Of a stretch of DNA of 60,449 nt, positions 1-60,449 are shown piece by piece. This DNA comes from Aestuariibaculum sediminum. Its GTDB lineage: Bacteria; Bacteroidota; Bacteroidia; Flavobacteriales; Flavobacteriaceae. Made by a program: the position numbers and the translations under genes. Positions within the stretch are counted from its first letter, which is position 1. Every line of letters begins with the position of its first letter. The notes below the pieces were generated by a model, which saw only the letters and a list, made by a program, of their open reading frames with translations, was not told the origin of the DNA and ran no database searches. The DNA is taken from the NCBI RefSeq assembly GCF_014596945.1, contig NZ_JACVXB010000010.1, positions 1 to 60,449 on the forward strand. Direction: 5' to 3'.

Positions 1-67
1 GTAGCTCAGTTGGTAGAGCATTTCACTTTTAATGAAAGGGTCCTGGGTTCGAGCCCCAGCCTGGTCA
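1..67 (+). tRNA. tRNA-Lys (TTT), 5' end cut by window edge
   Basis: The D arm, an anticodon stem with loop CTTTTAA (anticodon TTT), the T arm and the 3' acceptor strand CCTGGTC plus discriminator A are all visible. Only the last base of the 5' acceptor strand is inside the window, so about six bases are missing upstream. CCA is not encoded. A strong hairpin follows immediately. Confidence 0.95.
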
Positions 68-79
68 CTATTACAATAC

Positions 80-121
80 AAATAAAGCCTTTATCCTTAA
101 TACGATAAAGGCTTTATTTGT
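80..121 (+). terminator. Terminator after tRNA-Lys
   Basis: A near-perfect inverted repeat of about 16 bp (AATAAAGCCTTTATC and its complement) with an 8-base loop directly follows the tRNA. The AT-rich stem arm supplies the U-rich 3' side, and the hairpin may work on both strands. Confidence 0.8.
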
Positions 122-197
122 TTATGAGGCAAGAGGATATTATAAAGAAGATAAACTAGTATTTTATTTATTAAATAAATTGAGTACATTAGGTACC

Positions 198-683
198 ATG
201 AATAGCCTAATAGAACCTACTTTAAAGTCCCTCAAGAAAGCTGAAGTAATCCTATTTAATTTAACGGATGAACAGTTAAGCAATACATCAATCCCTCCAT
301 ATTTCTCATCAATAGGAAAGCATGTAAGACATATTTTAGATTTTTATGACTGTATTTTTAAATTGAGAAATAATAAAATTGACTTAACAACGCGAAGCAG
401 AAACCCATTGGTTGAGCAACATTGTAGTGATGCAATAAATTATTTATATGAATTAAATAATAAGCTTCGTAATTTTAGAGTAAATACTAATCAAGAAATA
501 ATTGTTGTTGATAATTTAGGAGAAGGGAATATTGAGATTCCTTATACCATAGGAGCGTTACTAGCACAAGCTAATAGTCATACCATTCATCATTATGCTA
601 TTATAAATTATATATTAAACGGTATGAAAATTTCAATTAATGATTTGGAGTTTGGATATAACGCTACTACGCCAAGAGCATAA
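198..683 (+). CDS. DinB-like family protein
   Basis: A 161-aa protein resembling the DinB/YfiT-like four-helix metalloenzyme fold. The clues are a histidine in an early helix (SIGKHVRHILDFYD) and a second histidine cluster near the C-terminus (NSHTIHHYAII), which in the family supply the metal triad. The frame can be extended to a TTG at 180, but the ATG at 198 fits the family better. Members are thought to be thiol-dependent transferases or stress proteins; the substrate here is unknown. It stands alone between tRNA-Lys and the convergent murQ unit. Confidence 0.7.
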   Translation: MNSLIEPTLKSLKKAEVILFNLTDEQLSNTSIPPYFSSIGKHVRHILDFYDCIFKLRNNKIDLTTRSRNPLVEQHCSDAINYLYELNNKLRNFRVNTNQEIIVVDNLGEGNIEIPYTIGALLAQANSHTIHHYAIINYILNGMKISINDLEFGYNATTPRA

Positions 684-697
684 ATAAGTTATAGGAA

Positions 698-931
698 CTA
701 TTTTCGAAACATACTTGACATAATGGTCTTTATACCTTTAAACACTAGAAACACAGCAAATACACAAATCAATATTGCTATAATTAATAACGGGGTGTGA
801 TATTTATTATCGGGGTCGCTTTCTGCAACAGTAAATAAAATAGGTCCCATAAATAGACTCATTACAGCAAAGGCTAATGTTTTAATTCCTTGAAAAAGTC
901 TTTTTTTATCCGTTCGGTTATTTGTTTGCAT
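698..931 (-). CDS. DUF6095-type small membrane protein
   Basis: A 77-aa protein with a short basic N-terminus and two hydrophobic segments (about residues 17-36 and 46-66) joined by an acidic loop, so probably a two-pass inner-membrane protein. It matches what I remember of DUF6095, a family confined to Flavobacteriia. Its start codon overlaps the end of murQ by 14 bp, so the two are co-transcribed and probably translationally coupled. Its function is unknown. Confidence 0.7.
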   Translation of the reverse strand: MQTNNRTDKKRLFQGIKTLAFAVMSLFMGPILFTVAESDPDNKYHTPLLIIAILICVFAVFLVFKGIKTIMSSMFRK

Positions 932-1739
932 TGTTATAATTTTTTATTGCTTCTCTTACGCTTTTATACGTGGTTAAAAGTTGTTTCGCCTTAGCTTCAT
1001 TAACATTAAGTTCAGACATAATCATTTTGGTACCCCGATCTACAAGTTTGTTGTTGCTCAATTGCATATCTACCATTTTATTACCTTTAATACGTCCTAA
1101 TTGAATCATGGTAGATGTCGTTATCATGTTTAGAACCATTTTTTGAGCTGTACCAGCTTTCATTCTTGAGCTTCCAGTAATAAATTCGGGACCAACAACA
1201 ACTTCAATTGGGTATAGGGCTGCTTCTGATAAAGGGCTACCTGCATTACAAGTAATGCATCCGGTAATGATGTCATTTTCGTTGCATGATTTTAGTGCAG
1301 CAATCACATATGGTGTAGTACCAGAAGCTGCAATTCCAATAACAACATCCTTGTTTGTAATATTATAACTTTGTAAATCTTTCCAGCCTTGATTTTCGGA
1401 GTCTTCAGCAAATTCTACAGCTTTTCGTATAGCAATATCACCTCCGGCTATTAGGCCTATAACTAAGTCGTAAGGAACTCCAAAAGTAGGGGGACATTCC
1501 GAGGCATCTAAAATACCTAATCGACCACTAGTGCCAGCTCCAATATAAAACAAACGACCTCCATCTTTTAATTTTTGGATAACTATATTGACTAATTTTT
1601 CAATGCTAGGCAGTGTTTTTTCAACGGCAAATGCTACAGATTTGTCCTCATTATTAATATTACTTAACAGTTCGTTTACGCTCATCTTTTCCAGATGGTT
1701 ATAATTAGAGTCCTGTTCTGTTATCTTGGTAAAATTCAT
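918..1739 (-). CDS. murQ: N-acetylmuramic acid 6-phosphate etherase
   Basis: A 273-aa protein covering the whole MurQ family. A SIS domain contains the sugar-phosphate loop IGAGTSGRLGILDASECPPTFG (about residues 66-87), a second conserved stretch is VIGIAASGTTPYV, and the family block GSSRMKAGTAQKMVLNM lies near residue 190. The enzyme cleaves the lactyl ether of MurNAc-6-phosphate to give GlcNAc-6-phosphate during cell-wall recycling. A TATTTTTG box on the minus strand ends only a few bases before the ATG, so the transcript may have almost no leader. No MurNAc kinase, anhydro-MurNAc gene or PTS gene is nearby. Confidence 0.95.
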   Translation of the reverse strand: MNFTKITEQDSNYNHLEKMSVNELLSNINNEDKSVAFAVEKTLPSIEKLVNIVIQKLKDGGRLFYIGAGTSGRLGILDASECPPTFGVPYDLVIGLIAGGDIAIRKAVEFAEDSENQGWKDLQSYNITNKDVVIGIAASGTTPYVIAALKSCNENDIITGCITCNAGSPLSEAALYPIEVVVGPEFITGSSRMKAGTAQKMVLNMITTSTMIQLGRIKGNKMVDMQLSNNKLVDRGTKMIMSELNVNEAKAKQLLTTYKSVREAIKNYNNANK

Positions 1740-1768
1740 AAGCCAAAAATAAACATTAATTGGCGTTT

Positions 1769-3232
1769 TTAATCATAAATAAGATCTTCAACTTTAATTT
1801 TTTCATTTTTAATAAAATCATAAAGGGTAAGTTGTCTTAATATATAATAATCTCGCCAAAATTTCTCAAGTGAATTGAGATATTGAAGTACAGCTTTATC
1901 TTTTTCTTGTAAAGCAATATTTAAATCGGTAATGGTTATTTTTCCTAAAACATAGCGTTTGTTTGATATTTCATAGCGTTTGGTAGCTACTTCTTTTGCT
2001 TTCTCTGCAGTGTAAAGAAAATCTCGTTGATTACTCCAATTTAACACATGTAAATATATTTCTTGCTCGAAGGCTTGTTTTTCTTGCTCTACATTATTAT
2101 TGACTAGTTCTAAATCTGCTTCAGCCATTTTTCTTCGTGATTTCGATACACCCCAGTCAAAAATTGGAACAGAAAGTGTTAGTGATACATTTTGTTGTTT
2201 ATTATAATTATTAAATAATGTATTGAAATCGTTGGCATTATTTGATATTCCAAAATTTGCATTTAAACTCATTTCTACCTTATTTGTTCCTTTTGCTCTA
2301 GCAAGTTCTCTTTCAGCTTCTAATCGTTTTCTTCTAAAGGCTACAACGGCTTTTCTATTAGATTGCGCTTCTTCCAGAGCTTTTTTAACATCAACATCAA
2401 ACAAAGGAAGCTTTTCTGGAACATCTAGTATTATGTTTTCATTCTCAATTTCTAAGTATCTAGACAGATTTTGAGACGCTCTTTTTAAGTCGATGGTATT
2501 AGTGGTTACCGTATTTTTCGAGTTTAAAAGTGTAAGTTCCATTTGTAATAGTTCATTTTCCGCTATTTTACCCATTTTAAAACGTCCTAAAGAAATTTGA
2601 TAAAGCGTATCTTGATTAGCAACATTTTTTTTAGCAATTTCTAACTGCATTTGTGCTTTTAATAAGCTAAAATATTGATTGCAGGTTGTAACAGCAATTT
2701 CCTCCATTGTTTCAATAAACTCACGTTTCGATTCTTCAAACATCAAGGGTTCTATTTCACGTTGCCATTTAAAAGGGTTGTATAATAATGAGTTTTGGTA
2801 ATAATTTATGGAAAAAGGAATAACTGAGTAGCCAATATTGTCATTTAAACCAAACAACTCAATACGTTCGATATTTGAAAAAACAGAAATCCTACCACCT
2901 GTATAAGGGATGTTTTGTGATATGCCTAGGGAACTATTTACAATTAATTGGTTTTGATTTACATAGGTATCTTGGCCATTGTCGTTAGTAATCCTTCTTA
3001 TGGAATTGTTATATTCTGGTAGTGTAGCATCAATTCTAAACTGAGGTAGAAAGCTTGCTTTGTAGTTTCTGAATCTCCAGTAACTACCTTGATTTCTGTT
3101 AATATTTGTTTTGTAATCGGGCGATTGTTTTTTCGCAATTTCTATAGCCTCTTTTAGTGTTATTTGTTTAGATTGCCCCACGACAACCAAACTGGTGTTG
3201 AGTAAAATAATTATGAAAAGGAATTTTTTCAT
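1769..3232 (-). CDS. TolC-family outer-membrane efflux protein
   Basis: A 487-aa protein with a signal peptide (MKKFLFIIILLNTSLVVVGQ) and two outer-membrane-efflux repeats rich in long helices, with coiled-coil-prone segments around residues 165-260 and 360-440. The first mature motif (ITLKEAIEIAKKQSPD) is the usual TolC N-terminal helix of Bacteroidota. It is the last gene of a minus-strand operon with an ABC permease and a HlyD adaptor. It is expected to form the outer-membrane channel of a tripartite exporter. Substrate unknown. Confidence 0.9.
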   Translation of the reverse strand: MKKFLFIIILLNTSLVVVGQSKQITLKEAIEIAKKQSPDYKTNINRNQGSYWRFRNYKASFLPQFRIDATLPEYNNSIRRITNDNGQDTYVNQNQLIVNSSLGISQNIPYTGGRISVFSNIERIELFGLNDNIGYSVIPFSINYYQNSLLYNPFKWQREIEPLMFEESKREFIETMEEIAVTTCNQYFSLLKAQMQLEIAKKNVANQDTLYQISLGRFKMGKIAENELLQMELTLLNSKNTVTTNTIDLKRASQNLSRYLEIENENIILDVPEKLPLFDVDVKKALEEAQSNRKAVVAFRRKRLEAERELARAKGTNKVEMSLNANFGISNNANDFNTLFNNYNKQQNVSLTLSVPIFDWGVSKSRRKMAEADLELVNNNVEQEKQAFEQEIYLHVLNWSNQRDFLYTAEKAKEVATKRYEISNKRYVLGKITITDLNIALQEKDKAVLQYLNSLEKFWRDYYILRQLTLYDFIKNEKIKVEDLIYD

Positions 3233-3282
3233 TTAACGATAGTTTTGATTGATGAATAATTTGTAGGTACTCGGTTATGTAT

Positions 3283-4635
3283 TTATTCGGTACGTAATGC
3301 TTCTATAGGTCGTTTTCTTGCTGCTGATTTGGCTGGGAAAATTCCGAAGAACAGTCCAACAAGGACAGCAATAAAAAAAGAAACTAAAATAGACGACCAG
3401 GACAAAACGGTTTCAATACCAGAGAATATTTCTATAACATAAGCGCCAATAATGCCTAATATGATTCCAAGAACACCGCCACCTACGCTGATTAATATTG
3501 ATTCAGATAAAAATTGTAAAACAACATCTTCTTCGGTAGCTCCAATAGCACGAATTATGCCTATTTCTTTAGTACGTTCTAAAACAGATGCGAGCATAAT
3601 ATTCATAATGCCAATACCACCTATAAGTAATGAAATACCTGCGATGATACTTAGAACTATATTAAATATTTGTTTTGTTTTTTGTTGTTGTTTAAGTAGT
3701 TGGATGGGAATAGTAATTTCAAAATCTAAAACGTCGTTATGTCTTCTTTTTAGCATTTTACTTAACACTTCGGCAGTAGCTTTTAATTCGTTAGAATTGG
3801 AAACTTGAACGGTTAGTTTATCAATTTGGTGGTAGTTTCCGCGATATGTTTTTACTTTTGGTTCGTTCGGATTAGTTCTACTCGCATATATATTGTCTGC
3901 TATGATTTTGCGATCGCGATACCTGACTAAAAATGTACTGGTTGGAATGTATATATCTTCGTTTACATCTCTAATACCTAAGTTTTCCTGTGCTTTATCC
4001 GATATAAATTTTTCTTCAATAATTCCTATAATTTGCAACCAAACATCTTTTACTTTTATGAATTTTCCCAGACCACTTTCTCCTGTGAACAATTTTTTTT
4101 CAACTTTTTCACCTATAATACAAATAGGCAACGCTTTATTTAATTGATGCTTGGAAAAGTATTTTCCATTTCTTAATTCAAGATTGGAAGTTTTAAAAAA
4201 GGCAGGGGAAACACCTATTAATTTTACAGGATTTTGCTTCCCATTATTTATAACATATGTACTTAAAATAATTTCGGGACTTACCAAACGAACATTAGAA
4301 ATACGTTTTTTTATACTTGCAGCATCTAGTAAATCTAAGCCTTTTGAAAATCGTTTTGTTTCATTTTTTTGATTTTCTTCTTCTGTTTCATTTTCATCTT
4401 CTTTTTTTTCGTCTGGAATAGCGGAAATAACAATGTTATTTACTCCAACGAGTTCAAGCTGCGATAAAATCTCTTTTTCAGCTCCGTTACCAATAGCTAG
4501 CATAGTAATTACCGAGGCAACACCGAAAATAATGCCTAGAGCCGTTAAAAAAGTCCTGATTTTATTGGTTTTAATAAACCAAAAGGCTTCATTAAAATTA
4601 GACTTTAGCTTTTCAAAAAGTATTTTATTTATCAT
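3283..4635 (-). CDS. MacB/FtsX-type ABC transporter permease
   Basis: A 450-aa protein with the MacB permease layout. One N-terminal membrane helix follows the conserved block AFWFIKTNKIRTFLTALGIIFGVASVI, then a large periplasmic domain (about 55-320), then three C-terminal helices including ILLIGGIGIMNIMLASVLERTKEIGIIRAIGA, the FtsX signature. The usual fused or adjacent ABC ATPase is absent from the protein and from both sides of the operon. The ATG lies one base beyond the stop of the upstream adaptor gene, so translation is probably coupled. Confidence 0.9.
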   Translation of the reverse strand: MINKILFEKLKSNFNEAFWFIKTNKIRTFLTALGIIFGVASVITMLAIGNGAEKEILSQLELVGVNNIVISAIPDEKKEDENETEEENQKNETKRFSKGLDLLDAASIKKRISNVRLVSPEIILSTYVINNGKQNPVKLIGVSPAFFKTSNLELRNGKYFSKHQLNKALPICIIGEKVEKKLFTGESGLGKFIKVKDVWLQIIGIIEEKFISDKAQENLGIRDVNEDIYIPTSTFLVRYRDRKIIADNIYASRTNPNEPKVKTYRGNYHQIDKLTVQVSNSNELKATAEVLSKMLKRRHNDVLDFEITIPIQLLKQQQKTKQIFNIVLSIIAGISLLIGGIGIMNIMLASVLERTKEIGIIRAIGATEEDVVLQFLSESILISVGGGVLGIILGIIGAYVIEIFSGIETVLSWSSILVSFFIAVLVGLFFGIFPAKSAARKRPIEALRTE

Positions 4636-4636
4636 G

Positions 4637-5881
4637 TTACTTTAGTCGTTTAATACTTTTTTCTTCGAGCCCTTCGGGTTTATTAAGGTAAACCACATCA
4701 TTTTCTTTTAATCCTTTTTTTATAATAACCACCTCGTTGTTTGATTCTCCAAGATTAACCTCTTGTTTCTCTATTGATAAACCAGATTTCACATAAGCAT
4801 AACTAATAGAATCTTTTAAAAAAACAGCCTCCAAAGGCATCATTAATACGTTATCTTCTTGATTTGTTAAAATACGGTTAGATGTAGTCATGCCTGGTCT
4901 GATATTTTTGTTTGTGTCGTTTAGCTTTATTAAAACCTGAAATAATTTGATATCAGATCCGCGTTTGGTTTCACCAACATTAGCAACCTCTGTAACGACA
5001 CCTTCTAATTCGATATCAGGAAAGGCATCGAAACCAATTTTTACCGGTAAGCCTTTTTTGATTTTTCTAACATCAACTTCGTTGCTGTATGTTTTTGATT
5101 CCATTTTGGATAAATCTGGTAGACTTGCAATTGCTGGTTTCCAAGGTGAAATGGTAGCTCCAACTTGTTTTTTACTGCCATTCCATTCTTTAATATAAGT
5201 AACCATTCCAGGTTCATCAGAGTAGATGGTAAATTCTTTTTGAAGTGCCAAAAGTTCATCGATTTGTTTTCTTATTTTTGAAACTTCAGTACCAACTTCA
5301 ACCATTTTGGCATTTGCCTGTCTTTTCTTTATCGCGTAGTCTTCGTTTTTCCCTTTTAAATTTCTTTGAGATTTTTCTAACGTTATCTCTAATTGCCTTA
5401 TAACTGCTGGAGCTTCGTATTTTGATTGATTTAATTCAAGTTTAGTTTCTTCTATTTCAAAAAGTAAATCTTTAATAGCATTACGTTCTTGTTTCAGAGT
5501 TAGTGTAGTATCCAGTTGTTGTTGCGTATATTTTGATTCTGCTTTTTCTAAATTAAGTTGAGCATCAAGAATTTTTCCATTAAGTTCAGAAACATCTAAT
5601 TGTCCAATATAACCTCCTTTTTTAACAACTGTTCCTTCAGGAACTAAATCTTGAATTTTTATATTGTAAATACCAAATCGTCTGGCATCACTAGGACCGT
5701 TTATTTGTTTGGAACTAGTTGATTGGGCTTCACCAGATATAATAACTTCATCTATAAAAGAGCCTTTGCTAACATTAGCAGTTATAGAAATGATGTCACT
5801 TTCATTTTTTAAAAAAAATATATAAATCAAAATAGGAATTAAAATGATGGAGCTCCAAAAGGTTAATTTTTTAATATTCAT
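4637..5881 (-). CDS. HlyD/MacA-type periplasmic adaptor subunit
   Basis: A 414-aa membrane-fusion protein. It has an N-terminal signal anchor (about 8-24), a split biotinyl-lipoyl-like half (VVKKGGYIGQLD), a long alpha hairpin with coiled-coil character (about 105-225), a second lipoyl half, and beta-barrel and membrane-proximal domains. It would link the MacB-type permease to the TolC channel. It is the first gene of the three-gene operon, 140 bp downstream of icd. The order adaptor, permease, TolC is common in Flavobacteriia, but there an ATPase gene usually accompanies it. Confidence 0.9.
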   Translation of the reverse strand: MNIKKLTFWSSIILIPILIYIFFLKNESDIISITANVSKGSFIDEVIISGEAQSTSSKQINGPSDARRFGIYNIKIQDLVPEGTVVKKGGYIGQLDVSELNGKILDAQLNLEKAESKYTQQQLDTTLTLKQERNAIKDLLFEIEETKLELNQSKYEAPAVIRQLEITLEKSQRNLKGKNEDYAIKKRQANAKMVEVGTEVSKIRKQIDELLALQKEFTIYSDEPGMVTYIKEWNGSKKQVGATISPWKPAIASLPDLSKMESKTYSNEVDVRKIKKGLPVKIGFDAFPDIELEGVVTEVANVGETKRGSDIKLFQVLIKLNDTNKNIRPGMTTSNRILTNQEDNVLMMPLEAVFLKDSISYAYVKSGLSIEKQEVNLGESNNEVVIIKKGLKENDVVYLNKPEGLEEKSIKRLK

Positions 5882-6021
5882 AGTTTATTGATAGATGAAA
5901 TAGGTTTATTAGTACAATATATTATCTTATAACAGAAAATAATGTTAATTATTTTGTAAATTCTTACATCATAAGAAGTATTTATAACTAACATTATGGT
6001 TACATTGGCCTAATTTACTAA

Positions 6022-8244
<2,223 letters not shown>

Positions 8245-8440
8245 TTATTTTTAAATGATATTTAGTTTAACGAAATCGAAAAAATGCTATTTTTTTCAAT
8301 TTGCGAATATACAAAAATAGATTAGTATAAATGTTTAATCGTTTAAACAAAAAGTATTTATAGCTTAAGTTTTTAGATAAGTTTAAAAAACAGCTAAGTC
8401 AGTAAGATATTATTAATTAATATAAGTAGTTACTAAAAAA

Positions 8441-8492
8441 ACAAAAGCCATATCACTGCAGATTTTAATCTACTCTGACATGGCTTTCTTAA
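8441..8492 (-). terminator. Terminator-like hairpin with no gene directly upstream
   Basis: AAAGCCATGTCA pairs with TGATATGGCTTT when read on the minus strand (12 bp including one G-U), followed by a T-rich run. On the plus strand the G-U pair becomes an A-C mismatch and the tail is poorer, so minus-strand use is favoured. The nearest upstream minus-strand gene, rplS, already has its own terminator 520 bp earlier. Confidence 0.55.
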
Positions 8493-9013
8493 AATAGTAC
8501 AACTTAAACAATTAGAGTTTCACTAAATCAGTTCAAATTTTCATTAAACCTTTACAATTTAAGAGCAACTATTTTAATGAAACATTTTTCTGTAATTTTC
8601 AAAATGTATTGACCTATTACTAAAATGCTCCGTGAAATTGTTTTTCTTGATGCTTTCTACATTTTACTTATACGATAAGCTTTTTTAAGCATTGTCTTTT
8701 AACAACCTCATGATTGTTTTAAAATCGTGGTTTTGTTTAGACTTTCAACTATTTAATAACTATTTATTTCTAATTAGTTTTAAATAATATCATGATTTTT
8801 TAAGAACATGCTTACACATGATTCGTCAAAATCTCAAAAAACAATTATTAATGTGAACGTTATCTTATTTAGTTTATAAGGCTATGATTGCTTTGAATGG
8901 CTAATCAATTCTTATAAGCTTTAGCTAAAATACGGTAAAATTCTCGGAAATGCAATTTTTTTAACTGTTTATATTTCAACGGTTTATAAACAGGTGTTAT
9001 TAACAATTGTTCA

Positions 9014-9049
9014 TAAAAAAAGCCTTGACTATGATCAAGGCTTTTTTTA
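9014..9049 (-). terminator. Terminator after rplS
   Basis: A 14-bp perfect stem, AAAAAAAGCCTTGA with its complement and a 6-base loop, flanked by A and T runs, starts 17 bp beyond the rplS stop codon. It is symmetrical enough to act in both directions. Confidence 0.85.
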
Positions 9050-9066
9050 TTGAAATTAAGGCGCTT

Positions 9067-9417
9067 TTAGTGTCTACTTTCCTTAATTCTTGCTTTCTTA
9101 CCGGTAAGTCCTCTAAAGTAGAAAATTCTAGCTCTACGTACTTTACCACGTTTATTTACTTCAATTTTTTGTAATGCTGGTAAGTTAATAGGGAAGATAC
9201 GCTCCACACCTATAGTACCTGACATTTTTCTAATTGTAAAGGTTTCAGAACTTCCTGAACCTCTTCTTTGTATTACAACACCTCTAAAGAACTGAGTACG
9301 TGTTTTGTTACCCTCTTTAATTTCGTAATACACAGTAATTGTATCTCCAGCTCCAAACTCTGGAAAGTCTTTTTTTGCTACAAACTCGTCTTGTACAAAT
9401 TTTACTAAAGATTCCAT
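9067..9417 (-). CDS. rplS: 50S ribosomal protein L19
   Basis: A 116-aa protein, the normal L19 length. The family core is clear: GDTITVYYEIKEGNKTRTQFFRGVVIQRRG, then SGTIGVERIFPINLP and the basic tail RGKVRRARIFYFRGLTGKKARIKE. It sits at the 30S-50S interface in the ribosome. It is downstream of trmD, as in many bacteria, but separated by 215 bp that hold a structured RNA element and a TATCTTTG -7 box (9491-9498, minus strand), so it probably has its own promoter. Confidence 0.98.
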   Translation of the reverse strand: MESLVKFVQDEFVAKKDFPEFGAGDTITVYYEIKEGNKTRTQFFRGVVIQRRGSGSSETFTIRKMSGTIGVERIFPINLPALQKIEVNKRGKVRRARIFYFRGLTGKKARIKESRH

Positions 9418-9490
9418 ATCTTTAAATTTTAAATAGTTAATTCAGAACAACATACGCGATTTTCGCCAGAGGTTAACCCGAAACAGGGTG

Positions 9491-9498
9491 CAAAGATA
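9491..9498 (-). promoter_or_regulatory. Candidate -7 box for rplS
   Basis: TATCTTTG on the minus strand fits the Bacteroidota TAnnTTTG element and lies 74 bp before the rplS start. I could not find a convincing TTG at the -33 spacing, so the call is tentative. The same octamer occurs at 10330-10337 before trmD. Confidence 0.5.
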
Positions 9499-9553
9499 AT
9501 TAAAAAGTTAACAGTTAAAAGTATAATATGAAAAGTTTTTTTCCTTTTTTAAG

Positions 9554-9626
9554 GTGTTACCTTTCGGGTCAGGCTATTCGCTATATCTTTTGTTATACAA
9601 AAGGATGCCGCTACTATCCTTAACAC
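9554..9626 (-). ncRNA. Conserved three-helix RNA element, copy A
   Basis: Read on the minus strand, an outer stem GTGTTA/TAACAC encloses the core AGCGGCATCC, a hairpin (TTTTGT/ACAAAA), the core GATATAGC..AGCCTGACC and a second small hairpin (ACC/GGT). A second copy at 11358-11441 keeps the two single-stranded cores but has different bases in all three helices that still pair. It lies between trmD and rplS on their strand. It may correspond to the published Flavo-1 motif of Flavobacteria, but I cannot confirm that from memory. Confidence 0.65.
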
Positions 9627-9632
9627 AATGTT

Positions 9633-10310
9633 TTATTCGTCTAAAAGGTCTGGACGCCTTTCTTTTGTTCTTTTGAATGCTTCAGCTTCACGCCATTTTT
9701 CAATCTCAGGGAGGTTCCCGCTAAATAGTAACTCAGGGACTTTCCATCCTTTATATTCTCTAGGTTTAGTGTAAATAGGAGGGGCTAATAAATTATCCTG
9801 AAATGAGTCCGTTAAAGCAGACGTTTCATTCCCTAAAACTCCAGGAATTAATCTTATTACTGCATCACATAATACAGCAGCTCCTAATTCGCCTCCTGAT
9901 AGTACATAATCGCCTATAGATATTTCGCGGGTAATGAAATGGTCTCGTACACGCTGATCGACACCTTTATAATGTCCGCATAGAATAATAATGTTCTCTT
10001 TTAGCGACAGTTGGTTTGCTATACCTTGTTTTAATGTTTCACCATCTGGCGTCATGTAAATAATCTCATCGTAATGGCGTTCGGCTTTAAGTGCCGAAAT
10101 ACATTTATCGATAGGTTCTATCATCATTACCATACCAGCTCCTCCACCAAATTGGTAATCGTCTACACTTTTGTAATTATCTGTTGTATAATCTCGTAAA
10201 TTATGAAAATGAACTTCTACCAAATTTGCCTGGATGGCACGTTTTAGAATGGATGCTTCAAACGGACTTTTTAATAATTCTGGTAATACGGTTATAATAT
10301 CTATGCGCAT
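9633..10310 (-). CDS. trmD: tRNA (guanine-37-N1) methyltransferase
   Basis: A 225-aa SPOUT-class enzyme with the TrmD order of motifs: [13 protein letters not shown], then [37 protein letters not shown], and the knot segment [31 protein letters not shown], then the C-terminal [19 protein letters not shown]. It methylates G37 of tRNAs with SAM, preventing +1 frameshifting. A TATCTTTG box lies just upstream at 10330-10337 on the minus strand. Confidence 0.97.
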
Positions 10311-10393
10311 GATGTTTTTTTTGGATGTGCAAAGATAATCGAATAAAAATAGTTTTATAAATGGTTAGATAACTGTTTAATATAAATTCTTAT

Positions 10394-10436
10394 AAAAAAG
10401 AAAAGCGAAGTTTTAACTTCGCTTTTCTTTTTAATT
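10394..10436 (-). terminator. Bidirectional terminator upstream of trmD
   Basis: The stem AAAAGCGAAGTT with its complement, flanked by A-rich and T-rich arms, lies 45 bp after the stop of the coiled-coil membrane protein gene at 10481 and before the trmD promoter. It separates the two transcription units. Confidence 0.8.
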
Positions 10437-10480
10437 TTACATTTAAATAAGGAGTGTCTCTTTTTTGTTGCCCTATTTTT

Positions 10481-11086
10481 TTAAATCTTTTTATGCTTAT
10501 TAATTTCATCCTGAAGCTGACGTCTTACTTTTTGCTCACGCTCCAAGGCAATCTTTCTGTGTTCCTCAAATTCTTCTTCAATATCGGATAGCGCCTGTTT
10601 AGCCTGTGTCGTTACAACGTTACTGTTTTTAAACTTGTAAATAAATAAGAGTAACAACGCAAATAATCCAGCAATAATAGACCACATAAGTACATTATAA
10701 CTACTTTTACTCATTTGCATACCAAACAAAGACATACTATCTTTTTCTAAGTTGGTAGCATTCAGTGTGTTTTGTGTGTCGGATAAATTAGCTTTTAAAT
10801 CTTCAATTTCTTTCGCTTGTGCATTAACAACAGCTTTTGTATCGTTTAGATTTTTGTGTGCCGCGTTTAGCGTATCCATAGTATGGGCTTTCAAAGCATA
10901 CAGCCACACTTTTTTTACGACCTTGTAATCTTGGTAGTTGTTAGAACGCTGTATTACATATTCAAATTGATTATCAATGGTACCGCTGTTTAATGATAAT
11001 TTGTCTTCCTCTGCGTTTTCAGTTTGAGCAAACACAGACACGGTAAATAAAAAGGTTAAAACAGCTAAATACTTGATTTTGTTCAT
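10481..11086 (-). CDS. Membrane-anchored coiled-coil protein next to trmD
   Basis: A 201-aa protein of unknown function. It has a signal peptide (MNKIKYLAVLTFLFTVSVFAQ), a periplasmic helical region with heptad character (about 85-120), one membrane helix (about 131-150, VLMWSIIAGLFALLLLFIYKF) and a highly charged cytoplasmic helix to the end (EEEFEEHRKIALEREQKVRRQLQDE is part of it). Homologues in Flavobacteriia are sometimes labelled as tRNA methyltransferase because of their position beside trmD. Nothing in the sequence supports that; there is no SAM or knot motif. A structural or scaffolding role is only a guess. Confidence 0.7.
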   Translation of the reverse strand: MNKIKYLAVLTFLFTVSVFAQTENAEEDKLSLNSGTIDNQFEYVIQRSNNYQDYKVVKKVWLYALKAHTMDTLNAAHKNLNDTKAVVNAQAKEIEDLKANLSDTQNTLNATNLEKDSMSLFGMQMSKSSYNVLMWSIIAGLFALLLLFIYKFKNSNVVTTQAKQALSDIEEEFEEHRKIALEREQKVRRQLQDEINKHKKI

Positions 11087-11157
11087 TTTGGGAGAAATTT
11101 TATTTTTTTGGGTTACTAAATTATAAAATATTGTTTACTGTTAAAGATAAAATTAAC

Positions 11158-11186
11158 AAAAAGCCTCACGGGGTGAGGCTTTTGAC
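11158..11186 (-). terminator. Terminator-like hairpin between divergent genes
   Basis: AAAAGCCTCAC pairs perfectly with its complement around a GGG loop, an 11-bp stem. The T tract is better on the minus strand (TTTTTGTT). It lies upstream of both neighbouring coding genes, so it is not an ordinary end-of-gene terminator. Confidence 0.6.
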
Positions 11187-11357
11187 AATATACGATAGTA
11201 AATTTAATTTAGATGTTTTAATTTTTGAAAATTTTATATCAATACCCTTTACTTAATTAATTGTAATAAAATGATTTAATACTTCGTGTTGAAAGAATAT
11301 TAAATTATATGCTTTACAATTCCTGTTAAATGTACGATATTTGTCTTTTGTAACCTC

Positions 11358-11441
11358 GCGCAAAGGATTGAAGCGGCATCCTCACAACAAAGTTGAGAGA
11401 TATAGCAAAAAGCCTGACCTTGTTAACAAACAAGGATGCGC
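11358..11441 (+). ncRNA. Conserved three-helix RNA element, copy B
   Basis: The outer stem GCGCA (11358-11362) pairs with TGCGC (11437-11441). Inside are the core AGCGGCATCC, a hairpin built on CAAC/GTTG, the core GATATAGC..AGCCTGACC and the hairpin CCTTGT/ACAAGG. All three helices differ in sequence from copy A (9554-9626, minus strand) but still pair, while the joining segments are nearly identical. It occupies the 5' leader of the small membrane protein gene that precedes ettA, so it could act in cis or be a processed RNA. Confidence 0.65.
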
Positions 11442-11463
11442 CCTAAAAAGAATTAAATTAATT

Positions 11464-11646
11464 ATGGCAATGAATAAAAATACCGTGTTATCATGGGCAA
11501 CTTGGATTATGATTTTTGTTGGACTTGGACTTATAGCGCTTGGAGCTTTTAGGTATGATGATGTTGCGGGCTGGGGCTTTGCATCGGTAGGGATAGGTTT
11601 TTTTGCAATTGCTTGGGTTTTTAACGCATTAAAAGGAAGAGTATAA
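11464..11646 (+). CDS. CAL67264-type small membrane protein
   Basis: A 60-aa protein with two hydrophobic segments (about 9-28 and 37-55) and a short polar loop (RYDDVAGWG), so probably a two-pass inner-membrane protein. The frame stays open upstream to 11341, but that part crosses the structured RNA element and reads as arginine/lysine-rich nonsense, so the ATG at 11464 (or 11470) is preferred. Its stop TAA overlaps the ATG of ettA by one base (TAATG), which implies translational coupling. It resembles what I recall as the CAL67264 family of Flavobacteriia; function unknown. Confidence 0.75.
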   Translation: MAMNKNTVLSWATWIMIFVGLGLIALGAFRYDDVAGWGFASVGIGFFAIAWVFNALKGRV

Positions 11647-13337
11647 TGAGTGACGATAAGAAAGTAATCTTTTCTATGTCTGGTTTAACCAAGACATTTC
11701 AAGGTGCTAACACACCAGTTTTAAAAAATATTTATTTAAGCTTTTTTTATGGAGCCAAAATCGGGATTCTCGGTTTAAATGGCTCTGGTAAGTCTACTTT
11801 ACTGAAAATAATTGCAGGCTTAGACAAAAATTATCAAGGCGATGTAACCTTTTTGCAGGATTATTCGGTTGGATACTTAGAGCAGGAACCTCAGTTGGAC
11901 GAAGAAAAAACCGTTATGGAAATTGTAAAAGAAGGAGCTGCTGAAACGGTTGCGATTCTCGATGAATACAATAAGATAAACGACATGTTCGGCTTGGAAG
12001 AAGTGTATAGTGATCCCGACAAGATGGAAAAACTAATGAATCGACAGGCAGCATTACAAGACCAGATTGATGCTTCTAATGCCTGGGAGTTAGATACCAA
12101 ATTGGAAATCGCTATGGATGCGCTTCGTACACCAGATGGTGATAAGAAAATTAGTGTACTTTCTGGTGGTGAACGTCGCCGTGTAGCTTTATGCCGATTG
12201 TTATTACAAGAACCGGATGTATTATTACTCGACGAGCCTACTAACCATTTGGATGCTGAGTCTGTACACTGGTTAGAGCAACATTTGGCACAATATAAAG
12301 GAACTGTAATAGCTGTAACGCACGATAGATACTTTTTAGATAACGTAGCTGGTTGGATTTTAGAATTAGACCGAGGCGAAGGCATTCCATGGAAAGGAAA
12401 TTATTCTTCGTGGTTAGACCAAAAAGCAAAACGATTAGCTCAGGAAAGTAAATCCGCTTCTAAACGTCAGAAAACATTAGAGCGCGAGTTAGAATGGGTG
12501 AGGCAAGGAGCGAAAGGGCGTCAAACGAAACAAAAAGCGAGATTAAAGAATTACGATAAATTATTAAGTCAAGACCAGAAACAACTGGATGAGAAATTGG
12601 AGATTTATATCCCTAATGGCCCTCGTTTAGGAACAAACGTTATTGAAGCCGTTGGCGTTAGTAAAGGCTATGACGATAAATTACTATACGAAGACTTAAA
12701 CTTTAACTTGCCACAAGCCGGAATTGTTGGAGTTATCGGTCCAAATGGTGCTGGTAAAACAACCATTTTCAGAATGATTATGGGTGAAGAAACTCCTGAC
12801 AAAGGCGAGTTTAAGGTAGGTGACACGGCTAAGATTGCTTATGTAGACCAGAGCCACTCGAATATAGACCCAGAGAAAACTATTTGGCAAAATTTTAGCG
12901 ATGAACAGGAGTTGGTTTTAATGGGAGGAAAAGAGGTGAACTCAAGAGCGTATTTAAGCCGTTTTAATTTTTCTGGAGGAGAACAAAATAAAAAAGTGAA
13001 GTTGCTATCAGGAGGAGAGCGAAACCGTTTACACTTGGCTATGACACTAAAAGAAGAAGGAAATGTTCTATTACTGGATGAGCCTACGAACGATCTTGAT
13101 GTGAATACATTGCGAGCTCTTGAAGAAGGTTTAGAAAATTTTGCCGGATGTGCTGTAGTGATTTCTCACGACCGTTGGTTCCTTGATAGAATTTGTACCC
13201 ACATTTTGGCTTTTGAAGGAGATTCACAAGTGTATTTCTTTGAGGGAAGTTTTAGTGAATATGAAGAAAATAAGAAAAAACGTTTAGGAGGTGATTTAAC
13301 CCCAAAACGCATTAAATATAAAAAACTAGTTCGCTAG
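11646..13337 (+). CDS. ettA: Energy-dependent translational throttle protein EttA (ABC-F)
   Basis: A 563-aa soluble ABC-F protein with two ATPase domains and no membrane segments. Walker A motifs are GLNGSGKST (about 38-46) and GPNGAGKTT; signatures are LSGGERRRVAL and LSGGERNRLHL; Walker B motifs are DEPTNHLD and DEPTNDLD. The linker between domains is strongly basic. EttA binds the ribosomal E site and gates translation elongation according to ATP/ADP. Translation probably depends on the preceding small membrane protein through the TAATG junction. Confidence 0.96.
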   Translation: MSDDKKVIFSMSGLTKTFQGANTPVLKNIYLSFFYGAKIGILGLNGSGKSTLLKIIAGLDKNYQGDVTFLQDYSVGYLEQEPQLDEEKTVMEIVKEGAAETVAILDEYNKINDMFGLEEVYSDPDKMEKLMNRQAALQDQIDASNAWELDTKLEIAMDALRTPDGDKKISVLSGGERRRVALCRLLLQEPDVLLLDEPTNHLDAESVHWLEQHLAQYKGTVIAVTHDRYFLDNVAGWILELDRGEGIPWKGNYSSWLDQKAKRLAQESKSASKRQKTLERELEWVRQGAKGRQTKQKARLKNYDKLLSQDQKQLDEKLEIYIPNGPRLGTNVIEAVGVSKGYDDKLLYEDLNFNLPQAGIVGVIGPNGAGKTTIFRMIMGEETPDKGEFKVGDTAKIAYVDQSHSNIDPEKTIWQNFSDEQELVLMGGKEVNSRAYLSRFNFSGGEQNKKVKLLSGGERNRLHLAMTLKEEGNVLLLDEPTNDLDVNTLRALEEGLENFAGCAVVISHDRWFLDRICTHILAFEGDSQVYFFEGSFSEYEENKKKRLGGDLTPKRIKYKKLVR

Positions 13338-13345
13338 CAAAATAT

Positions 13346-13376
13346 AAAAAAGCCTGCTTAAAGCAGGCTTTTTTAT
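13346..13376 (+). terminator. Terminator after ettA
   Basis: The stem AAAAGCCTGCTT pairs with AAGCAGGCTTTT with almost no loop and is followed by T residues, 10 bp after the ettA stop codon. Confidence 0.85.
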
Positions 13377-13462
13377 ATTCTATAAAGTGATAGTTATTTT
13401 GTAAATTATTTCACTTAAATCATCAAGTATTCAAAACTAAAAGTAGCGTTAACATAATTGTT

Positions 13463-13693
13463 CTAGTTATTATTGTACATATGGCCTTCGGTAAAATCTT
13501 TATATTTTTCTTCCTTTCGAGCCATCTCTTCGCTTATCTTATCGAGACGTTCATTTTCTTTTTTAAGTTTATAGGATTTCCTAATTCCCAAAAATAAGAG
13601 TATAGTGAAAAATATAACAACGATAATTAGTACCGTTAGAATGTTTAGTTGGCTGAGTAAAAGCATAAATACCATAAATATTAAAGGCAGCAT
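13463..13693 (-). CDS. Small membrane-anchored protein, unknown function
   Basis: A 76-aa protein with a hydrophobic N-terminal half (two closely spaced segments, about 1-14 and 18-36) and a charged helical tail rich in Lys and Glu (KLKKENERLDKISEEMARKE) that looks coiled-coil prone. It ends in HMYNNN. It is isolated between the ettA terminator and the NUDIX gene. The ordinary codon use and plausible signal-anchor layout support a real gene, but I do not recognise a family. Confidence 0.55.
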   Translation of the reverse strand: MLPLIFMVFMLLLSQLNILTVLIIVVIFFTILLFLGIRKSYKLKKENERLDKISEEMARKEEKYKDFTEGHMYNNN

Positions 13694-13917
13694 AATATGA
13701 TGCTCTATTATGATTTAACGATTATCAAATATAATATATTTTATTTATTAAAAAGTTAAAAATGAAATTATTAAACGTCTTATTGTAGGACTTGTACTAT
13801 TTAAATTGGTACGCAAAACTTGAAACCTATAGCTTTAAAATAAAAAATAGTCTACGAACAAAGTCTTACTTTTTAAATATCAACTTTTATTAATTTTAGA
13901 AATTATAAAATAAATAT

Positions 13918-14496
13918 ATGAAACCAGTAAAAGATATTAAAAAGACGCTGCTCTCCAATAACTATTATGTGCTTAATAAATTTGTATTTAAGTATTTAAT
14001 GCGTTCTGGAGAATGGGTTACCCAAATGCGTGAAGTTTATGACCGCGGCGACGGTGCCGGAATATTGTTGTATAATAGGGAAAAGCAAACGGTTATTTTA
14101 ACTAAGCAATTTAGAATGCCTACTTTTTTAAACGATAATGCCGATGGCTTTTTGGTTGAAATTTGTGCAGGGATGCTGGATAAAGATAATCCTGAAGATT
14201 GTATTATTCGAGAAACAGAAGAGGAGGTAGGATATAGGTTACATTCGGTAAAAAAAGTATATGAAGCTTATTCTTCTCCTGGTGTTATGACTGAAAAAAT
14301 GCATTTTTTTATTGGTGAATATACCGAAAATATGAAAGTTAACAGCGGTGGCGGATTAGCTAGTGAGCATGAAGATATTGAAGTATTAGAACTTCCTTTC
14401 TCCAAAGCTATTGAGATGTTAAATTCAGGAAAAATTCATGATACGAGAACGATAGTGCTTCTGCAATATGCCTTAATTCATAAGCTGATGGAATGA
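13918..14496 (+). CDS. NUDIX hydrolase, NudK (GDP-mannose pyrophosphatase)-like
   Basis: A 192-aa protein, the usual length of NudK/ADP-sugar pyrophosphatase enzymes. The NUDIX helix runs from about residue 85 to 106 (GMLDKDNPEDCIIRETEEEVG); the REXXEE core glutamates for Mg2+ are intact. Downstream AYSSPGVMTEKMHFF matches the substrate-loop block of NudK. It should hydrolyse a nucleoside diphosphate sugar to a sugar phosphate and NMP. Substrate specificity cannot be fixed from sequence. Confidence 0.85.
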   Translation: MKPVKDIKKTLLSNNYYVLNKFVFKYLMRSGEWVTQMREVYDRGDGAGILLYNREKQTVILTKQFRMPTFLNDNADGFLVEICAGMLDKDNPEDCIIRETEEEVGYRLHSVKKVYEAYSSPGVMTEKMHFFIGEYTENMKVNSGGGLASEHEDIEVLELPFSKAIEMLNSGKIHDTRTIVLLQYALIHKLME

Positions 14497-14502
14497 TTTA
14501 AT

Positions 14503-15528
14503 TTATTTTAAATGGTTTTGAGCATAAATAAAATCGGTAATTAAAAAGGCAATAAGTTTACCAACCTGTGTTGCTGACTTTGAAGTTGGTGCAGCTTCGC
14601 AGATATGTAAATAAGCGGCATTTTTGTGTTTTCCGAAATAACTAACAAATCGCCTCGCTTTATTTACCGAAAAACCACTAGGGGTCATGGCGCTACTCGG
14701 AACGTTTTCAATGGTGTCGCAATCTATTTCGATTCCAAATGCTGAATGGGAAACAAACTCTAAACCTTGTTTCATTGCTGTAGAAAATTTTATTTTTTGC
14801 AATACTTCTAAATCTTCAAAAGTGATGTATTGGACGGTGTCTAATTTGTTTAATGACTTAAAAAGATTTTTAGAAGTATAATTTCTTTGCAAACCAAATA
14901 CAAAATAATTGTTCAAAAAACCTTCGTTAAAGGCATAACTAAATCCATTTCCGCTATGTCTACCTTCTTCAGCTCTGAAATCGGAATGTGCATCGAGATT
15001 TATAGCATTTACAGGTTTTTTTAAAGCCAAACTTGTACCTTTTAAATTGCCATATGCATTATTATGTCCTCCACCTATAATGATAGGTGTTTTGCCTGCA
15101 AGAACAATTTGGTTTACTAAAAACACCACATGTTTATCAATGTCTTTCACCAGATTTCTGGCCGCTACAATATGTTTAGTTTTGGTTGGAATTAATTTAT
15201 CCAGTTGTTTTAATTCTTCAGAAAAGTTTAAATGCCCTAAAATTAATACTTTATCTGCCGATGTAAACTCGTTACTTTGTATGTTTAATAAGGTTTTTAA
15301 GGCAATTTCCCACGTTTTTGAAGTTCCTGTTTTACCATGATTAGCAAATACTCCTACATCCTCGGGTAAGCCAATAATTACATACTTGACATCCAAACTT
15401 TTAAGTTGCTCGTATATATTGGAAATGCTGGTTAAGTATTTAACATCCTGACCAAACTTGGATTCGCCCGAACGTTTGTTTAAAAGTTTATTTAAACTAT
15501 TTTTATCAAATAAAGTAAGTTTATCCAT
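14503..15528 (-). CDS. Arginase-family enzyme, formimidoylglutamase-like
   Basis: A 341-aa ureohydrolase fold. The metal motifs are present: GGGH (H155), DAHSD (D179, H181, D183) and IEIDCDTIENVPSSAMTPSG (D269, D271), so the dimanganese site should be functional. In Flavobacteriia this lineage is usually labelled formimidoylglutamase (HutG, last step of histidine degradation). No hutH, hutU or hutI gene is within the window, so the role is inferred only from family resemblance. It converges with the NUDIX gene, with 6 bp between the stops. Confidence 0.75.
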   Translation of the reverse strand: MDKLTLFDKNSLNKLLNKRSGESKFGQDVKYLTSISNIYEQLKSLDVKYVIIGLPEDVGVFANHGKTGTSKTWEIALKTLLNIQSNEFTSADKVLILGHLNFSEELKQLDKLIPTKTKHIVAARNLVKDIDKHVVFLVNQIVLAGKTPIIIGGGHNNAYGNLKGTSLALKKPVNAINLDAHSDFRAEEGRHSGNGFSYAFNEGFLNNYFVFGLQRNYTSKNLFKSLNKLDTVQYITFEDLEVLQKIKFSTAMKQGLEFVSHSAFGIEIDCDTIENVPSSAMTPSGFSVNKARRFVSYFGKHKNAAYLHICEAAPTSKSATQVGKLIAFLITDFIYAQNHLK

Positions 15529-15632
15529 GTGAGTAAATAAATTTTGAAACTAAATTACATCATTATTTATTTATGGCATTATAACCAACAAAATAAAAAC
15601 CTAGATTTTTTAATCATTAAAAACAAGCAATT

Positions 15633-16517
15633 ATGGAAAACAACAAAACTAGTATCGGACTGAAGGTTGCGTTAGGGATTGCAGTTGTTCTATTTTTAGG
15701 AACAGCATTCTACTCAATGAATCTTTATCAGGAAAGCTCTAAAGTTCAAAAGGACTTAACAGAGGAAAAACAAAAAGTAATGGACGAGTTAAGCCTTATG
15801 GCCGACCAGTATAAAGAAGCTATCGGTGAAAATGAGGTTGCCAACCAAAATTTAGTAGAAGCTCATGCACGTATTCAAGGTTTAATAGATTCTTTAAAGA
15901 TATCTGAAACAAACGTAAAAAGCTTATGGCGATACAAACAAAAATATATATCGTTACAAAAGGAAATGGATGTTCTATTAGCCCAAAACGATTCGTTAAA
16001 AGTTCAAAATGCCTATTTAGCAACATCTTTAGATAGTACACGTGTTCGTTTAGAAGAGCGTACCATGTTTAACGATTCGTTGTTAATTCAAAATACAGCT
16101 TTAGCAGAAGTTGTTTCAGATGCCGCGGTGTTGTCGGCTGTAGATTTAAAAGCATCTGGTGTTATAGTTAGAACTTCAGGAAAAGTAATTCCTACCGAAC
16201 GTGCGCGTCGAAGTGATAAAATTAGAGTTTGTTTTATTGTAGCTAAAAATAAATTAGTTCAATCTGGCGATCAAGAGCTTTACGTACAGGTAGTTGATCC
16301 TAAAAATAATATTATAGGTTTAAATGAGCAAGTGCAATTCGATGATGTTACTTTAAATTATAGTGTGATTAGTAAATTTAATTACGAAAATGCGAATTTA
16401 AATGTATGCGAATTTATTGCTCCAAAAAACGATAATGATTTCGACAAAGGACGTTATATCGTAAATGTTTATAATGAAAAAGATTTAGTGGCTACTTCCG
16501 AATTTATACTTCAATAA
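15633..16517 (+). CDS. Membrane-anchored coiled-coil protein, unknown function
   Basis: A 294-aa protein with one N-terminal membrane helix (about 9-27), a long coiled coil (about 33-160) and a C-terminal beta-rich domain (about 170-294; VIVRTSGKVIPTERARRSDKIRVCF begins it). The topology suggests an inner-membrane anchor with the bulk outside the cytoplasm. Homologues in Flavobacteriia are often mislabelled as chromosome partitioning proteins; no ATPase motif is present. It is monocistronic with its own terminator. Confidence 0.7.
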   Translation: MENNKTSIGLKVALGIAVVLFLGTAFYSMNLYQESSKVQKDLTEEKQKVMDELSLMADQYKEAIGENEVANQNLVEAHARIQGLIDSLKISETNVKSLWRYKQKYISLQKEMDVLLAQNDSLKVQNAYLATSLDSTRVRLEERTMFNDSLLIQNTALAEVVSDAAVLSAVDLKASGVIVRTSGKVIPTERARRSDKIRVCFIVAKNKLVQSGDQELYVQVVDPKNNIIGLNEQVQFDDVTLNYSVISKFNYENANLNVCEFIAPKNDNDFDKGRYIVNVYNEKDLVATSEFILQ

Positions 16518-16596
16518 TTTAATGAAAATGGTTAAAAGCCATTCATTAATAAATAAGATTTCGATATTGCTGTAAATATAGAGCCCCGAAATTAGA

Positions 16597-16627
16597 AACC
16601 TCAGGTAAAAGCCTGAGGTTTTTTTGC
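16597..16627 (+). terminator. Rho-independent terminator
   Basis: The 9-bp perfect stem AACCTCAGG/CCTGAGGTT with loop TAAAAG is followed by a T run. It ends the transcript of the coiled-coil protein gene at 15633-16517. Confidence 0.9.
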
Positions 16628-16683
16628 TTTCAATTTGTTTTACAGAAGAAAAATATCATTATACCTAAATACCTATTTATTTT

Positions 16684-16713
16684 TTGTGTTATACAATTTT
16701 ACGATTAACTTTG
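16684..16713 (+). promoter_or_regulatory. Bacteroidota-type promoter, probably for the Crp/Fnr gene
   Basis: TTG (16684-16686), a 19-bp spacer and TAACTTTG (16706-16713) match the Flavobacterium TTG-N19-21-TAnnTTTG consensus closely. The predicted start of transcription is near 16720, giving a leader of about 185 bases. Confidence 0.65.
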
Positions 16714-16903
16714 AGGCCATTACAGAGCAACTGTATCACCTTAGGAAAATTAATAGCACATAAAAACCACCTACGCTTTGTTATGTCAATCTTATAAATA
16801 GTAAGCGGTTTTAATAATAAAAAGTTCCTTTGATTTCATTTTAATGCATCTGTTCATTTTAACCCTACTAATAAGTCTTTTATAAAAACATAATTAAGAT
16901 CGT

Positions 16904-17479
16904 ATGCAAGTAGAAGAAGAGATTTTAAATGCAATAACTGATATTTCCGATGAAACATTTAAAGCCCTAATAAATGTATCTGAATTAAAAACGGTAAAAT
17001 CAGGTACACAACTAGTTAAACTTAACGAAACACCAAATAAAGTATATTTGTTGTTGAACGGTTTGGTGCGCTGCTATTTATGTACGGAAGCTGGTAAAGA
17101 ATTCAATAAAAGTTTTTATCTATCCAATAGTTTTTTTGGTTCATTAACCGCTTTAATGAAAAATGAACCTTCTCAATTTGTTTTTGAAGCACTTTCCGAT
17201 TGTGAAATTCGGGAAATTGATTTTATAAAAGTTATGAAACTGGCAGAGACCAATTTGTCGGTAAGTAAACTTTACAATAAAATATTACAACGTTTTTATA
17301 TGTTGTATGAGAAACGTTTGGTTGACTTGATTTCGCTCGAGGCCAAAGATCGCTACGAAGAGTTACAGAAACAAATTCCGAACGTAGATAAGCTTATTCC
17401 TCAATATCATATAGCGTCGTATTTAGGTATTACTCCAGTACAATTAAGTAGGATTAGAAAAAAAAATGAAAAGAATTAA
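16904..17479 (+). CDS. Crp/Fnr-family transcriptional regulator
   Basis: A 191-aa protein: an N-terminal cyclic-nucleotide-binding-type beta roll (about 10-120), a dimer helix, and a C-terminal winged helix (IASYLGITPVQLSRIRKK as recognition helix, about 170-187). It has no N-terminal cysteine cluster as in Fnr, and the phosphate-binding cassette is not a clear cAMP type, so the ligand is unknown. It is a single gene with its own promoter. A convergent terminator separates it from fumC. Confidence 0.85.
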   Translation: MQVEEEILNAITDISDETFKALINVSELKTVKSGTQLVKLNETPNKVYLLLNGLVRCYLCTEAGKEFNKSFYLSNSFFGSLTALMKNEPSQFVFEALSDCEIREIDFIKVMKLAETNLSVSKLYNKILQRFYMLYEKRLVDLISLEAKDRYEELQKQIPNVDKLIPQYHIASYLGITPVQLSRIRKKNEKN

Positions 17480-17583
17480 CATTTGTTAATTGATGGAAAG
17501 ATGTATAATGATATATTTGGCATAACTTCCTTCGGTAAAGAACTAACTAAACTAACTAAGGAAGATTAATAGCTAACCAACTT

Positions 17584-17620
17584 AAAAAAAAACAGGTAAA
17601 ATATTTTACCTGTTTTTTTA
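17584..17620. terminator. Bidirectional terminator between the Crp/Fnr gene and fumC
   Basis: AAAAAAACAGGTAAAAT pairs with ATTTTACCTGTTTTTTT with essentially no loop excess. It lies between two convergent genes and has A and T runs on both sides. Confidence 0.9.
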
Positions 17621-17643
17621 TGAAAATAAATTTAAGGAGGATG

Positions 17644-19041
17644 TTATTTTAAACTTCCAACCATATCTTCAGGTTTTACCCACTCATCATAGTCTTCAGC
17701 AGATACATACCCTAAATTAATTGCCTCTTCTTTTAAAGTTGTGCCGTTTTTATGTGCTGTATTTGCAATTTCAGCAGCTTTGTAATATCCAATTTTTGTA
17801 TTTAAAGCCGTTACCAGCATTAACGAATTATTTAGTAATTTTTTAATTACATCGTGGTTGGGTTCTATACCTACAGCGCAATTTTCTTCAAAACTTACGC
17901 AGGCATCACCAATTAATTGAGCCGATTGTAAAACATTTGCAGCCATTACAGGTTTGAATACATTTAATTCGTAATGTCCCTGTAAACCGCCAACCGAAAC
18001 AGCAACATCGTTACCCATTACCTGAGCGCAAACCATAGTTAAAGCTTCACACTGTGTTGGGTTTACTTTCCCTGGCATAATTGAACTCCCTGGTTCGTTT
18101 GCCGGAATAATTATTTCACCAATACCACTTCTTGGACCAGAAGCCATTAGTCTAATATCGTTGGCAATTTTATTTAACGAAACAGCTAATTGCTTTAAAG
18201 CTCCATGAGTCTCAACTAACGCATCATGAGCCGCAAGTGCTTCAAATTTATTAGGAGCCGTTACAAAAGGTAATTTGGTAAATTGGGCGATATATTCAGC
18301 AACACGCTTACTATATCCTTTAGGTGTATTTAATCCTGTACCAACCGCAGTACCACCTAAAGCTAATTCGCTTAAATGAGGCAAAGTGTTTTCCAGAGCA
18401 TTTAATCCGTGATTTAGTTGTGCAACATAACCAGATAGCTCTTGACCTAAAGTTAATGGTGTAGCATCCATTAAGTGCGTACGACCAATTTTAACAACGT
18501 TTTTAAAAGCTTCAGATTTTTTTTGAAGTGTATCTCGTAATTGTTTTACACCAGGAATAGTAACTTCTACAATTTTTTTGTAGGCTGCAATATGCATCCC
18601 TGTAGGGAATGTGTCGTTTGATGATTGTGACTTATTTACATCGTCGTTTGGTTGAATTACTTTATCACCTTCGCCTATAACTTTACCCGCTAACTGCTGA
18701 GCTCTATTAGCAATAACCTCATTAACATTCATATTACTTTGGGTCCCCGAACCGGTTTGCCAAATAACTAAAGGAAACTGATCGTCGTGTTTTCCATCTA
18801 ATATTTCATCGCAAACGGCAGCGATTAAATCGCGTTTTTCAATGGGTAATACACCCAGTTCGCAGTTAGTAAAAGCCGCAGCTTTTTTTAAGTAGGCAAA
18901 CCCGTAAACAATCTCTAATGGCATAGATGCCACAGGCCCTATTTTAAAATTGTTTCGAGAGCGCTCAGTTTGTGCGCCCCAAAGTTTATCGGCAGGCACT
19001 TTAACCTCGCCCATGGTATCTTTTTCTATTCTAAAACTCAT
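17644..19041 (-). CDS. fumC: Fumarate hydratase, class II
   Basis: A 465-aa protein of the fumarase/aspartase superfamily. It carries the class II start [28 protein letters not shown], the [14 protein letters not shown] block, the [16 protein letters not shown] block and the signature [11 protein letters not shown] with the catalytic serine. It hydrates fumarate to malate in the TCA cycle without an iron-sulfur cluster. It is monocistronic. Confidence 0.97.
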
Positions 19042-19214
19042 CGTAATAATGATTTGATTAAAGTAACAAAGTTAACTTTTTAGTAGGTTTTAATGTATGA
19101 TAAAAGGTAGATTTATTAATTTTTTTTCATCTTGAAAATATATATTGAATTTATTCTTTAAAATCTATTAAATTGATTAATTTAGTAGGAATTAAACTGT
19201 AAATAATTTTAATT

Positions 19215-19856
19215 ATGGCAACAATAAGATTAGGAGATGAAGCCCCTAACTTTACGGCAAAGTCTACTGAAGGTGATATTAATTTTCATGAATGGTTAGG
19301 TGATAGTTGGGGTATATTATTTTCACATCCAGCTGATTATACTCCGGTTTGTACTACAGAATTGGGAACGGTGGCGAAATATAAAGAGGAATTTGCAAAG
19401 CGTAACGTAAAAGTTGTAGCATTAAGTGTGGATGGTTTAGAATCCCACAAAGGTTGGGTAAACGATATTAACGAAACGCAAAACACAACAGTAAATTTTC
19501 CAATTATCGCTGATGAAGACCGAAAAGTATCTGAATTATATGATATGATTCATCCAAATGCTAGTGAAAAATTCACCGTTCGTTCGGTTTTTGTGATTGG
19601 AGATGATAAGAAGGTGAAATTGATTATTACGTATCCTGCATCAACAGGAAGAAACTTTGAAGAACTTTTAAGGGTTATTGATAGTTTGCAATTAACGGCT
19701 TATCATAAGGTCGCGACACCTGCAAACTGGAAAAACGGTGAAGATGTTGTGATTTCTCCTGCTATTACAAATGAAGAAATACCTGATTTATTTCCAAAAG
19801 GGCATAAAGAGGTAAAACCCTATTTAAGGATGACCCCGCAACCAAATTTAGATTAA
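19215..19856 (+). CDS. 1-Cys peroxiredoxin (Prx6 type)
   Basis: A 213-aa protein with the peroxidatic motif DYTPVCTTELG (C46) and no other cysteine, which marks the 1-Cys Prx6 class. The long C-terminal domain with the block TPANWKNGEDVVI is typical of Prx6. It reduces H2O2 and organic or lipid peroxides, using an external thiol for turnover. It is transcribed divergently from fumC. Confidence 0.93.
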   Translation: MATIRLGDEAPNFTAKSTEGDINFHEWLGDSWGILFSHPADYTPVCTTELGTVAKYKEEFAKRNVKVVALSVDGLESHKGWVNDINETQNTTVNFPIIADEDRKVSELYDMIHPNASEKFTVRSVFVIGDDKKVKLIITYPASTGRNFEELLRVIDSLQLTAYHKVATPANWKNGEDVVISPAITNEEIPDLFPKGHKEVKPYLRMTPQPNLD

Positions 19857-19979
19857 TTAGGATTAACACTTAATAAATAGAATTAATTGTTTTTATTGAA
19901 TAACAGTAGCTTAGTACAATCTTAAGGTAAAACAAGAATTATTTTCTTAAAAAGTCTGTTAATAATTTTTAGTTTCATA

Positions 19980-20010
19980 TTGTATTACAAAAAGCTTTAT
20001 ATTATCTTTG
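19980..20010 (+). promoter_or_regulatory. Bacteroidota-type promoter for the 55-aa membrane protein
   Basis: TTG (19980-19982), a 20-bp spacer and TATCTTTG (20003-20010) fit the consensus very well. The predicted start of transcription near 20017 leaves a leader of about 24 bases before the ATG at 20041. Confidence 0.75.
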
Positions 20011-20040
20011 CTACATATTTTTTAAAGACACTTGATAATT

Positions 20041-20208
20041 ATGTTCGATTTTGACCAATATTTAGGATTTTTAGCATTCTTAACCATTTTAACCATAGGG
20101 TTTTGGTTAATGATTTTCTTATTAACTTTCGTAATTCCTTACTGGATTGGGGGAGCTTTAATTGAAAGAATTAAAGAAATTAGAGAAGAAAAAAAAGCTA
20201 AGCGTTAA
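20041..20208 (+). CDS. 55-aa single-pass or hairpin membrane protein
   Basis: An ATG-started frame of 55 codons between a clear promoter and a strong terminator. The protein starts MFDFDQYLGFLAFLTILTIG, has a hydrophobic stretch of about 30 residues (about 8-38), then a basic/acidic amphipathic tail (ERIKEIREEKKAKR). The N-terminus is acidic and the tail charged, so it may be a membrane hairpin or a single tilted helix. Function unknown. The flanking promoter and terminator make it a convincing gene despite its size. Confidence 0.75.
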   Translation: MFDFDQYLGFLAFLTILTIGFWLMIFLLTFVIPYWIGGALIERIKEIREEKKAKR

Positions 20209-20238
20209 TAAACGAGACATAGTTTTAATAAATAGAAT

Positions 20239-20276
20239 AAAAAAGGGGAGACTAAATTTAGTCTCCCCTTTTTTAT
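20239..20276. terminator. Bidirectional terminator
   Basis: AAAAAAGGGGAGACTAAA pairs with TTTAGTCTCCCCTTTTTT, a stem of about 17 bp with little or no loop. It lies between the convergent 55-aa gene and the TonB-type receptor gene and can serve both. Confidence 0.95.
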
Positions 20277-20295
20277 TGGCTGTTGGGTTAATTTT

Positions 20296-22830
20296 TTAAA
20301 AACCTCCCATATCATCATCGTCCATACCACCACCTTGGTTTGGTCGCTCACGTTTTTTCTGTTGATTAAATCTGTAAATTAAAGATAAATTAATTTGACG
20401 TTGTCTCCATTGGAACTCACCATAAGTCTCTATGCCTTCTGTAAATCTTACAGTACGATATTTTCTTGAATTTAACAGATCTCTGGCATTTAATGAAACC
20501 GTTGCATTATTATTGAAAAGGTCTTTACTTAATGCAATATCTAACGAGAAGATACCTTTTGTTTCTCCTTGGGCAGTGGCGTTCGCTCCTCGATAGTTCA
20601 TATTAGTTTGCCAATCGATGTCTGAAGGCAATGTTACTTTACTACTAAAACGAGCAAACCAACTCGTGTTTTTAGCACTATAATCTATGCCATTAAACTC
20701 TCCATCTTTTTCAAACTGGAAAAAGTTAAAGCTAGAATTGATTCGTAACCACTTTTCAGGGTTATACATAATCCCAACTTCACCACCTGTTCTTATGTTA
20801 GTCGATAAGTTTATAGGTATTCTTCTTGTAATTTGGATGCCATCAGAGGTAAAGTAACCCGTGTTTTCTTGAATAAATTCGAACGATTCGGTTTCGTGCT
20901 GGTAATACACCGAAGAGGTTAAGGTAAGTTTATCCCAGCGCTTTAAGTAACCAATGTCGAATGCGCTAGCGAAAGCTGGATCTAAATTTGGATTCCCTTG
21001 AAAAACGGTTGTACGACTGGAACGTGATGGAAACGGATTAATATACCAACTATTAGGTCTGTTAATACGTCGGTTATATCCAAATGATACGTTTTCTTCA
21101 GAATCTTCACTATCTCCCGATAAATTGTAAATTAAATTAACGGTTGGGAATAGTCCTAAATAATTATTATTAAAGTCGGTGTCTATTGGATAACCAAAAG
21201 CACTTTGAAGCTCTTCTTCGGTTAATCGTGAATCTATGTTTCCTTTTATTTGTGTATTTTCTAAGCGAAGTCCCAAAAGGAATGAAAATTCACCAAACTT
21301 AGTACCATATTGAGTGTATACGGCGTTTACATTTTGAGTATAGTCGAATACATTGGTCAAAGTATCATTAATAAAATAGCTTCCATCACTAATATCTTCC
21401 TGCTCGAGAATATAATCTGTTATTTTATTACTAAAATTACCTCTATACCCCGCTTCAAATCTCGCATTTTCATTTATAGGAAGCACATAATCGGTTTGTA
21501 TTAAGTATTCGTTTTGGTCTTCGGTTGTAAATACATTTTCGTTTTGAAACGGATCAGGATTCACTTTATCAGTAAACTCGTAATTTTCATCTATTAAAGT
21601 TAATTTATCTTCAAAGTCATTTTCATATTGTAAATCGGCAGTTAACTGATGTCCATCATCATTAAATTTAGTAATATAATTTAAGGCTAACTGGTATCTT
21701 TTATCATCTTCACCTTCGCGTTCATTACGTATTGTTTTTTCAACAATATTACCGCCGTTATATCGATCACTTACATTAATTGACAAATCATCGTCATTAC
21801 CGAAGTTGTAAAACAAACTACCGGTTACTGAAGTTTTATCGGATATAAAATACTCCATTCCTAAATTGGCATTGTAGTTTCTGTTTATGCGGTCTACATT
21901 CTGATCTTCAATAATTCTTTCGTATTCTGGTATTCCGGCATCAGTTTCAGAATATTTGCTGTCGCTGTAACTTGTTCTAGGTGGAGCAGAATAGCGGTAG
22001 CCTAAATTTGTAAATAAATTATATTTTTCTGTTCTGTAATTTAAATTAGCTGAAATCCCTGCATTATCTGGTGTTCCAAGGGTTAAATTAAAAGACCCGT
22101 TAAACCCTAGGGTTTCTTTTTGTCTTAAAATAATATTTAATATTCCAGCAGTACCTTCGGCATCGTATCTTGCAGAAGGGGAAGTGATTACTTCAACCCG
22201 TTCAATCGCTTCGGCTGGTAATTGACTAAAAATATTAGTATCGCCAAAGCCAGCCATTGCCGATGGTTTTCCATTAATTAAAATACGGACGTTTTCGTTT
22301 CCTCTTAAGCTAATTCCTCCTTCTACATCAACTGATACGGAAGGGACATTATTTAGGGCATCGCTTACGGTGCCTCCAGCAGTGGTTAAATCCTTTCCAA
22401 TATTATATATTTTCTTATCCAGCTTAATTTCTACCGTGGTTCGTTCAGCAATCACTTCAACTTCGTCTAAAGCTTCTAAATCTTCGGTTAAACCTATTAC
22501 TCCTAGATTTTCGTTTTTTGTTAAATTCTTATTTTTTAAAGTAACTTTTTTATAGGAGATATATTCAATTGAAATATCATAAATACCTTTAGGAATAGGT
22601 ATGCTAAATTTGCCTTCTGCATCAGTAATACCCCCGTCTACAATTTTATTTTCAGCCTTACTAAAAAAAGCAATGGTAGCGTATTCTAGTGGATAATTCA
22701 TAGTTTTATCGATTACCTTACCCGAAACAATAATGTTTTTATCAGAGGGATCGACACTTTTAGGTTGTGCATAAATAGAAGAAATTAACCCTAATGTCAT
22801 TAGGGTTGATATAATATATTTGATGGCCAT
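20296..22830 (-). CDS. TonB-dependent receptor-like outer-membrane beta-barrel protein
   Basis: An 844-aa protein: signal peptide (about 1-21), a carboxypeptidase-D-like regulatory fold (about 31-110, ending near VTLKNKNLTKNENLGVIGL), a TonB plug domain (about 130-235, VSDALNNVPSVSVDVEGGISLRG) and a long beta-barrel of the OMP_b-brl_3 type. The C-terminus is Gly/Asp-rich (GGGMDDDDMGGF) rather than ending in an aromatic barrel strand. No SusD partner is adjacent, so it is more likely a receptor for an iron, peptide or other small ligand than a polysaccharide importer. Ligand unknown. Confidence 0.88.
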   Translation of the reverse strand: MAIKYIISTLMTLGLISSIYAQPKSVDPSDKNIIVSGKVIDKTMNYPLEYATIAFFSKAENKIVDGGITDAEGKFSIPIPKGIYDISIEYISYKKVTLKNKNLTKNENLGVIGLTEDLEALDEVEVIAERTTVEIKLDKKIYNIGKDLTTAGGTVSDALNNVPSVSVDVEGGISLRGNENVRILINGKPSAMAGFGDTNIFSQLPAEAIERVEVITSPSARYDAEGTAGILNIILRQKETLGFNGSFNLTLGTPDNAGISANLNYRTEKYNLFTNLGYRYSAPPRTSYSDSKYSETDAGIPEYERIIEDQNVDRINRNYNANLGMEYFISDKTSVTGSLFYNFGNDDDLSINVSDRYNGGNIVEKTIRNEREGEDDKRYQLALNYITKFNDDGHQLTADLQYENDFEDKLTLIDENYEFTDKVNPDPFQNENVFTTEDQNEYLIQTDYVLPINENARFEAGYRGNFSNKITDYILEQEDISDGSYFINDTLTNVFDYTQNVNAVYTQYGTKFGEFSFLLGLRLENTQIKGNIDSRLTEEELQSAFGYPIDTDFNNNYLGLFPTVNLIYNLSGDSEDSEENVSFGYNRRINRPNSWYINPFPSRSSRTTVFQGNPNLDPAFASAFDIGYLKRWDKLTLTSSVYYQHETESFEFIQENTGYFTSDGIQITRRIPINLSTNIRTGGEVGIMYNPEKWLRINSSFNFFQFEKDGEFNGIDYSAKNTSWFARFSSKVTLPSDIDWQTNMNYRGANATAQGETKGIFSLDIALSKDLFNNNATVSLNARDLLNSRKYRTVRFTEGIETYGEFQWRQRQINLSLIYRFNQQKKRERPNQGGGMDDDDMGGF

Positions 22831-22918
22831 AAAGGAGTTTTTGTTTTTTTAGACCACAAAAGAACACATTAGTTTAGCCGATATCTGTTAAAATAAAGTT
22901 AATAATAGCCAGTGCCAA

Positions 22919-23260
22919 CTATAGAATTTCAGCTATTTTTTCTGTGGGTCGCCCAATTACAGCTTTAGTATCATTTATTACTATGGGACGCTCTATAAGT
23001 TTTGGGTTTTTTACCATAGCTTTTATGATATCGGCATCACTAAGTTCTTTTCCTTTATAATCAGATTTCCAAATAGCTTCATTTTTCCGAACCAATTCTA
23101 TAGGGGAAATACCTAAAAGTTTTATGATTTCTGTTAATTCTTTTTCAGAAGGTACATTTTCTAGGTATTTTACTATTTCGAATTCTTTACCCATATCTTC
23201 TAAAAAATGAACGCCCATACGTGACTTGCTGCATCGGTTGTTGTGATATATTTTTATCAT
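22919..23260 (-). CDS. ArsC-family (Spx/arsenate reductase-like) protein
   Basis: A 113-aa thioredoxin-fold protein with the ArsC active-site loop NNRCSKSR (C10) and the later block IERPIVINDTKAVIGRPTEKI. This layout matches glutaredoxin-coupled arsenate reductases and the related YfgD-type proteins. No ars operon is around it; it is the third gene in an operon with prfB and a HAD phosphatase, so arsenate detoxification is not assured. Its start overlaps the HAD stop by ATGA. Confidence 0.82.
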   Translation of the reverse strand: MIKIYHNNRCSKSRMGVHFLEDMGKEFEIVKYLENVPSEKELTEIIKLLGISPIELVRKNEAIWKSDYKGKELSDADIIKAMVKNPKLIERPIVINDTKAVIGRPTEKIAEIL

Positions 23261-23877
23261 GAGATGTGTATGTTAAAGGTTTTTAAATCTTCAATTAATT
23301 GTTCAGGATTTTTAAATTGAATACCGTTAATTTTTAAGGCTTTGGCAGCTTCTATATTTCTTTTATTGTCATCTATAAAAATGGCCTGTTCTGGTTTTAT
23401 ATTGTACCGATTCAGGGTTGTGTTATAAATCTCTTTAAAAGGCTTTCTTGTTTTTTCATCGCCCGAGACCACAATGCCTTCAAACCAATCTAAAAAATCA
23501 AATCTTTTTTGTGCAATAGGAAAGGTTTCGCTACTCCAATTAGTTAATGCAACAATTTTGTATTTCTTTGATTCGATTAGTTGTTTTAGTACAGATACGG
23601 TTCCTGAAATGGCACCGCCTAGCATGTCTTCCCAGTTCCCATAAAACAAACGAATATAAGTTTCGTATTCTGGAAATTTTAAGACCAAATCCTCAGTAGC
23701 TTGGGCTAAGGGGTACCCTGCATCCTGATTTTCGTTCCAGTCGCTTGTACAAATATTTTCTAAAAACCATTTTGTTTTTTCCTTGTCACCGTTAAAAGCT
23801 TTTAAAAAAACGTATTCTGGGTTCCAGTCGATTAGTACACCGCCTAAATCGAAAATTATAGTATCTATGTAAATCAT
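23257..23877 (-). CDS. HAD-superfamily hydrolase (subfamily IA, YihX-like)
   Basis: A 206-aa protein with the four HAD motifs: I is [14 protein letters not shown], where the second Asp is replaced by Gly as in the YihX/HAD-IA-v3 group; II is ALTNWS; III is Lys in [10 protein letters not shown] is [13 protein letters not shown]. It is probably a small-molecule phosphatase such as a sugar-phosphate phosphatase. It overlaps prfB and the arsC-like gene by four bases (ATGA) at both ends, so the three genes are tightly coupled. Confidence 0.88.
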
Positions 23878-24984
23878 AACGTGTTATCATCTTCTACTTG
23901 CTGCCCCATCATCATTAAATAGGCTTTTAAGAAAGGACTTATATTCCCGTCCATTACAGCATCTACATTACTGGTTTCATGACCCGTTCTTACATCTTTA
24001 ACCAATTTATAAGGTTGCATCACATAATTACGAATCTGACTACCCCATTCAATTTTCATTTTACTGGCTTCTATATCTTCACGTTGAGCCATTTGCTTTT
24101 GCAATTCTATCTCATAAAGTTGTGATTTAAGCATTTGCATGGCTCGAGCACGATTGTCATGTTGCGAACGCGTTTCAGAACAAGATATTTGAATGCCTGT
24201 TGGTTTGTGAGTAAGCTGTACTTTGGTTTCGACTTTATTTACATTTTGTCCACCTGCACCACTTGATCGTGCCGTTGTAATTTCAATATCGGCTGGGTTG
24301 ATTTCTATTTCAATACTATCATCGACTAATGGATATACATAAACTGAAGCAAAGCTAGTATGGCGCTTGGCGTTACTGTCGAAAGGGGAGATACGAACTA
24401 ATCGGTGTACTCCGTTTTCACCTTTAAGCCATCCAAAAGCAAAATCCCCTTCAATTTCTAGAGTCACCGTTTTAATACCAGCAACATCACCTTCTTGAAA
24501 GTTTAATTCTTTTACTTTAAATCCACTTTTTTCGGCATACATAAGGTACATACGCATAAGCATGCTAGCCCAGTCACAGCTTTCGGTACCACCAGCACCA
24601 GCCGTAATTTGAAGTACGGCACTTAGGCTGTCACCTTCATCCGAAAGCATGTTTTTAAATTCAGTATCTTCAAGTAAAGTAGAAGCTTTTTCGTATTGCT
24701 TTTGAACGTCATCTTCAGAACTTTCACCTTCTTTATAAAACTCATAGAGCACGTCTAAGTCTTCAATAAGAGTTTTTATCGTATTATAATCTTCAACCCA
24801 TTTTTTCTTCACACGAAGCGATTTCATTGTGGCTTCGGCACTTTTGGGGTCATTCCAGAAATTGGGGTCGAAAGTCTTTTCTTCTTCGTTTTGAATTTCA
24901 ATAAGTTTTCTATCTAAGTCAAAGATAGTGCCTTAGTTTGTCAAGGCGGGTGTTTAGATCTTTAATTTGATCGGAAGTTATCAT
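23874..24984 (-). CDS. prfB: Peptide chain release factor 2, with programmed +1 frameshift
   Basis: The main frame (24827 to 23874) lacks the start of RF2. Upstream, on the minus strand, an ATG at 24984 opens 21 codons ending CTT TGA (TGA at 24921-24919). Reading +1 from CTTTGAC enters the main frame at Asp and gives a continuous 369-aa RF2. The stop recognition tripeptide SPF falls at about 199-201 and the catalytic GGQ at about 244-246, both very near the E. coli positions. An AGG lies just upstream of the slip site. RF2 releases peptides at UAA and UGA, and the in-frame UGA lets RF2 control its own synthesis. First gene of the prfB/HAD/arsC-like operon. Confidence 0.96.
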
Positions 24985-25129
24985 GTATTTATACCGTTAT
25001 GATTTGTCAAATGCCAATTATTGGCTTTTTGGTTTCAACAAAATTAAAATTAAAAGAAAGAGCAGAAAATATTTATTGACTTATTTTTATAGTTTTACTC
25101 AAATAATCAAAATTCGTAAGTATAAAAAA

Positions 25130-26146
25130 ATGAAAATAGATTTACGTAGCGACACGGTAACAAAACCAAGTAAAGCAATGCTTGAAGCTATGATGAATGC
25201 CCAGGTTGGAGATGATGTATTTCGTGAGGATGCCACTGTAACTCTCTTAGAAAACCGACTCGCAAAAATGTTTGGAAAATCTGACGCATTGTTTTTTCCA
25301 AGTGGCACTATGGCTAACCAAACCGCTATAAAATTGCATACTAAGCCAGGAGAACAGGTTATTTGCGATAAATATGCTCATATTTATAATTATGAATCTG
25401 GTGGTGCTTCATTTAATAGTGGTGTGTCGTGTAAATTAATTGATGGTGACCGAGGGATGTTTAATGCAAATCAGGTTTTGGATGCCATTAACCCAGAAGA
25501 CTATTATTATGCTAAAACCAGTTTAGTTGAAGTCGAAAACACCACCAATAAAGGAGGTGGAGCATGTTGGGATTTCAAAGAACTTAAAAAGATAAAGCAA
25601 ATTTGTAAAGCTAAAGGTTTAGGTTACCATTTGGATGGCGCTCGCTTATGGCATGCCTTGGTTAAAACCAATCAAACACCTAAGCAGTATGGTGATATTT
25701 TTGATACCATTTCGGTATGTTTAAGTAAAGGTTTAGGATGTCCGGTTGGTTCCGTTTTAATTGGTGATACCGAAATAATGAAAGAAGCATTGCGGATTCG
25801 AAAGGTGTTTGGAGGTAATATGCGGCAAATAGGTTATTTAGCAGCAGCTGGATTATATGCTTTAGATCATAACATAGAACGATTAGCCGAAGACCATATC
25901 AGGGCTAAGGAACTAGGAAAAGCATTAAGTCACTTGCCAGAAGTAAAAACAGTAGAACCTATTGAAACTAATATTGTGATTTTTGAATTAAATGAAAAAG
26001 CCTACGCAGAAACTTTTATTAAGAAATTAGCGGCGAACCACATTTTTATTATTGCCATGGGAGGAGGTAAGTTACGTATGGTAACTCACCTCGATTACAC
26101 CCAATATATGCATGAAAAAGTTTTGAGTTTACTTAAAACTTTTTAG
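25130..26146 (+). CDS. ltaE: Low-specificity L-threonine aldolase
   Basis: A 338-aa PLP enzyme of fold type I. It begins MKIDLRSDTVTKPSKAM, the standard family N-terminus, has the FPSGTMANQ block, the YHLDGARLWHA block with the PLP aspartate, and the Schiff-base lysine K200 in SVCLSKGLGCPVGS. It cleaves threonine/allo-threonine to glycine and acetaldehyde. The frame is open back to 24983, but that would overlap prfB and add an unrelated N-terminus, so the ATG at 25130 is chosen. Confidence 0.94.
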   Translation: MKIDLRSDTVTKPSKAMLEAMMNAQVGDDVFREDATVTLLENRLAKMFGKSDALFFPSGTMANQTAIKLHTKPGEQVICDKYAHIYNYESGGASFNSGVSCKLIDGDRGMFNANQVLDAINPEDYYYAKTSLVEVENTTNKGGGACWDFKELKKIKQICKAKGLGYHLDGARLWHALVKTNQTPKQYGDIFDTISVCLSKGLGCPVGSVLIGDTEIMKEALRIRKVFGGNMRQIGYLAAAGLYALDHNIERLAEDHIRAKELGKALSHLPEVKTVEPIETNIVIFELNEKAYAETFIKKLAANHIFIIAMGGGKLRMVTHLDYTQYMHEKVLSLLKTF

Positions 26147-26155
26147 TTTGAATTA

Positions 26156-26476
26156 TTAAAATAAATCCATGCCTGGAATATTAGGCATGCCTTCTTTAGC
26201 AACAGCAGCTAATTCGGTTTCGTTTACCTGAGTCGCTTTTTCAATGGCTTTGTTAAGTGTAAGGACCAGATAATCTTCAAGTTGTTCTTTGTCGATTAAT
26301 AATTCATCATCTATTTCAATAGATTTTATAGTTCTATTGGCCGTAAGTGTAATTTTAAGTTTATTATCGTTACTAGCCGCATCAACTAAAACGGTATCCA
26401 AACGTTTCTTTGTTTCTTCAACTTTTTTCTGGGCCTCTTTCAGTTTACCCATCATATTCATCATATCTCCAAACAT
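26156..26476 (-). CDS. YbaB/EbfC-family nucleoid-associated protein
   Basis: A 106-aa protein starting [26 protein letters not shown], with the central beta region ([20 protein letters not shown]) and a C-terminal helix typical of YbaB. The family forms dimers that bind DNA, often encoded with recR or dnaX; neither is nearby. A TACATTTG -7 box lies upstream at 26496-26503 on the minus strand. Confidence 0.92.
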
Positions 26477-26541
26477 AGTGTGTAATTTTTTGCTACAAAT
26501 GTAGTTATTCAGTATATAAATGAGATGAAATTTTCTGAAAA

Positions 26542-28683
26542 ATGAAAAACTTAGGTATTTTTTTAATCATTAGCGTTATTTTTGCGACCTCGTGTAAAAA
26601 ACAAGCGAAGATGACAGAGGGAAAAGTTTTAATAACACCGCCAAAAGCAACGATAAAACCTAAGCAACTGGTAAAGCATGGTGATGTTCGAGTTGATAAT
26701 TATTATTGGTTGAACGAAAGAGAAAATCCAGAGGTTTTAGCCTATTTGAATGCTGAGAATGAGTATACCAAAGCCATAATGGCGCATACTGAAGAGTTTC
26801 AACAGGAGCTGTTTGAAGAAATGAAGGGGCGCATTAAGGAAGATGATACTACAGTGCCTTATAAATTAAATGGGTATTGGTATATAACACGTTATGAAAA
26901 AGGTAAGGATTATCCGGTATATGCAAGAAAAAAAGATACTCTAGATGCAGTTGAAGAAATTCTGTTCGATTGTAATGAGATGGCCAAAGGACATTCGTTT
27001 TTCAATTTGGGTAGTATTTCTATAAGTCCCGATAATTCCATGGCTAGTTTTTCAATTGACACGGTAGGGCGTCGTCAATATACGATTCAGATAAAAAATC
27101 TGATGACGGGAGAAATTTATCCTGATAAAATTGAAAATACGACTAGTAGTAGTACTTGGGCAAGCGATAACAAAACTTTGTTTTACTGTGTAAAAGATGA
27201 AGTAACATTACGTTCTAACAAGATAATGAAACATAAATTACATAATCATGCAAAAACCGATGAAGAGGTTTTTTATGAAGCAGATGATACGTTTAACACT
27301 TTTGTTTATAAAACCAAATCCAGAAAATATATCGTAATAGGTTCGTCGAGTACTTTATCGTCAGAGTACCGAATACTTAATGCCGATAATCCGGATGGAG
27401 AGTTTAAAGTTTTTCAAGAACGTCAGAGCGATTTGGAGTATAGTATCGCTCATTACAACGATTATTTTTATATCATAGCCAATAATGAGGGTGCTACTAA
27501 TTTTAAGTTATTAAAGACGCCTGAAGGAGCTACTACTATCGAAAACTGGGAGGATGTTATTCCACACAGAGAAAATGTTCTGTTAGAGGATATTGAAATA
27601 TTTAAAGATTATTTGGTTGTTAACGAACGAGAAAACGGTCTAAATAATTTAAGAATAATGAGTTGGAATGGTAAAGAAGATTATTATTTGCCATTTGAAA
27701 GTGAAACCTATACAACATATATAGGAAATAACCCCGATTTTGATAGTGATGTGTTGCGTTATGGTTTTAATGGTTTAACTGCGCCAAGTGCGGTAATTGA
27801 TTATAATTTTATAACTAAAACTAAGCAAATTAAAAAGGAACAAGAGGTTTTAGGAGGAACATTTAAAAAAGAAAATTACGAATCTAAGCGCGTATGGGCG
27901 ACCGCTCGAGATGGGGTGAAAATACCAATTTCGTTAGTTTATAAAAAAGGAACAAAACTGGATGGCACAAGTCCGTTATTACAATATGCTTACGGTTCTT
28001 ATGGGCATACTATAGATCCTTCGTTTTCTTCAGTACGTTTAAGTTTGTTAGATAGGGGCTTCATTTATGCTATAGCACATATTAGAGGCGGCGAATATTT
28101 AGGTCGAAATTGGTATGAAACAGGCAAACTGCAGACCAAACTAAATACGTTTTATGATTTTATAGATTGCTCTAAATATTTAATCCAGCAAAATTATACT
28201 TCAGAAAAACATTTATACGCCTATGGCGGTTCTGCCGGAGGATTGTTAATGGGGGCTGTAATGAATATGAATCCAGAACTTTACCATGGCGTAATTGCCG
28301 CTGTACCATTCGTTGATGTTGTAACGACCATGCTTGATGAAACAATTCCCTTAACAACAGGCGAGTACGATGAATGGGGAAACCCGAATGAGAAAGCGTA
28401 TTACGATTATATGAAATTGTATTCACCATACGATAATGTAGAAGAAAAGTATTATCCAAATGTTTTAGTGACAACAGGATTACACGATTCACAAGTGCAA
28501 TATTGGGAGCCAGCAAAATGGGTCGCAAAGCTCAGAGAACTAAAAAAAGATAATAATATTTTATTACTTCAAACTGATATGGATGCAGGTCATGGAGGAG
28601 CGTCAGGACGTTTTGAAAGCTTAAAAGAAGTAGCATTAGAGTACGCGTTTTTACTAGATTTGGAAGCAAGTTATGGTCAGTAA
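26542..28683 (+). CDS. Prolyl oligopeptidase family serine peptidase (oligopeptidase B-like), lipoprotein
   Basis: A 713-aa S9 peptidase. A lipobox-like N-terminus (FATSCKK, Cys at about 17) suggests export and lipid anchoring, unlike the cytoplasmic enterobacterial oligopeptidase B. An N-terminal beta-propeller domain (about 70-440) covers a C-terminal alpha/beta-hydrolase domain. The triad is visible: S564 in YGGSAGG, D649 in HDSQVQYWE and H684 in GHGGASGRF. It cleaves short peptides, probably after basic residues by family analogy. It is divergent from the YbaB gene. Confidence 0.92.
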
Positions 28684-28761
28684 AAAAAAAAAACTTATTT
28701 TTGTCAGGTTTTAGGTTGCAAATATTTTTACTAATATTACCGTAGCTTATAAATAGCATTT

Positions 28762-29802
28762 ATGAAAAACACAAATCAGGTTTTCGATAATGTATTAGAT
28801 TTAGTGGGTAATACGCCCCTTATCAAGCTAAATAGAATTGTCTCGAATTTTAAAGGGGATTTCTACGCAAAAGTAGAATCTTTTAATCCCGGGCACTCTT
28901 CTAAGGATAGAACAGCTTTATACATTATTGAACAAGCAGAAAAGAAAGGTATTTTAAAACCAGGCGATACTATTATTGAAACAACCTCGGGTAATACCGG
29001 GTTCAGTATAGCCATGGTAAGTATCATTAAAGGGTATGAGTGCATTTTAGCTGTAAGTTCTAAATCTTCACCAGATAAAATAGACATGTTAAGAACAATG
29101 GGGGCTAAAGTTTATGTGTGCCCAGCTCATGTTCCTGCCGACGACCCCAGATCATACTACGAGGTTGCCAAGCGTATTCATAAAGAAAAACCAGGCTCTA
29201 TTTATATTAATCAGTATTTTAATGAATTAAATATTGATGCACACTACGATTCTACGGGGCCAGAAATTTGGAAGCAAACCGAAGGTAAGATAACCCACCT
29301 TGTGGCATGTAGCGGTACCGGAGGAACCATTTCGGGAACGGCTCGATATTTAAAAGAACAAAATCCTAATATAAAAGTAATTGGCGTAGATGCTTTTGGG
29401 TCGGTTATAAAAAAATATCATGAAACTCGTGAGTTCGATGAGAAGGAAATTTACCCATATCGTATTGAAGGGTTGGGAAAAAATTTAATCCCAGGAGCTA
29501 CCGATTTCGATATAATTGATGATTTTGTTAAAGTTACTGACGAAGAAAGTGCACATACCGCAAGGGAACTAGCAAGAACCGAAGGATTGTTTTCTGGTTA
29601 TACATCGGGCGCAGCAATGCAAGCAATAAAACAGCTGGATGAAAGAGGAGAGTTTAAGAAAGGAGATAAAATAGTTGTAATTTTTCCAGATCACGGTTCG
29701 CGATATATGAGTAAAGTGTACAGTGATAAATGGATGCAGGATCAAGGGTTTTTTGATAGTAAAAACGAAGTTGCTGTAGAAAATATTCAGTACGTAAAAT
29801 AA
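28762..29802 (+). CDS. Cysteine synthase-family PLP enzyme, candidate cysteate synthase
   Basis: A 346-aa fold-type II PLP enzyme. The Schiff-base lysine is K48 in GHSSKDR, the substrate loop is TSGNTG (75-80), and the phosphate cradle is SGTGGTISG (from S184). Family-wide this chemistry joins a serine derivative with a sulfur nucleophile to give cysteine, cystathionine or cysteate. The next gene is a cysteate fatty-acyltransferase-like enzyme, so I favour cysteate synthase (O-phosphoserine plus sulfite) over cysteine synthase or cystathionine beta-synthase. That choice rests on context. No CBS or regulatory domain is attached. A terminator follows. Confidence 0.75.
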
Positions 29803-29821
29803 GTGCCGAAATAACAGATAT

Positions 29822-29874
29822 AGAGAGATGATGATTGTTTAATAAACAAGAAATCATCTCTTTCTTTTTTTTGT
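29822..29874 (+). terminator. Terminator after the cysteine synthase-like gene
   Basis: AGAGATGAT pairs with ATCATCTCT, extended by partly paired AT bases towards the loop, and is followed by a long T-rich run. It separates the gene from the next plus-strand gene, which must then have its own promoter (a TAATTTTG box lies at 29919-29926). Confidence 0.75.
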
Positions 29875-29918
29875 AAATAATTGAACGTTAAAAATTATGT
29901 ACAAAGAATTTAAATATT

Positions 29919-29926
29919 TAATTTTG
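29919..29926 (+). promoter_or_regulatory. Candidate -7 box for the alpha-oxoamine synthase gene
   Basis: TAATTTTG fits TAnnTTTG and is placed after the terminator and 132 bp before the ATG at 30059. No TTG was found at the ideal -33 spacing, so support is partial. The leader between them has short complementary blocks but no decisive structure. Confidence 0.4.
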
Positions 29927-30058
29927 CAGCAGCTAACTAAGAACGATAAAGCTTTCTTTTAACAGGCTATAATACAGGTTAAGCCTTGTGTTTCCTGATA
30001 AAAGCCATTTCGGGTTAATAGTTAAAGCTTAAATTAATAGCAATAAGATTTATTATAA

Positions 30059-31318
30059 ATGAAGGATTTATTTGAAAAAATTTATAAAGACAAAGGTCCA
30101 TTAGGTAAATGGGCGTCTCAAGCTGAGGGCTATTTTGTTTTTCCAAAATTAGAAGGTCAAATTTCTAATAGAATGAAATTTCAAGGGAAGGAAGTAATAA
30201 CCTGGAGTATCAACGATTATTTAGGGTTAGCAAACCATCCTGAAATTCGTAAAGTAGATGGAGAGGCTGGTGTAGAGTACGGTTCAGCTTATCCAATGGG
30301 AGCCAGAATGATGTCTGGCCATACAGATCTTCACGAGTTGCTTCAAAAGGAGTTAGCAGAATTTGTAAATAAAGAAGCGGCTTATTTATTAAACTTTGGA
30401 TATCAAGGAATGGTGTCTACAATAGATGCTTTAGTTTCTAAAGACGATATTATTGTTTACGATGTAGATGCACATGCCTGTATTATTGACGGAGTTCGTT
30501 TACACATGGGTAAACGCTTTACTTATAAGCATAATGACGTAGAAAGTTTAGAAAAAAATCTTGAGCGTGCCACTAAAATGGCAGAACAAACCGGAGGAGG
30601 TATTTTAGTAATCTCTGAAGGTGTTTTTGGTATGAGAGGTGAGCAAGGTAAATTAAAAGAAATTGCTGCGCTTAAAAAGAAATATAATTTTAGATTTTTA
30701 GTTGATGACGCTCACGGTTTTGGAACCTTGGGGAAAACAGGAGCAGGAGCAGGTGAAGAGCAAGGTGTGCAAGACGACATCGATGTGTATTTTGCTACTT
30801 TTGCTAAATCTATGGCCGGTACCGGAGCTTTTATTGCTGCCGACCAAGAAATTATAGATTATCTAAAGTATAATCTTCGTTCTCAAATGTTTGCGAAGTC
30901 ATTACAAATGCAATTAGTTGTAGGAGCCAGAAAGCGTTTGGAAATGCTTAAAACAATGCCAGAGTTAAAAGATAAACTTTGGGAAAATGTAAGAGCATTA
31001 CAATCAGGATTAAAAGATAGAGGTTTTGATATAGGAACAACGCAAAGTTGTGTAACTCCGGTGTATTTAAAGGGAAGTATTCCTGAGGCTATGGCTTTAG
31101 TGAAAGATTTAAGAGAGAATTTCGGTATTTTCTGTTCAATAGTTGTTTACCCAGTAATTCCAAAAGGATTAATATTATTGAGATTAATTCCTACGGCAAC
31201 ACATACTTTAGAAGATGTTAGAATTACTCTGGATGCTTTTGATGGTATTAGAGAACGATTAGAAAACGGTACTTACAAACGTTTATCAGCTTCGGTTGTA
31301 GCTGCAATGGGTGAGTAA
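30059..31318 (+). CDS. Alpha-oxoamine synthase, probable cysteate-C-fatty acyltransferase (or serine palmitoyltransferase)
   Basis: A 419-aa fold-type I PLP enzyme of the KBL/SPT/BioF group. H139 (DVDAHACIIDG) should stack on PLP, D217 and H219 lie in LVDDAHGFGTLG, and K250 in FATFAKSMAGTGAF is the Schiff-base lysine. The enzyme condenses an amino acid with a fatty acyl thioester with loss of CO2. In Flavobacterium johnsoniae an enzyme of this type makes the capnine base of sulfonolipids and is needed for efficient gliding. The neighbouring cysteine synthase-like gene supports cysteate as substrate here. Serine palmitoyltransferase remains possible; BioF is unlikely because no biotin genes are nearby. 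Confidence 0.82.
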   Translation: MKDLFEKIYKDKGPLGKWASQAEGYFVFPKLEGQISNRMKFQGKEVITWSINDYLGLANHPEIRKVDGEAGVEYGSAYPMGARMMSGHTDLHELLQKELAEFVNKEAAYLLNFGYQGMVSTIDALVSKDDIIVYDVDAHACIIDGVRLHMGKRFTYKHNDVESLEKNLERATKMAEQTGGGILVISEGVFGMRGEQGKLKEIAALKKKYNFRFLVDDAHGFGTLGKTGAGAGEEQGVQDDIDVYFATFAKSMAGTGAFIAADQEIIDYLKYNLRSQMFAKSLQMQLVVGARKRLEMLKTMPELKDKLWENVRALQSGLKDRGFDIGTTQSCVTPVYLKGSIPEAMALVKDLRENFGIFCSIVVYPVIPKGLILLRLIPTATHTLEDVRITLDAFDGIRERLENGTYKRLSASVVAAMGE

Positions 31319-31337
31319 TAGTACTATTCAATTTATA

Positions 31338-31374
31338 TAAAAAAACACCGCTAAAAATAGCGGTGTTTTTTTAT
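31338..31374. terminator. Bidirectional terminator
   Basis: AAAAAAACACCGCTA pairs with TAGCGGTGTTTTTTT around a 4-base loop. It lies between the convergent alpha-oxoamine synthase and GNAT-type genes and can serve both. Confidence 0.92.
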
Positions 31375-31387
31375 ATAGATATGTTAT

Positions 31388-32509
31388 TTATATGTTTTTT
31401 CTGTAAGTTCGTCTTTTGGCGTAGACGGTAGCATCAAAATGTTTCCAGATTTGTCTAATAGCCACATTGTCGTCTAACTCAGGAGTTCTTACACAAGTTT
31501 CAACACCTTTTTCTTTAAATGTATCGTAAAATTCATTAAAAATAAGGGCATGAACACCTTTATTTTGATAATCTGGATGAACACCTATTAAATAAAAAAT
31601 AGCGCTTTTACTGTTCTTTTTAGCTCTTAAAATATGCGAAAACCCAAATGGAAATAATTTTCCTTTTGCTTTTTGTAAGGCTTCGGCAAACGATGGTAAA
31701 ACAACTGCAAAGGCTATTAAATTATCGTCCTTATCTACTACGAATTTAATGTACTCCGGATTAACAAATCCTATGAATTTCTTTTTAAAATATTCTTTTT
31801 GAATGTCGGTAACCGCAACGAAAGACGATAGTTTAGCATAGGTATCGTTAAATAAATCAAACATGCGATCAACATAAGGCATAACCTGAGATGTTTTCGT
31901 GAAGTTTAATGCTTTTAACTGATAACGTCTGGTAATGATGTCGTTGAGTTTTACGAATACTTTAGGATCAACATTTTTGAATGAAAAACTACTTTCAGAA
32001 TATGATTTTTCAACATTATAGTTCAAAGCTTCATAATGCTTAATGTAGTAAGGGTGATTGTACCAGGTAACCATAGTTGCACGGGTTTCGAAGCCATCGT
32101 ACATAACGCCAACTTTGTCTAAGTTTGAGAACCCCACAGGGCCTTCGGCGTACTCGAGACCATGAGATCGTCCTATGTCTTCTACTTTGTTAAGTAATGT
32201 TTTTGAAACTTCAAGGTCATCAATAAAATCGAACCATCCAAAACGCATTTTTTTAACGTTTTGTCCTTTAACTTCTAACCAGTTTATCATGGCAGCAACA
32301 CGTCCTACAACTTCATTTTTATTATTATAGGCAAGGAAAAGAGTGGCTTCGGCATCATGAAAAACAGGGTTTTCATTGGGGTCAAATGTTTTCATTTCCT
32401 CTGTGATAATAGGGGGAACCCAATATTTCGAATCTTTATAAAGTTTGAATGGAAACTTTACAAAGTTTTTTAAATCTTTCTTTGTTTTAACTTCTTTTAA
32501 TGTAATCAT
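31388..32509 (-). CDS. Large GNAT-type acyltransferase, candidate sulfonolipid/ceramide N-acyltransferase
   Basis: A 373-aa protein. The N-terminal block FVKFPFKLYKDSKYWVPPI (from about residue 16) and the following NPVFHDAEATLFLAY..VGRVAAMIN define a long GNAT-related family; a second GNAT-like core with IGVHPDYQNKGVHALIF (about 318-334) carries the acyl-CoA pyrophosphate-binding pattern. As I recall, this family includes bacterial ceramide synthase-type N-acyltransferases. Sitting next to a capnine-base synthase, it could attach the second fatty acid. This is inference; the annotation GNAT-family acyltransferase is safe. Confidence 0.7.
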   Translation of the reverse strand: MITLKEVKTKKDLKNFVKFPFKLYKDSKYWVPPIITEEMKTFDPNENPVFHDAEATLFLAYNNKNEVVGRVAAMINWLEVKGQNVKKMRFGWFDFIDDLEVSKTLLNKVEDIGRSHGLEYAEGPVGFSNLDKVGVMYDGFETRATMVTWYNHPYYIKHYEALNYNVEKSYSESSFSFKNVDPKVFVKLNDIITRRYQLKALNFTKTSQVMPYVDRMFDLFNDTYAKLSSFVAVTDIQKEYFKKKFIGFVNPEYIKFVVDKDDNLIAFAVVLPSFAEALQKAKGKLFPFGFSHILRAKKNSKSAIFYLIGVHPDYQNKGVHALIFNEFYDTFKEKGVETCVRTPELDDNVAIRQIWKHFDATVYAKRRTYRKNI

Positions 32510-32532
32510 AAGTTTTTGTGGAAGATATAGAA

Positions 32533-33534
32533 TTAATTGAATTCTACGGATTCGCGTTTCTGTTTTGAGTTAATCAAATCGTTATTGTTCTTATTCTTAT
32601 TTCTTCGGGCCCGGCGCTTCCCTTCGTCTTTAGCAGAGGTGCCATTATCGATGTTTTCAATTTGATCTTTGTGAAAATCTAACCGGTAGGACATTCCGAA
32701 GTTAACACCAAAAACCGAAGGTGTATCTTTAGTGTTAAGTGTTACAGCGGAATCCAACTGAAAATTTTTGCTTAGTAAATATGCGCCTCCTAGTCTAAAT
32801 AAGTTGTCGGCATAGAAATCGCTTTTTATACCTTGTGTTTCTGCAAAAATAACCCATTTAGGGTTAAACGAATGTGTTAATGTTAAAATATATTGAAAGT
32901 CTGACTGGTCTGTTCCTATGCGATCTTTTATAAAGTTCATTATAAACACAAATCCACCTGCAAAATTATTTTGAGTAGCAATCATAACTTTAGGACTAAA
33001 ACCCTCAATACCTACAGCGGTAAATGGATTTTTTTTCGTGTCGTAATTAGCGCCTAAATAAACCGAAATAGCCGGAATTAAAGAATTCCATTTAAAACTA
33101 TGGTTGGCTTTCCAGCTGTATAAATTTGTTTTATTGCGCACTTCATTTTTATAGGGATCGTAGATTAAATATTTAGCACCAACGGATAAAAATTTAAAAT
33201 TTGCTCGTTCTTCATCTGAACTTATGGTAGAAATATATGTTTTGGTATCACTTTGGAAGGTGCCTTCAACATTTAATTCTAATTGCTCCCATAAAAGACC
33301 GTAACGCGCAGCAAAGTCTACACCATAACCTGAAATTTCATACTTAGGTGAAGGTGTGCGGTTTTCTTTAATATAATACGGGCCTGCTTCAAATTGTAAA
33401 ACATTTGTGCCGACTGAAAAAGCGCTTCGGGATGCTCCGGGTCGGTTTGAGTTAATTACGTCGGTGTATTGGGCAAAGCCTTTGGCGGCCATAAAACTAA
33501 GCGAAATAAACAAAGTGGTTTTAAATAGTTTCAT
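32533..33534 (-). CDS. Outer-membrane transporter-like beta-barrel protein
   Basis: A 333-aa protein with a signal peptide (about 1-21), repeated amphipathic beta strands with aromatic girdles, the opening motif INSNRPGASRSAFSVGTNVLQFE, and a charged disordered tail (KRRARRNKNKNNN). The opening resembles the MetA-pathway/phenol-degradation porin-like family that Flavobacteriia carry as transporter. It is 23 bp upstream of the GNAT-type gene on the same strand, so the two are co-transcribed. Ligand unknown. Confidence 0.72.
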   Translation of the reverse strand: MKLFKTTLFISLSFMAAKGFAQYTDVINSNRPGASRSAFSVGTNVLQFEAGPYYIKENRTPSPKYEISGYGVDFAARYGLLWEQLELNVEGTFQSDTKTYISTISSDEERANFKFLSVGAKYLIYDPYKNEVRNKTNLYSWKANHSFKWNSLIPAISVYLGANYDTKKNPFTAVGIEGFSPKVMIATQNNFAGGFVFIMNFIKDRIGTDQSDFQYILTLTHSFNPKWVIFAETQGIKSDFYADNLFRLGGAYLLSKNFQLDSAVTLNTKDTPSVFGVNFGMSYRLDFHKDQIENIDNGTSAKDEGKRRARRNKNKNNNDLINSKQKRESVEFN

Positions 33535-33757
33535 CTGTAAATGTTATATTCGATTTTAAAAATGTCAGATCGAATTAGCCTGCTACACCATTCTAAATTT
33601 GGCGATTAATGAAGCTTATTTCAAAATGATGCATTTAAATTTCGCTGTATCAATATGATAAAACGATTGCTGTAATGTTACCGCTTTAGGTATATCAAAT
33701 ATATAGATTTTATAGTTTTTTTATCATTTTTGAACGTTTTTTAAACATTTAGAATTG

Positions 33758-33765
33758 TATTTTTG
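33758..33765 (+). promoter_or_regulatory. Candidate -7 box for the DUF4834/YfhO operon
   Basis: TATTTTTG fits TAnnTTTG and ends 15 bp before the ATG at 33780, so the leader would be very short. A TTG at 33730-33732 is about 5 bp too far upstream for a perfect -33 element. Confidence 0.5.
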
Positions 33766-33779
33766 TTAAAAATAATTTT

Positions 33780-34061
33780 ATGATACAACAGGCATCGGTT
33801 AGCGGGGTGATACGAATGATATTGATAATTATCCTTGTGTATTACGGGATAAAAATTATTTCGAGATTATTAACACCGTTTCTTATAAAATATGTTTCAA
33901 AAAAGGCTGAAGAACGATTTGGAGGTCAATTTGGTGGGTTTCAGCAACGAAAACAAGAACCAGCAAAAAAAGAAGGTGAAGTAACCATCGATAAAATGCC
34001 AAACACAAAATCTACAAATAAAGACGTTGGTGAATACGTGGATTACGAAGAAATTGACTAA
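33780..34061 (+). CDS. DUF4834-type small membrane protein
   Basis: A 93-aa protein with one hydrophobic segment (about 9-34) followed by a charged cytoplasmic tail (KKAEERFGGQFGGFQQRKQEP onward) ending in VGEYVDYEEID. It matches my memory of DUF4834, limited to Bacteroidota and often placed before YfhO. It is 31 bp upstream of the YfhO gene and probably heads the surface-glycan operon. Function unknown. Confidence 0.75.
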   Translation: MIQQASVSGVIRMILIIILVYYGIKIISRLLTPFLIKYVSKKAEERFGGQFGGFQQRKQEPAKKEGEVTIDKMPNTKSTNKDVGEYVDYEEID

Positions 34062-34092
34062 TTTTCGCACTCATTGTTTTTAAACCATTTTC

Positions 34093-36534
34093 ATGCAATT
34101 ATCATTAAAAAAAGTACTTCCGCATTTATTAGTAATTGTCGGGTTTGTTATTGTTTCATTAGCTTATTTTAACCCTGTTTTAAAAGGAAAGAAGATTTTT
34201 CAGAGCGACATCATGCAATATATAGGCATGAGCAAACAGCAAAATGATTTTAGAGAATCAACAGGCACAGAAACTTATTGGACGGATAGTGCTTTTGCCG
34301 GTATGCCTACATATCAGCTAGGAGCAAAATATCCTCATAATTATATAAAAGAATTAGATTTAGCTTTGCGCTTTTTACCGCGTCCCGCTGATTATTTATT
34401 TCTATATTTTATTGGCTTTTACATTCTATTGCTTGTCATGAAAGTCGATTTTAAATTAGCAGCTCTCGGAGCGCTTGCTTTTGGGTTTTCTACCTATTTA
34501 ATTATAATTCTCGGTGTTGGACATAATAGTAAAGCCCATGCTATTGCTTATATGCCTCTAGTTTTAAGTGGAATTATTTTAACCTTTCAGCGTAAGTATA
34601 TATTAGGTTTTTTATTAACCACTGTTGCTATGGGACTGGAATTGGTCTCCAACCATTTTCAAATGACCTATTACTTACTGTTCTTAGTTGTTATATTAGG
34701 AATTGCTTATTTGGTAGATGCTTATAACAATAAAACCTTACCTCATTTTATTAAGGCTATAGGCGTTCTTATATGGGCTGTAATGTTATCTATAGCGTTG
34801 AATGCGACAAACATTTTAGCTACTCAGGAGTATGTTAAGGAAAGTAAGCGTGGAAAAAGCGAATTAACCATTAATCCTGATGGTTCTCCAAAAGCAGTTG
34901 CTACAGGATTAGATAAAGATTATATTACGCAATTTAGTTACGGTATAGCAGAAACATTTAACCTTTTTATTCCCAGATTTATGGGGGGCGGAAACAGTGA
35001 AGACCTCGGCAAAGATTCTGCCCTGTATAATCAGCTTAGAAATATGGGGGCGAGTGTAAAAGATGCTACAGATTTTTCTAAAAACGCTCCAACTTATTGG
35101 GGTGACCAACCCATAGTCGAGGCGCCGGCCTATATAGGAGCCGTGATTATATTTTTATTCGTTTTTGCCTTGTTTTTGGTCAAAGGTCGACTTAAATGGT
35201 GGCTGGTTGGTGGAACTGTATTTTCCCTGCTGTTATCTTATGGGAAAAACTTTAGTTTATTAACCGATTTCTTTATCGATTATGTGCCTTTATATAACAA
35301 ATTTAGGGCAGTAACTTCTATTCAGGTTATTTTAGAATTATGCATTCCTGTATTGGCTATTTTCGGATTGGTGAAATTATTTAAAGATGAGCATTCCAAA
35401 GAAGAAAAACTTAAAGCTTTAAAGTATACAGCGGCTATTACCGGAGGTTTAGCCTTATTATTTTTGGTGTTTAAAACAACCTTATTCGATTTTGTTGGTG
35501 TTAATGATGGTTTTTATCGCCAGAATTACGGCCCCGATTTTGTGGATGCCCTAAAAAAAGATAGAAAATCTCTTTTTACAAATGACACCATTAGAACGTT
35601 CGTATTAGTGATACTTTCCGCAGGTGCAGTTTATTTATTTCTGAAAGAAAAACTTAAAAAGCAATGGGTAATTGTTGCGTTTGGCGCTTTGATTTTATTT
35701 GATTTGGTTGGTGTTAACCGACGTTATGTAAATAATGACGATTTTGTATCGGCCAGGCAAGTTGATAAACCATTTACAGCAAATAATATCGACAAGGAAA
35801 TTCTAAAAGACGATGGACATTTTAGAGTCTATGATTTAGTTTCTGGTCCGTCAAAACCTTCATATTATCATAATTCATTAACAGGTTATAATGCCGCCGA
35901 GTTACGACGCTACAATGATATTTTTGAATTTTATGTGGCTAAGAATAATATGAATGTATTAAGCCTATTAAATACAAAATACATTATTGCTCAGGACAAA
36001 GAAGGTAAAATGTTTCCTTATGTAAACGACGAGGCTAATGGAAATGCCTGGTTTATTGAAAGCTTTAAAGTTGTTGACCATCCAAATGATGAAATACGTG
36101 CTCTGGAGAAATTGGAAACTAAAAAACAGGCCGTTCTTAATACTGGTGAATTTGGTAATCACTTTAAAACTAAAGGTATTCCAAATTACGTTGTAGATTC
36201 CACGGCAACAATACAACTGGTAGAGCATCAGCCAAATTATTTAAAATATCAGTCAGATAATAAGAATAAAGGCTTCGCAGTTTTTTCTGAAATTTATTAT
36301 GGTAATGGGTGGAAAACTTTTATAGACGGAAAAGAGGCGTCTCATATTAGGGTAGATTACACACTTCGAGGCATGGAAATTCCCGCAGGAAAGCATACTA
36401 TTGAGTTTAAATTTGATCCAGATGTTGTTAAAACAGGAAGCAGCATCACTCTGGCAAGTTCTATAATTTTTGCCATACTATTATTTGGAGGGCTATTTTA
36501 CGAGTTTAAGAATAAATCAGAAACCAGTGCCTAA
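34093..36534 (+). CDS. YfhO-family membrane protein (glycosyltransferase-like)
   Basis: An 813-aa polytopic protein with about 12-14 hydrophobic segments: one near the N-terminus, a cluster at about 95-250, more at 345-520 and one at the end (about 788-806). Large soluble loops include a C-terminal domain with YGNGWKTFIDGKEASHIRVDY, the YfhO hallmark. Bacillus YfhO glycosylates lipoteichoic acid; in Bacteroidota the acceptor is not known. Its end overlaps the next glycosyltransferase gene by 8 bp. Confidence 0.9.
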   Translation: MQLSLKKVLPHLLVIVGFVIVSLAYFNPVLKGKKIFQSDIMQYIGMSKQQNDFRESTGTETYWTDSAFAGMPTYQLGAKYPHNYIKELDLALRFLPRPADYLFLYFIGFYILLLVMKVDFKLAALGALAFGFSTYLIIILGVGHNSKAHAIAYMPLVLSGIILTFQRKYILGFLLTTVAMGLELVSNHFQMTYYLLFLVVILGIAYLVDAYNNKTLPHFIKAIGVLIWAVMLSIALNATNILATQEYVKESKRGKSELTINPDGSPKAVATGLDKDYITQFSYGIAETFNLFIPRFMGGGNSEDLGKDSALYNQLRNMGASVKDATDFSKNAPTYWGDQPIVEAPAYIGAVIIFLFVFALFLVKGRLKWWLVGGTVFSLLLSYGKNFSLLTDFFIDYVPLYNKFRAVTSIQVILELCIPVLAIFGLVKLFKDEHSKEEKLKALKYTAAITGGLALLFLVFKTTLFDFVGVNDGFYRQNYGPDFVDALKKDRKSLFTNDTIRTFVLVILSAGAVYLFLKEKLKKQWVIVAFGALILFDLVGVNRRYVNNDDFVSARQVDKPFTANNIDKEILKDDGHFRVYDLVSGPSKPSYYHNSLTGYNAAELRRYNDIFEFYVAKNNMNVLSLLNTKYIIAQDKEGKMFPYVNDEANGNAWFIESFKVVDHPNDEIRALEKLETKKQAVLNTGEFGNHFKTKGIPNYVVDSTATIQLVEHQPNYLKYQSDNKNKGFAVFSEIYYGNGWKTFIDGKEASHIRVDYTLRGMEIPAGKHTIEFKFDPDVVKTGSSITLASSIIFAILLFGGLFYEFKNKSETSA

Positions 36535-37804
36535 AAAAGTACTTATAATAACTTATTACTGGCCACCTGCAGGTGGCCCGGGAGTACAACGTTGGCTAAA
36601 ATTTGTGAAATATTTACCAGAATTTGATATTGAACCAATAGTTTATATTCCTGAAAACCCTAATTATCCACTTCGTGATGAGAGTTTGTTAAAGGAGGTT
36701 TCAAATGAATTAGCTATTATAAGGCAACCTATAAAAGAACCTTATAAATTAGCAGGTTTATTTTCAAAATCAGCTTCGAAGTCAATAAGTAAAGGCATAA
36801 TTCCTGCACAGAAAGAACAAAGTTTTATAGAAAAATTAATGCTTTTTGTTCGTGGTAATTTCTTTATCCCAGATGCACGTAAGGCTTGGGTTAAACCATC
36901 GGTAAAGTTTCTTTCTGAGTATTTAAAGAATGAAGCGATTGAAACCATTATAACGACAGGGCCACCTCATAGTTTGCATTTAATAGGCTTACAATTAAAG
37001 GAATCATTAGGTGTAAAATGGTTAGCCGATTTTAGAGACCCGTGGACAACAATCGGGTATCATAAGCAGCTTAAACTAACCAAATCTTCAGAAAAAAGGC
37101 ATAAGGCTTTAGAGAAAGAAGTTTTAAATAAGGCAGATCAAATTATAGTAACCAGTTTTACAACAAAATCAGAGTTTGAAGCCTTAACCCAAAAGCCAAT
37201 TCAGGTGATTACTAATGGTTACGATAACCAGTCTGTCCAAAATTTAAAAATGGACACTAAGTTTTCGATTGCCCATATCGGATCATTACTTTCAAAACGT
37301 AACCCAGAGGTGTTATGGCGGGTTTTAAGGGATTTAAGGAAAGAAAGTGATGGATTTGCAAAGGATTTTCAGTTAAACTTAATAGGGGCTATAAGTGAAG
37401 ATGTTCTTAAAACTATTTATTCCTATGGTTTAGATAACTGCATTAAAAACCTAGGTTATGTATCTCATGAAAAAGCGATAAAGTATCAAAAACAATCGCA
37501 GGTATTATTACTAATTGAAATAGATTCCGAAGAGACTAAATGTATTATTCCTGGTAAGCTGTTTGAATATATGGTGTCCGACCGACCTATTATTGCATTA
37601 GGTCCTAAAGAATCGGATGTCGAAAAAATAATAAAAGAGACCAACACAGGGCACTATTTTTATTACACCAGTTACAATGCATTAAAATCTGTTATTTTCG
37701 AGCATTACAAAGCCTACAAGGATGATGCGTTAAAAGTGCAAGCCATAGGATTACAAAAATATAGTCGTAAAGCTTTAACCAAATCGTTATCTAATTTCAT
37801 TTAA
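36527..37804 (+). CDS. Glycosyltransferase family 4-like protein
   Basis: A 425-aa GT-B type protein. It begins VPKKVLIITYYWPPAGGPGVQRW, the usual opening of flavobacterial GT4 enzymes with the glycine-rich acceptor loop. Later, KWLADFRDPWT and a C-terminal nucleotide-sugar half (IIPGKLFEYMVSDRPIIALGP, with the conserved Glu) follow. The frame is open back to an ATG at 36470, 65 bp inside yfhO, but the family starts at the GTG at 36527, overlapping yfhO by 8 bp. It works with YfhO and the flippase in glycan assembly; sugar unknown. Confidence 0.88.
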   Translation: MPKKVLIITYYWPPAGGPGVQRWLKFVKYLPEFDIEPIVYIPENPNYPLRDESLLKEVSNELAIIRQPIKEPYKLAGLFSKSASKSISKGIIPAQKEQSFIEKLMLFVRGNFFIPDARKAWVKPSVKFLSEYLKNEAIETIITTGPPHSLHLIGLQLKESLGVKWLADFRDPWTTIGYHKQLKLTKSSEKRHKALEKEVLNKADQIIVTSFTTKSEFEALTQKPIQVITNGYDNQSVQNLKMDTKFSIAHIGSLLSKRNPEVLWRVLRDLRKESDGFAKDFQLNLIGAISEDVLKTIYSYGLDNCIKNLGYVSHEKAIKYQKQSQVLLLIEIDSEETKCIIPGKLFEYMVSDRPIIALGPKESDVEKIIKETNTGHYFYYTSYNALKSVIFEHYKAYKDDALKVQAIGLQKYSRKALTKSLSNFI

Positions 37805-37805
37805 A

Positions 37806-39263
37806 ATGGGAGTCGTAGCTTTACAATCTTTAAAAAACGTAATTTCCACCTATTTAGGTTTTGTTATAGGTGCTATAAACACCCTGTTTTTATTTACTAA
37901 CTTTATGAGTGATGCCTATTATGGTATGGTGGGTTATATGCTTTCGTTAGCTTATGTAATAATGCCTGTAATGGCCTTTGGGGTTCACAATACACTTGTA
38001 AAGTTTTATTCTACATTTAAAACCAGGGTATCGCTAAATAGCTTTTTAACTTTAATGCTTTTTCTTCCGTTAATTATAATACTACCATTAAGTGCAATAG
38101 GTTATTTTAGTTATAACAGTATAGCTTCGTTTTTGTCAAGAGAAAATTCAATTATAGAAAATTATTTGTGGCATACGTTTATCATTGCGGTAGCTTTGGC
38201 GTATTTTGAAGTATTCTTTGCTTGGGCTAAAGTACAAATGCAAACTGTTTTTGGCAATTTTATGAAGGAGGTGTTTCATAGAGTAGGTACTATGGTGTTA
38301 CTTTTTTTATTGTATTTTAAAGTTATTGATATAGAGCAGTTCATGCAGGGTATTGTTTTAGTTTATATTATACGCATGCTCATTATGAAGATTTACGCCT
38401 TCAGTTTAAAATGGCCCGTTTTAATTTTTAAGAAATTAAATAATTGGCAAAGCATTATTAAGTACTCTTTTTTAATCATTATTGCTGGTTCTGTAGCAAG
38501 TGTCTTATTGGATGTAGATAAAGTAATGTTGGGGTATTATATCCCTATAGGTGAGATCGCGTATTATAACGTCGCTATTTATATTGCAGCAGTAATTGCG
38601 GTGCCTTTGCGTTCAATGCATCAAATACTTCTGCCTTTATCGGCCAAATATATAAATGAAAAGGATCTTAAATCGCTCGACGATTTGTCTAAAAGAAGCT
38701 CATTAACTCTGTTTATAGTAAGCGGATTAATTTTTTTATTAATCGTTCTTAATATAAATCAACTGTACTTAATAATAGAGGAACAATATAGTGATGGTTT
38801 ATTTGTTGTTCTAATTATTAGCCTTGCGAAATTATACGATGCACTTTTAGGAAGTAATAACGCTATTTTATTTAATAGTGATTACTACAGAATTGTTCTG
38901 TTTTTGGGAGTTATTCTTGTAGTATTAATGGTTATTCTCAATATTATTTTTATTCCTTTGTTTGGAATAAATGGAGCTGCATTTGCCACTTTCTTAGCTA
39001 TGTTTTTATATAACAGTATAAAATTGTTTTTTGTTTATAAGAAATTTAGAATATTACCATTTACTGCAAATACGTTTAAGACAGGAATTGTTATTGTTTT
39101 GGGGGTTGGGTTATTTTATTTTTGGGATTTTCCATTTTATCCCATTGTAAATATTACTTTAAAATCTGCTCTAGTCACTGTAGTTTATATTTACATTATT
39201 CATAAGTTTAAATTATCTGAAAACATATCGTCATTACTGGATCGTTTTATAAAGATTAACTAA
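37806..39263 (+). CDS. Polysaccharide/oligosaccharide flippase (Wzx-like, MATE/MOP superfamily)
   Basis: A 485-aa protein with about 14 membrane helices evenly spread over its length and the MOP-type inner repeat. A conserved block LLDVDKVMLGYYIPIGEIAYYNVAIYI near the middle matches the O-antigen flippase family. The start is one base after the stop of the glycosyltransferase gene. It should transfer a lipid-linked glycan across the inner membrane. Confidence 0.9.
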   Translation: MGVVALQSLKNVISTYLGFVIGAINTLFLFTNFMSDAYYGMVGYMLSLAYVIMPVMAFGVHNTLVKFYSTFKTRVSLNSFLTLMLFLPLIIILPLSAIGYFSYNSIASFLSRENSIIENYLWHTFIIAVALAYFEVFFAWAKVQMQTVFGNFMKEVFHRVGTMVLLFLLYFKVIDIEQFMQGIVLVYIIRMLIMKIYAFSLKWPVLIFKKLNNWQSIIKYSFLIIIAGSVASVLLDVDKVMLGYYIPIGEIAYYNVAIYIAAVIAVPLRSMHQILLPLSAKYINEKDLKSLDDLSKRSSLTLFIVSGLIFLLIVLNINQLYLIIEEQYSDGLFVVLIISLAKLYDALLGSNNAILFNSDYYRIVLFLGVILVVLMVILNIIFIPLFGINGAAFATFLAMFLYNSIKLFFVYKKFRILPFTANTFKTGIVIVLGVGLFYFWDFPFYPIVNITLKSALVTVVYIYIIHKFKLSENISSLLDRFIKIN

Positions 39264-39310
39264 AAAAGAAAACCCCTCGAAGTTGCTTTAGGGCGAACAT
39301 TTCGAAGGGA
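39264..39310 (-). terminator. Terminator between the flippase and the Asn/Arg-rich protein gene
   Basis: TTCGAAGGG (39301-39309) pairs with CCCTCGAA (39274-39281) with one bulged base. Read on the minus strand it is followed by a T-rich run (complement of 39260-39273), so it mainly ends the minus-strand transcript. Confidence 0.65.
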
Positions 39311-39336
39311 TTTCTAAACTAACCAACCAAAAATTT

Positions 39337-40467
39337 TTATGAACGTCTGTGAATTGAATTAGACGATCTTGTATTGTTACTAGCACGATTATTTCTACTG
39401 TTTGAAGCTACAGGTTTATTATTTGAGCTTCTTTTTACACTCGTGCTTCTATGTTGCGTACCTCTTGTATTGTTTGAAGTTCTTTGAACGACTTGAGGTG
39501 ATTTTCTATTATTTGAATTGTTACTTCTATATATACGTTGATTACTGTTGTTTGGTTTATTTACAATCCGATTATTTTTATAATTTCTTGTTGAATTATT
39601 TCTAACCGAACTGTTACGGGTAATAACGTTATTCTTTTTGTTAATATTGCGTTTTACATCAGGTTTATAAATTCTTCCATTACCTGCATTATTTCTATGT
39701 GAATAATTATTTCTGTTATTATTGGTTGCATAGGACTTATTTGCATTTCTATTTACTGTAGCATTTCTTGAATTACGATATACTGTAGCGTAATTTCTAT
39801 TACGCTTAATTACATTTCCATGTCTGTTTGCAACCGATGTTCTTGGTCTGTGATTGTTATAATATGGTCTGTTATATCTATGACGTACGGGTTTATAATA
39901 TTGTCTGTAAGGTCTGTTATAAACAACACAGTAATCACGAGCAGGAATACTGTAGTATCTGTGCCATGGACGGTATACATAACGTCTATTGTAAACATTT
40001 ATAAAACCAGTGCAATGTGAAAATACGTTATAACGGTTGTAGTGCACATATAAGCCCCCAACTCTGGTTACAAAACCATAATTGTTATAATTAATGTTTA
40101 CATTTCCAACGCGGCTTACTCGGCCGTAATAATCATAATAAATTGGTGTATTTTCAATTTGAACAATAGCACCAAATTCGTCATACTGAACATAAGCGTT
40201 GTAGTCGTAACCAGAGTTAAAACTAAAATTAAAATTTGGAGATCCTACAGAAACGTTTACCTGAGTATTGTTACCTAGAATATTAAAATCGAATTGGCCG
40301 TCTCTAAAAACAGAAAATTCAATACCGTTTTCAACAAATATGAAAGAATTACCATAACCTCTGTTATAAATAGTTGTTTCTATTTGCTCTGTGTTGCTGG
40401 TTGTGGTTGCATTTGTGGTAAAGCTTGTAAGCGCTAACCCTGCTAATAAGAATATAAACTTTTTCAT
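39337..40467 (-). CDS. Secreted Asn/Arg/Tyr/Ser-rich low-complexity protein
   Basis: A 376-aa protein: signal peptide (about 1-20), a folded beta-rich region (about 35-160) with Tyr/Asn repeats such as YDYYGRVSRVGNVNINYNNY, then a long disordered region (about 190-376) made almost only of Asn, Arg, Ser, Lys and Tyr. The predicted charge is very basic. Similar short-lived or adhesive surface proteins occur in Flavobacteriia, but I recognise no named family. A cell-surface or matrix role, perhaps binding acidic glycans or DNA, is conceivable but unproven. Confidence 0.75.
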   Translation of the reverse strand: MKKFIFLLAGLALTSFTTNATTTSNTEQIETTIYNRGYGNSFIFVENGIEFSVFRDGQFDFNILGNNTQVNVSVGSPNFNFSFNSGYDYNAYVQYDEFGAIVQIENTPIYYDYYGRVSRVGNVNINYNNYGFVTRVGGLYVHYNRYNVFSHCTGFINVYNRRYVYRPWHRYYSIPARDYCVVYNRPYRQYYKPVRHRYNRPYYNNHRPRTSVANRHGNVIKRNRNYATVYRNSRNATVNRNANKSYATNNNRNNYSHRNNAGNGRIYKPDVKRNINKKNNVITRNSSVRNNSTRNYKNNRIVNKPNNSNQRIYRSNNSNNRKSPQVVQRTSNNTRGTQHRSTSVKRSSNNKPVASNSRNNRASNNTRSSNSIHRRS

Positions 40468-40672
40468 AATTGCATCTTTTTTGTGTTACGCTTAATGAAA
40501 CACAAACAGCGTGCCAAAAAACATTTTAGCTTAATGAATAAGTATAAGTTATTGATGTGTAGTATGTTAAAATTAAAATGTATTTGAAGGTATTAGGATT
40601 CGTTTTTAATAAACATATCATGTTACGGTTTTCCGTATTTTAGTTTATTATAAAATATATAAATTTGATGAG

Positions 40673-40736
40673 CTATTAATCCTTTACCATAGGAGGCATT
40701 GAGCACGTCTTTTCGAAGCGTGCTTTTTGTTTTTTC
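40673..40736 (+). ncRNA. Candidate small RNA of about 64 nt
   Basis: A TAAATTTG box at 40660-40667 and a good terminator at 40702-40736 bracket a short stretch with no gene on the plus strand. The RNA would contain the word AGGAGG at 40691-40696. No TTG partner for the box was found, and the ends are estimates. Confidence 0.35.
40702..40736 (+). terminator. Plus-strand terminator without an upstream gene
   Basis: AGCACG-CTT (one bulged T) pairs with AAGCGTGCT around a TTCG tetraloop, followed by TTTTTGTTTTTT. The only transcribed unit it could serve on this strand is in the same intergenic region, because both neighbouring genes are on the minus strand. Confidence 0.7.
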
Positions 40737-40785
40737 TTCTATTCATCATTTCTAATGATGCCGTATTCTGAGAAAAAATAAATGC

Positions 40786-40825
40786 AAAAAAAAAACACCT
40801 TAATTATTTCAACCAAGATGTTTTT
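40786..40825 (-). terminator. Terminator of the PHP-ACT gene
   Basis: Read on the minus strand, AAAACATCTT pairs with AAGGTGTTTT (one U-G pair) and is followed by a run of about ten T residues. It lies 27 bp after the stop of the gene at 40852-42540. Confidence 0.75.
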
Positions 40826-40851
40826 GATAAATATTTATGTTTCGTGAAAAT

Positions 40852-42540
40852 TTACATACTGTGAAATTCAATTAAATTGGCTTCATAATATTGATCACCT
40901 AACTTAGTAAGCAAATTATTAATGGTATTACTATCGCCATTAACGGCTAAAGCAGAATACCCTACGTTATTAAGTTTTCCTAATCTTAAATCGATAATGT
41001 TAATATTTTTAGACGCTAAAGCAGATAGTAATATAAGAAGTACCCCTGGCGCATTATGATGCTTAGTAACAATTACTTTTTCACTTAAAGCTAAATTTAA
41101 TTTAACACCATCCATCTCTAAAAGGTAAACACCCTCGCGATGGTATTTTGGGAGCTCAGCATCTTCTTTATAAGTTAAATTTGTAAAAGTCCCAGCATCT
41201 GTTCCGTTAATAAAATCAATGGCAGTTTTTACATTACCATTTTCATCATTAATAGATAAAAAAGCTTCTGCAGTGCCATCGTTGTTAGATTTTAAACGAG
41301 CGGTTTCCACATTAATACCCTCAGATGCCAATGTGTTGAATAAGGACGATATAACACCCGGTTTATCAAGATGTTTAGAGAATAATCCGTTTACCTTTCT
41401 TTTTGGTTTTTCAGGAATTTCATTGGTAACAGTAATAGACTTTCCTGATTTTCGAATTCTAATAGCATTATATTCTCCCATACTGGTCGACCCCTTGTAA
41501 AGCTCAACAAACTCAGCAAATGAACCGCCAAATGAAAAGTCGGGAATAATGCGACGTTGTTCGCTATCTAATCGCTGGTTTAATAGCTCAATACCTTTAT
41601 TTAATACGGTATACTTTACTTTTAAGTCATGATCGTCGTATATAGTACGGTTTTCAGGAATTAATTTAGAATAGCTTACGTAGCTTTCATATCCAGCCTC
41701 CTGAATATATTCTAAACTTTCTTTAAAGTTTAGGCCATAGTAGCGCACATGGTGCGTGTCGGTACCTACACAAACTGGAATTTGTAATTCTTTGGCACGT
41801 CTTAAAATACTTTGTACAGGATATACACCTACACCTTTAAATTTACCCGCCATATTCACATCTAAAGCTAAATTTCGGTCGGCAATAAGCTCTAAAAGCG
41901 TTCTAAATTTGTTAGCTAGCGGGTGAGCACTGGTTTCAAAATTTATTAATGCTTCAGGCATATCTACATTTAATTTGGGTAAATCGATATGACCAATTAT
42001 TTGAATCATGTCTCCGAAGGATTCAATCATTTGAATCATTTCATTAAAATACCCATCCCAATATGCTTCAAGACTTCCGCGAAGCTTTAAAAGCTCCATG
42101 GCTTCTTCTTTAGATCCGTCGTAAGGTAAGCCTTCAGGAGCAAAATGTACCGAACCAATAACGTAATCGGCATCTTCGGCTTGAAATATTTTAGATCGGC
42201 TCCATTGTAAACCTAACTCAGGTCCCATCCATTCCAATTCTACGCCATATTTAATATTTATTTGTCCTTCATACTTTTTACGAAGGTTAGCAATACGTTT
42301 TGGATAATTTAGATATGAACGATTTCCTCTAATAAACTTTACATTGGTTTCACGTTCGGCTGTATAACGAAAACTTGTTAAACGCGGGGAGTGAATAATA
42401 AAAGTAATACTTGGGTGTTTGGCTTCAATAGCCTTATCAATAATATCTTCCAACTTGTCAATACCATGTTTAACATGGTCTTGTTCTGTACCCGCATGTA
42501 TACCGTGCGTTTCCCATATAAACTCATTAAGTTTTCTCAT
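40852..42540 (-). CDS. PHP-domain phosphoesterase (HisK-like) fused to C-terminal ACT domains
   Basis: A 562-aa protein. Residues about 1-300 form a PHP domain like HisJ/HisK histidinol phosphatases: ETHGIHAGTEQDH near the N-terminus, KYGVELEWMGPE, YVIGSVHFAPEGLPYDG, IIGHIDLPKL and VCVGTDTHHVRYYG give most of the metal-binding His/Asp/Glu set. After a linker, two ACT-like domains follow (about 395-465 and 480-560; each has the HLDKPGVISSLFNTLASEGINV / HHNAPGVLLILLSALASKNINI pattern). ACT domains usually bind amino acids, so ligand-controlled phosphatase activity is plausible. No his genes are nearby. Confidence 0.8.
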   Translation of the reverse strand: MRKLNEFIWETHGIHAGTEQDHVKHGIDKLEDIIDKAIEAKHPSITFIIHSPRLTSFRYTAERETNVKFIRGNRSYLNYPKRIANLRKKYEGQINIKYGVELEWMGPELGLQWSRSKIFQAEDADYVIGSVHFAPEGLPYDGSKEEAMELLKLRGSLEAYWDGYFNEMIQMIESFGDMIQIIGHIDLPKLNVDMPEALINFETSAHPLANKFRTLLELIADRNLALDVNMAGKFKGVGVYPVQSILRRAKELQIPVCVGTDTHHVRYYGLNFKESLEYIQEAGYESYVSYSKLIPENRTIYDDHDLKVKYTVLNKGIELLNQRLDSEQRRIIPDFSFGGSFAEFVELYKGSTSMGEYNAIRIRKSGKSITVTNEIPEKPKRKVNGLFSKHLDKPGVISSLFNTLASEGINVETARLKSNNDGTAEAFLSINDENGNVKTAIDFINGTDAGTFTNLTYKEDAELPKYHREGVYLLEMDGVKLNLALSEKVIVTKHHNAPGVLLILLSALASKNINIIDLRLGKLNNVGYSALAVNGDSNTINNLLTKLGDQYYEANLIEFHSM

Positions 42541-42866
42541 AAACCGAATTGCTTTTAAAATGCTTCAAAGGGCAAATTTAGCTATTGAAAAATTATTTTG
42601 AACATTAATTTTAAGGAATTGAATTTTTATCAAAAACAACTGTTTTTTACCTGTAATAATGGCTAAAAACAAAATTGTTATTAAGAATTTAACAAACCAG
42701 ATATAAGGAGATTTTTTATTTATCAGGAAGCAAAATGTACTCGTAATAATTTGTATGGTGTCCTTAAAATACTTCTAAATTGTTTATTAAAATGAAGTTA
42801 TAAATGGTTTTACTTATTCTTTTGTGATTTTTTTCTTAGATTTAAGTAGACAAATACAACTTGCTT
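42541..42866. other. 326-bp divergent intergenic region
   Basis: It separates the PHP-ACT gene from the outer-membrane protein cluster and should hold both promoters. I see no strong hairpin, no convincing TTG/TAnnTTTG pair and no small gene. Confidence 0.4.
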
Positions 42867-43949
42867 ATGCTATTAAAATTACCTTCGGTTTTCTTAGTAA
42901 AATCAAATATTGTTATAAAAATACTGGCGATAAGTATAGTTTCTTTAATGTTTAACCATGAAGTTTACGCCCAATACGCATCAAAAGAACCCAACCCATT
43001 TCACAAAAAATATCACGATAGTTTAAAGAATAGGGATTACCCGTATACATTTCCGTTGTTGGCAAAAAAGGCTTACAAAAGAGGGTTCGATATACCATTT
43101 ACATATGGGGTAAGTACAGCTTATTACTCGCAAGTACAAGATGTTAATATTAAACGGACTCTAATTGGTTTTAATGATTCTGAACAAGTTGATTTAAGTG
43201 GATTTATTAAATTTGGTACGGTCGAATCTAGCACAGAGGCCTTTACTATTAGACCCGATATGTGGGTTTTTCCTTTTTTAAATGTGTATACTATTTTTGG
43301 TGTGGGTAATAGCTCCACTGCTGTTCCTTTGGTTCGCCCTGTAGATTTTTCAACCATTCAACATTTTAACGTAACTAGTTTTGGTTTCGGTTTTACGTTT
43401 GCAGGAGGTTTTGGCCCTGTATTTTTTGTCGTAGATAACAATTTTAATTTCGCTAATGTCGATGCCTTGGTAGAACCTGTACCTGCGCGTAATTTAGATA
43501 TTCGTTTAGGACATAATTTTGTAAATCCGAGAAGAGCCGATCGCGGTATTGCCGTTTGGTTTGGAGCGTTTAATCAAAATATTAAAGGCGATACAAATGG
43601 AAGCATAAATATTGCGGATTTGTTTCCTAATGGCGCAGGTGAGCTACAAGACAATTTTATTGGACGACTTGAAGAGTGGGCCGATGGGCTTCCTTTAGCA
43701 CAAAAAGTAATAGCCAACCAAATTATTGATAGAGTGGATGATTATTTAAATGGTGTTGATGTAAGTGATTCCACAATTACCTATAAATTAGATAAGGAAC
43801 TTGCGAAGCGTTGGAACATGGTTTTTGGAGCACAATACCAGCACAATAAACATTGGCAGTTACGTACAGAAATTGGAACCTTTGGCAAGCGTACTTCATT
43901 TTTAATTATGTTGAACTACAGGTTTGAATCTATATTCAAGAAAAAATGA
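42867..43949 (+). CDS. Predicted outer-membrane or periplasmic protein, unknown
   Basis: A 360-aa protein with a signal sequence (hydrophobic core about 14-30, cleavage near VYAQ) and a body of beta strands rich in aromatics and glycine; the final strand ends in MLNYRFESIFKKK, an aromatic pattern typical of barrel ends. An amphipathic region (NFIGRLEEWADGLPLAQKVI) is inserted near the middle. A TTG start at 42861 is possible, but ATG at 42867 is preferred. It overlaps the next gene by ATGA. Family not recognised. Confidence 0.65.
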   Translation: MLLKLPSVFLVKSNIVIKILAISIVSLMFNHEVYAQYASKEPNPFHKKYHDSLKNRDYPYTFPLLAKKAYKRGFDIPFTYGVSTAYYSQVQDVNIKRTLIGFNDSEQVDLSGFIKFGTVESSTEAFTIRPDMWVFPFLNVYTIFGVGNSSTAVPLVRPVDFSTIQHFNVTSFGFGFTFAGGFGPVFFVVDNNFNFANVDALVEPVPARNLDIRLGHNFVNPRRADRGIAVWFGAFNQNIKGDTNGSINIADLFPNGAGELQDNFIGRLEEWADGLPLAQKVIANQIIDRVDDYLNGVDVSDSTITYKLDKELAKRWNMVFGAQYQHNKHWQLRTEIGTFGKRTSFLIMLNYRFESIFKKK

Positions 43950-44644
43950 TAAAAAAAATAATACTTGGGTTATTGTTTGTTATACTCACTTTAGTGAGTC
44001 ATCAGGCGCAGTCTCAAATTTTATTAGGGTTAATATTTGGAGACGATTTAAATTCTGAAAAATTAATTTTTGGGGTGCATTTAAATTATTCATGGAATGA
44101 CATTTCAAATTTAGATGAATCAGGTAGTTTAAACTCATTTAACCTTGGGTTAAACTTTAATTATAAATTAAGTGATAAGTTTAGGGCACAAACCGAGATG
44201 TTGGCCAAGTACACCCGAGGCGCAGGAGATATTCCTGTATATTCATTAGGTGATGAGGCTTTAGATGATTTGTATTCAGGTGGGAAGGTGTCCAGAGAGA
44301 TAAAGTATTTAAGTATTCCTATTAGTATTCAGTATTTAACTAATATTGGAGTTTATGTTGAGGCAGGACCGCAAGTTTCAATGCGAATTAAGGCTACAGA
44401 TGTTTTTGAAGTGAGTACAGCTGAAGGGGATTTAGAATTAAAAAGAAATATTAAAAATATGGTTAATACCTGGAATTTTGGTTGGCAGGTAGGTATAGGG
44501 TATTACATTGCACCGTTAAAAACAACTTCAGTAGGAGTTCGATATTATGGCGGTTTTAGTGATGTAATAAAAGGAGAAGGCAATCAAAATCACCAGCAAT
44601 GGGCTGTATATGCCAATATTCCGTTAGGAAGAAAGGGCAAATAA
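43946..44644 (+). CDS. Small outer-membrane beta-barrel (porin/OmpW-like fold)
   Basis: A 232-aa protein with a signal peptide (about 1-22, ending at QSQ) and eight or more predicted amphipathic strands, e.g. FNLGLNFNYKLSDKFRAQTEMLAKYT and LSIPISIQYLTNIGVYVEAGPQVSMRI, ending in YANIPLGRKGK. This matches the generic outer-membrane beta-barrel (PorT/OMP_b-brl_2) type. It starts inside the last codon of the preceding gene (ATGA), so both are made together. Confidence 0.78.
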   Translation: MIKKIILGLLFVILTLVSHQAQSQILLGLIFGDDLNSEKLIFGVHLNYSWNDISNLDESGSLNSFNLGLNFNYKLSDKFRAQTEMLAKYTRGAGDIPVYSLGDEALDDLYSGGKVSREIKYLSIPISIQYLTNIGVYVEAGPQVSMRIKATDVFEVSTAEGDLELKRNIKNMVNTWNFGWQVGIGYYIAPLKTTSVGVRYYGGFSDVIKGEGNQNHQQWAVYANIPLGRKGK

Positions 44645-44692
44645 AAAGAAGTGTAATTAATTCAAGCTGTTTTATTTATTTAAAAGTTGATT

Positions 44693-45760
44693 ATGAGTCC
44701 GGTTAAGTTTAATTTTAAGGTAGAATTCAAGCATCGTTTAATGACATTATTAAAAAGTGCTTTTATGCTGTTAATAATGTTTGTAATTCATAATACCTAC
44801 GCTCAAAATGATACATTAGTTTTAAAAAACAACAACCGAATTATCGGCGAAATTAAAAGTATGCAAAATGGGGTATTAGGTATTGAAACCGATTATAGTG
44901 ATTCAGACTTTAAGATAACTTGGCTAGAGGTTGCAGAAATAAGTGGTAACCAGATGTTTCTTGTGACTTTAAAAAATGGAAACCGTCATAATACCTCTTT
45001 TGGGTCCGCGGGAGCGAAAGGGAAAGTAAAATTAAATGATATTGGAGGAGGTATAATTGTAAATATAAGCGATATCGTTTTTATAAAATCAATAAAATCT
45101 AATTTTATGTCACGTTTAGATGCCTCTTTATCTGTGGGATTTAACTTGACTAAAAGTAATAACCTCAGACAGTTAAATGTGCGAAGTACGTTTGGTTACA
45201 CTGCAAACTATTGGCAATTAAGCGGAAGCTACAATTCGGTGAGAAGTAAACAAGATGGTAGTAATGAAATACACCGTACAGATGCCAATATTAGGTTTAC
45301 CTATTATTTAAAGAACGATATGATTGCTTTGTTCAATTCAGAATACTTAGCTAACGATGAACAAAAAATTGAATATCGATTTAATAATAGAGTGGGATTT
45401 GGTAGTTATTTTATTCATACCAATTATATGTATTTTGGAGCTGTTGCCGGTTTAGCGCTTAACAACGAGAGATTTAACGACGACTTAAATACAACACGTA
45501 ATAGTTTAGAGGCTTTTGGATCGTTAGAGCTCAATCTATTCGACGTTAAAGATTTCGATTTGTTAACTAATATTATCGCCTATCCTAGTATTACTGAAGG
45601 TAGTCGTTTTAGATTAGATTACAAGCTAGACTTGAAATACGATTTGCCATACGACTTTTTTGTAAAGTTTGGAGTTACTTATAACTTTGATAACAGGCCA
45701 GTTCAAGATGCGTCTAAGGACGATTATGTGTTGCAAGCTACTTTTGGTTGGGAATTATAG
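44693..45760 (+). CDS. DUF481-type outer-membrane protein
   Basis: A 355-aa protein. After a signal peptide, an N-terminal soluble region (about 35-120; DTLVLKNNNRIIGEIKSMQNGVLGIETDYSDSDFKI) is followed by a DUF481 barrel with paired strands such as YWQLSGSYNSVRSKQDGSN and a final FGWEL. The aromatic C-terminal residue pattern suits insertion by BamA. The start is uncertain: TTG at 44687, ATG at 44693 or ATG at 44741 (MTLLKSAFMLL), the last giving the neatest signal peptide. It is 48 bp downstream of the previous barrel gene. Confidence 0.8.
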   Translation: MSPVKFNFKVEFKHRLMTLLKSAFMLLIMFVIHNTYAQNDTLVLKNNNRIIGEIKSMQNGVLGIETDYSDSDFKITWLEVAEISGNQMFLVTLKNGNRHNTSFGSAGAKGKVKLNDIGGGIIVNISDIVFIKSIKSNFMSRLDASLSVGFNLTKSNNLRQLNVRSTFGYTANYWQLSGSYNSVRSKQDGSNEIHRTDANIRFTYYLKNDMIALFNSEYLANDEQKIEYRFNNRVGFGSYFIHTNYMYFGAVAGLALNNERFNDDLNTTRNSLEAFGSLELNLFDVKDFDLLTNIIAYPSITEGSRFRLDYKLDLKYDLPYDFFVKFGVTYNFDNRPVQDASKDDYVLQATFGWEL

Positions 45761-45766
45761 TGCTAC

Positions 45767-46618
45767 TTAGTTAAAAGAATACATGGCGGTAATGGTTGGC
45801 CCATTATATCCCCATTTTAAAAATCCGTTTAACCTTTCTTTTTCAATATCTACTCTAAAGTTTAGTCCAGTATAACCCAGATTTAAATTTAAATTGGGTA
45901 TAAGACTATATGAAACTGAAGCGTTGTAACTAAGTATTCTTCCTGAAATGTTATTTATTTTTAGTGATAAGTAATTCATATTACTGTAAAGGGCTAATTT
46001 TTTACTAATTAAAAATTTGTTCCATAGCCCTAAATCGGGAAGCGGTGCCGTAAAATCTAAATTGTCTTTTATTTCTCCCGAACCAACATTGGTTTCTGCA
46101 CGTAATCCAATATTTCCAAACAAAATATGAGTTCCAATTAAAGCCCCTATTTGATACTTTGGTTTATTAAATATAGCATAACCATAAGAAAATCGTAAAA
46201 TTTGAGTATTAAAAAAAGCCTCAATTTGGGCATCGGCATTATAGGTGTTTTCGCCAAAAACAATATCCTTATCAATAGTGTAGCGTGAAGAACGGCTTAA
46301 ATAGAAATAATTCAAGTCGAATCTGGATCGTTTCGAAACCTGCCATGAAAATGTTCCATAAAAGGAAGTGGTATATTTTGAAAACCCTAAATTGTCTTCA
46401 AGATCTAATAAAGAGCCCTTTCCACTCGTTGTGCTTCCAACTCTAACTTGCGTATTGTTTAAAGGAAAAAAAGCGCCAGCATGAATTTCATATTTATGAG
46501 AATACCAATTCGGTAATTCTTGTCTTGTATGAGATGTTTTGTTTACAATGCTATCTTGAGCGCTCGAGTAAATTGTATTAACCAACAAAACCACAACAAT
46601 AATAAAATATTTGTTCAT
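45767..46618 (-). CDS. Predicted outer-membrane beta-barrel protein, unknown
   Basis: A 283-aa protein with a signal peptide (about 1-20) and barrel-like strands through its length (KYEIHAGAFFPLNNTQVRVG, SRFDLNYFYLSRSSRYTID and others), ending in WGYNGPTITAMYSFN, a classical aromatic terminal strand. It converges with the DUF481 gene, 6 bp apart. No named family recognised. Confidence 0.7.
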   Translation of the reverse strand: MNKYFIIVVVLLVNTIYSSAQDSIVNKTSHTRQELPNWYSHKYEIHAGAFFPLNNTQVRVGSTTSGKGSLLDLEDNLGFSKYTTSFYGTFSWQVSKRSRFDLNYFYLSRSSRYTIDKDIVFGENTYNADAQIEAFFNTQILRFSYGYAIFNKPKYQIGALIGTHILFGNIGLRAETNVGSGEIKDNLDFTAPLPDLGLWNKFLISKKLALYSNMNYLSLKINNISGRILSYNASVSYSLIPNLNLNLGYTGLNFRVDIEKERLNGFLKWGYNGPTITAMYSFN

Positions 46619-46802
46619 ATAACGCCTAATTTAAAAAGAGAATAACAAAAAAGCATACTAATGCCGTTATAAATGTACTAAAATTGATCATTTAATGAGC
46701 GGTGTTTAGTATAAAGAATAAATGGTAAATTATTCAAAAAATATAGCAAGAAAACTAGCAATTATTTTTTTTTAGAATTAGAGTAGTTTCAATCTAATTC
46801 CA

Positions 46803-46858
46803 TAAAAAAAAAAGCATAAAGCAAACATATTTTTTTAGGTATTGTTCGCTTTATGCTA
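46803..46858 (-). terminator. Terminator of the universal stress protein gene
   Basis: Read on the minus strand, GCATAAAGC pairs with GCTTTATGC around a long AT-rich loop and is followed by a run of about ten T residues. It lies 30 bp after the stop codon of the gene at 46889-47716. Confidence 0.8.
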
Positions 46859-46888
46859 TTGAAGCGTGACTATTAATTATAATACTCT

Positions 46889-47716
46889 TTATTTTGGGAT
46901 AACCAAAAAAGGAACCGTTGGGTGAAACCCGATACGCTTAATTACGGGTTCTTTTAATATATCCTCAATAAAACTATGTTTGTAATTCACCATAGTTAAG
47001 GCGTCAATATCAAGTTCCTTAATAAAATCGTTAATTTCAGAGGCCTTATTTGCATAATTAGGCATCCAGTGGAAACTATGGTCGTAATCAGCTAGAAGCT
47101 TTTTAAGCTCGGCTAAATTACTTTCCTGTTTGTCGCTTAATTTTTCTTCTACATTTATATGAACTACTCTAATTTTAGCGTTAAACAAATCTGCTAATTC
47201 TTTAATAGGAGCAAGTTCTGTCTCACTGTAAGTTCTGTTAAAATCTGTGGGGAAGGCGACTTGCTTTATGGCATTAAAATCGGAATTTTCAGGGATAACT
47301 AAAACAGGACAATCATGAATATGATTAACAATTTGAACGGTGTTGCTGCCAAAGAAAAATTCTTTAGCCCCTGAAGCACCTTTTGTTCCCATAATTATGA
47401 GGTCGATTTTTTTCTCCTTAACCAATTTGCGCATCGAGGTTAATAAATCCTCAGTGCTTTGCAGTATTTTAAATTCATGGTTAGCATTCTTATCGCAGCT
47501 TTCAGTAAGTTTTTTTAGTTCCTGTAAGCCTTTTTTACCTTCTTCCTTCATGGTTTCAATAAGTTTACTTGATAAACTAGAGTAAGAAGCAGATTGGATT
47601 GTAACCGAATTTAAAATATAAAAAGTGGTAGGCTCATCGGCAAAAAGCTTAAGAGCGTAAACAACGGCATTCCATGCATTGTCTGAGAAGTCTGTTGGTA
47701 ATAATATATGTTTCAT
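46889..47716 (-). CDS. Universal stress protein with two Usp domains
   Basis: A 275-aa protein with tandem Usp folds. Domain 1 begins MKHILLPTDFSDNAWNAVVYAL and contains the ATP-binding pattern GTKGASGAKEFFFGSNTVQIVNHIHDCPVLVIP (about 107-139). Domain 2 begins KQVAFPTDFNRTYSETELAPI and is more divergent, lacking a full GxxG loop. This layout is standard for Bacteroidota UspA-like proteins. A perfect 14-bp palindrome lies 54 bp upstream (47771-47784), a candidate regulator site. Confidence 0.92.
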   Translation of the reverse strand: MKHILLPTDFSDNAWNAVVYALKLFADEPTTFYILNSVTIQSASYSSLSSKLIETMKEEGKKGLQELKKLTESCDKNANHEFKILQSTEDLLTSMRKLVKEKKIDLIIMGTKGASGAKEFFFGSNTVQIVNHIHDCPVLVIPENSDFNAIKQVAFPTDFNRTYSETELAPIKELADLFNAKIRVVHINVEEKLSDKQESNLAELKKLLADYDHSFHWMPNYANKASEINDFIKELDIDALTMVNYKHSFIEDILKEPVIKRIGFHPTVPFLVIPK

Positions 47717-47770
47717 GAGTAATTAGTTTTAAATGTAGTATAAAGTTAAAAATAGTCCTCCTTAAAAATT

Positions 47771-47784
47771 ATGACAATTGTCAT
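47771..47784. promoter_or_regulatory. Perfect palindrome upstream of the usp gene, candidate operator
   Basis: ATGACAATTGTCAT is a perfect 14-bp inverted repeat located 54-68 bp before the usp start and about 33 bp upstream of a TACATTTA -7-like box (47730-47737, minus strand). Its TGAC-N4-GTCA form resembles sites of the Crp/Fnr family. No other copy was noticed in the window. Confidence 0.5.
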
Positions 47785-47977
47785 GCCTGCATTAAAAAGA
47801 TTTTAAATATTAATATAAGAAGAATAGTGAAATAAATAATGATATTTAACTAATATTCTGTGGTTTGTCAGCTCTAATTTTTTATAATCACAGGATACTA
47901 CAGGATGGTAAATCTATAAGTTAAGAATACTTTTATGTCTTATATAACAACTATTACCAACAACTAAACAATTAAAA

Positions 47978-49150
47978 ATGAAAATTAAACTTAATTATGC
48001 ATTAATACTACTCTTCTTTTCTGTTTTTTTAGGTGTGATGTCATGTGGATCTGAAGATTATCCAGATGTAAATAATTATGATGATGCATTAGGAGATTTA
48101 AAATCGTTTGTAGTTAGACCTGGTTTAAACATGGTTTTGATTGAAGGCATAATCGATGACAATAGTGTGTCTGAAGTTATAATCTACTGGAACAACCAAG
48201 CGGAATCTGTAACCGTTCCGGTAACTAATGGGGCAATTTCCGTACAAATAGATAATCTTGAAGAGAAGCTATACATTTTTGAAGCTAAAACAGTAGATGC
48301 TCAAGGAAAGGTTTCAGATTTAGTAAGTGCAGGGACCGAAGTGTATGGTGCTACATTTGTTGAGGGATTAGAGAATCGAGAATTAGTTTTTAGTGATTTA
48401 TTCGATAGTAATTTGAGTTTAGCCTTTGCGCCTGCAGATGCCACAACAGGAATTTTAGGAACCGAGTTAATTTATACTAATAATACAGGTCAAGAGGTTG
48501 AATTAGAAATAAATGCTAGTCAAGAAGATTTGAATATAATAGATTTTATGAGCGGATCTACGTTGAAACATCGTTCTTATTATGTGTATTCTCCCTTAAG
48601 TTTAGATACCATATATACCGAATATGTTAACCATAAACCGTTTGTGTTACCAGTATTAGGAAATGCAGCCATTCCCTTTGTCGCATCAGAAACTAGTGGT
48701 AGATGGGGAACTTTAGCCGAGCCATGGATAACCAACGATGCTGCCAAAAATCATGGTGGTTTAGGAGGCTGGGACGAATGGAATGGTAATATTTTTAATT
48801 TAGAATCAGGCTGGGGGTCTCCATACATTGTAGAAGGAAAAATTCATCAGGTTATTGCAGCAGAACCAGCAAATTACAGATTAACCATAGAGGTGCTGAG
48901 TACAAATCATGATACTAATCCAGATGGAGCATATTTTGTTATTACTAAAGGGAATGGTGGTTTGCCAAATGTTGCAGATGTTGAAACAGCAAGTGAAGTT
49001 ATCGGATTCCAACGCATAGGAGGCCCAGGAACATATAACGTAGATTTCGTATTGGACGAGAGTTCAGATATATCAATAGGAGAGGTGGCAACGCAAAACG
49101 GAAATTTCTTTTGTAATATCACCTCTTGGTACTTAGGTTTAGCAAATTAA
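47978..49150 (+). CDS. DUF4998/DUF5013-type surface lipoprotein
   Basis: A 390-aa lipoprotein with a signal peptidase II box (LGVMSCGSED, Cys about 23). It has an N-terminal Ig-like domain (about 40-125: RPGLNMVLIEGIIDDNSVSEVIIYW) as in DUF4998, and a C-terminal carbohydrate-binding-like domain (about 235-390, with GRWGTLAEPWITNDAAKNHGG and a lone ITSWYLGL ending) similar to DUF5013. Such proteins usually sit in polysaccharide utilisation loci and bind glycans at the cell surface. Fucosidase and beta-galactosidase genes follow on the other strand. Confidence 0.72.
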   Translation: MKIKLNYALILLFFSVFLGVMSCGSEDYPDVNNYDDALGDLKSFVVRPGLNMVLIEGIIDDNSVSEVIIYWNNQAESVTVPVTNGAISVQIDNLEEKLYIFEAKTVDAQGKVSDLVSAGTEVYGATFVEGLENRELVFSDLFDSNLSLAFAPADATTGILGTELIYTNNTGQEVELEINASQEDLNIIDFMSGSTLKHRSYYVYSPLSLDTIYTEYVNHKPFVLPVLGNAAIPFVASETSGRWGTLAEPWITNDAAKNHGGLGGWDEWNGNIFNLESGWGSPYIVEGKIHQVIAAEPANYRLTIEVLSTNHDTNPDGAYFVITKGNGGLPNVADVETASEVIGFQRIGGPGTYNVDFVLDESSDISIGEVATQNGNFFCNITSWYLGLAN

Positions 49151-49183
49151 GAATTTGGTGTTCTTATAGTTTTAGTGAGGAAG

Positions 49184-49215
49184 AGCAGCTATGTGAGTAT
49201 AGCTGCTTTTTTTTG
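49184..49215 (+). terminator. Terminator after the DUF4998-type lipoprotein gene
   Basis: The 9-bp perfect stem AGCAGCTAT/ATAGCTGCT with loop GTGAGT is followed by a T run. It begins 34 bp after the stop codon. Confidence 0.9.
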
Positions 49216-49221
49216 TTGGTG

Positions 49222-50682
49222 TTATTCCATTAAAATCTCAAATATAAAAGGTTCATTTGGTGTGTTTTCTGGTAATGAAATAAAATATCCCATCTTATCA
49301 TGATGATGATATTCGAGTTTTTCAGTTTCAAAATTTACTACTTTAAGCTTTTTTCCATTGGGGAGCTCAATTTTTAATAGTTTTGAAAGAGGAAGGTTAA
49401 AAACGACTCCATAAAATTTTCCGCTATTTGTGTTTTTAACATAATACCCCCAATCCTGAGGTTTTAAATTGGCATAGTCGCCATAATAAATAACTTTATC
49501 TGCATATTTAGACATCCAATTTCCAATAGAATTTGATATTTCTAATTCTTCATTACGAAAAGTTCCATCTCCTTTAGGGCCATAGTTTAAAAGAAAATTT
49601 CCTCCTAACGAAACCGTTTTTACAATAAGTTCCAGAATTTCATTAGCAGATTTTACGTGACTTAAACTCCAATCCTTGTGGTAGCCCCATTGGTTTACAG
49701 GAATGGTCATGCAAGCTTCCCAATCGATCTTAGTAATTAAGGTGTCATTTTTTGCTGGTAAATAACGTTCGTAGCCAGACTGGTAATCGCCCATCAAATT
49801 GCCATTCGAATCGAAATGCCTGCTTCCAAAATCGTCGGCTCTCAACCTACTGTTAACTATTACATTTGGGTTTACTTCCTTTAATGCTTTTTGAATGTCG
49901 TATGAATATTTCCCATTTTTTTTCCAGGAGGCGTCCCAAGTACCATCAAACCAAAAGCCTTTAACCTCAGGGTATTTTTGTTGAAGTTCCAAAAGTTGAT
50001 TTTTAGCAAATTCGAAATACTTTGAAAAAGCAAGACTATCAGCTTGGTTTTTAATGTCGTAACGCCAGTCTTTATGATGCCAGTCAAGAATTGAATAATA
50101 AAAATAAACGTCTATACCGGCTTCTGTATACGCGTCAACAAATTCTTTTAACAGGTCTTTTTTATAAGGGGTGTTTTCAATATCAAATTCTGTAAATTCA
50201 CTTGGCCAAAGACAAAAACCTTCATGATGTTTTGTCGTAATTGTAACATATTTAAAACCTGATGCTTTAGCCATTTTTGCCCATTGCACGGCATTGAATT
50301 TATTAGGATTGAATTGATATTGAAGGGAATCCCAGGTTGCATTAGGTATTTTTGCAAAATTAGCAAGCCATTCTGCCGCTCCCAGATATGTCGTTCCATT
50401 CCATTCACCGCCGGGTATAGAATATAATCCCCAATGGATGAATTGCCCCAATCTATTTGCCCTGAACTTTTTCATTTCAGCATCCTGACGTTTGCCGATA
50501 TATTGTGCTCCGTATTTTAAGGTTATCGAGTCATTTGTACTACTCATTTCTATTCCTACCGCATCGGTAACCGTTTTTGGTTCGTTAACTTTTAATGGTT
50601 TAAGTCCGCATGAGATTACCATGTTGAAGTTTAAAATTACAATGAAAAAGCCACCTAGTCGTGTTTTTATTTTAAAGTCCAT
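49222..50682 (-). CDS. Alpha-L-fucosidase, GH29
   Basis: A 486-aa lipoprotein (Cys25 in MVISCGLK). The (beta/alpha)8 catalytic domain shows GQFIHWGLYSIPGGEW, TTKHHEGFCLWPSEFTEFDI and the nucleophile Asp246 in KGFWFDGTWD, all GH29 hallmarks. A C-terminal beta domain (about 380-486) follows. It releases fucose by a retaining mechanism, probably facing the periplasm or outside. The ATG lies inside the end of the GH2 gene (16-bp overlap), so they form one unit. Confidence 0.93.
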   Translation of the reverse strand: MDFKIKTRLGGFFIVILNFNMVISCGLKPLKVNEPKTVTDAVGIEMSSTNDSITLKYGAQYIGKRQDAEMKKFRANRLGQFIHWGLYSIPGGEWNGTTYLGAAEWLANFAKIPNATWDSLQYQFNPNKFNAVQWAKMAKASGFKYVTITTKHHEGFCLWPSEFTEFDIENTPYKKDLLKEFVDAYTEAGIDVYFYYSILDWHHKDWRYDIKNQADSLAFSKYFEFAKNQLLELQQKYPEVKGFWFDGTWDASWKKNGKYSYDIQKALKEVNPNVIVNSRLRADDFGSRHFDSNGNLMGDYQSGYERYLPAKNDTLITKIDWEACMTIPVNQWGYHKDWSLSHVKSANEILELIVKTVSLGGNFLLNYGPKGDGTFRNEELEISNSIGNWMSKYADKVIYYGDYANLKPQDWGYYVKNTNSGKFYGVVFNLPLSKLLKIELPNGKKLKVVNFETEKLEYHHHDKMGYFISLPENTPNEPFIFEILME

Positions 50683-52715
50683 ATTACCGAGTCTTTTAAG
50701 GTTTTTCCTGATGTAACTTCTATATTATTTTTGCCAGACTTGAGTGTAACGTTTTTAAAAATATAATGTACTTCAGTTTTACCTGATTCCTGTTTTTTAT
50801 GCTTTTTCCCATTTATTTTCAGAATGGGGATTTCAGAATTACAATAAACATGAATATCGGTAATCGAGGATGTTCTGGTAGTGGCTCTTCGGTCTGAAAT
50901 ATAAACCATGGGCTCTTTGTTCCAGTTTGCTTTGTACCAGAAATAAGAGTCTTTTTTGTTTTTACGGTCGTAAGTTACCAGACCTTTATGATTTCTTGCA
51001 GGAACACCTCCTCTGGACCAAAGTGGCAATCCAAAATCAAACATATTCCAAACATACGAAGCGATTAAATATTCCTGATTAGCAATGTCTCCCCATTGGG
51101 TTTCATGAAAGCGTGTTGCATATTGTTCAGGGAAAAAGTCGTCGCCATATCCAACACGTTCAGGGGCTTTTTCTAATTGATGCTCTATATTTGCTCCAGC
51201 ACCATATTCCGATAAAATAACACTATGGTTGGGGTATTCTTTTTGTAAACCTTCAACCCATTTTTTTATATCTCCCATATGGCCTTCATACCAACCGAAA
51301 TAACGATTCATGCCCTGTATGTCTGCATTTCGGTTTATCGGGTGATCCATATGACCGTAACCATTAACACTTACCGTTGGTCTGTCTGGATCTATATTTT
51401 TAGCCATGTCGTTTAAGTCACGTGTTAACACCGCTCCATAATCTGATGGTTTTTTAGAATAAACTTCATTATGTAATCCCCATGTATAAATGGAAGGGTG
51501 GTTAAAATTCTGCTTAATCAATTCTTCCATTTGTAATTTTGCATTTGCAGATTCTTCACCACTAATACGATTAACAAATGGAATTTCAGCCCAAATAATA
51601 AAGCCAATGCTATCACATTTACTATATAAGTATTCCGATTGTTGGTAGTGCGCAAAGCGAATAGTAGTAACTCCCATCTCGTTCATGATTTCAAGGTCTT
51701 TATCATGTTGCCAATTACTAAGGGCATTGCCATAGTCAAACCAGTCCTGATGCCTGCATACACCATACATGTTTTGTTTTTCATTATTAAGATAAAAACC
51801 TTTGCCGCCTCTTATTTCGAATTTTCTAATACCTAAGGGTTGTTCAACCTGGTCTATAAGATTTCCATTTTCATCTTTAATGCGCACAACAACTTTATAT
51901 AAATAAGGATCTTTTTTACCATGCCAAAGGTGAGGATTTTCAATATCAATTTCCTGATTAAAAGTTTTTCTTCCTTGTGGTGAAAGTAGAAGGTCTGACT
52001 TTTCTTTTTCTATCAAATTGTTTTTTGTGTCTAAAATGGATGTTTCTAATGTGATTTTCTGTACGTTTTTTTCAATACTTTCTATTTTTGTTTTTATGTG
52101 AATAGAAGCATGTTCTTTGCTTACATTTTTTTGAGAGATATAAACGCCTGGAGAGGTATAGTCGGTAGTAGAAATGTTAGTTTTATTTGTGATAATTAAT
52201 GAAGCAGGTCTATAAATACCGCCGTATATTCCAAATAAGAAATGGTTAACCGGAATAATTTTGTTTGATGCCTTATTATTAACTCTAACAACTATTGTGT
52301 TGTCTTCACCAAAGTTTAAATCGTAGGTTAAATCGAAAATAAAAGCCGCATAAGAGCCCTCATGTTTACCAATATAACGACCATTAACAAATAACTCAGC
52401 CACTTGCCCAGCACCTTCGAAACGAATAAAAGTTCGTTTATTTGACCAATTTTTATCAGCAAACAATTTTTTTTTGTAAAAGGCATAACCTTCATAAAAA
52501 TCTTTACCCATCTGCATATCCTTGTCATTCCATGTGTGTGGAAGCTTAACATTTTGCCATCCTGTTACCATCGAATCAGTTTCGGTTTCAGTAACTTTTG
52601 CGAATTGCCAGTTTTCGTTTATTGCAATTTCTTGTCTTACCGGAGCTTGAGCATTTAAAAATTGCAGGTTGAATATTAGAAGAAAAAAGAAAAGGTAGTG
52701 TAATGATTTAATCAT
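50667..52715 (-). CDS. Glycoside hydrolase family 2, beta-galactosidase-like
   Basis: A 682-aa secreted enzyme (signal peptide ends at LNAQ). It has the GH2 jelly-roll sugar-binding domain (about 30-180, with FIRFEGAGQVAELFVNGRYIGKHEGSY), an Ig-like domain (about 180-300) and the TIM barrel with acid/base E417 (TWGLHNE) and nucleophile E503 (ILSEYGAG). Substrate could be a beta-galactoside or beta-glucuronide/mannoside; the block FAHYQQSEYLY favours a galactosidase-type enzyme. Upstream gene of the GH2/GH29 pair. Confidence 0.9.
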   Translation of the reverse strand: MIKSLHYLFFFLLIFNLQFLNAQAPVRQEIAINENWQFAKVTETETDSMVTGWQNVKLPHTWNDKDMQMGKDFYEGYAFYKKKLFADKNWSNKRTFIRFEGAGQVAELFVNGRYIGKHEGSYAAFIFDLTYDLNFGEDNTIVVRVNNKASNKIIPVNHFLFGIYGGIYRPASLIITNKTNISTTDYTSPGVYISQKNVSKEHASIHIKTKIESIEKNVQKITLETSILDTKNNLIEKEKSDLLLSPQGRKTFNQEIDIENPHLWHGKKDPYLYKVVVRIKDENGNLIDQVEQPLGIRKFEIRGGKGFYLNNEKQNMYGVCRHQDWFDYGNALSNWQHDKDLEIMNEMGVTTIRFAHYQQSEYLYSKCDSIGFIIWAEIPFVNRISGEESANAKLQMEELIKQNFNHPSIYTWGLHNEVYSKKPSDYGAVLTRDLNDMAKNIDPDRPTVSVNGYGHMDHPINRNADIQGMNRYFGWYEGHMGDIKKWVEGLQKEYPNHSVILSEYGAGANIEHQLEKAPERVGYGDDFFPEQYATRFHETQWGDIANQEYLIASYVWNMFDFGLPLWSRGGVPARNHKGLVTYDRKNKKDSYFWYKANWNKEPMVYISDRRATTRTSSITDIHVYCNSEIPILKINGKKHKKQESGKTEVHYIFKNVTLKSGKNNIEVTSGKTLKDSVIWTLK

Positions 52716-53206
52716 TTTAATATTAAAAATTTATTATTACTTAACTTAGTTAGGTTATTAGTTTCTTTCCATGTTAAAAGTATTAATTATTCATTTTTAA
52801 AGGTTGGATGAATTGGTCAATTTATTGAACTTTTTGGGCAACTTATTCATAAATGTTGCTTGCTTCCTTATGCTGTTATTATTAAATGATAAACGCATAA
52901 CGAAAAGCATCTGTTCTTTATAGCATTGCAAACGAGTAAGATAAACCGGGTTAGAGTAGGCTTTTGTCTTAGCATACGGCCGACATGTTTAACATGGCGG
53001 ATAATCTTATAGAGAAAATGGGATAGGGAAAGTTTAACTCAACCATTTTGTCTGTATTTGCTATTCCCTAATAAATTACTTAAATTTATATATTGCTGTA
53101 CCTCTTTTTTAAGTAGTCACTTAAGCAGCTTTTATTTACTTATGTTTTTTTGTGATAGTCCTCACATAAAAAGCACCATTATTTATTAATCTTAAAACGA
53201 TTTTAT
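52716..53206. other. 491-bp divergent intergenic region
   Basis: It should hold the promoters of the GH2/GH29 pair and the BCCT gene. Around 52925-53045 the base composition rises above its surroundings and includes a short hairpin (CATGTTTAACATG) and TAGGGAA/TTCCCTA blocks about 40 bases apart. I found no open frame of useful length and cannot name the element. Confidence 0.4.
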
Positions 53207-54784
53207 TTGAAGAAAAATAAAATATTTGATTTTCATTATCCTGTATTTATTCCTGCTGCATTAATTGTGCTATTGTTTGTTTCTGTGGCAATCATCTTAG
53301 GGGAACCATTAAGTGAAGTATTTCTAGAATTAAGAAATCTAATTTATGATAAGGTAGGGTGGTTTTTTATTTTTACAGTTAATACGCTTTTAGTTGTCGC
53401 GATCATATTAGCCTTTAGCAAATTTGGTAAAATAAAATTAGGTGGACGAAGTGCCTCACCCGATTTTAGTAATTTTGCTTGGTATTCCATGTTGTTTTCT
53501 GCAGGAATGGGCATTGGGCTTATTTTTTATGGAGTAGCAGAACCTGTTCAGCATTTTGCATCCCCGCCAATACCGGTAAATAACGAAGTAGATGCTGCTA
53601 GGCAAGCATTTAAATTTACCTTTTTACATTATGGTTTGCACCCTTGGGCGGTGTATGGTATGATTGCTTTGGCGTTTGCATTCTTCACTTTTAATAGAAA
53701 GTTACCGCTAACGGTGAGATCTTTGTTTGCTCCTTTATTGGGTAAAAAAATACATGGTATTTTTGGGCATGTTGTCGATGTTTTAGCCGTAATAGCATGT
53801 TTATTTGGTTTGGCTACCACGTTGGGCTTTGGTGCACAGCAGGTAGGCGCTGGGTTAAATTTTTTATTTGGTATTGATAATAATGTAAAAACTCAAATCA
53901 TTTTTATAGGAATAACCACGCTACTAGCAACAGCTTCAATTGTTTCTGGCTTAGATAAGGGCGTTAAAATATTAAGTGTGCTAAATATAAGAATAGCCGT
54001 AATTTTTATGATTTTAATGTTAATTATAGGGCCTACCGTGTTCCTGTTAGACTCGTTTATTGAAAATATTGGCATGTACGCACAAAATTTAATTGAATTG
54101 GGAACATTTACCGAAGTCTATGCTGAAACAAAATGGCAAAATAACTGGACTATATTTTATTGGGCTTGGTGGATAGCCTGGAGTCCTTTTGTTGGCATTT
54201 TTATAGCTCGAATTTCTAGAGGCCGAACAATTAGAGAGTTTTTAACCGGAGTAATTATTTTACCAACGTTATTTTCATTTTTATGGTTTACCGTTTTTGG
54301 ATCTACCGCTATCCATTTAGAACTTAATGAAATTGCAAATATTTCTGGAGCGGTAAGCAATGATATTTCAACAGCTTTGTTTGAAATGTTGAAGAATTTT
54401 CCATTCAGTAGTATACTCAGTGTAATTGCTATTCTACTTATTATTAGCTTTTTTGTGACTTCGAGTGATAGTGGCTCCTTGGTTGTAGATTTTATAACGA
54501 CTGGAGGTAAATTAGATGCTCCTGTTGGCACAAGAATTTTTTGGGCATTAATTGAAGGTTTATTAGCGATTTCGTTACTAATAGGAGGAGGGCTGGGTAC
54601 CTTGCAAACGGCAGTTATGTTGGCAGCCTTTCCTTTTGCTATAATATTATTGGTAATGACTTTTTCATTATTAAAAGGTTTGCGTCGAGAACGATTAAAA
54701 AACTTAAGGAATAAGGTAAAACGTAATGCAAGGGTTCAAAACTCACAATTTGAAAAATATATAGATGATAATGAGGAAGAATAA
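53207..54784 (+). CDS. BCCT-family betaine/choline/carnitine transporter
   Basis: A 525-aa protein with 12 membrane helices. The BCCT fingerprint is clear: FAWYSMLFSAGMGIGLIFYGVAEP (about 86-109) with the glycine-rich sodium/substrate segment, and NWTIFYWAWWIAWSPFVGIFIARISRGRT (about 311-339). The start is a TTG at 53207; no ATG precedes the first helix. It is expected to take up quaternary ammonium osmolytes with Na+ or H+. A short charged C-terminal tail (RRERLKNLRNKVKRN...) could sense osmolarity, as in BetP. Confidence 0.93.
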   Translation: MKKNKIFDFHYPVFIPAALIVLLFVSVAIILGEPLSEVFLELRNLIYDKVGWFFIFTVNTLLVVAIILAFSKFGKIKLGGRSASPDFSNFAWYSMLFSAGMGIGLIFYGVAEPVQHFASPPIPVNNEVDAARQAFKFTFLHYGLHPWAVYGMIALAFAFFTFNRKLPLTVRSLFAPLLGKKIHGIFGHVVDVLAVIACLFGLATTLGFGAQQVGAGLNFLFGIDNNVKTQIIFIGITTLLATASIVSGLDKGVKILSVLNIRIAVIFMILMLIIGPTVFLLDSFIENIGMYAQNLIELGTFTEVYAETKWQNNWTIFYWAWWIAWSPFVGIFIARISRGRTIREFLTGVIILPTLFSFLWFTVFGSTAIHLELNEIANISGAVSNDISTALFEMLKNFPFSSILSVIAILLIISFFVTSSDSGSLVVDFITTGGKLDAPVGTRIFWALIEGLLAISLLIGGGLGTLQTAVMLAAFPFAIILLVMTFSLLKGLRRERLKNLRNKVKRNARVQNSQFEKYIDDNEEE

Positions 54785-54793
54785 GAATAAAGT

Positions 54794-55966
54794 TTAATGT
54801 TTTTTAGGCATCTGTTTTAAGGCTATTAAACCTAGTATTGGCCCTAAAATTAAAATTAAATAAATGAATTTTGGATTGATTGTGTTTTGTAAACTACTAA
54901 CTAATTGAATACTTATTATGGTAACAGCAAAACCAATACAATTAACAATGGTAAGGGCTGTACCCTTAGTGTCGTAAGATGTATTTTGTGCTACTAAAGT
55001 TGAAAACTGTGGGGAGTCGGCAATAACAACAATGCCCCAGAATAGTAGATAGATAATAAATAAATATTCATTTAGCATAAATATGAAGGGGCTAAGCAAA
55101 CAACATAATCCAGAACAAAGTAAGGAATGGAAGGCCACATATTGTGAACCTTTATTATTAGAAATATAGCCACCAATTATACAAGACAAGCTACCAATTC
55201 CAATAACAAAAAAGGTAATCAAAGAAATATTAAAAGAGGTGGTTTGATTAATATTAATATAGGTTTGAATTATGAATGGTACAAAGGCCCAAAAGGTATA
55301 AAGTTCCCACATATGGCCAAAATACCCAAATGCTGCAGCTCGGAAATTTGTATTTTTAAAAACACTAAATGTGGCTGTTAAATCCAGTTTTGTTCCAGGT
55401 TTTCTAAAAGGACCGTCGGGAACAAAAACAACCATAAGTAATCCACCAATTACAGACAACAATGATGTAGATAACATTACAACTCTCCACGAATACACAT
55501 GTGTTAAGTCTTTTAATAGGTGAGGCAATGCGGTTCCTAAAACAAGAGCACCAACTAAAAACCCCAGGGATTTGCCTAGTCCTTTTTCGAAATAATCTGC
55601 GGCGATTTTCATTCCTACGGGATAAATTCCGGCAAGACAAAATCCAGTTAAAAATCTAAAAAGTACAATATTTATAAAGCTGTTTCCATTTAAAGTAGTC
55701 CCTAAATTAAAACACGCCCCTAGTAAGGCGCAAAACAGAAAAACTTTTGAAGGAGAATATCTATCTGATACTGTAAATAATGCAAATATGAGTGTGCCAA
55801 TAATAAAACCAAATTGCACAGCTGATGTTAAATGGCCGACTACAGTAGTGTCAAGATTAAAACTTTTTACCAAATCACCCAAAACAGCATTTCCTGCAAA
55901 CCATAACGATGTGCAAAAAAACTGTGCAATTACAATAATGGGTAAAATAAATTTTACTGGTTTCAT
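54794..55966 (-). CDS. Major facilitator superfamily transporter
   Basis: A 390-aa protein with 12 hydrophobic segments, MFS motif A-like stretch DRYSPSKVFLF after TM2, and the block GFCLAGIYPVGMKIAADYF in TM4. The last position on the minus strand of a three-gene unit after the thiolase and NlpC genes suggests co-transcription, though the 61-bp gap leaves room for an own promoter. Substrate unknown; the set of conserved residues resembles nitrate/oxalate or CynX-like permeases only weakly. Confidence 0.85.
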   Translation of the reverse strand: MKPVKFILPIIVIAQFFCTSLWFAGNAVLGDLVKSFNLDTTVVGHLTSAVQFGFIIGTLIFALFTVSDRYSPSKVFLFCALLGACFNLGTTLNGNSFINIVLFRFLTGFCLAGIYPVGMKIAADYFEKGLGKSLGFLVGALVLGTALPHLLKDLTHVYSWRVVMLSTSLLSVIGGLLMVVFVPDGPFRKPGTKLDLTATFSVFKNTNFRAAAFGYFGHMWELYTFWAFVPFIIQTYININQTTSFNISLITFFVIGIGSLSCIIGGYISNNKGSQYVAFHSLLCSGLCCLLSPFIFMLNEYLFIIYLLFWGIVVIADSPQFSTLVAQNTSYDTKGTALTIVNCIGFAVTIISIQLVSSLQNTINPKFIYLILILGPILGLIALKQMPKKH

Positions 55967-56027
55967 TTCAGGAATTATAACGAAACCATAAACTTAAACT
56001 TTATTTGTTGGTAATCAAATCTGTAAT

Positions 56028-56777
56028 TTATATAATTTTCTTTATAACTCGAAGCTTATGCGTATGCATTCTTTTATCGACATTATAAATACCTGTATGA
56101 TCCAAACGGTCAATTCTTACTTTACCATGCGCATGAATAATGTAGTTGTCGCTCATAATAATGCCAACATGAGTTATGATACCTTCTTGGTTATCGAAAA
56201 ATGCCAGATCCCCAGGTTCACTTTCTTCAATAAAACTTAAAGGTTCTCCTTGAGTAGCCTGTTGTGAAGCATCTCGTAATAATTTATAGCCATTAAGTTT
56301 ATATACCATTTGAGTAAAACCTGAACAATCGATGCCAAATGGTGTTTTGCCTCCCCATAAATACGGGGAATTTAAATATAAGAAAGCTGTTTCAATAAGG
56401 TGTTCTTTTGGCATTTTACCAGAAACAGTATTTCCGTCGTGAGTGTGATTTAATATGGGTAAACCATTTAATGAAGACCCCAAAAGTATGGGATGTAATT
56501 GATGGTTAGGATCTTGAATAAATTCCACCAAATCAACAGAAAGTCTGGGGTGGGCTTTTTGTAAATTGTTGTAATCGGTAGCCGATATTGAAACATATTG
56601 TTTGTTATCGATCCAACCTTCATACTTATCGAAAGATAATCTTATTTTACTCCAGTTTTTGCGTTGTTCTAGGACTTTAAAAAAGTCACCATATAGTACC
56701 TGAGTAACCAATTCGCTGGCATCAGACGGGTCTCTTCTTAAAGGAACAATGCTTAAATTACAAATTCCGTATTGCAT
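56028..56777 (-). CDS. NlpC/P60-family (C40) cell-wall peptidase with SH3 domain
   Basis: A 249-aa protein. An N-terminal SH3b-like domain (about 1-65, GICNLSIVPLRRDPSDASELVTQVLYG) precedes the NlpC/P60 domain (about 125-249). The catalytic Cys151 lies in FGIDCSGFTQMVY, His203 in ITHVGII and a third polar residue (His215 or His217) in YIIHAHG. No signal peptide is visible. It should cut gamma-D-Glu to diaminopimelate bonds in recycled peptidoglycan peptides. It is 5 bp downstream of the thiolase. Confidence 0.93.
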   Translation of the reverse strand: MQYGICNLSIVPLRRDPSDASELVTQVLYGDFFKVLEQRKNWSKIRLSFDKYEGWIDNKQYVSISATDYNNLQKAHPRLSVDLVEFIQDPNHQLHPILLGSSLNGLPILNHTHDGNTVSGKMPKEHLIETAFLYLNSPYLWGGKTPFGIDCSGFTQMVYKLNGYKLLRDASQQATQGEPLSFIEESEPGDLAFFDNQEGIITHVGIIMSDNYIIHAHGKVRIDRLDHTGIYNVDKRMHTHKLRVIKKII

Positions 56778-56782
56778 TAAAC

Positions 56783-57961
56783 TTAATTACGTTCTATGAT
56801 AATTGCTGATGCACCTCCGCCGCCGTTACATATAGCGGCTGCACCAATTTTAGCATCGTTTTGTTGTAAAACATTTAATAATGTAATGATAATTCGAACT
56901 CCAGAACACCCAAGAGGATGACCTAAAGAAACAGCACCACCGTTAACATTAACATTAGCATCGTTTAAACCAAGAATTTTCATATTGGCCAAGCCAACAA
57001 CAGAAAACGCTTCATTAAATTCAAAAAAGTCAACATCTTTTAATGTAATACCAGCTTTTTCCAAGGCTTTAGGTAAAGCTTTTGCAGGTGCTGTGGTAAA
57101 CCATTTTGGCTCCTGTGCAGCATCGGCATAACTCTTTATTGTAGCTAAAGGGGTTAAGCCTAACTGCTTTGCTTTTTCTGCGCTCATTAAAATAACAGCA
57201 CCGGCACCATCGTTAATGGTTGAAGCGTTCGCGGCCGTTACCGTTCCTTCTTTACTAAAAGCTGGACGTAATTGTGGTATTTTTTCGAGTTTTACATTAG
57301 TGTATTCCTCGTCTTTAGATACGGTTATGGCATCTCCGCGTCGCTGAGGTACTTCAACAGGAACCACCTCATTATCAAATTTTCCTGTATCCCAAGCTTC
57401 AGCGGAGCGTTTGTAAGATTGAATAGCGAAAGCGTCTTGTTCTTCTCGACTAAAATTATATTCTATAGCACACGCATCGGCGCAAACGCCCATAGCGTTT
57501 TGGTCGTAAGCGTCAACTAAGCCATCTTTTTGCATGCCATCAACTAAGCTGGCTGGACCAAATTTAGTGCCTGTTCGAGCATGTAAATAATGCGGTATTA
57601 AACTCATGTTTTCCATACCTCCAGCAACTACAATTTCAGCATCACCAAGAGCAATAGCTTGCGCCCCCTGCATAACGGCTTTCATACCCGATGCACATAC
57701 TTTATTAACAGTAGTGCACGGCACAGTGTCAGGAATTCCGGCATAAATAGCAGCTTGCCTGGCAGGCGCTTGGCCTGTTCCGGCTTGTACTACATTTCCC
57801 ATTAAAACCTCGTCCACCATATTTGGCTTTAAACCTATTTTATCCAAGGCTCCTTTAATGGCTACAGCGCCTAATTTTGGAGCAGGAAGAGTTGATAATG
57901 CTCCTAAAAAGCTACCTATAGGTGTTCTGGCTGCAGAAACAATTACTACATCATTATTCAT
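56783..57961 (-). CDS. Acetyl-CoA C-acyltransferase (thiolase)
   Basis: A 392-aa thiolase. The acylated cysteine is C89 in TVNKVCASGMKAV, the histidine lies in GGAVSLGHPLGCSG, and the second cysteine is C378 in AAICNGGGGAS. The length and motifs fit both biosynthetic acetoacetyl-CoA thiolase and degradative beta-ketothiolase; sequence alone does not decide, and no fatty-acid oxidation partner is adjacent. First gene of a minus-strand unit with the NlpC peptidase. Confidence 0.94.
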   Translation of the reverse strand: MNNDVVIVSAARTPIGSFLGALSTLPAPKLGAVAIKGALDKIGLKPNMVDEVLMGNVVQAGTGQAPARQAAIYAGIPDTVPCTTVNKVCASGMKAVMQGAQAIALGDAEIVVAGGMENMSLIPHYLHARTGTKFGPASLVDGMQKDGLVDAYDQNAMGVCADACAIEYNFSREEQDAFAIQSYKRSAEAWDTGKFDNEVVPVEVPQRRGDAITVSKDEEYTNVKLEKIPQLRPAFSKEGTVTAANASTINDGAGAVILMSAEKAKQLGLTPLATIKSYADAAQEPKWFTTAPAKALPKALEKAGITLKDVDFFEFNEAFSVVGLANMKILGLNDANVNVNGGAVSLGHPLGCSGVRIIITLLNVLQQNDAKIGAAAICNGGGGASAIIIERN

Positions 57962-58086
57962 TATAAAATGTTTGTCTTATTACCTGCGAAATTAATGATT
58001 TTTTAATAAACATGATAAGGATTCATGCATTATAAAAGGTATAAAAGTTTATAATTTTATTACATTTGATTTACTTAATACTGTAA

Positions 58087-60147
58087 ATGAAAGACCTAAT
58101 AAATAAACTGTACAAAAACCACTCGCTGATTTACAAAGGCTTATTGTTTTTGTGTACTTCGTTTTTAATTGTATATCTATTCCCAAAAAGTGGAAAATTT
58201 CGATACAATTTTGAAAAGGGAAAACCGTGGCAATCTGAAAACTTATATGCGCCTTTCGATTTTGCTATAAAAAAAACAGATGAAGAAATACAGACCGAAA
58301 AACAGGAAATTATTGATAATTCGGTACTGTATTTTGATTTAGACCAGTCTGTAAAACCACAAGTAAAAGAACGCTATTCAGGACAGTTTAAAGCCATATT
58401 TTCCGATTCATTATCAAATCGAGCCTATAATAAAGTTTACAATACAGGCATTGATATTATAGAAGAATTATATGCTTTCGGAATATTAAATGAAACTTAC
58501 GAGTATCCTGATACAAGAATAATTGCGCTTTTAGAAGACCGTACCGTTGTTAAAGACGGTTTCTTTTCGGAGTTAATAAAACTCGATGCGGTAACAGCAA
58601 TAATTAATAAGGTATTAATAGAACAAGATTTGGAGGCCTATAGAACGAGTTTTACCTCTTTGTTTTTTGATATTATTGAGCCAAATTTAATTTTCGATAA
58701 GTCGTTTACCGATAAAGCATTAGAAGAAGAATTAAATAAAATTGCCTATACCAGAGGAAGCATCGCCAAAGAAACTTTAATCATTTCTAAAGGAGAGGTT
58801 ATTGAAGGAGATAAATATCAAATATTAAAATCGTTAGAGTCGGAGTTTGAATCGCAGGTCTGGACGAAATCCAATTATAATTGGATTATTTTTGCATATA
58901 CCTTATTGGTAGCGTTGGCCTTGTTAATGCTCCTGTTGTTTTTACAAAAATACCGAATTGAAGTTTTTGAAAATAATACTAAAGTCACGTTCATTTTCTT
59001 TAATATTTTTTTAATGGTTTTTATAACAACTCTGGTTGTAAATTATAATTCAGAGTTTGTTTACGTCGTGCCTATTTGTATTTTACCACTTGTTTTTAAG
59101 GCTTTTTTCGATGCCAGATTAGGTATGTTTGCACACGTTATTACTGTGCTGCTTTTAGGGTTTATTGTTCCTAATAGTTACGAATATACGTTTCTTCAAA
59201 TTATAGCTGGAATTGTTACTATTTTAACGGTTTCCGAGCTCTATAAACGCGCCAATCTGTTTATTTCGGTAGGGCAAATAACGTTGATATATATCGTGGC
59301 GTATTTTGCCTTTTTCTTAATTCATGAAGGTAGTATTGAAACCATAAAATGGGAAATGTTTAAGTGGTTTATATTGGGTGGTTTAGCAACATTATTCGTA
59401 CAGCCTCTAATATATGCCTATGAACGAATTTTTGGATTGGTAAGCGATGTTTCGTTGTTAGAACTTTCGGATACGAATTCTAAGTTATTGAAAGAACTAT
59501 CTAATAAAGCACCAGGCACGTTTCATCATTCTTTAAACGTGGCCAACCTGGCAGAAGCCTCGGCTAATGAAATTGGAGCTAATGCTATGCTGGTTCGGGT
59601 TGGGGCATTATATCATGATATAGGAAAAATGAAGAATCCAACTTATTTCACAGAGAATCAATCAACAGGCATAAATCCACATGACGAATTATCACCAAAA
59701 GAAAGTGCTCGAATAATAATTGATCATGTTATAAATGGAATTGAAATAGCTAAAAAAAATAATTTGCCCGATCGTGTTATTGATTTTATACGTACACATC
59801 ATGGCACGAATATGGTGTATTACTTTTATGTGAAAGAGAAAAAGGAATATGAAGAATCTGATATTGAACCAAATCCTGCAGATTTTAGTTATCCAGGACC
59901 TAAGCCTTTCAGTAAAGAGACCGCTATTTTAATGATGTGTGATAGCATTGAGGCTGCGTCAAAAAGCTTAAAGGAACCTACATCTACAAAAATAGATGCT
60001 TTCGTTGAAAATATTATAGATAAGCAAATAGAAGAGGGGCAATTTTTAAATGCAAACATTACTTTTAAAGAAATTCAAAAAATAAAAAAAGTGCTAAAAC
60101 GCAAGCTTGCAAATATTTACCATTTGAGAATTGAATATCCAGAATAA
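58087..60147 (+). CDS. 7TM-HD family phosphohydrolase (PgpH-like, cyclic-di-AMP phosphodiesterase candidate)
   Basis: A 686-aa membrane protein: one N-terminal helix (about 16-32), a large extracytoplasmic domain (about 40-265), seven membrane helices (about 270-460) and a cytoplasmic HDIG-type domain (about 485-686). The HD metal motif is H510-D511 (LYHDIGK), preceded by HHSLNVANLAE and followed by HHGTNMVYYFY. PgpH of this architecture hydrolyses cyclic di-AMP in Firmicutes and Bacteroidota, controlling K+ and cell-wall homeostasis; by family this is the likely activity. Confidence 0.92.
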   Translation: MKDLINKLYKNHSLIYKGLLFLCTSFLIVYLFPKSGKFRYNFEKGKPWQSENLYAPFDFAIKKTDEEIQTEKQEIIDNSVLYFDLDQSVKPQVKERYSGQFKAIFSDSLSNRAYNKVYNTGIDIIEELYAFGILNETYEYPDTRIIALLEDRTVVKDGFFSELIKLDAVTAIINKVLIEQDLEAYRTSFTSLFFDIIEPNLIFDKSFTDKALEEELNKIAYTRGSIAKETLIISKGEVIEGDKYQILKSLESEFESQVWTKSNYNWIIFAYTLLVALALLMLLLFLQKYRIEVFENNTKVTFIFFNIFLMVFITTLVVNYNSEFVYVVPICILPLVFKAFFDARLGMFAHVITVLLLGFIVPNSYEYTFLQIIAGIVTILTVSELYKRANLFISVGQITLIYIVAYFAFFLIHEGSIETIKWEMFKWFILGGLATLFVQPLIYAYERIFGLVSDVSLLELSDTNSKLLKELSNKAPGTFHHSLNVANLAEASANEIGANAMLVRVGALYHDIGKMKNPTYFTENQSTGINPHDELSPKESARIIIDHVINGIEIAKKNNLPDRVIDFIRTHHGTNMVYYFYVKEKKEYEESDIEPNPADFSYPGPKPFSKETAILMMCDSIEAASKSLKEPTSTKIDAFVENIIDKQIEEGQFLNANITFKEIQKIKKVLKRKLANIYHLRIEYPE

Positions 60148-60245
60148 AATTCAAAAAAAAGTAAAAAAAATAGTTGCGTTGTTCCTAAGTATCGCTTACA
60201 TTTGCAACCGCAAAAACGATTGCGCAAGTTCATAATATAAAGTTA

Positions 60246-60329
60246 GGAGAGGTGCCAGAGTGGTAATGGAGCAGATTGCTAATCTGTCGACGGGTAACTG
60301 TCGCCGGGGTTCGAGTCCCCGTCTCTCCG
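60246..60329 (+). tRNA. tRNA-Ser (GCT)
   Basis: An 84-nt class II tRNA: acceptor GGAGAGG/TCTCTCC (one G-U pair), D arm, anticodon loop TTGCTAA giving anticodon GCT, a long variable arm (TCGACGGGTAACTGTCGC region) and T arm CGGGG-TTCGAGT-CCCCG, with discriminator G. CCA is not encoded. The protein-like frame on the opposite strand is a tRNA artefact. Confidence 0.96.
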
Positions 60330-60374
60330 CAACGTTTCTTAAAATACCGGAAAAGAGACATAACATAAACACCT

Positions 60375-60449
60375 CGGGGTGTAGCGTAGCCCGGTTATCG
60401 CGCCTGCTTTGGGAGCAGGAGGTCGCAGGTTCGAATCCTGCCACCCCGA
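60375..60449 (+). tRNA. tRNA-Pro (TGG)
   Basis: Acceptor CGGGGTG/CACCCCG, D arm, anticodon stem CCTGC/GCAGG with loop TTTGGGA (anticodon TGG), T arm GCAGG-TTCGAAT-CCTGC and discriminator A at the last base of the window. Complete except for the non-encoded CCA. It forms a tRNA pair with tRNA-Ser 45 bp upstream. Confidence 0.96.

Follow-up and report, generated by a model that had tools for sequence, protein, structure and literature searches.

Gliding, choanoflagellate development and host inflammation are linked with sulfonolipids in passages of PMC11211663, which also describe a four-step route for their synthesis and report its third step. For the acyltransferase that condenses cysteate with a fatty acyl group, a portion of PMC9304779 gives Asn53, His140 and the PLP lysine Lys251 as superfamily residues of SulA, together with a rule according to which cysteate acyltransferases have a lysine at SulA position 281, where serine palmitoyltransferase (SPT) has alanine. 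As for N-acylation, a section of PMC9386255 lists two genes for the N-acyltransferase of dihydroceramide synthesis, CC_1154 in Caulobacter and, with the word "might", yghO in E. coli. No named sulfonolipid N-acyltransferase was found in the literature searched. Below, a candidate for this fourth step is named, which makes the step directly testable.

The window (the whole analysed stretch, 60,449 nucleotides of Aestuariibaculum sediminum) contains three neighbouring genes that had been assigned, the third one speculatively, to capnine synthesis in a sequence-only reading. The three ORFs (346, 419 and 373 aa) were found where that reading had placed them, and the motifs it had listed are present, namely, K48 and TSGNTG in CapA, H139, D217 and K250 in CapB, and WVPPI in the GNAT protein. 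The family matches of all three proteins are far above chance; the weakest is that of the GNAT protein with Pfam PF00583 (27.2 bits, cut-off 20.7).

Cysteate synthase and cysteate acyltransferase of the locus

The gene capA (28762..29802, plus strand) encodes a putative cysteate synthase of 346 aa, a fold-type II PLP enzyme with a match to PF00291. The protein scored 656.3 bits with the NCBIfam equivalog model NF053679 (CysteaSynCapA; cut-off 600) and stayed below the cut-offs of the cystathionine beta-synthase and cysteine synthase models. This curated match supports the assignment of CapA as cysteate synthase.

The gene capB (also CFAT or sulA; 30059..31318, plus strand) encodes an alpha-oxoamine synthase of 419 aa. 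According to the phmmer analysis, the closest solved chains were PDB 28eh, named "Cysteate-C-fatty acyltransferase" (E 2.7e-215), and PDB 7u7h (E 1.2e-171), which bears another name in the PDB table and which we take to be SulA. Residues N52, H139 and K250 of the window's CapB fall at the places of Asn53, His140 and Lys251, and K280 at that of SulA K281; in the aligned rows this residue was Lys in 23/23 CapB and Ala in 10/10 SPT sequences. With the SPT model NF047600, CapB scored 292.4 bits and did not reach the cut-off of 640. The structural matches and the diagnostic residue support the assignment of CapB as cysteate fatty acyltransferase. Both steps proposed from the sequence alone are thus supported, and CapA and CapB are published enzymes; the locus is new, the enzymes are known.

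The reductase step had been described as not encoded locally. In agreement with this, SDR searches of the genome in quest of a CapC candidate gave 16 and 19 matches, none of which was on the window's contig or above the NF004825 cut-off.

The GNAT gene: family, fold and neighbourhood

The third gene (31388..32509, minus strand) encodes a candidate N-acyltransferase of 373 aa. Its product was similar to E. coli YghO over the full length in BLASTP (1e-38) and in hhalign (8.3e-44, probability 100), and one SPT-linked member from Bacteroidota aligns with E. coli YghO at 36.5%. Judged by these alignments, the protein belongs to the YghO/bCerS N-acyltransferase family. A tandem GNAT fold was predicted (mean pLDDT of the model 90.1), and tandem GNATs led the Foldseek list obtained with this model (E about 4e-13 to 2e-12). 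In E. coli, the yghO neighbours are genes of an aminotransferase, ACP, an epimerase and an acyl-AMP ligase, and in nine Bacteroidota loci members of the YghO/bCerS family adjoin SPT, with an epimerase-type gene close by; the SPT adjacency of the family was computed directly for both Bacteroidota and E. coli. Relatives of the GNAT protein were found in many Flavobacterium species, with F. johnsoniae not seen among the matches listed.

The GNAT gene is convergent with capB, and the gap of 69 bases between them contains a near-symmetric hairpin of 20 pairs with A and T runs (31332..31379), which was found by pattern match and resembles an intrinsic terminator acting in both directions. Because of this orientation and the putative terminator, the GNAT gene is not expected in the capAB transcript. 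A search with a promoter pattern gave no signal (6 matches, 5.6 expected). On the other side, an outer-membrane-type gene (Phenol_MetA_deg, PF13557, 102.5 bits; 32533..33534, minus strand) is co-directional with the GNAT gene and lies 23 bp upstream of its start.

In the synteny control, 20 loci were selected for a GNAT gene within 1 kb of CapB, so that this pair is present in 20/20 by construction. The outer-membrane gene, g34093 and g36470 were each present in all 20 loci, DUF4834 in 19, and CapA and S9 peptidase in 17 each. The adjacency of the three genes, stressed in the sequence-only reading, is real and part of a conserved block, but it says little about function, since the whole block is syntenic and the GNAT gene faces capAB across a putative terminator. 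Adjacency was accordingly rejected as the main evidence.

Co-occurrence with CapB and the candidate acceptor

Co-occurrence was computed directly in a sample of 149 genomes from the window's family. CapB was found in 147 genomes and GNAT in 139 (138 at no less than 280 bits), and none of the 139 GNAT genomes was without CapB. In the two genomes lacking CapB, GNAT was also absent, while downstream genes of the block were kept. GNAT is not present wherever CapB is: eight of the 147 CapB genomes of the family had none, profile search included, and none was found in three CapB genomes of other families (G041, G064 and G158). In family f22, 10 of the 25 CapB genomes carry only an SPT-adjacent member. 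No replacement N-acyltransferase was recognised beside capB in the eight GNAT-less loci of the window's family and 12 others; the family-library scan of such loci covered two neighbours, both in L071 (glyoxalase-like and SDR), so a replacement enzyme may have been missed.

With a threshold of 490 bits, a second branch of the family, clade III, was detected in 22 of the 198 genomes of a phylum-wide sample, all 22 with CapB, the profile having been built from eight rows that all came from CapB genomes. One genome, G002, lacks both clade III and CapB, and the two are present together in the four relatives sampled from its family. In addition, a second-branch GNAT heads a run of genes in one direction, GNAT-SDR-CapA-like-CapB (locus L120), in which the CapA-like protein, at 373 bits, misses the CapA cut-off of 600.

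No SPT over the NF047600 cut-off was found in the window's genome, the best match reaching 348 of 640 bits; capnine or 3-ketocapnine is therefore the likely acceptor. In the proposed pathway, CapA would form cysteate from O-phosphoserine and sulfite, CapB would convert cysteate and a fatty acyl thioester to 3-ketocapnine, and an SDR encoded elsewhere in the genome would reduce the latter. The GNAT protein would attach a second fatty acyl chain to the amino group of capnine or 3-ketocapnine, and the product would be N-acyl-capnine, a sulfobacin-type sulfonolipid. Which of these bases is the acceptor, whether N-acylation precedes or follows reduction, and what K132 does (discussed below) are matters of inference. 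That the GNAT protein completes the CapA/CapB/SDR route by such N-acylation is probable, and it is a good candidate for the predicted enzyme of step four, which adds the second fatty chain. The earlier suggestion of capnine N-acylation gains real support from the YghO/bCerS membership, from a genome in which no SPT match reaches the cut-off and from the absence of GNAT without CapB in the window's family, and is weakened by the eight CapB genomes of that family without GNAT.

The GNAT protein might instead acylate a different amine, either the precursor of an amino-acid lipid or a salvaged base, its link with CapB being inherited synteny. We consider this unlikely. The conservation of the entire block, the eight GNAT-less CapB genomes and the close relatives (at least 260 bits) in 14 of the 124 phylum-sample genomes that lack CapB would fit such a role. 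However, in a tree computed without L102 (G014), 10 CapB-less clade I rows, none of them basic at position 132, cluster separately from the window's group and together with L084, which is SPT-adjacent (support 97/94), and the 149 genomes of the window's family, clade III and the L120 run all connect the enzyme with CapB. Still less likely is a service to the outer-membrane protein encoded upstream, in an envelope function apart from sulfonolipids: the short co-directional gap and the presence of that gene near GNAT in 79 of 80 named loci (CapB lay inside the fetched flank in 55) speak for it, whereas the gene stands directly behind capB in five of the eight GNAT-less loci of the window's family, and both genomes without CapB retain a version of it with 30% identity.

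That the protein is an ordinary ceramide synthase with 3-ketosphinganine as its substrate is suggested by the presence of YghO in the same family and by clade I members that adjoin SPT in G033 and G295. This is highly improbable here, as the SPT that would supply the acceptor was not found over cut-off in the window's genome, whose best match is far under even the SPT-linked enzyme of L119, itself just below the cut-off (636.9 bits). At the diagnostic position the best paralogue of the genome has Asn and another one Ala; these two are presumably Kbl and BioF.

As for position 132 of the GNAT protein (K132, the final residue in the translation of 32114-32143, minus strand; codon 32114..32116), a basic residue was found in 60 of 71 CapB-type rows and in 0 of 42 others, counts that are not independent, as the tree holds only two to three independent contrasts. 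The 71-row tree comparison left out L232, which is included among the SPT-adjacent rows (0/20 basic), and two of the 51 clade I rows in the alignment are the window's own. Of the CapB-type rows, 11 are not basic. Exceptions in f3 count against a sulfonate-reading role, as do the f22 rows G175, G191 and G069, the three aligned of the 10 genomes with CapB and only an SPT-adjacent member, which are not basic either. It is conceivable, if somewhat doubtful, that clades I and III were separately recruited as sulfonolipid N-acyltransferases and that the basic residue, which directly follows a conserved acidic one, reads the sulfonate. If so, position 132 in GNAT and maybe Lys280 in CapB would read the same group, and the pathway would consist of sphingolipid enzymes retuned by one charged residue each.

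Comparison with known systems

CapA and CapB of Capnocytophaga ochracea, CFAT Fjoh_2419 and SulA of Alistipes finegoldii represent the same two enzymes as those of the window, and no essential difference was seen; the diagnostic lysine is common to the CFAT/SulA-type enzymes and the window's CapB. The C. ochracea proteins have consecutive accessions in the relevant part of PMC12927429, and the window's genes are neighbours. The tandem GNATs of PDB 7q3a, 2wpw and 5kf1 share their fold with the predicted model of the window's protein, at 10 to 14% identity and with different acceptors. Further counterparts of the GNAT protein are Caulobacter bCerS (CC_1154) and E. coli YghO: the window's protein is homologous to YghO over the full length, and CC_1154 is tied to it via YghO by the passage of PMC9386255. 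Unlike in the bCerS/YghO setting, the window's GNAT gene has CapB as a neighbour in a genome without SPT over cut-off, and its product is basic at position 132, whereas the SPT-adjacent rows of the family have no basic residue there.

Locus layout and the two known enzymes

The three genes described in the sequence-only reading are present in the window, namely capA (28762-29802, + strand), capB (30059-31318, +) and a gene encoding a 373-aa GNAT protein (31388-32509, -), which is convergent with both. According to the NCBIfam analysis, the proposed cysteate synthase was assigned correctly: CapA scored 656.3 bits with the CysteaSynCapA model (cut-off 600) and fell below the cut-offs of the cystathionine beta-synthase and cysteine synthase models. 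The cysteate acyltransferase assignment also held, the nearest PDB entry to CapB being 28eh, 'Cysteate-C-fatty acyltransferase' (E 2.7e-215), with 7u7h also found. A passage in PMC9304779 places Lys281 in cysteate acyltransferases where bacterial serine palmitoyltransferase (SPT) has Ala; the equivalent residue was Lys in 23/23 CapB rows and Ala in 10/10 SPT rows, including that of E. coli. Genes 1 and 2 are already known enzymes, and Capnocytophaga ochracea CapA and CapB appear under consecutive accessions in a part of PMC12927429.

Within the 69 bases that separate capB from the GNAT gene, a near-symmetric hairpin carrying runs of A and T is, by its pattern, a putative two-way terminator. 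The 256-base capA-capB gap, read by eye, contains a AGAGATGAT...ATCATCTCT repeat and then a T-rich run, so that these two genes may be transcribed separately as well. The GNAT gene starts 23 bases from the end of a co-directional outer-membrane-type gene (32533-33534, -; PF13557).

Adjacency and co-occurrence with CapB

In a sample of 149 genomes (148 genera) of the family to which the window belongs, Flavobacteriaceae to judge by named relatives, 147 have CapB and 139 carry the GNAT (138 at no less than 280 bits, one at 81), with no case of the GNAT without CapB. Both CapB-less genomes lacked the GNAT; the surroundings of g34093 in them contain the outer-membrane gene (30% identity) and DUF4834, without capA, capB or GNAT. 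No GNAT was detected, profile search included, in eight CapB genomes of the family. These eight (L061-L068) retain CapAB and have lost the GNAT, and in five of them (L062, L063, L065, L066 and L067) capB now has the outer-membrane gene as its immediate downstream neighbour. One genome of this family (L119, G295:C2) has, besides CapB, a GNAT paired with SPT together with an epimerase-type gene.

The distance between the GNAT and CapB in the 139 genomes was at most 300 bases in 89, 1 kb in 98 (all convergent) and 6 kb in 109; the GNAT lay farther off on the same contig in 15 and on a different contig in 15. In 20 control loci, selected for GNAT-CapB adjacency, the neighbours were about as conserved as the GNAT itself. 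Among 80 named loci, the outer-membrane gene was near the GNAT in 79 and CapB in 55; in 7 of the 25 loci without CapB, the side where it would be expected spans less than 2.5 kb of available sequence. On both counts, adjacency is of little evidential weight.

In the phylum sample, CapB was called (own threshold, at least 370 bits) in 74/198 genomes. Clade III, a separate GNAT branch in the tree (support 100/100), was called at 490 bits or more (own threshold; the next row scores 305) in 22/198 genomes, and CapB was present in 22/22; the clade III profile was built on 8 rows, all from CapB genomes, and 15 of the 22 matching genomes were not among them. Genome G002 has neither, whereas its four sampled family members carry both. 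In L120 (G287:C1, 4695-8920), co-directional genes encode, in this order, a clade III GNAT, an SDR, a CapA-like protein (373 bits, below the CapA cut-off of 600) and CapB; a single transcript from this run possibly covers the entire sulfonolipid pathway.

Counting against a restriction to CapB genomes, 14/124 CapB-less phylum genomes have a relative of the window GNAT at 260 bits or above, of which the tree assigns 10 to clade I. In the CapB-less genomes represented by L100, L101, L103-L108 and their kin (family f15 and others), position 132 of the clade I GNAT is not basic and its gene does not adjoin SPT. No GNAT of this family was found in three CapB genomes (G041, G064, G158); in loci L070 and L071 of the latter two, an SDR, likely CapC, directly adjoins CapB. 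In family f22, 10/25 CapB genomes carry only an SPT-adjacent member, and therefore this GNAT may serve both pathways, or a different enzyme may perform N-acylation.

Residue 132 of the GNAT

In the first comparison, the residue after a conserved acidic one (position 132, Lys in the window protein) was basic in 47/51 rows of clade I that come from CapB genomes, in 6/8 clade III rows, and in 0/11 clade II, 0/2 SPT-adjacent clade I and 0/10 CapB-less clade I rows. A forecast was recorded after the held-out rows were fetched and before they were aligned. A basic residue was then found in 20/20 clade I and 18/20 clade III rows, all kin of first-comparison rows, and in 0/20 SPT-adjacent rows, one of which is in the wrong frame. 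Overall, 60/71 CapB-type rows have it (11 do not) versus 0/42 others, counts that represent only two to three independent contrasts on the tree. Residue 132 as a mark of CapB-type GNATs is a lead, not proof.

Candidate step and relation to ceramide synthases

No SPT above the curated cut-off was found in the source genome, the best of four matches scoring 348 versus 640 bits; this threshold is a strict one (636.9 for the SPT-linked L119 enzyme), but 348 is far lower. The best paralogue has Asn at the diagnostic place, and another, which we take to be BioF-like, has Ala. Because no sphingoid base is expected, capnine or 3-ketocapnine made via CapB is the likely acceptor of the window GNAT. The window GNAT may act before or after reduction: N-acylation as the earlier step has been proposed for Caulobacter, while for sulfonolipids a 3-ketocapnine reductase has been reported (PMC9304779, PMC11211663).

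The window GNAT showed a modest Pfam GNAT match (27.2 bits, cut-off 20.7) and no match in the NCBIfam scan; tandem GNATs are the nearest structural matches to its AlphaFold2 model (mean pLDDT 90.1). E. coli YghO matches it over the full length (25% identity, E 1e-38; profile comparison E 8.3e-44), and on this similarity gene 3 is a member of the bacterial ceramide synthase family. The genes around yghO encode a class I/II aminotransferase, acyl carrier protein, NAD-dependent epimerase and acyl-AMP ligase. Caulobacter CC_1154 corresponds to the gene that other authors call bCerS. A part of PMC9386255 gives yghO (ECD_02850) alongside CC_1154 as an acyl-CoA N-acyltransferase gene of dihydroceramide synthesis, wording the role of the E. 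coli product as 'might be'. Among the database records, MAG contigs titled Rhizobium and Bdellovibrio (L165, L181) have flavobacterial-type GNATs (62% and 61%) and are probably mislabelled or contaminated bins; two entries filed as E. coli plasmids, NZ_OL790696.1 and NZ_CP141089.1, measure 4.8 to 4.9 Mb and are probably misfiled chromosomes.

The N-acyltransferase role, speculative when first put forward, gains from this family membership, from the lack of SPT over the cut-off and from CapB co-occurrence, but hardly from adjacency. We rate gene 3 as a strong candidate to catalyse the final step of sulfonolipid synthesis, and this predicted role as quite probable. The matches listed from the open literature, whose coverage excludes the Fjoh_2419 paper and the primary CapABC paper, included no named sulfonolipid N-acyltransferase.

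In nine Bacteroidota loci (L084, L109, L110, L113-L116, L118, L119), a GNAT relative directly adjoins SPT with a homologous epimerase-type gene nearby, the Pfam assignment of the locus genes being made on one of the nine; one such relative has 36.5% identity with YghO.
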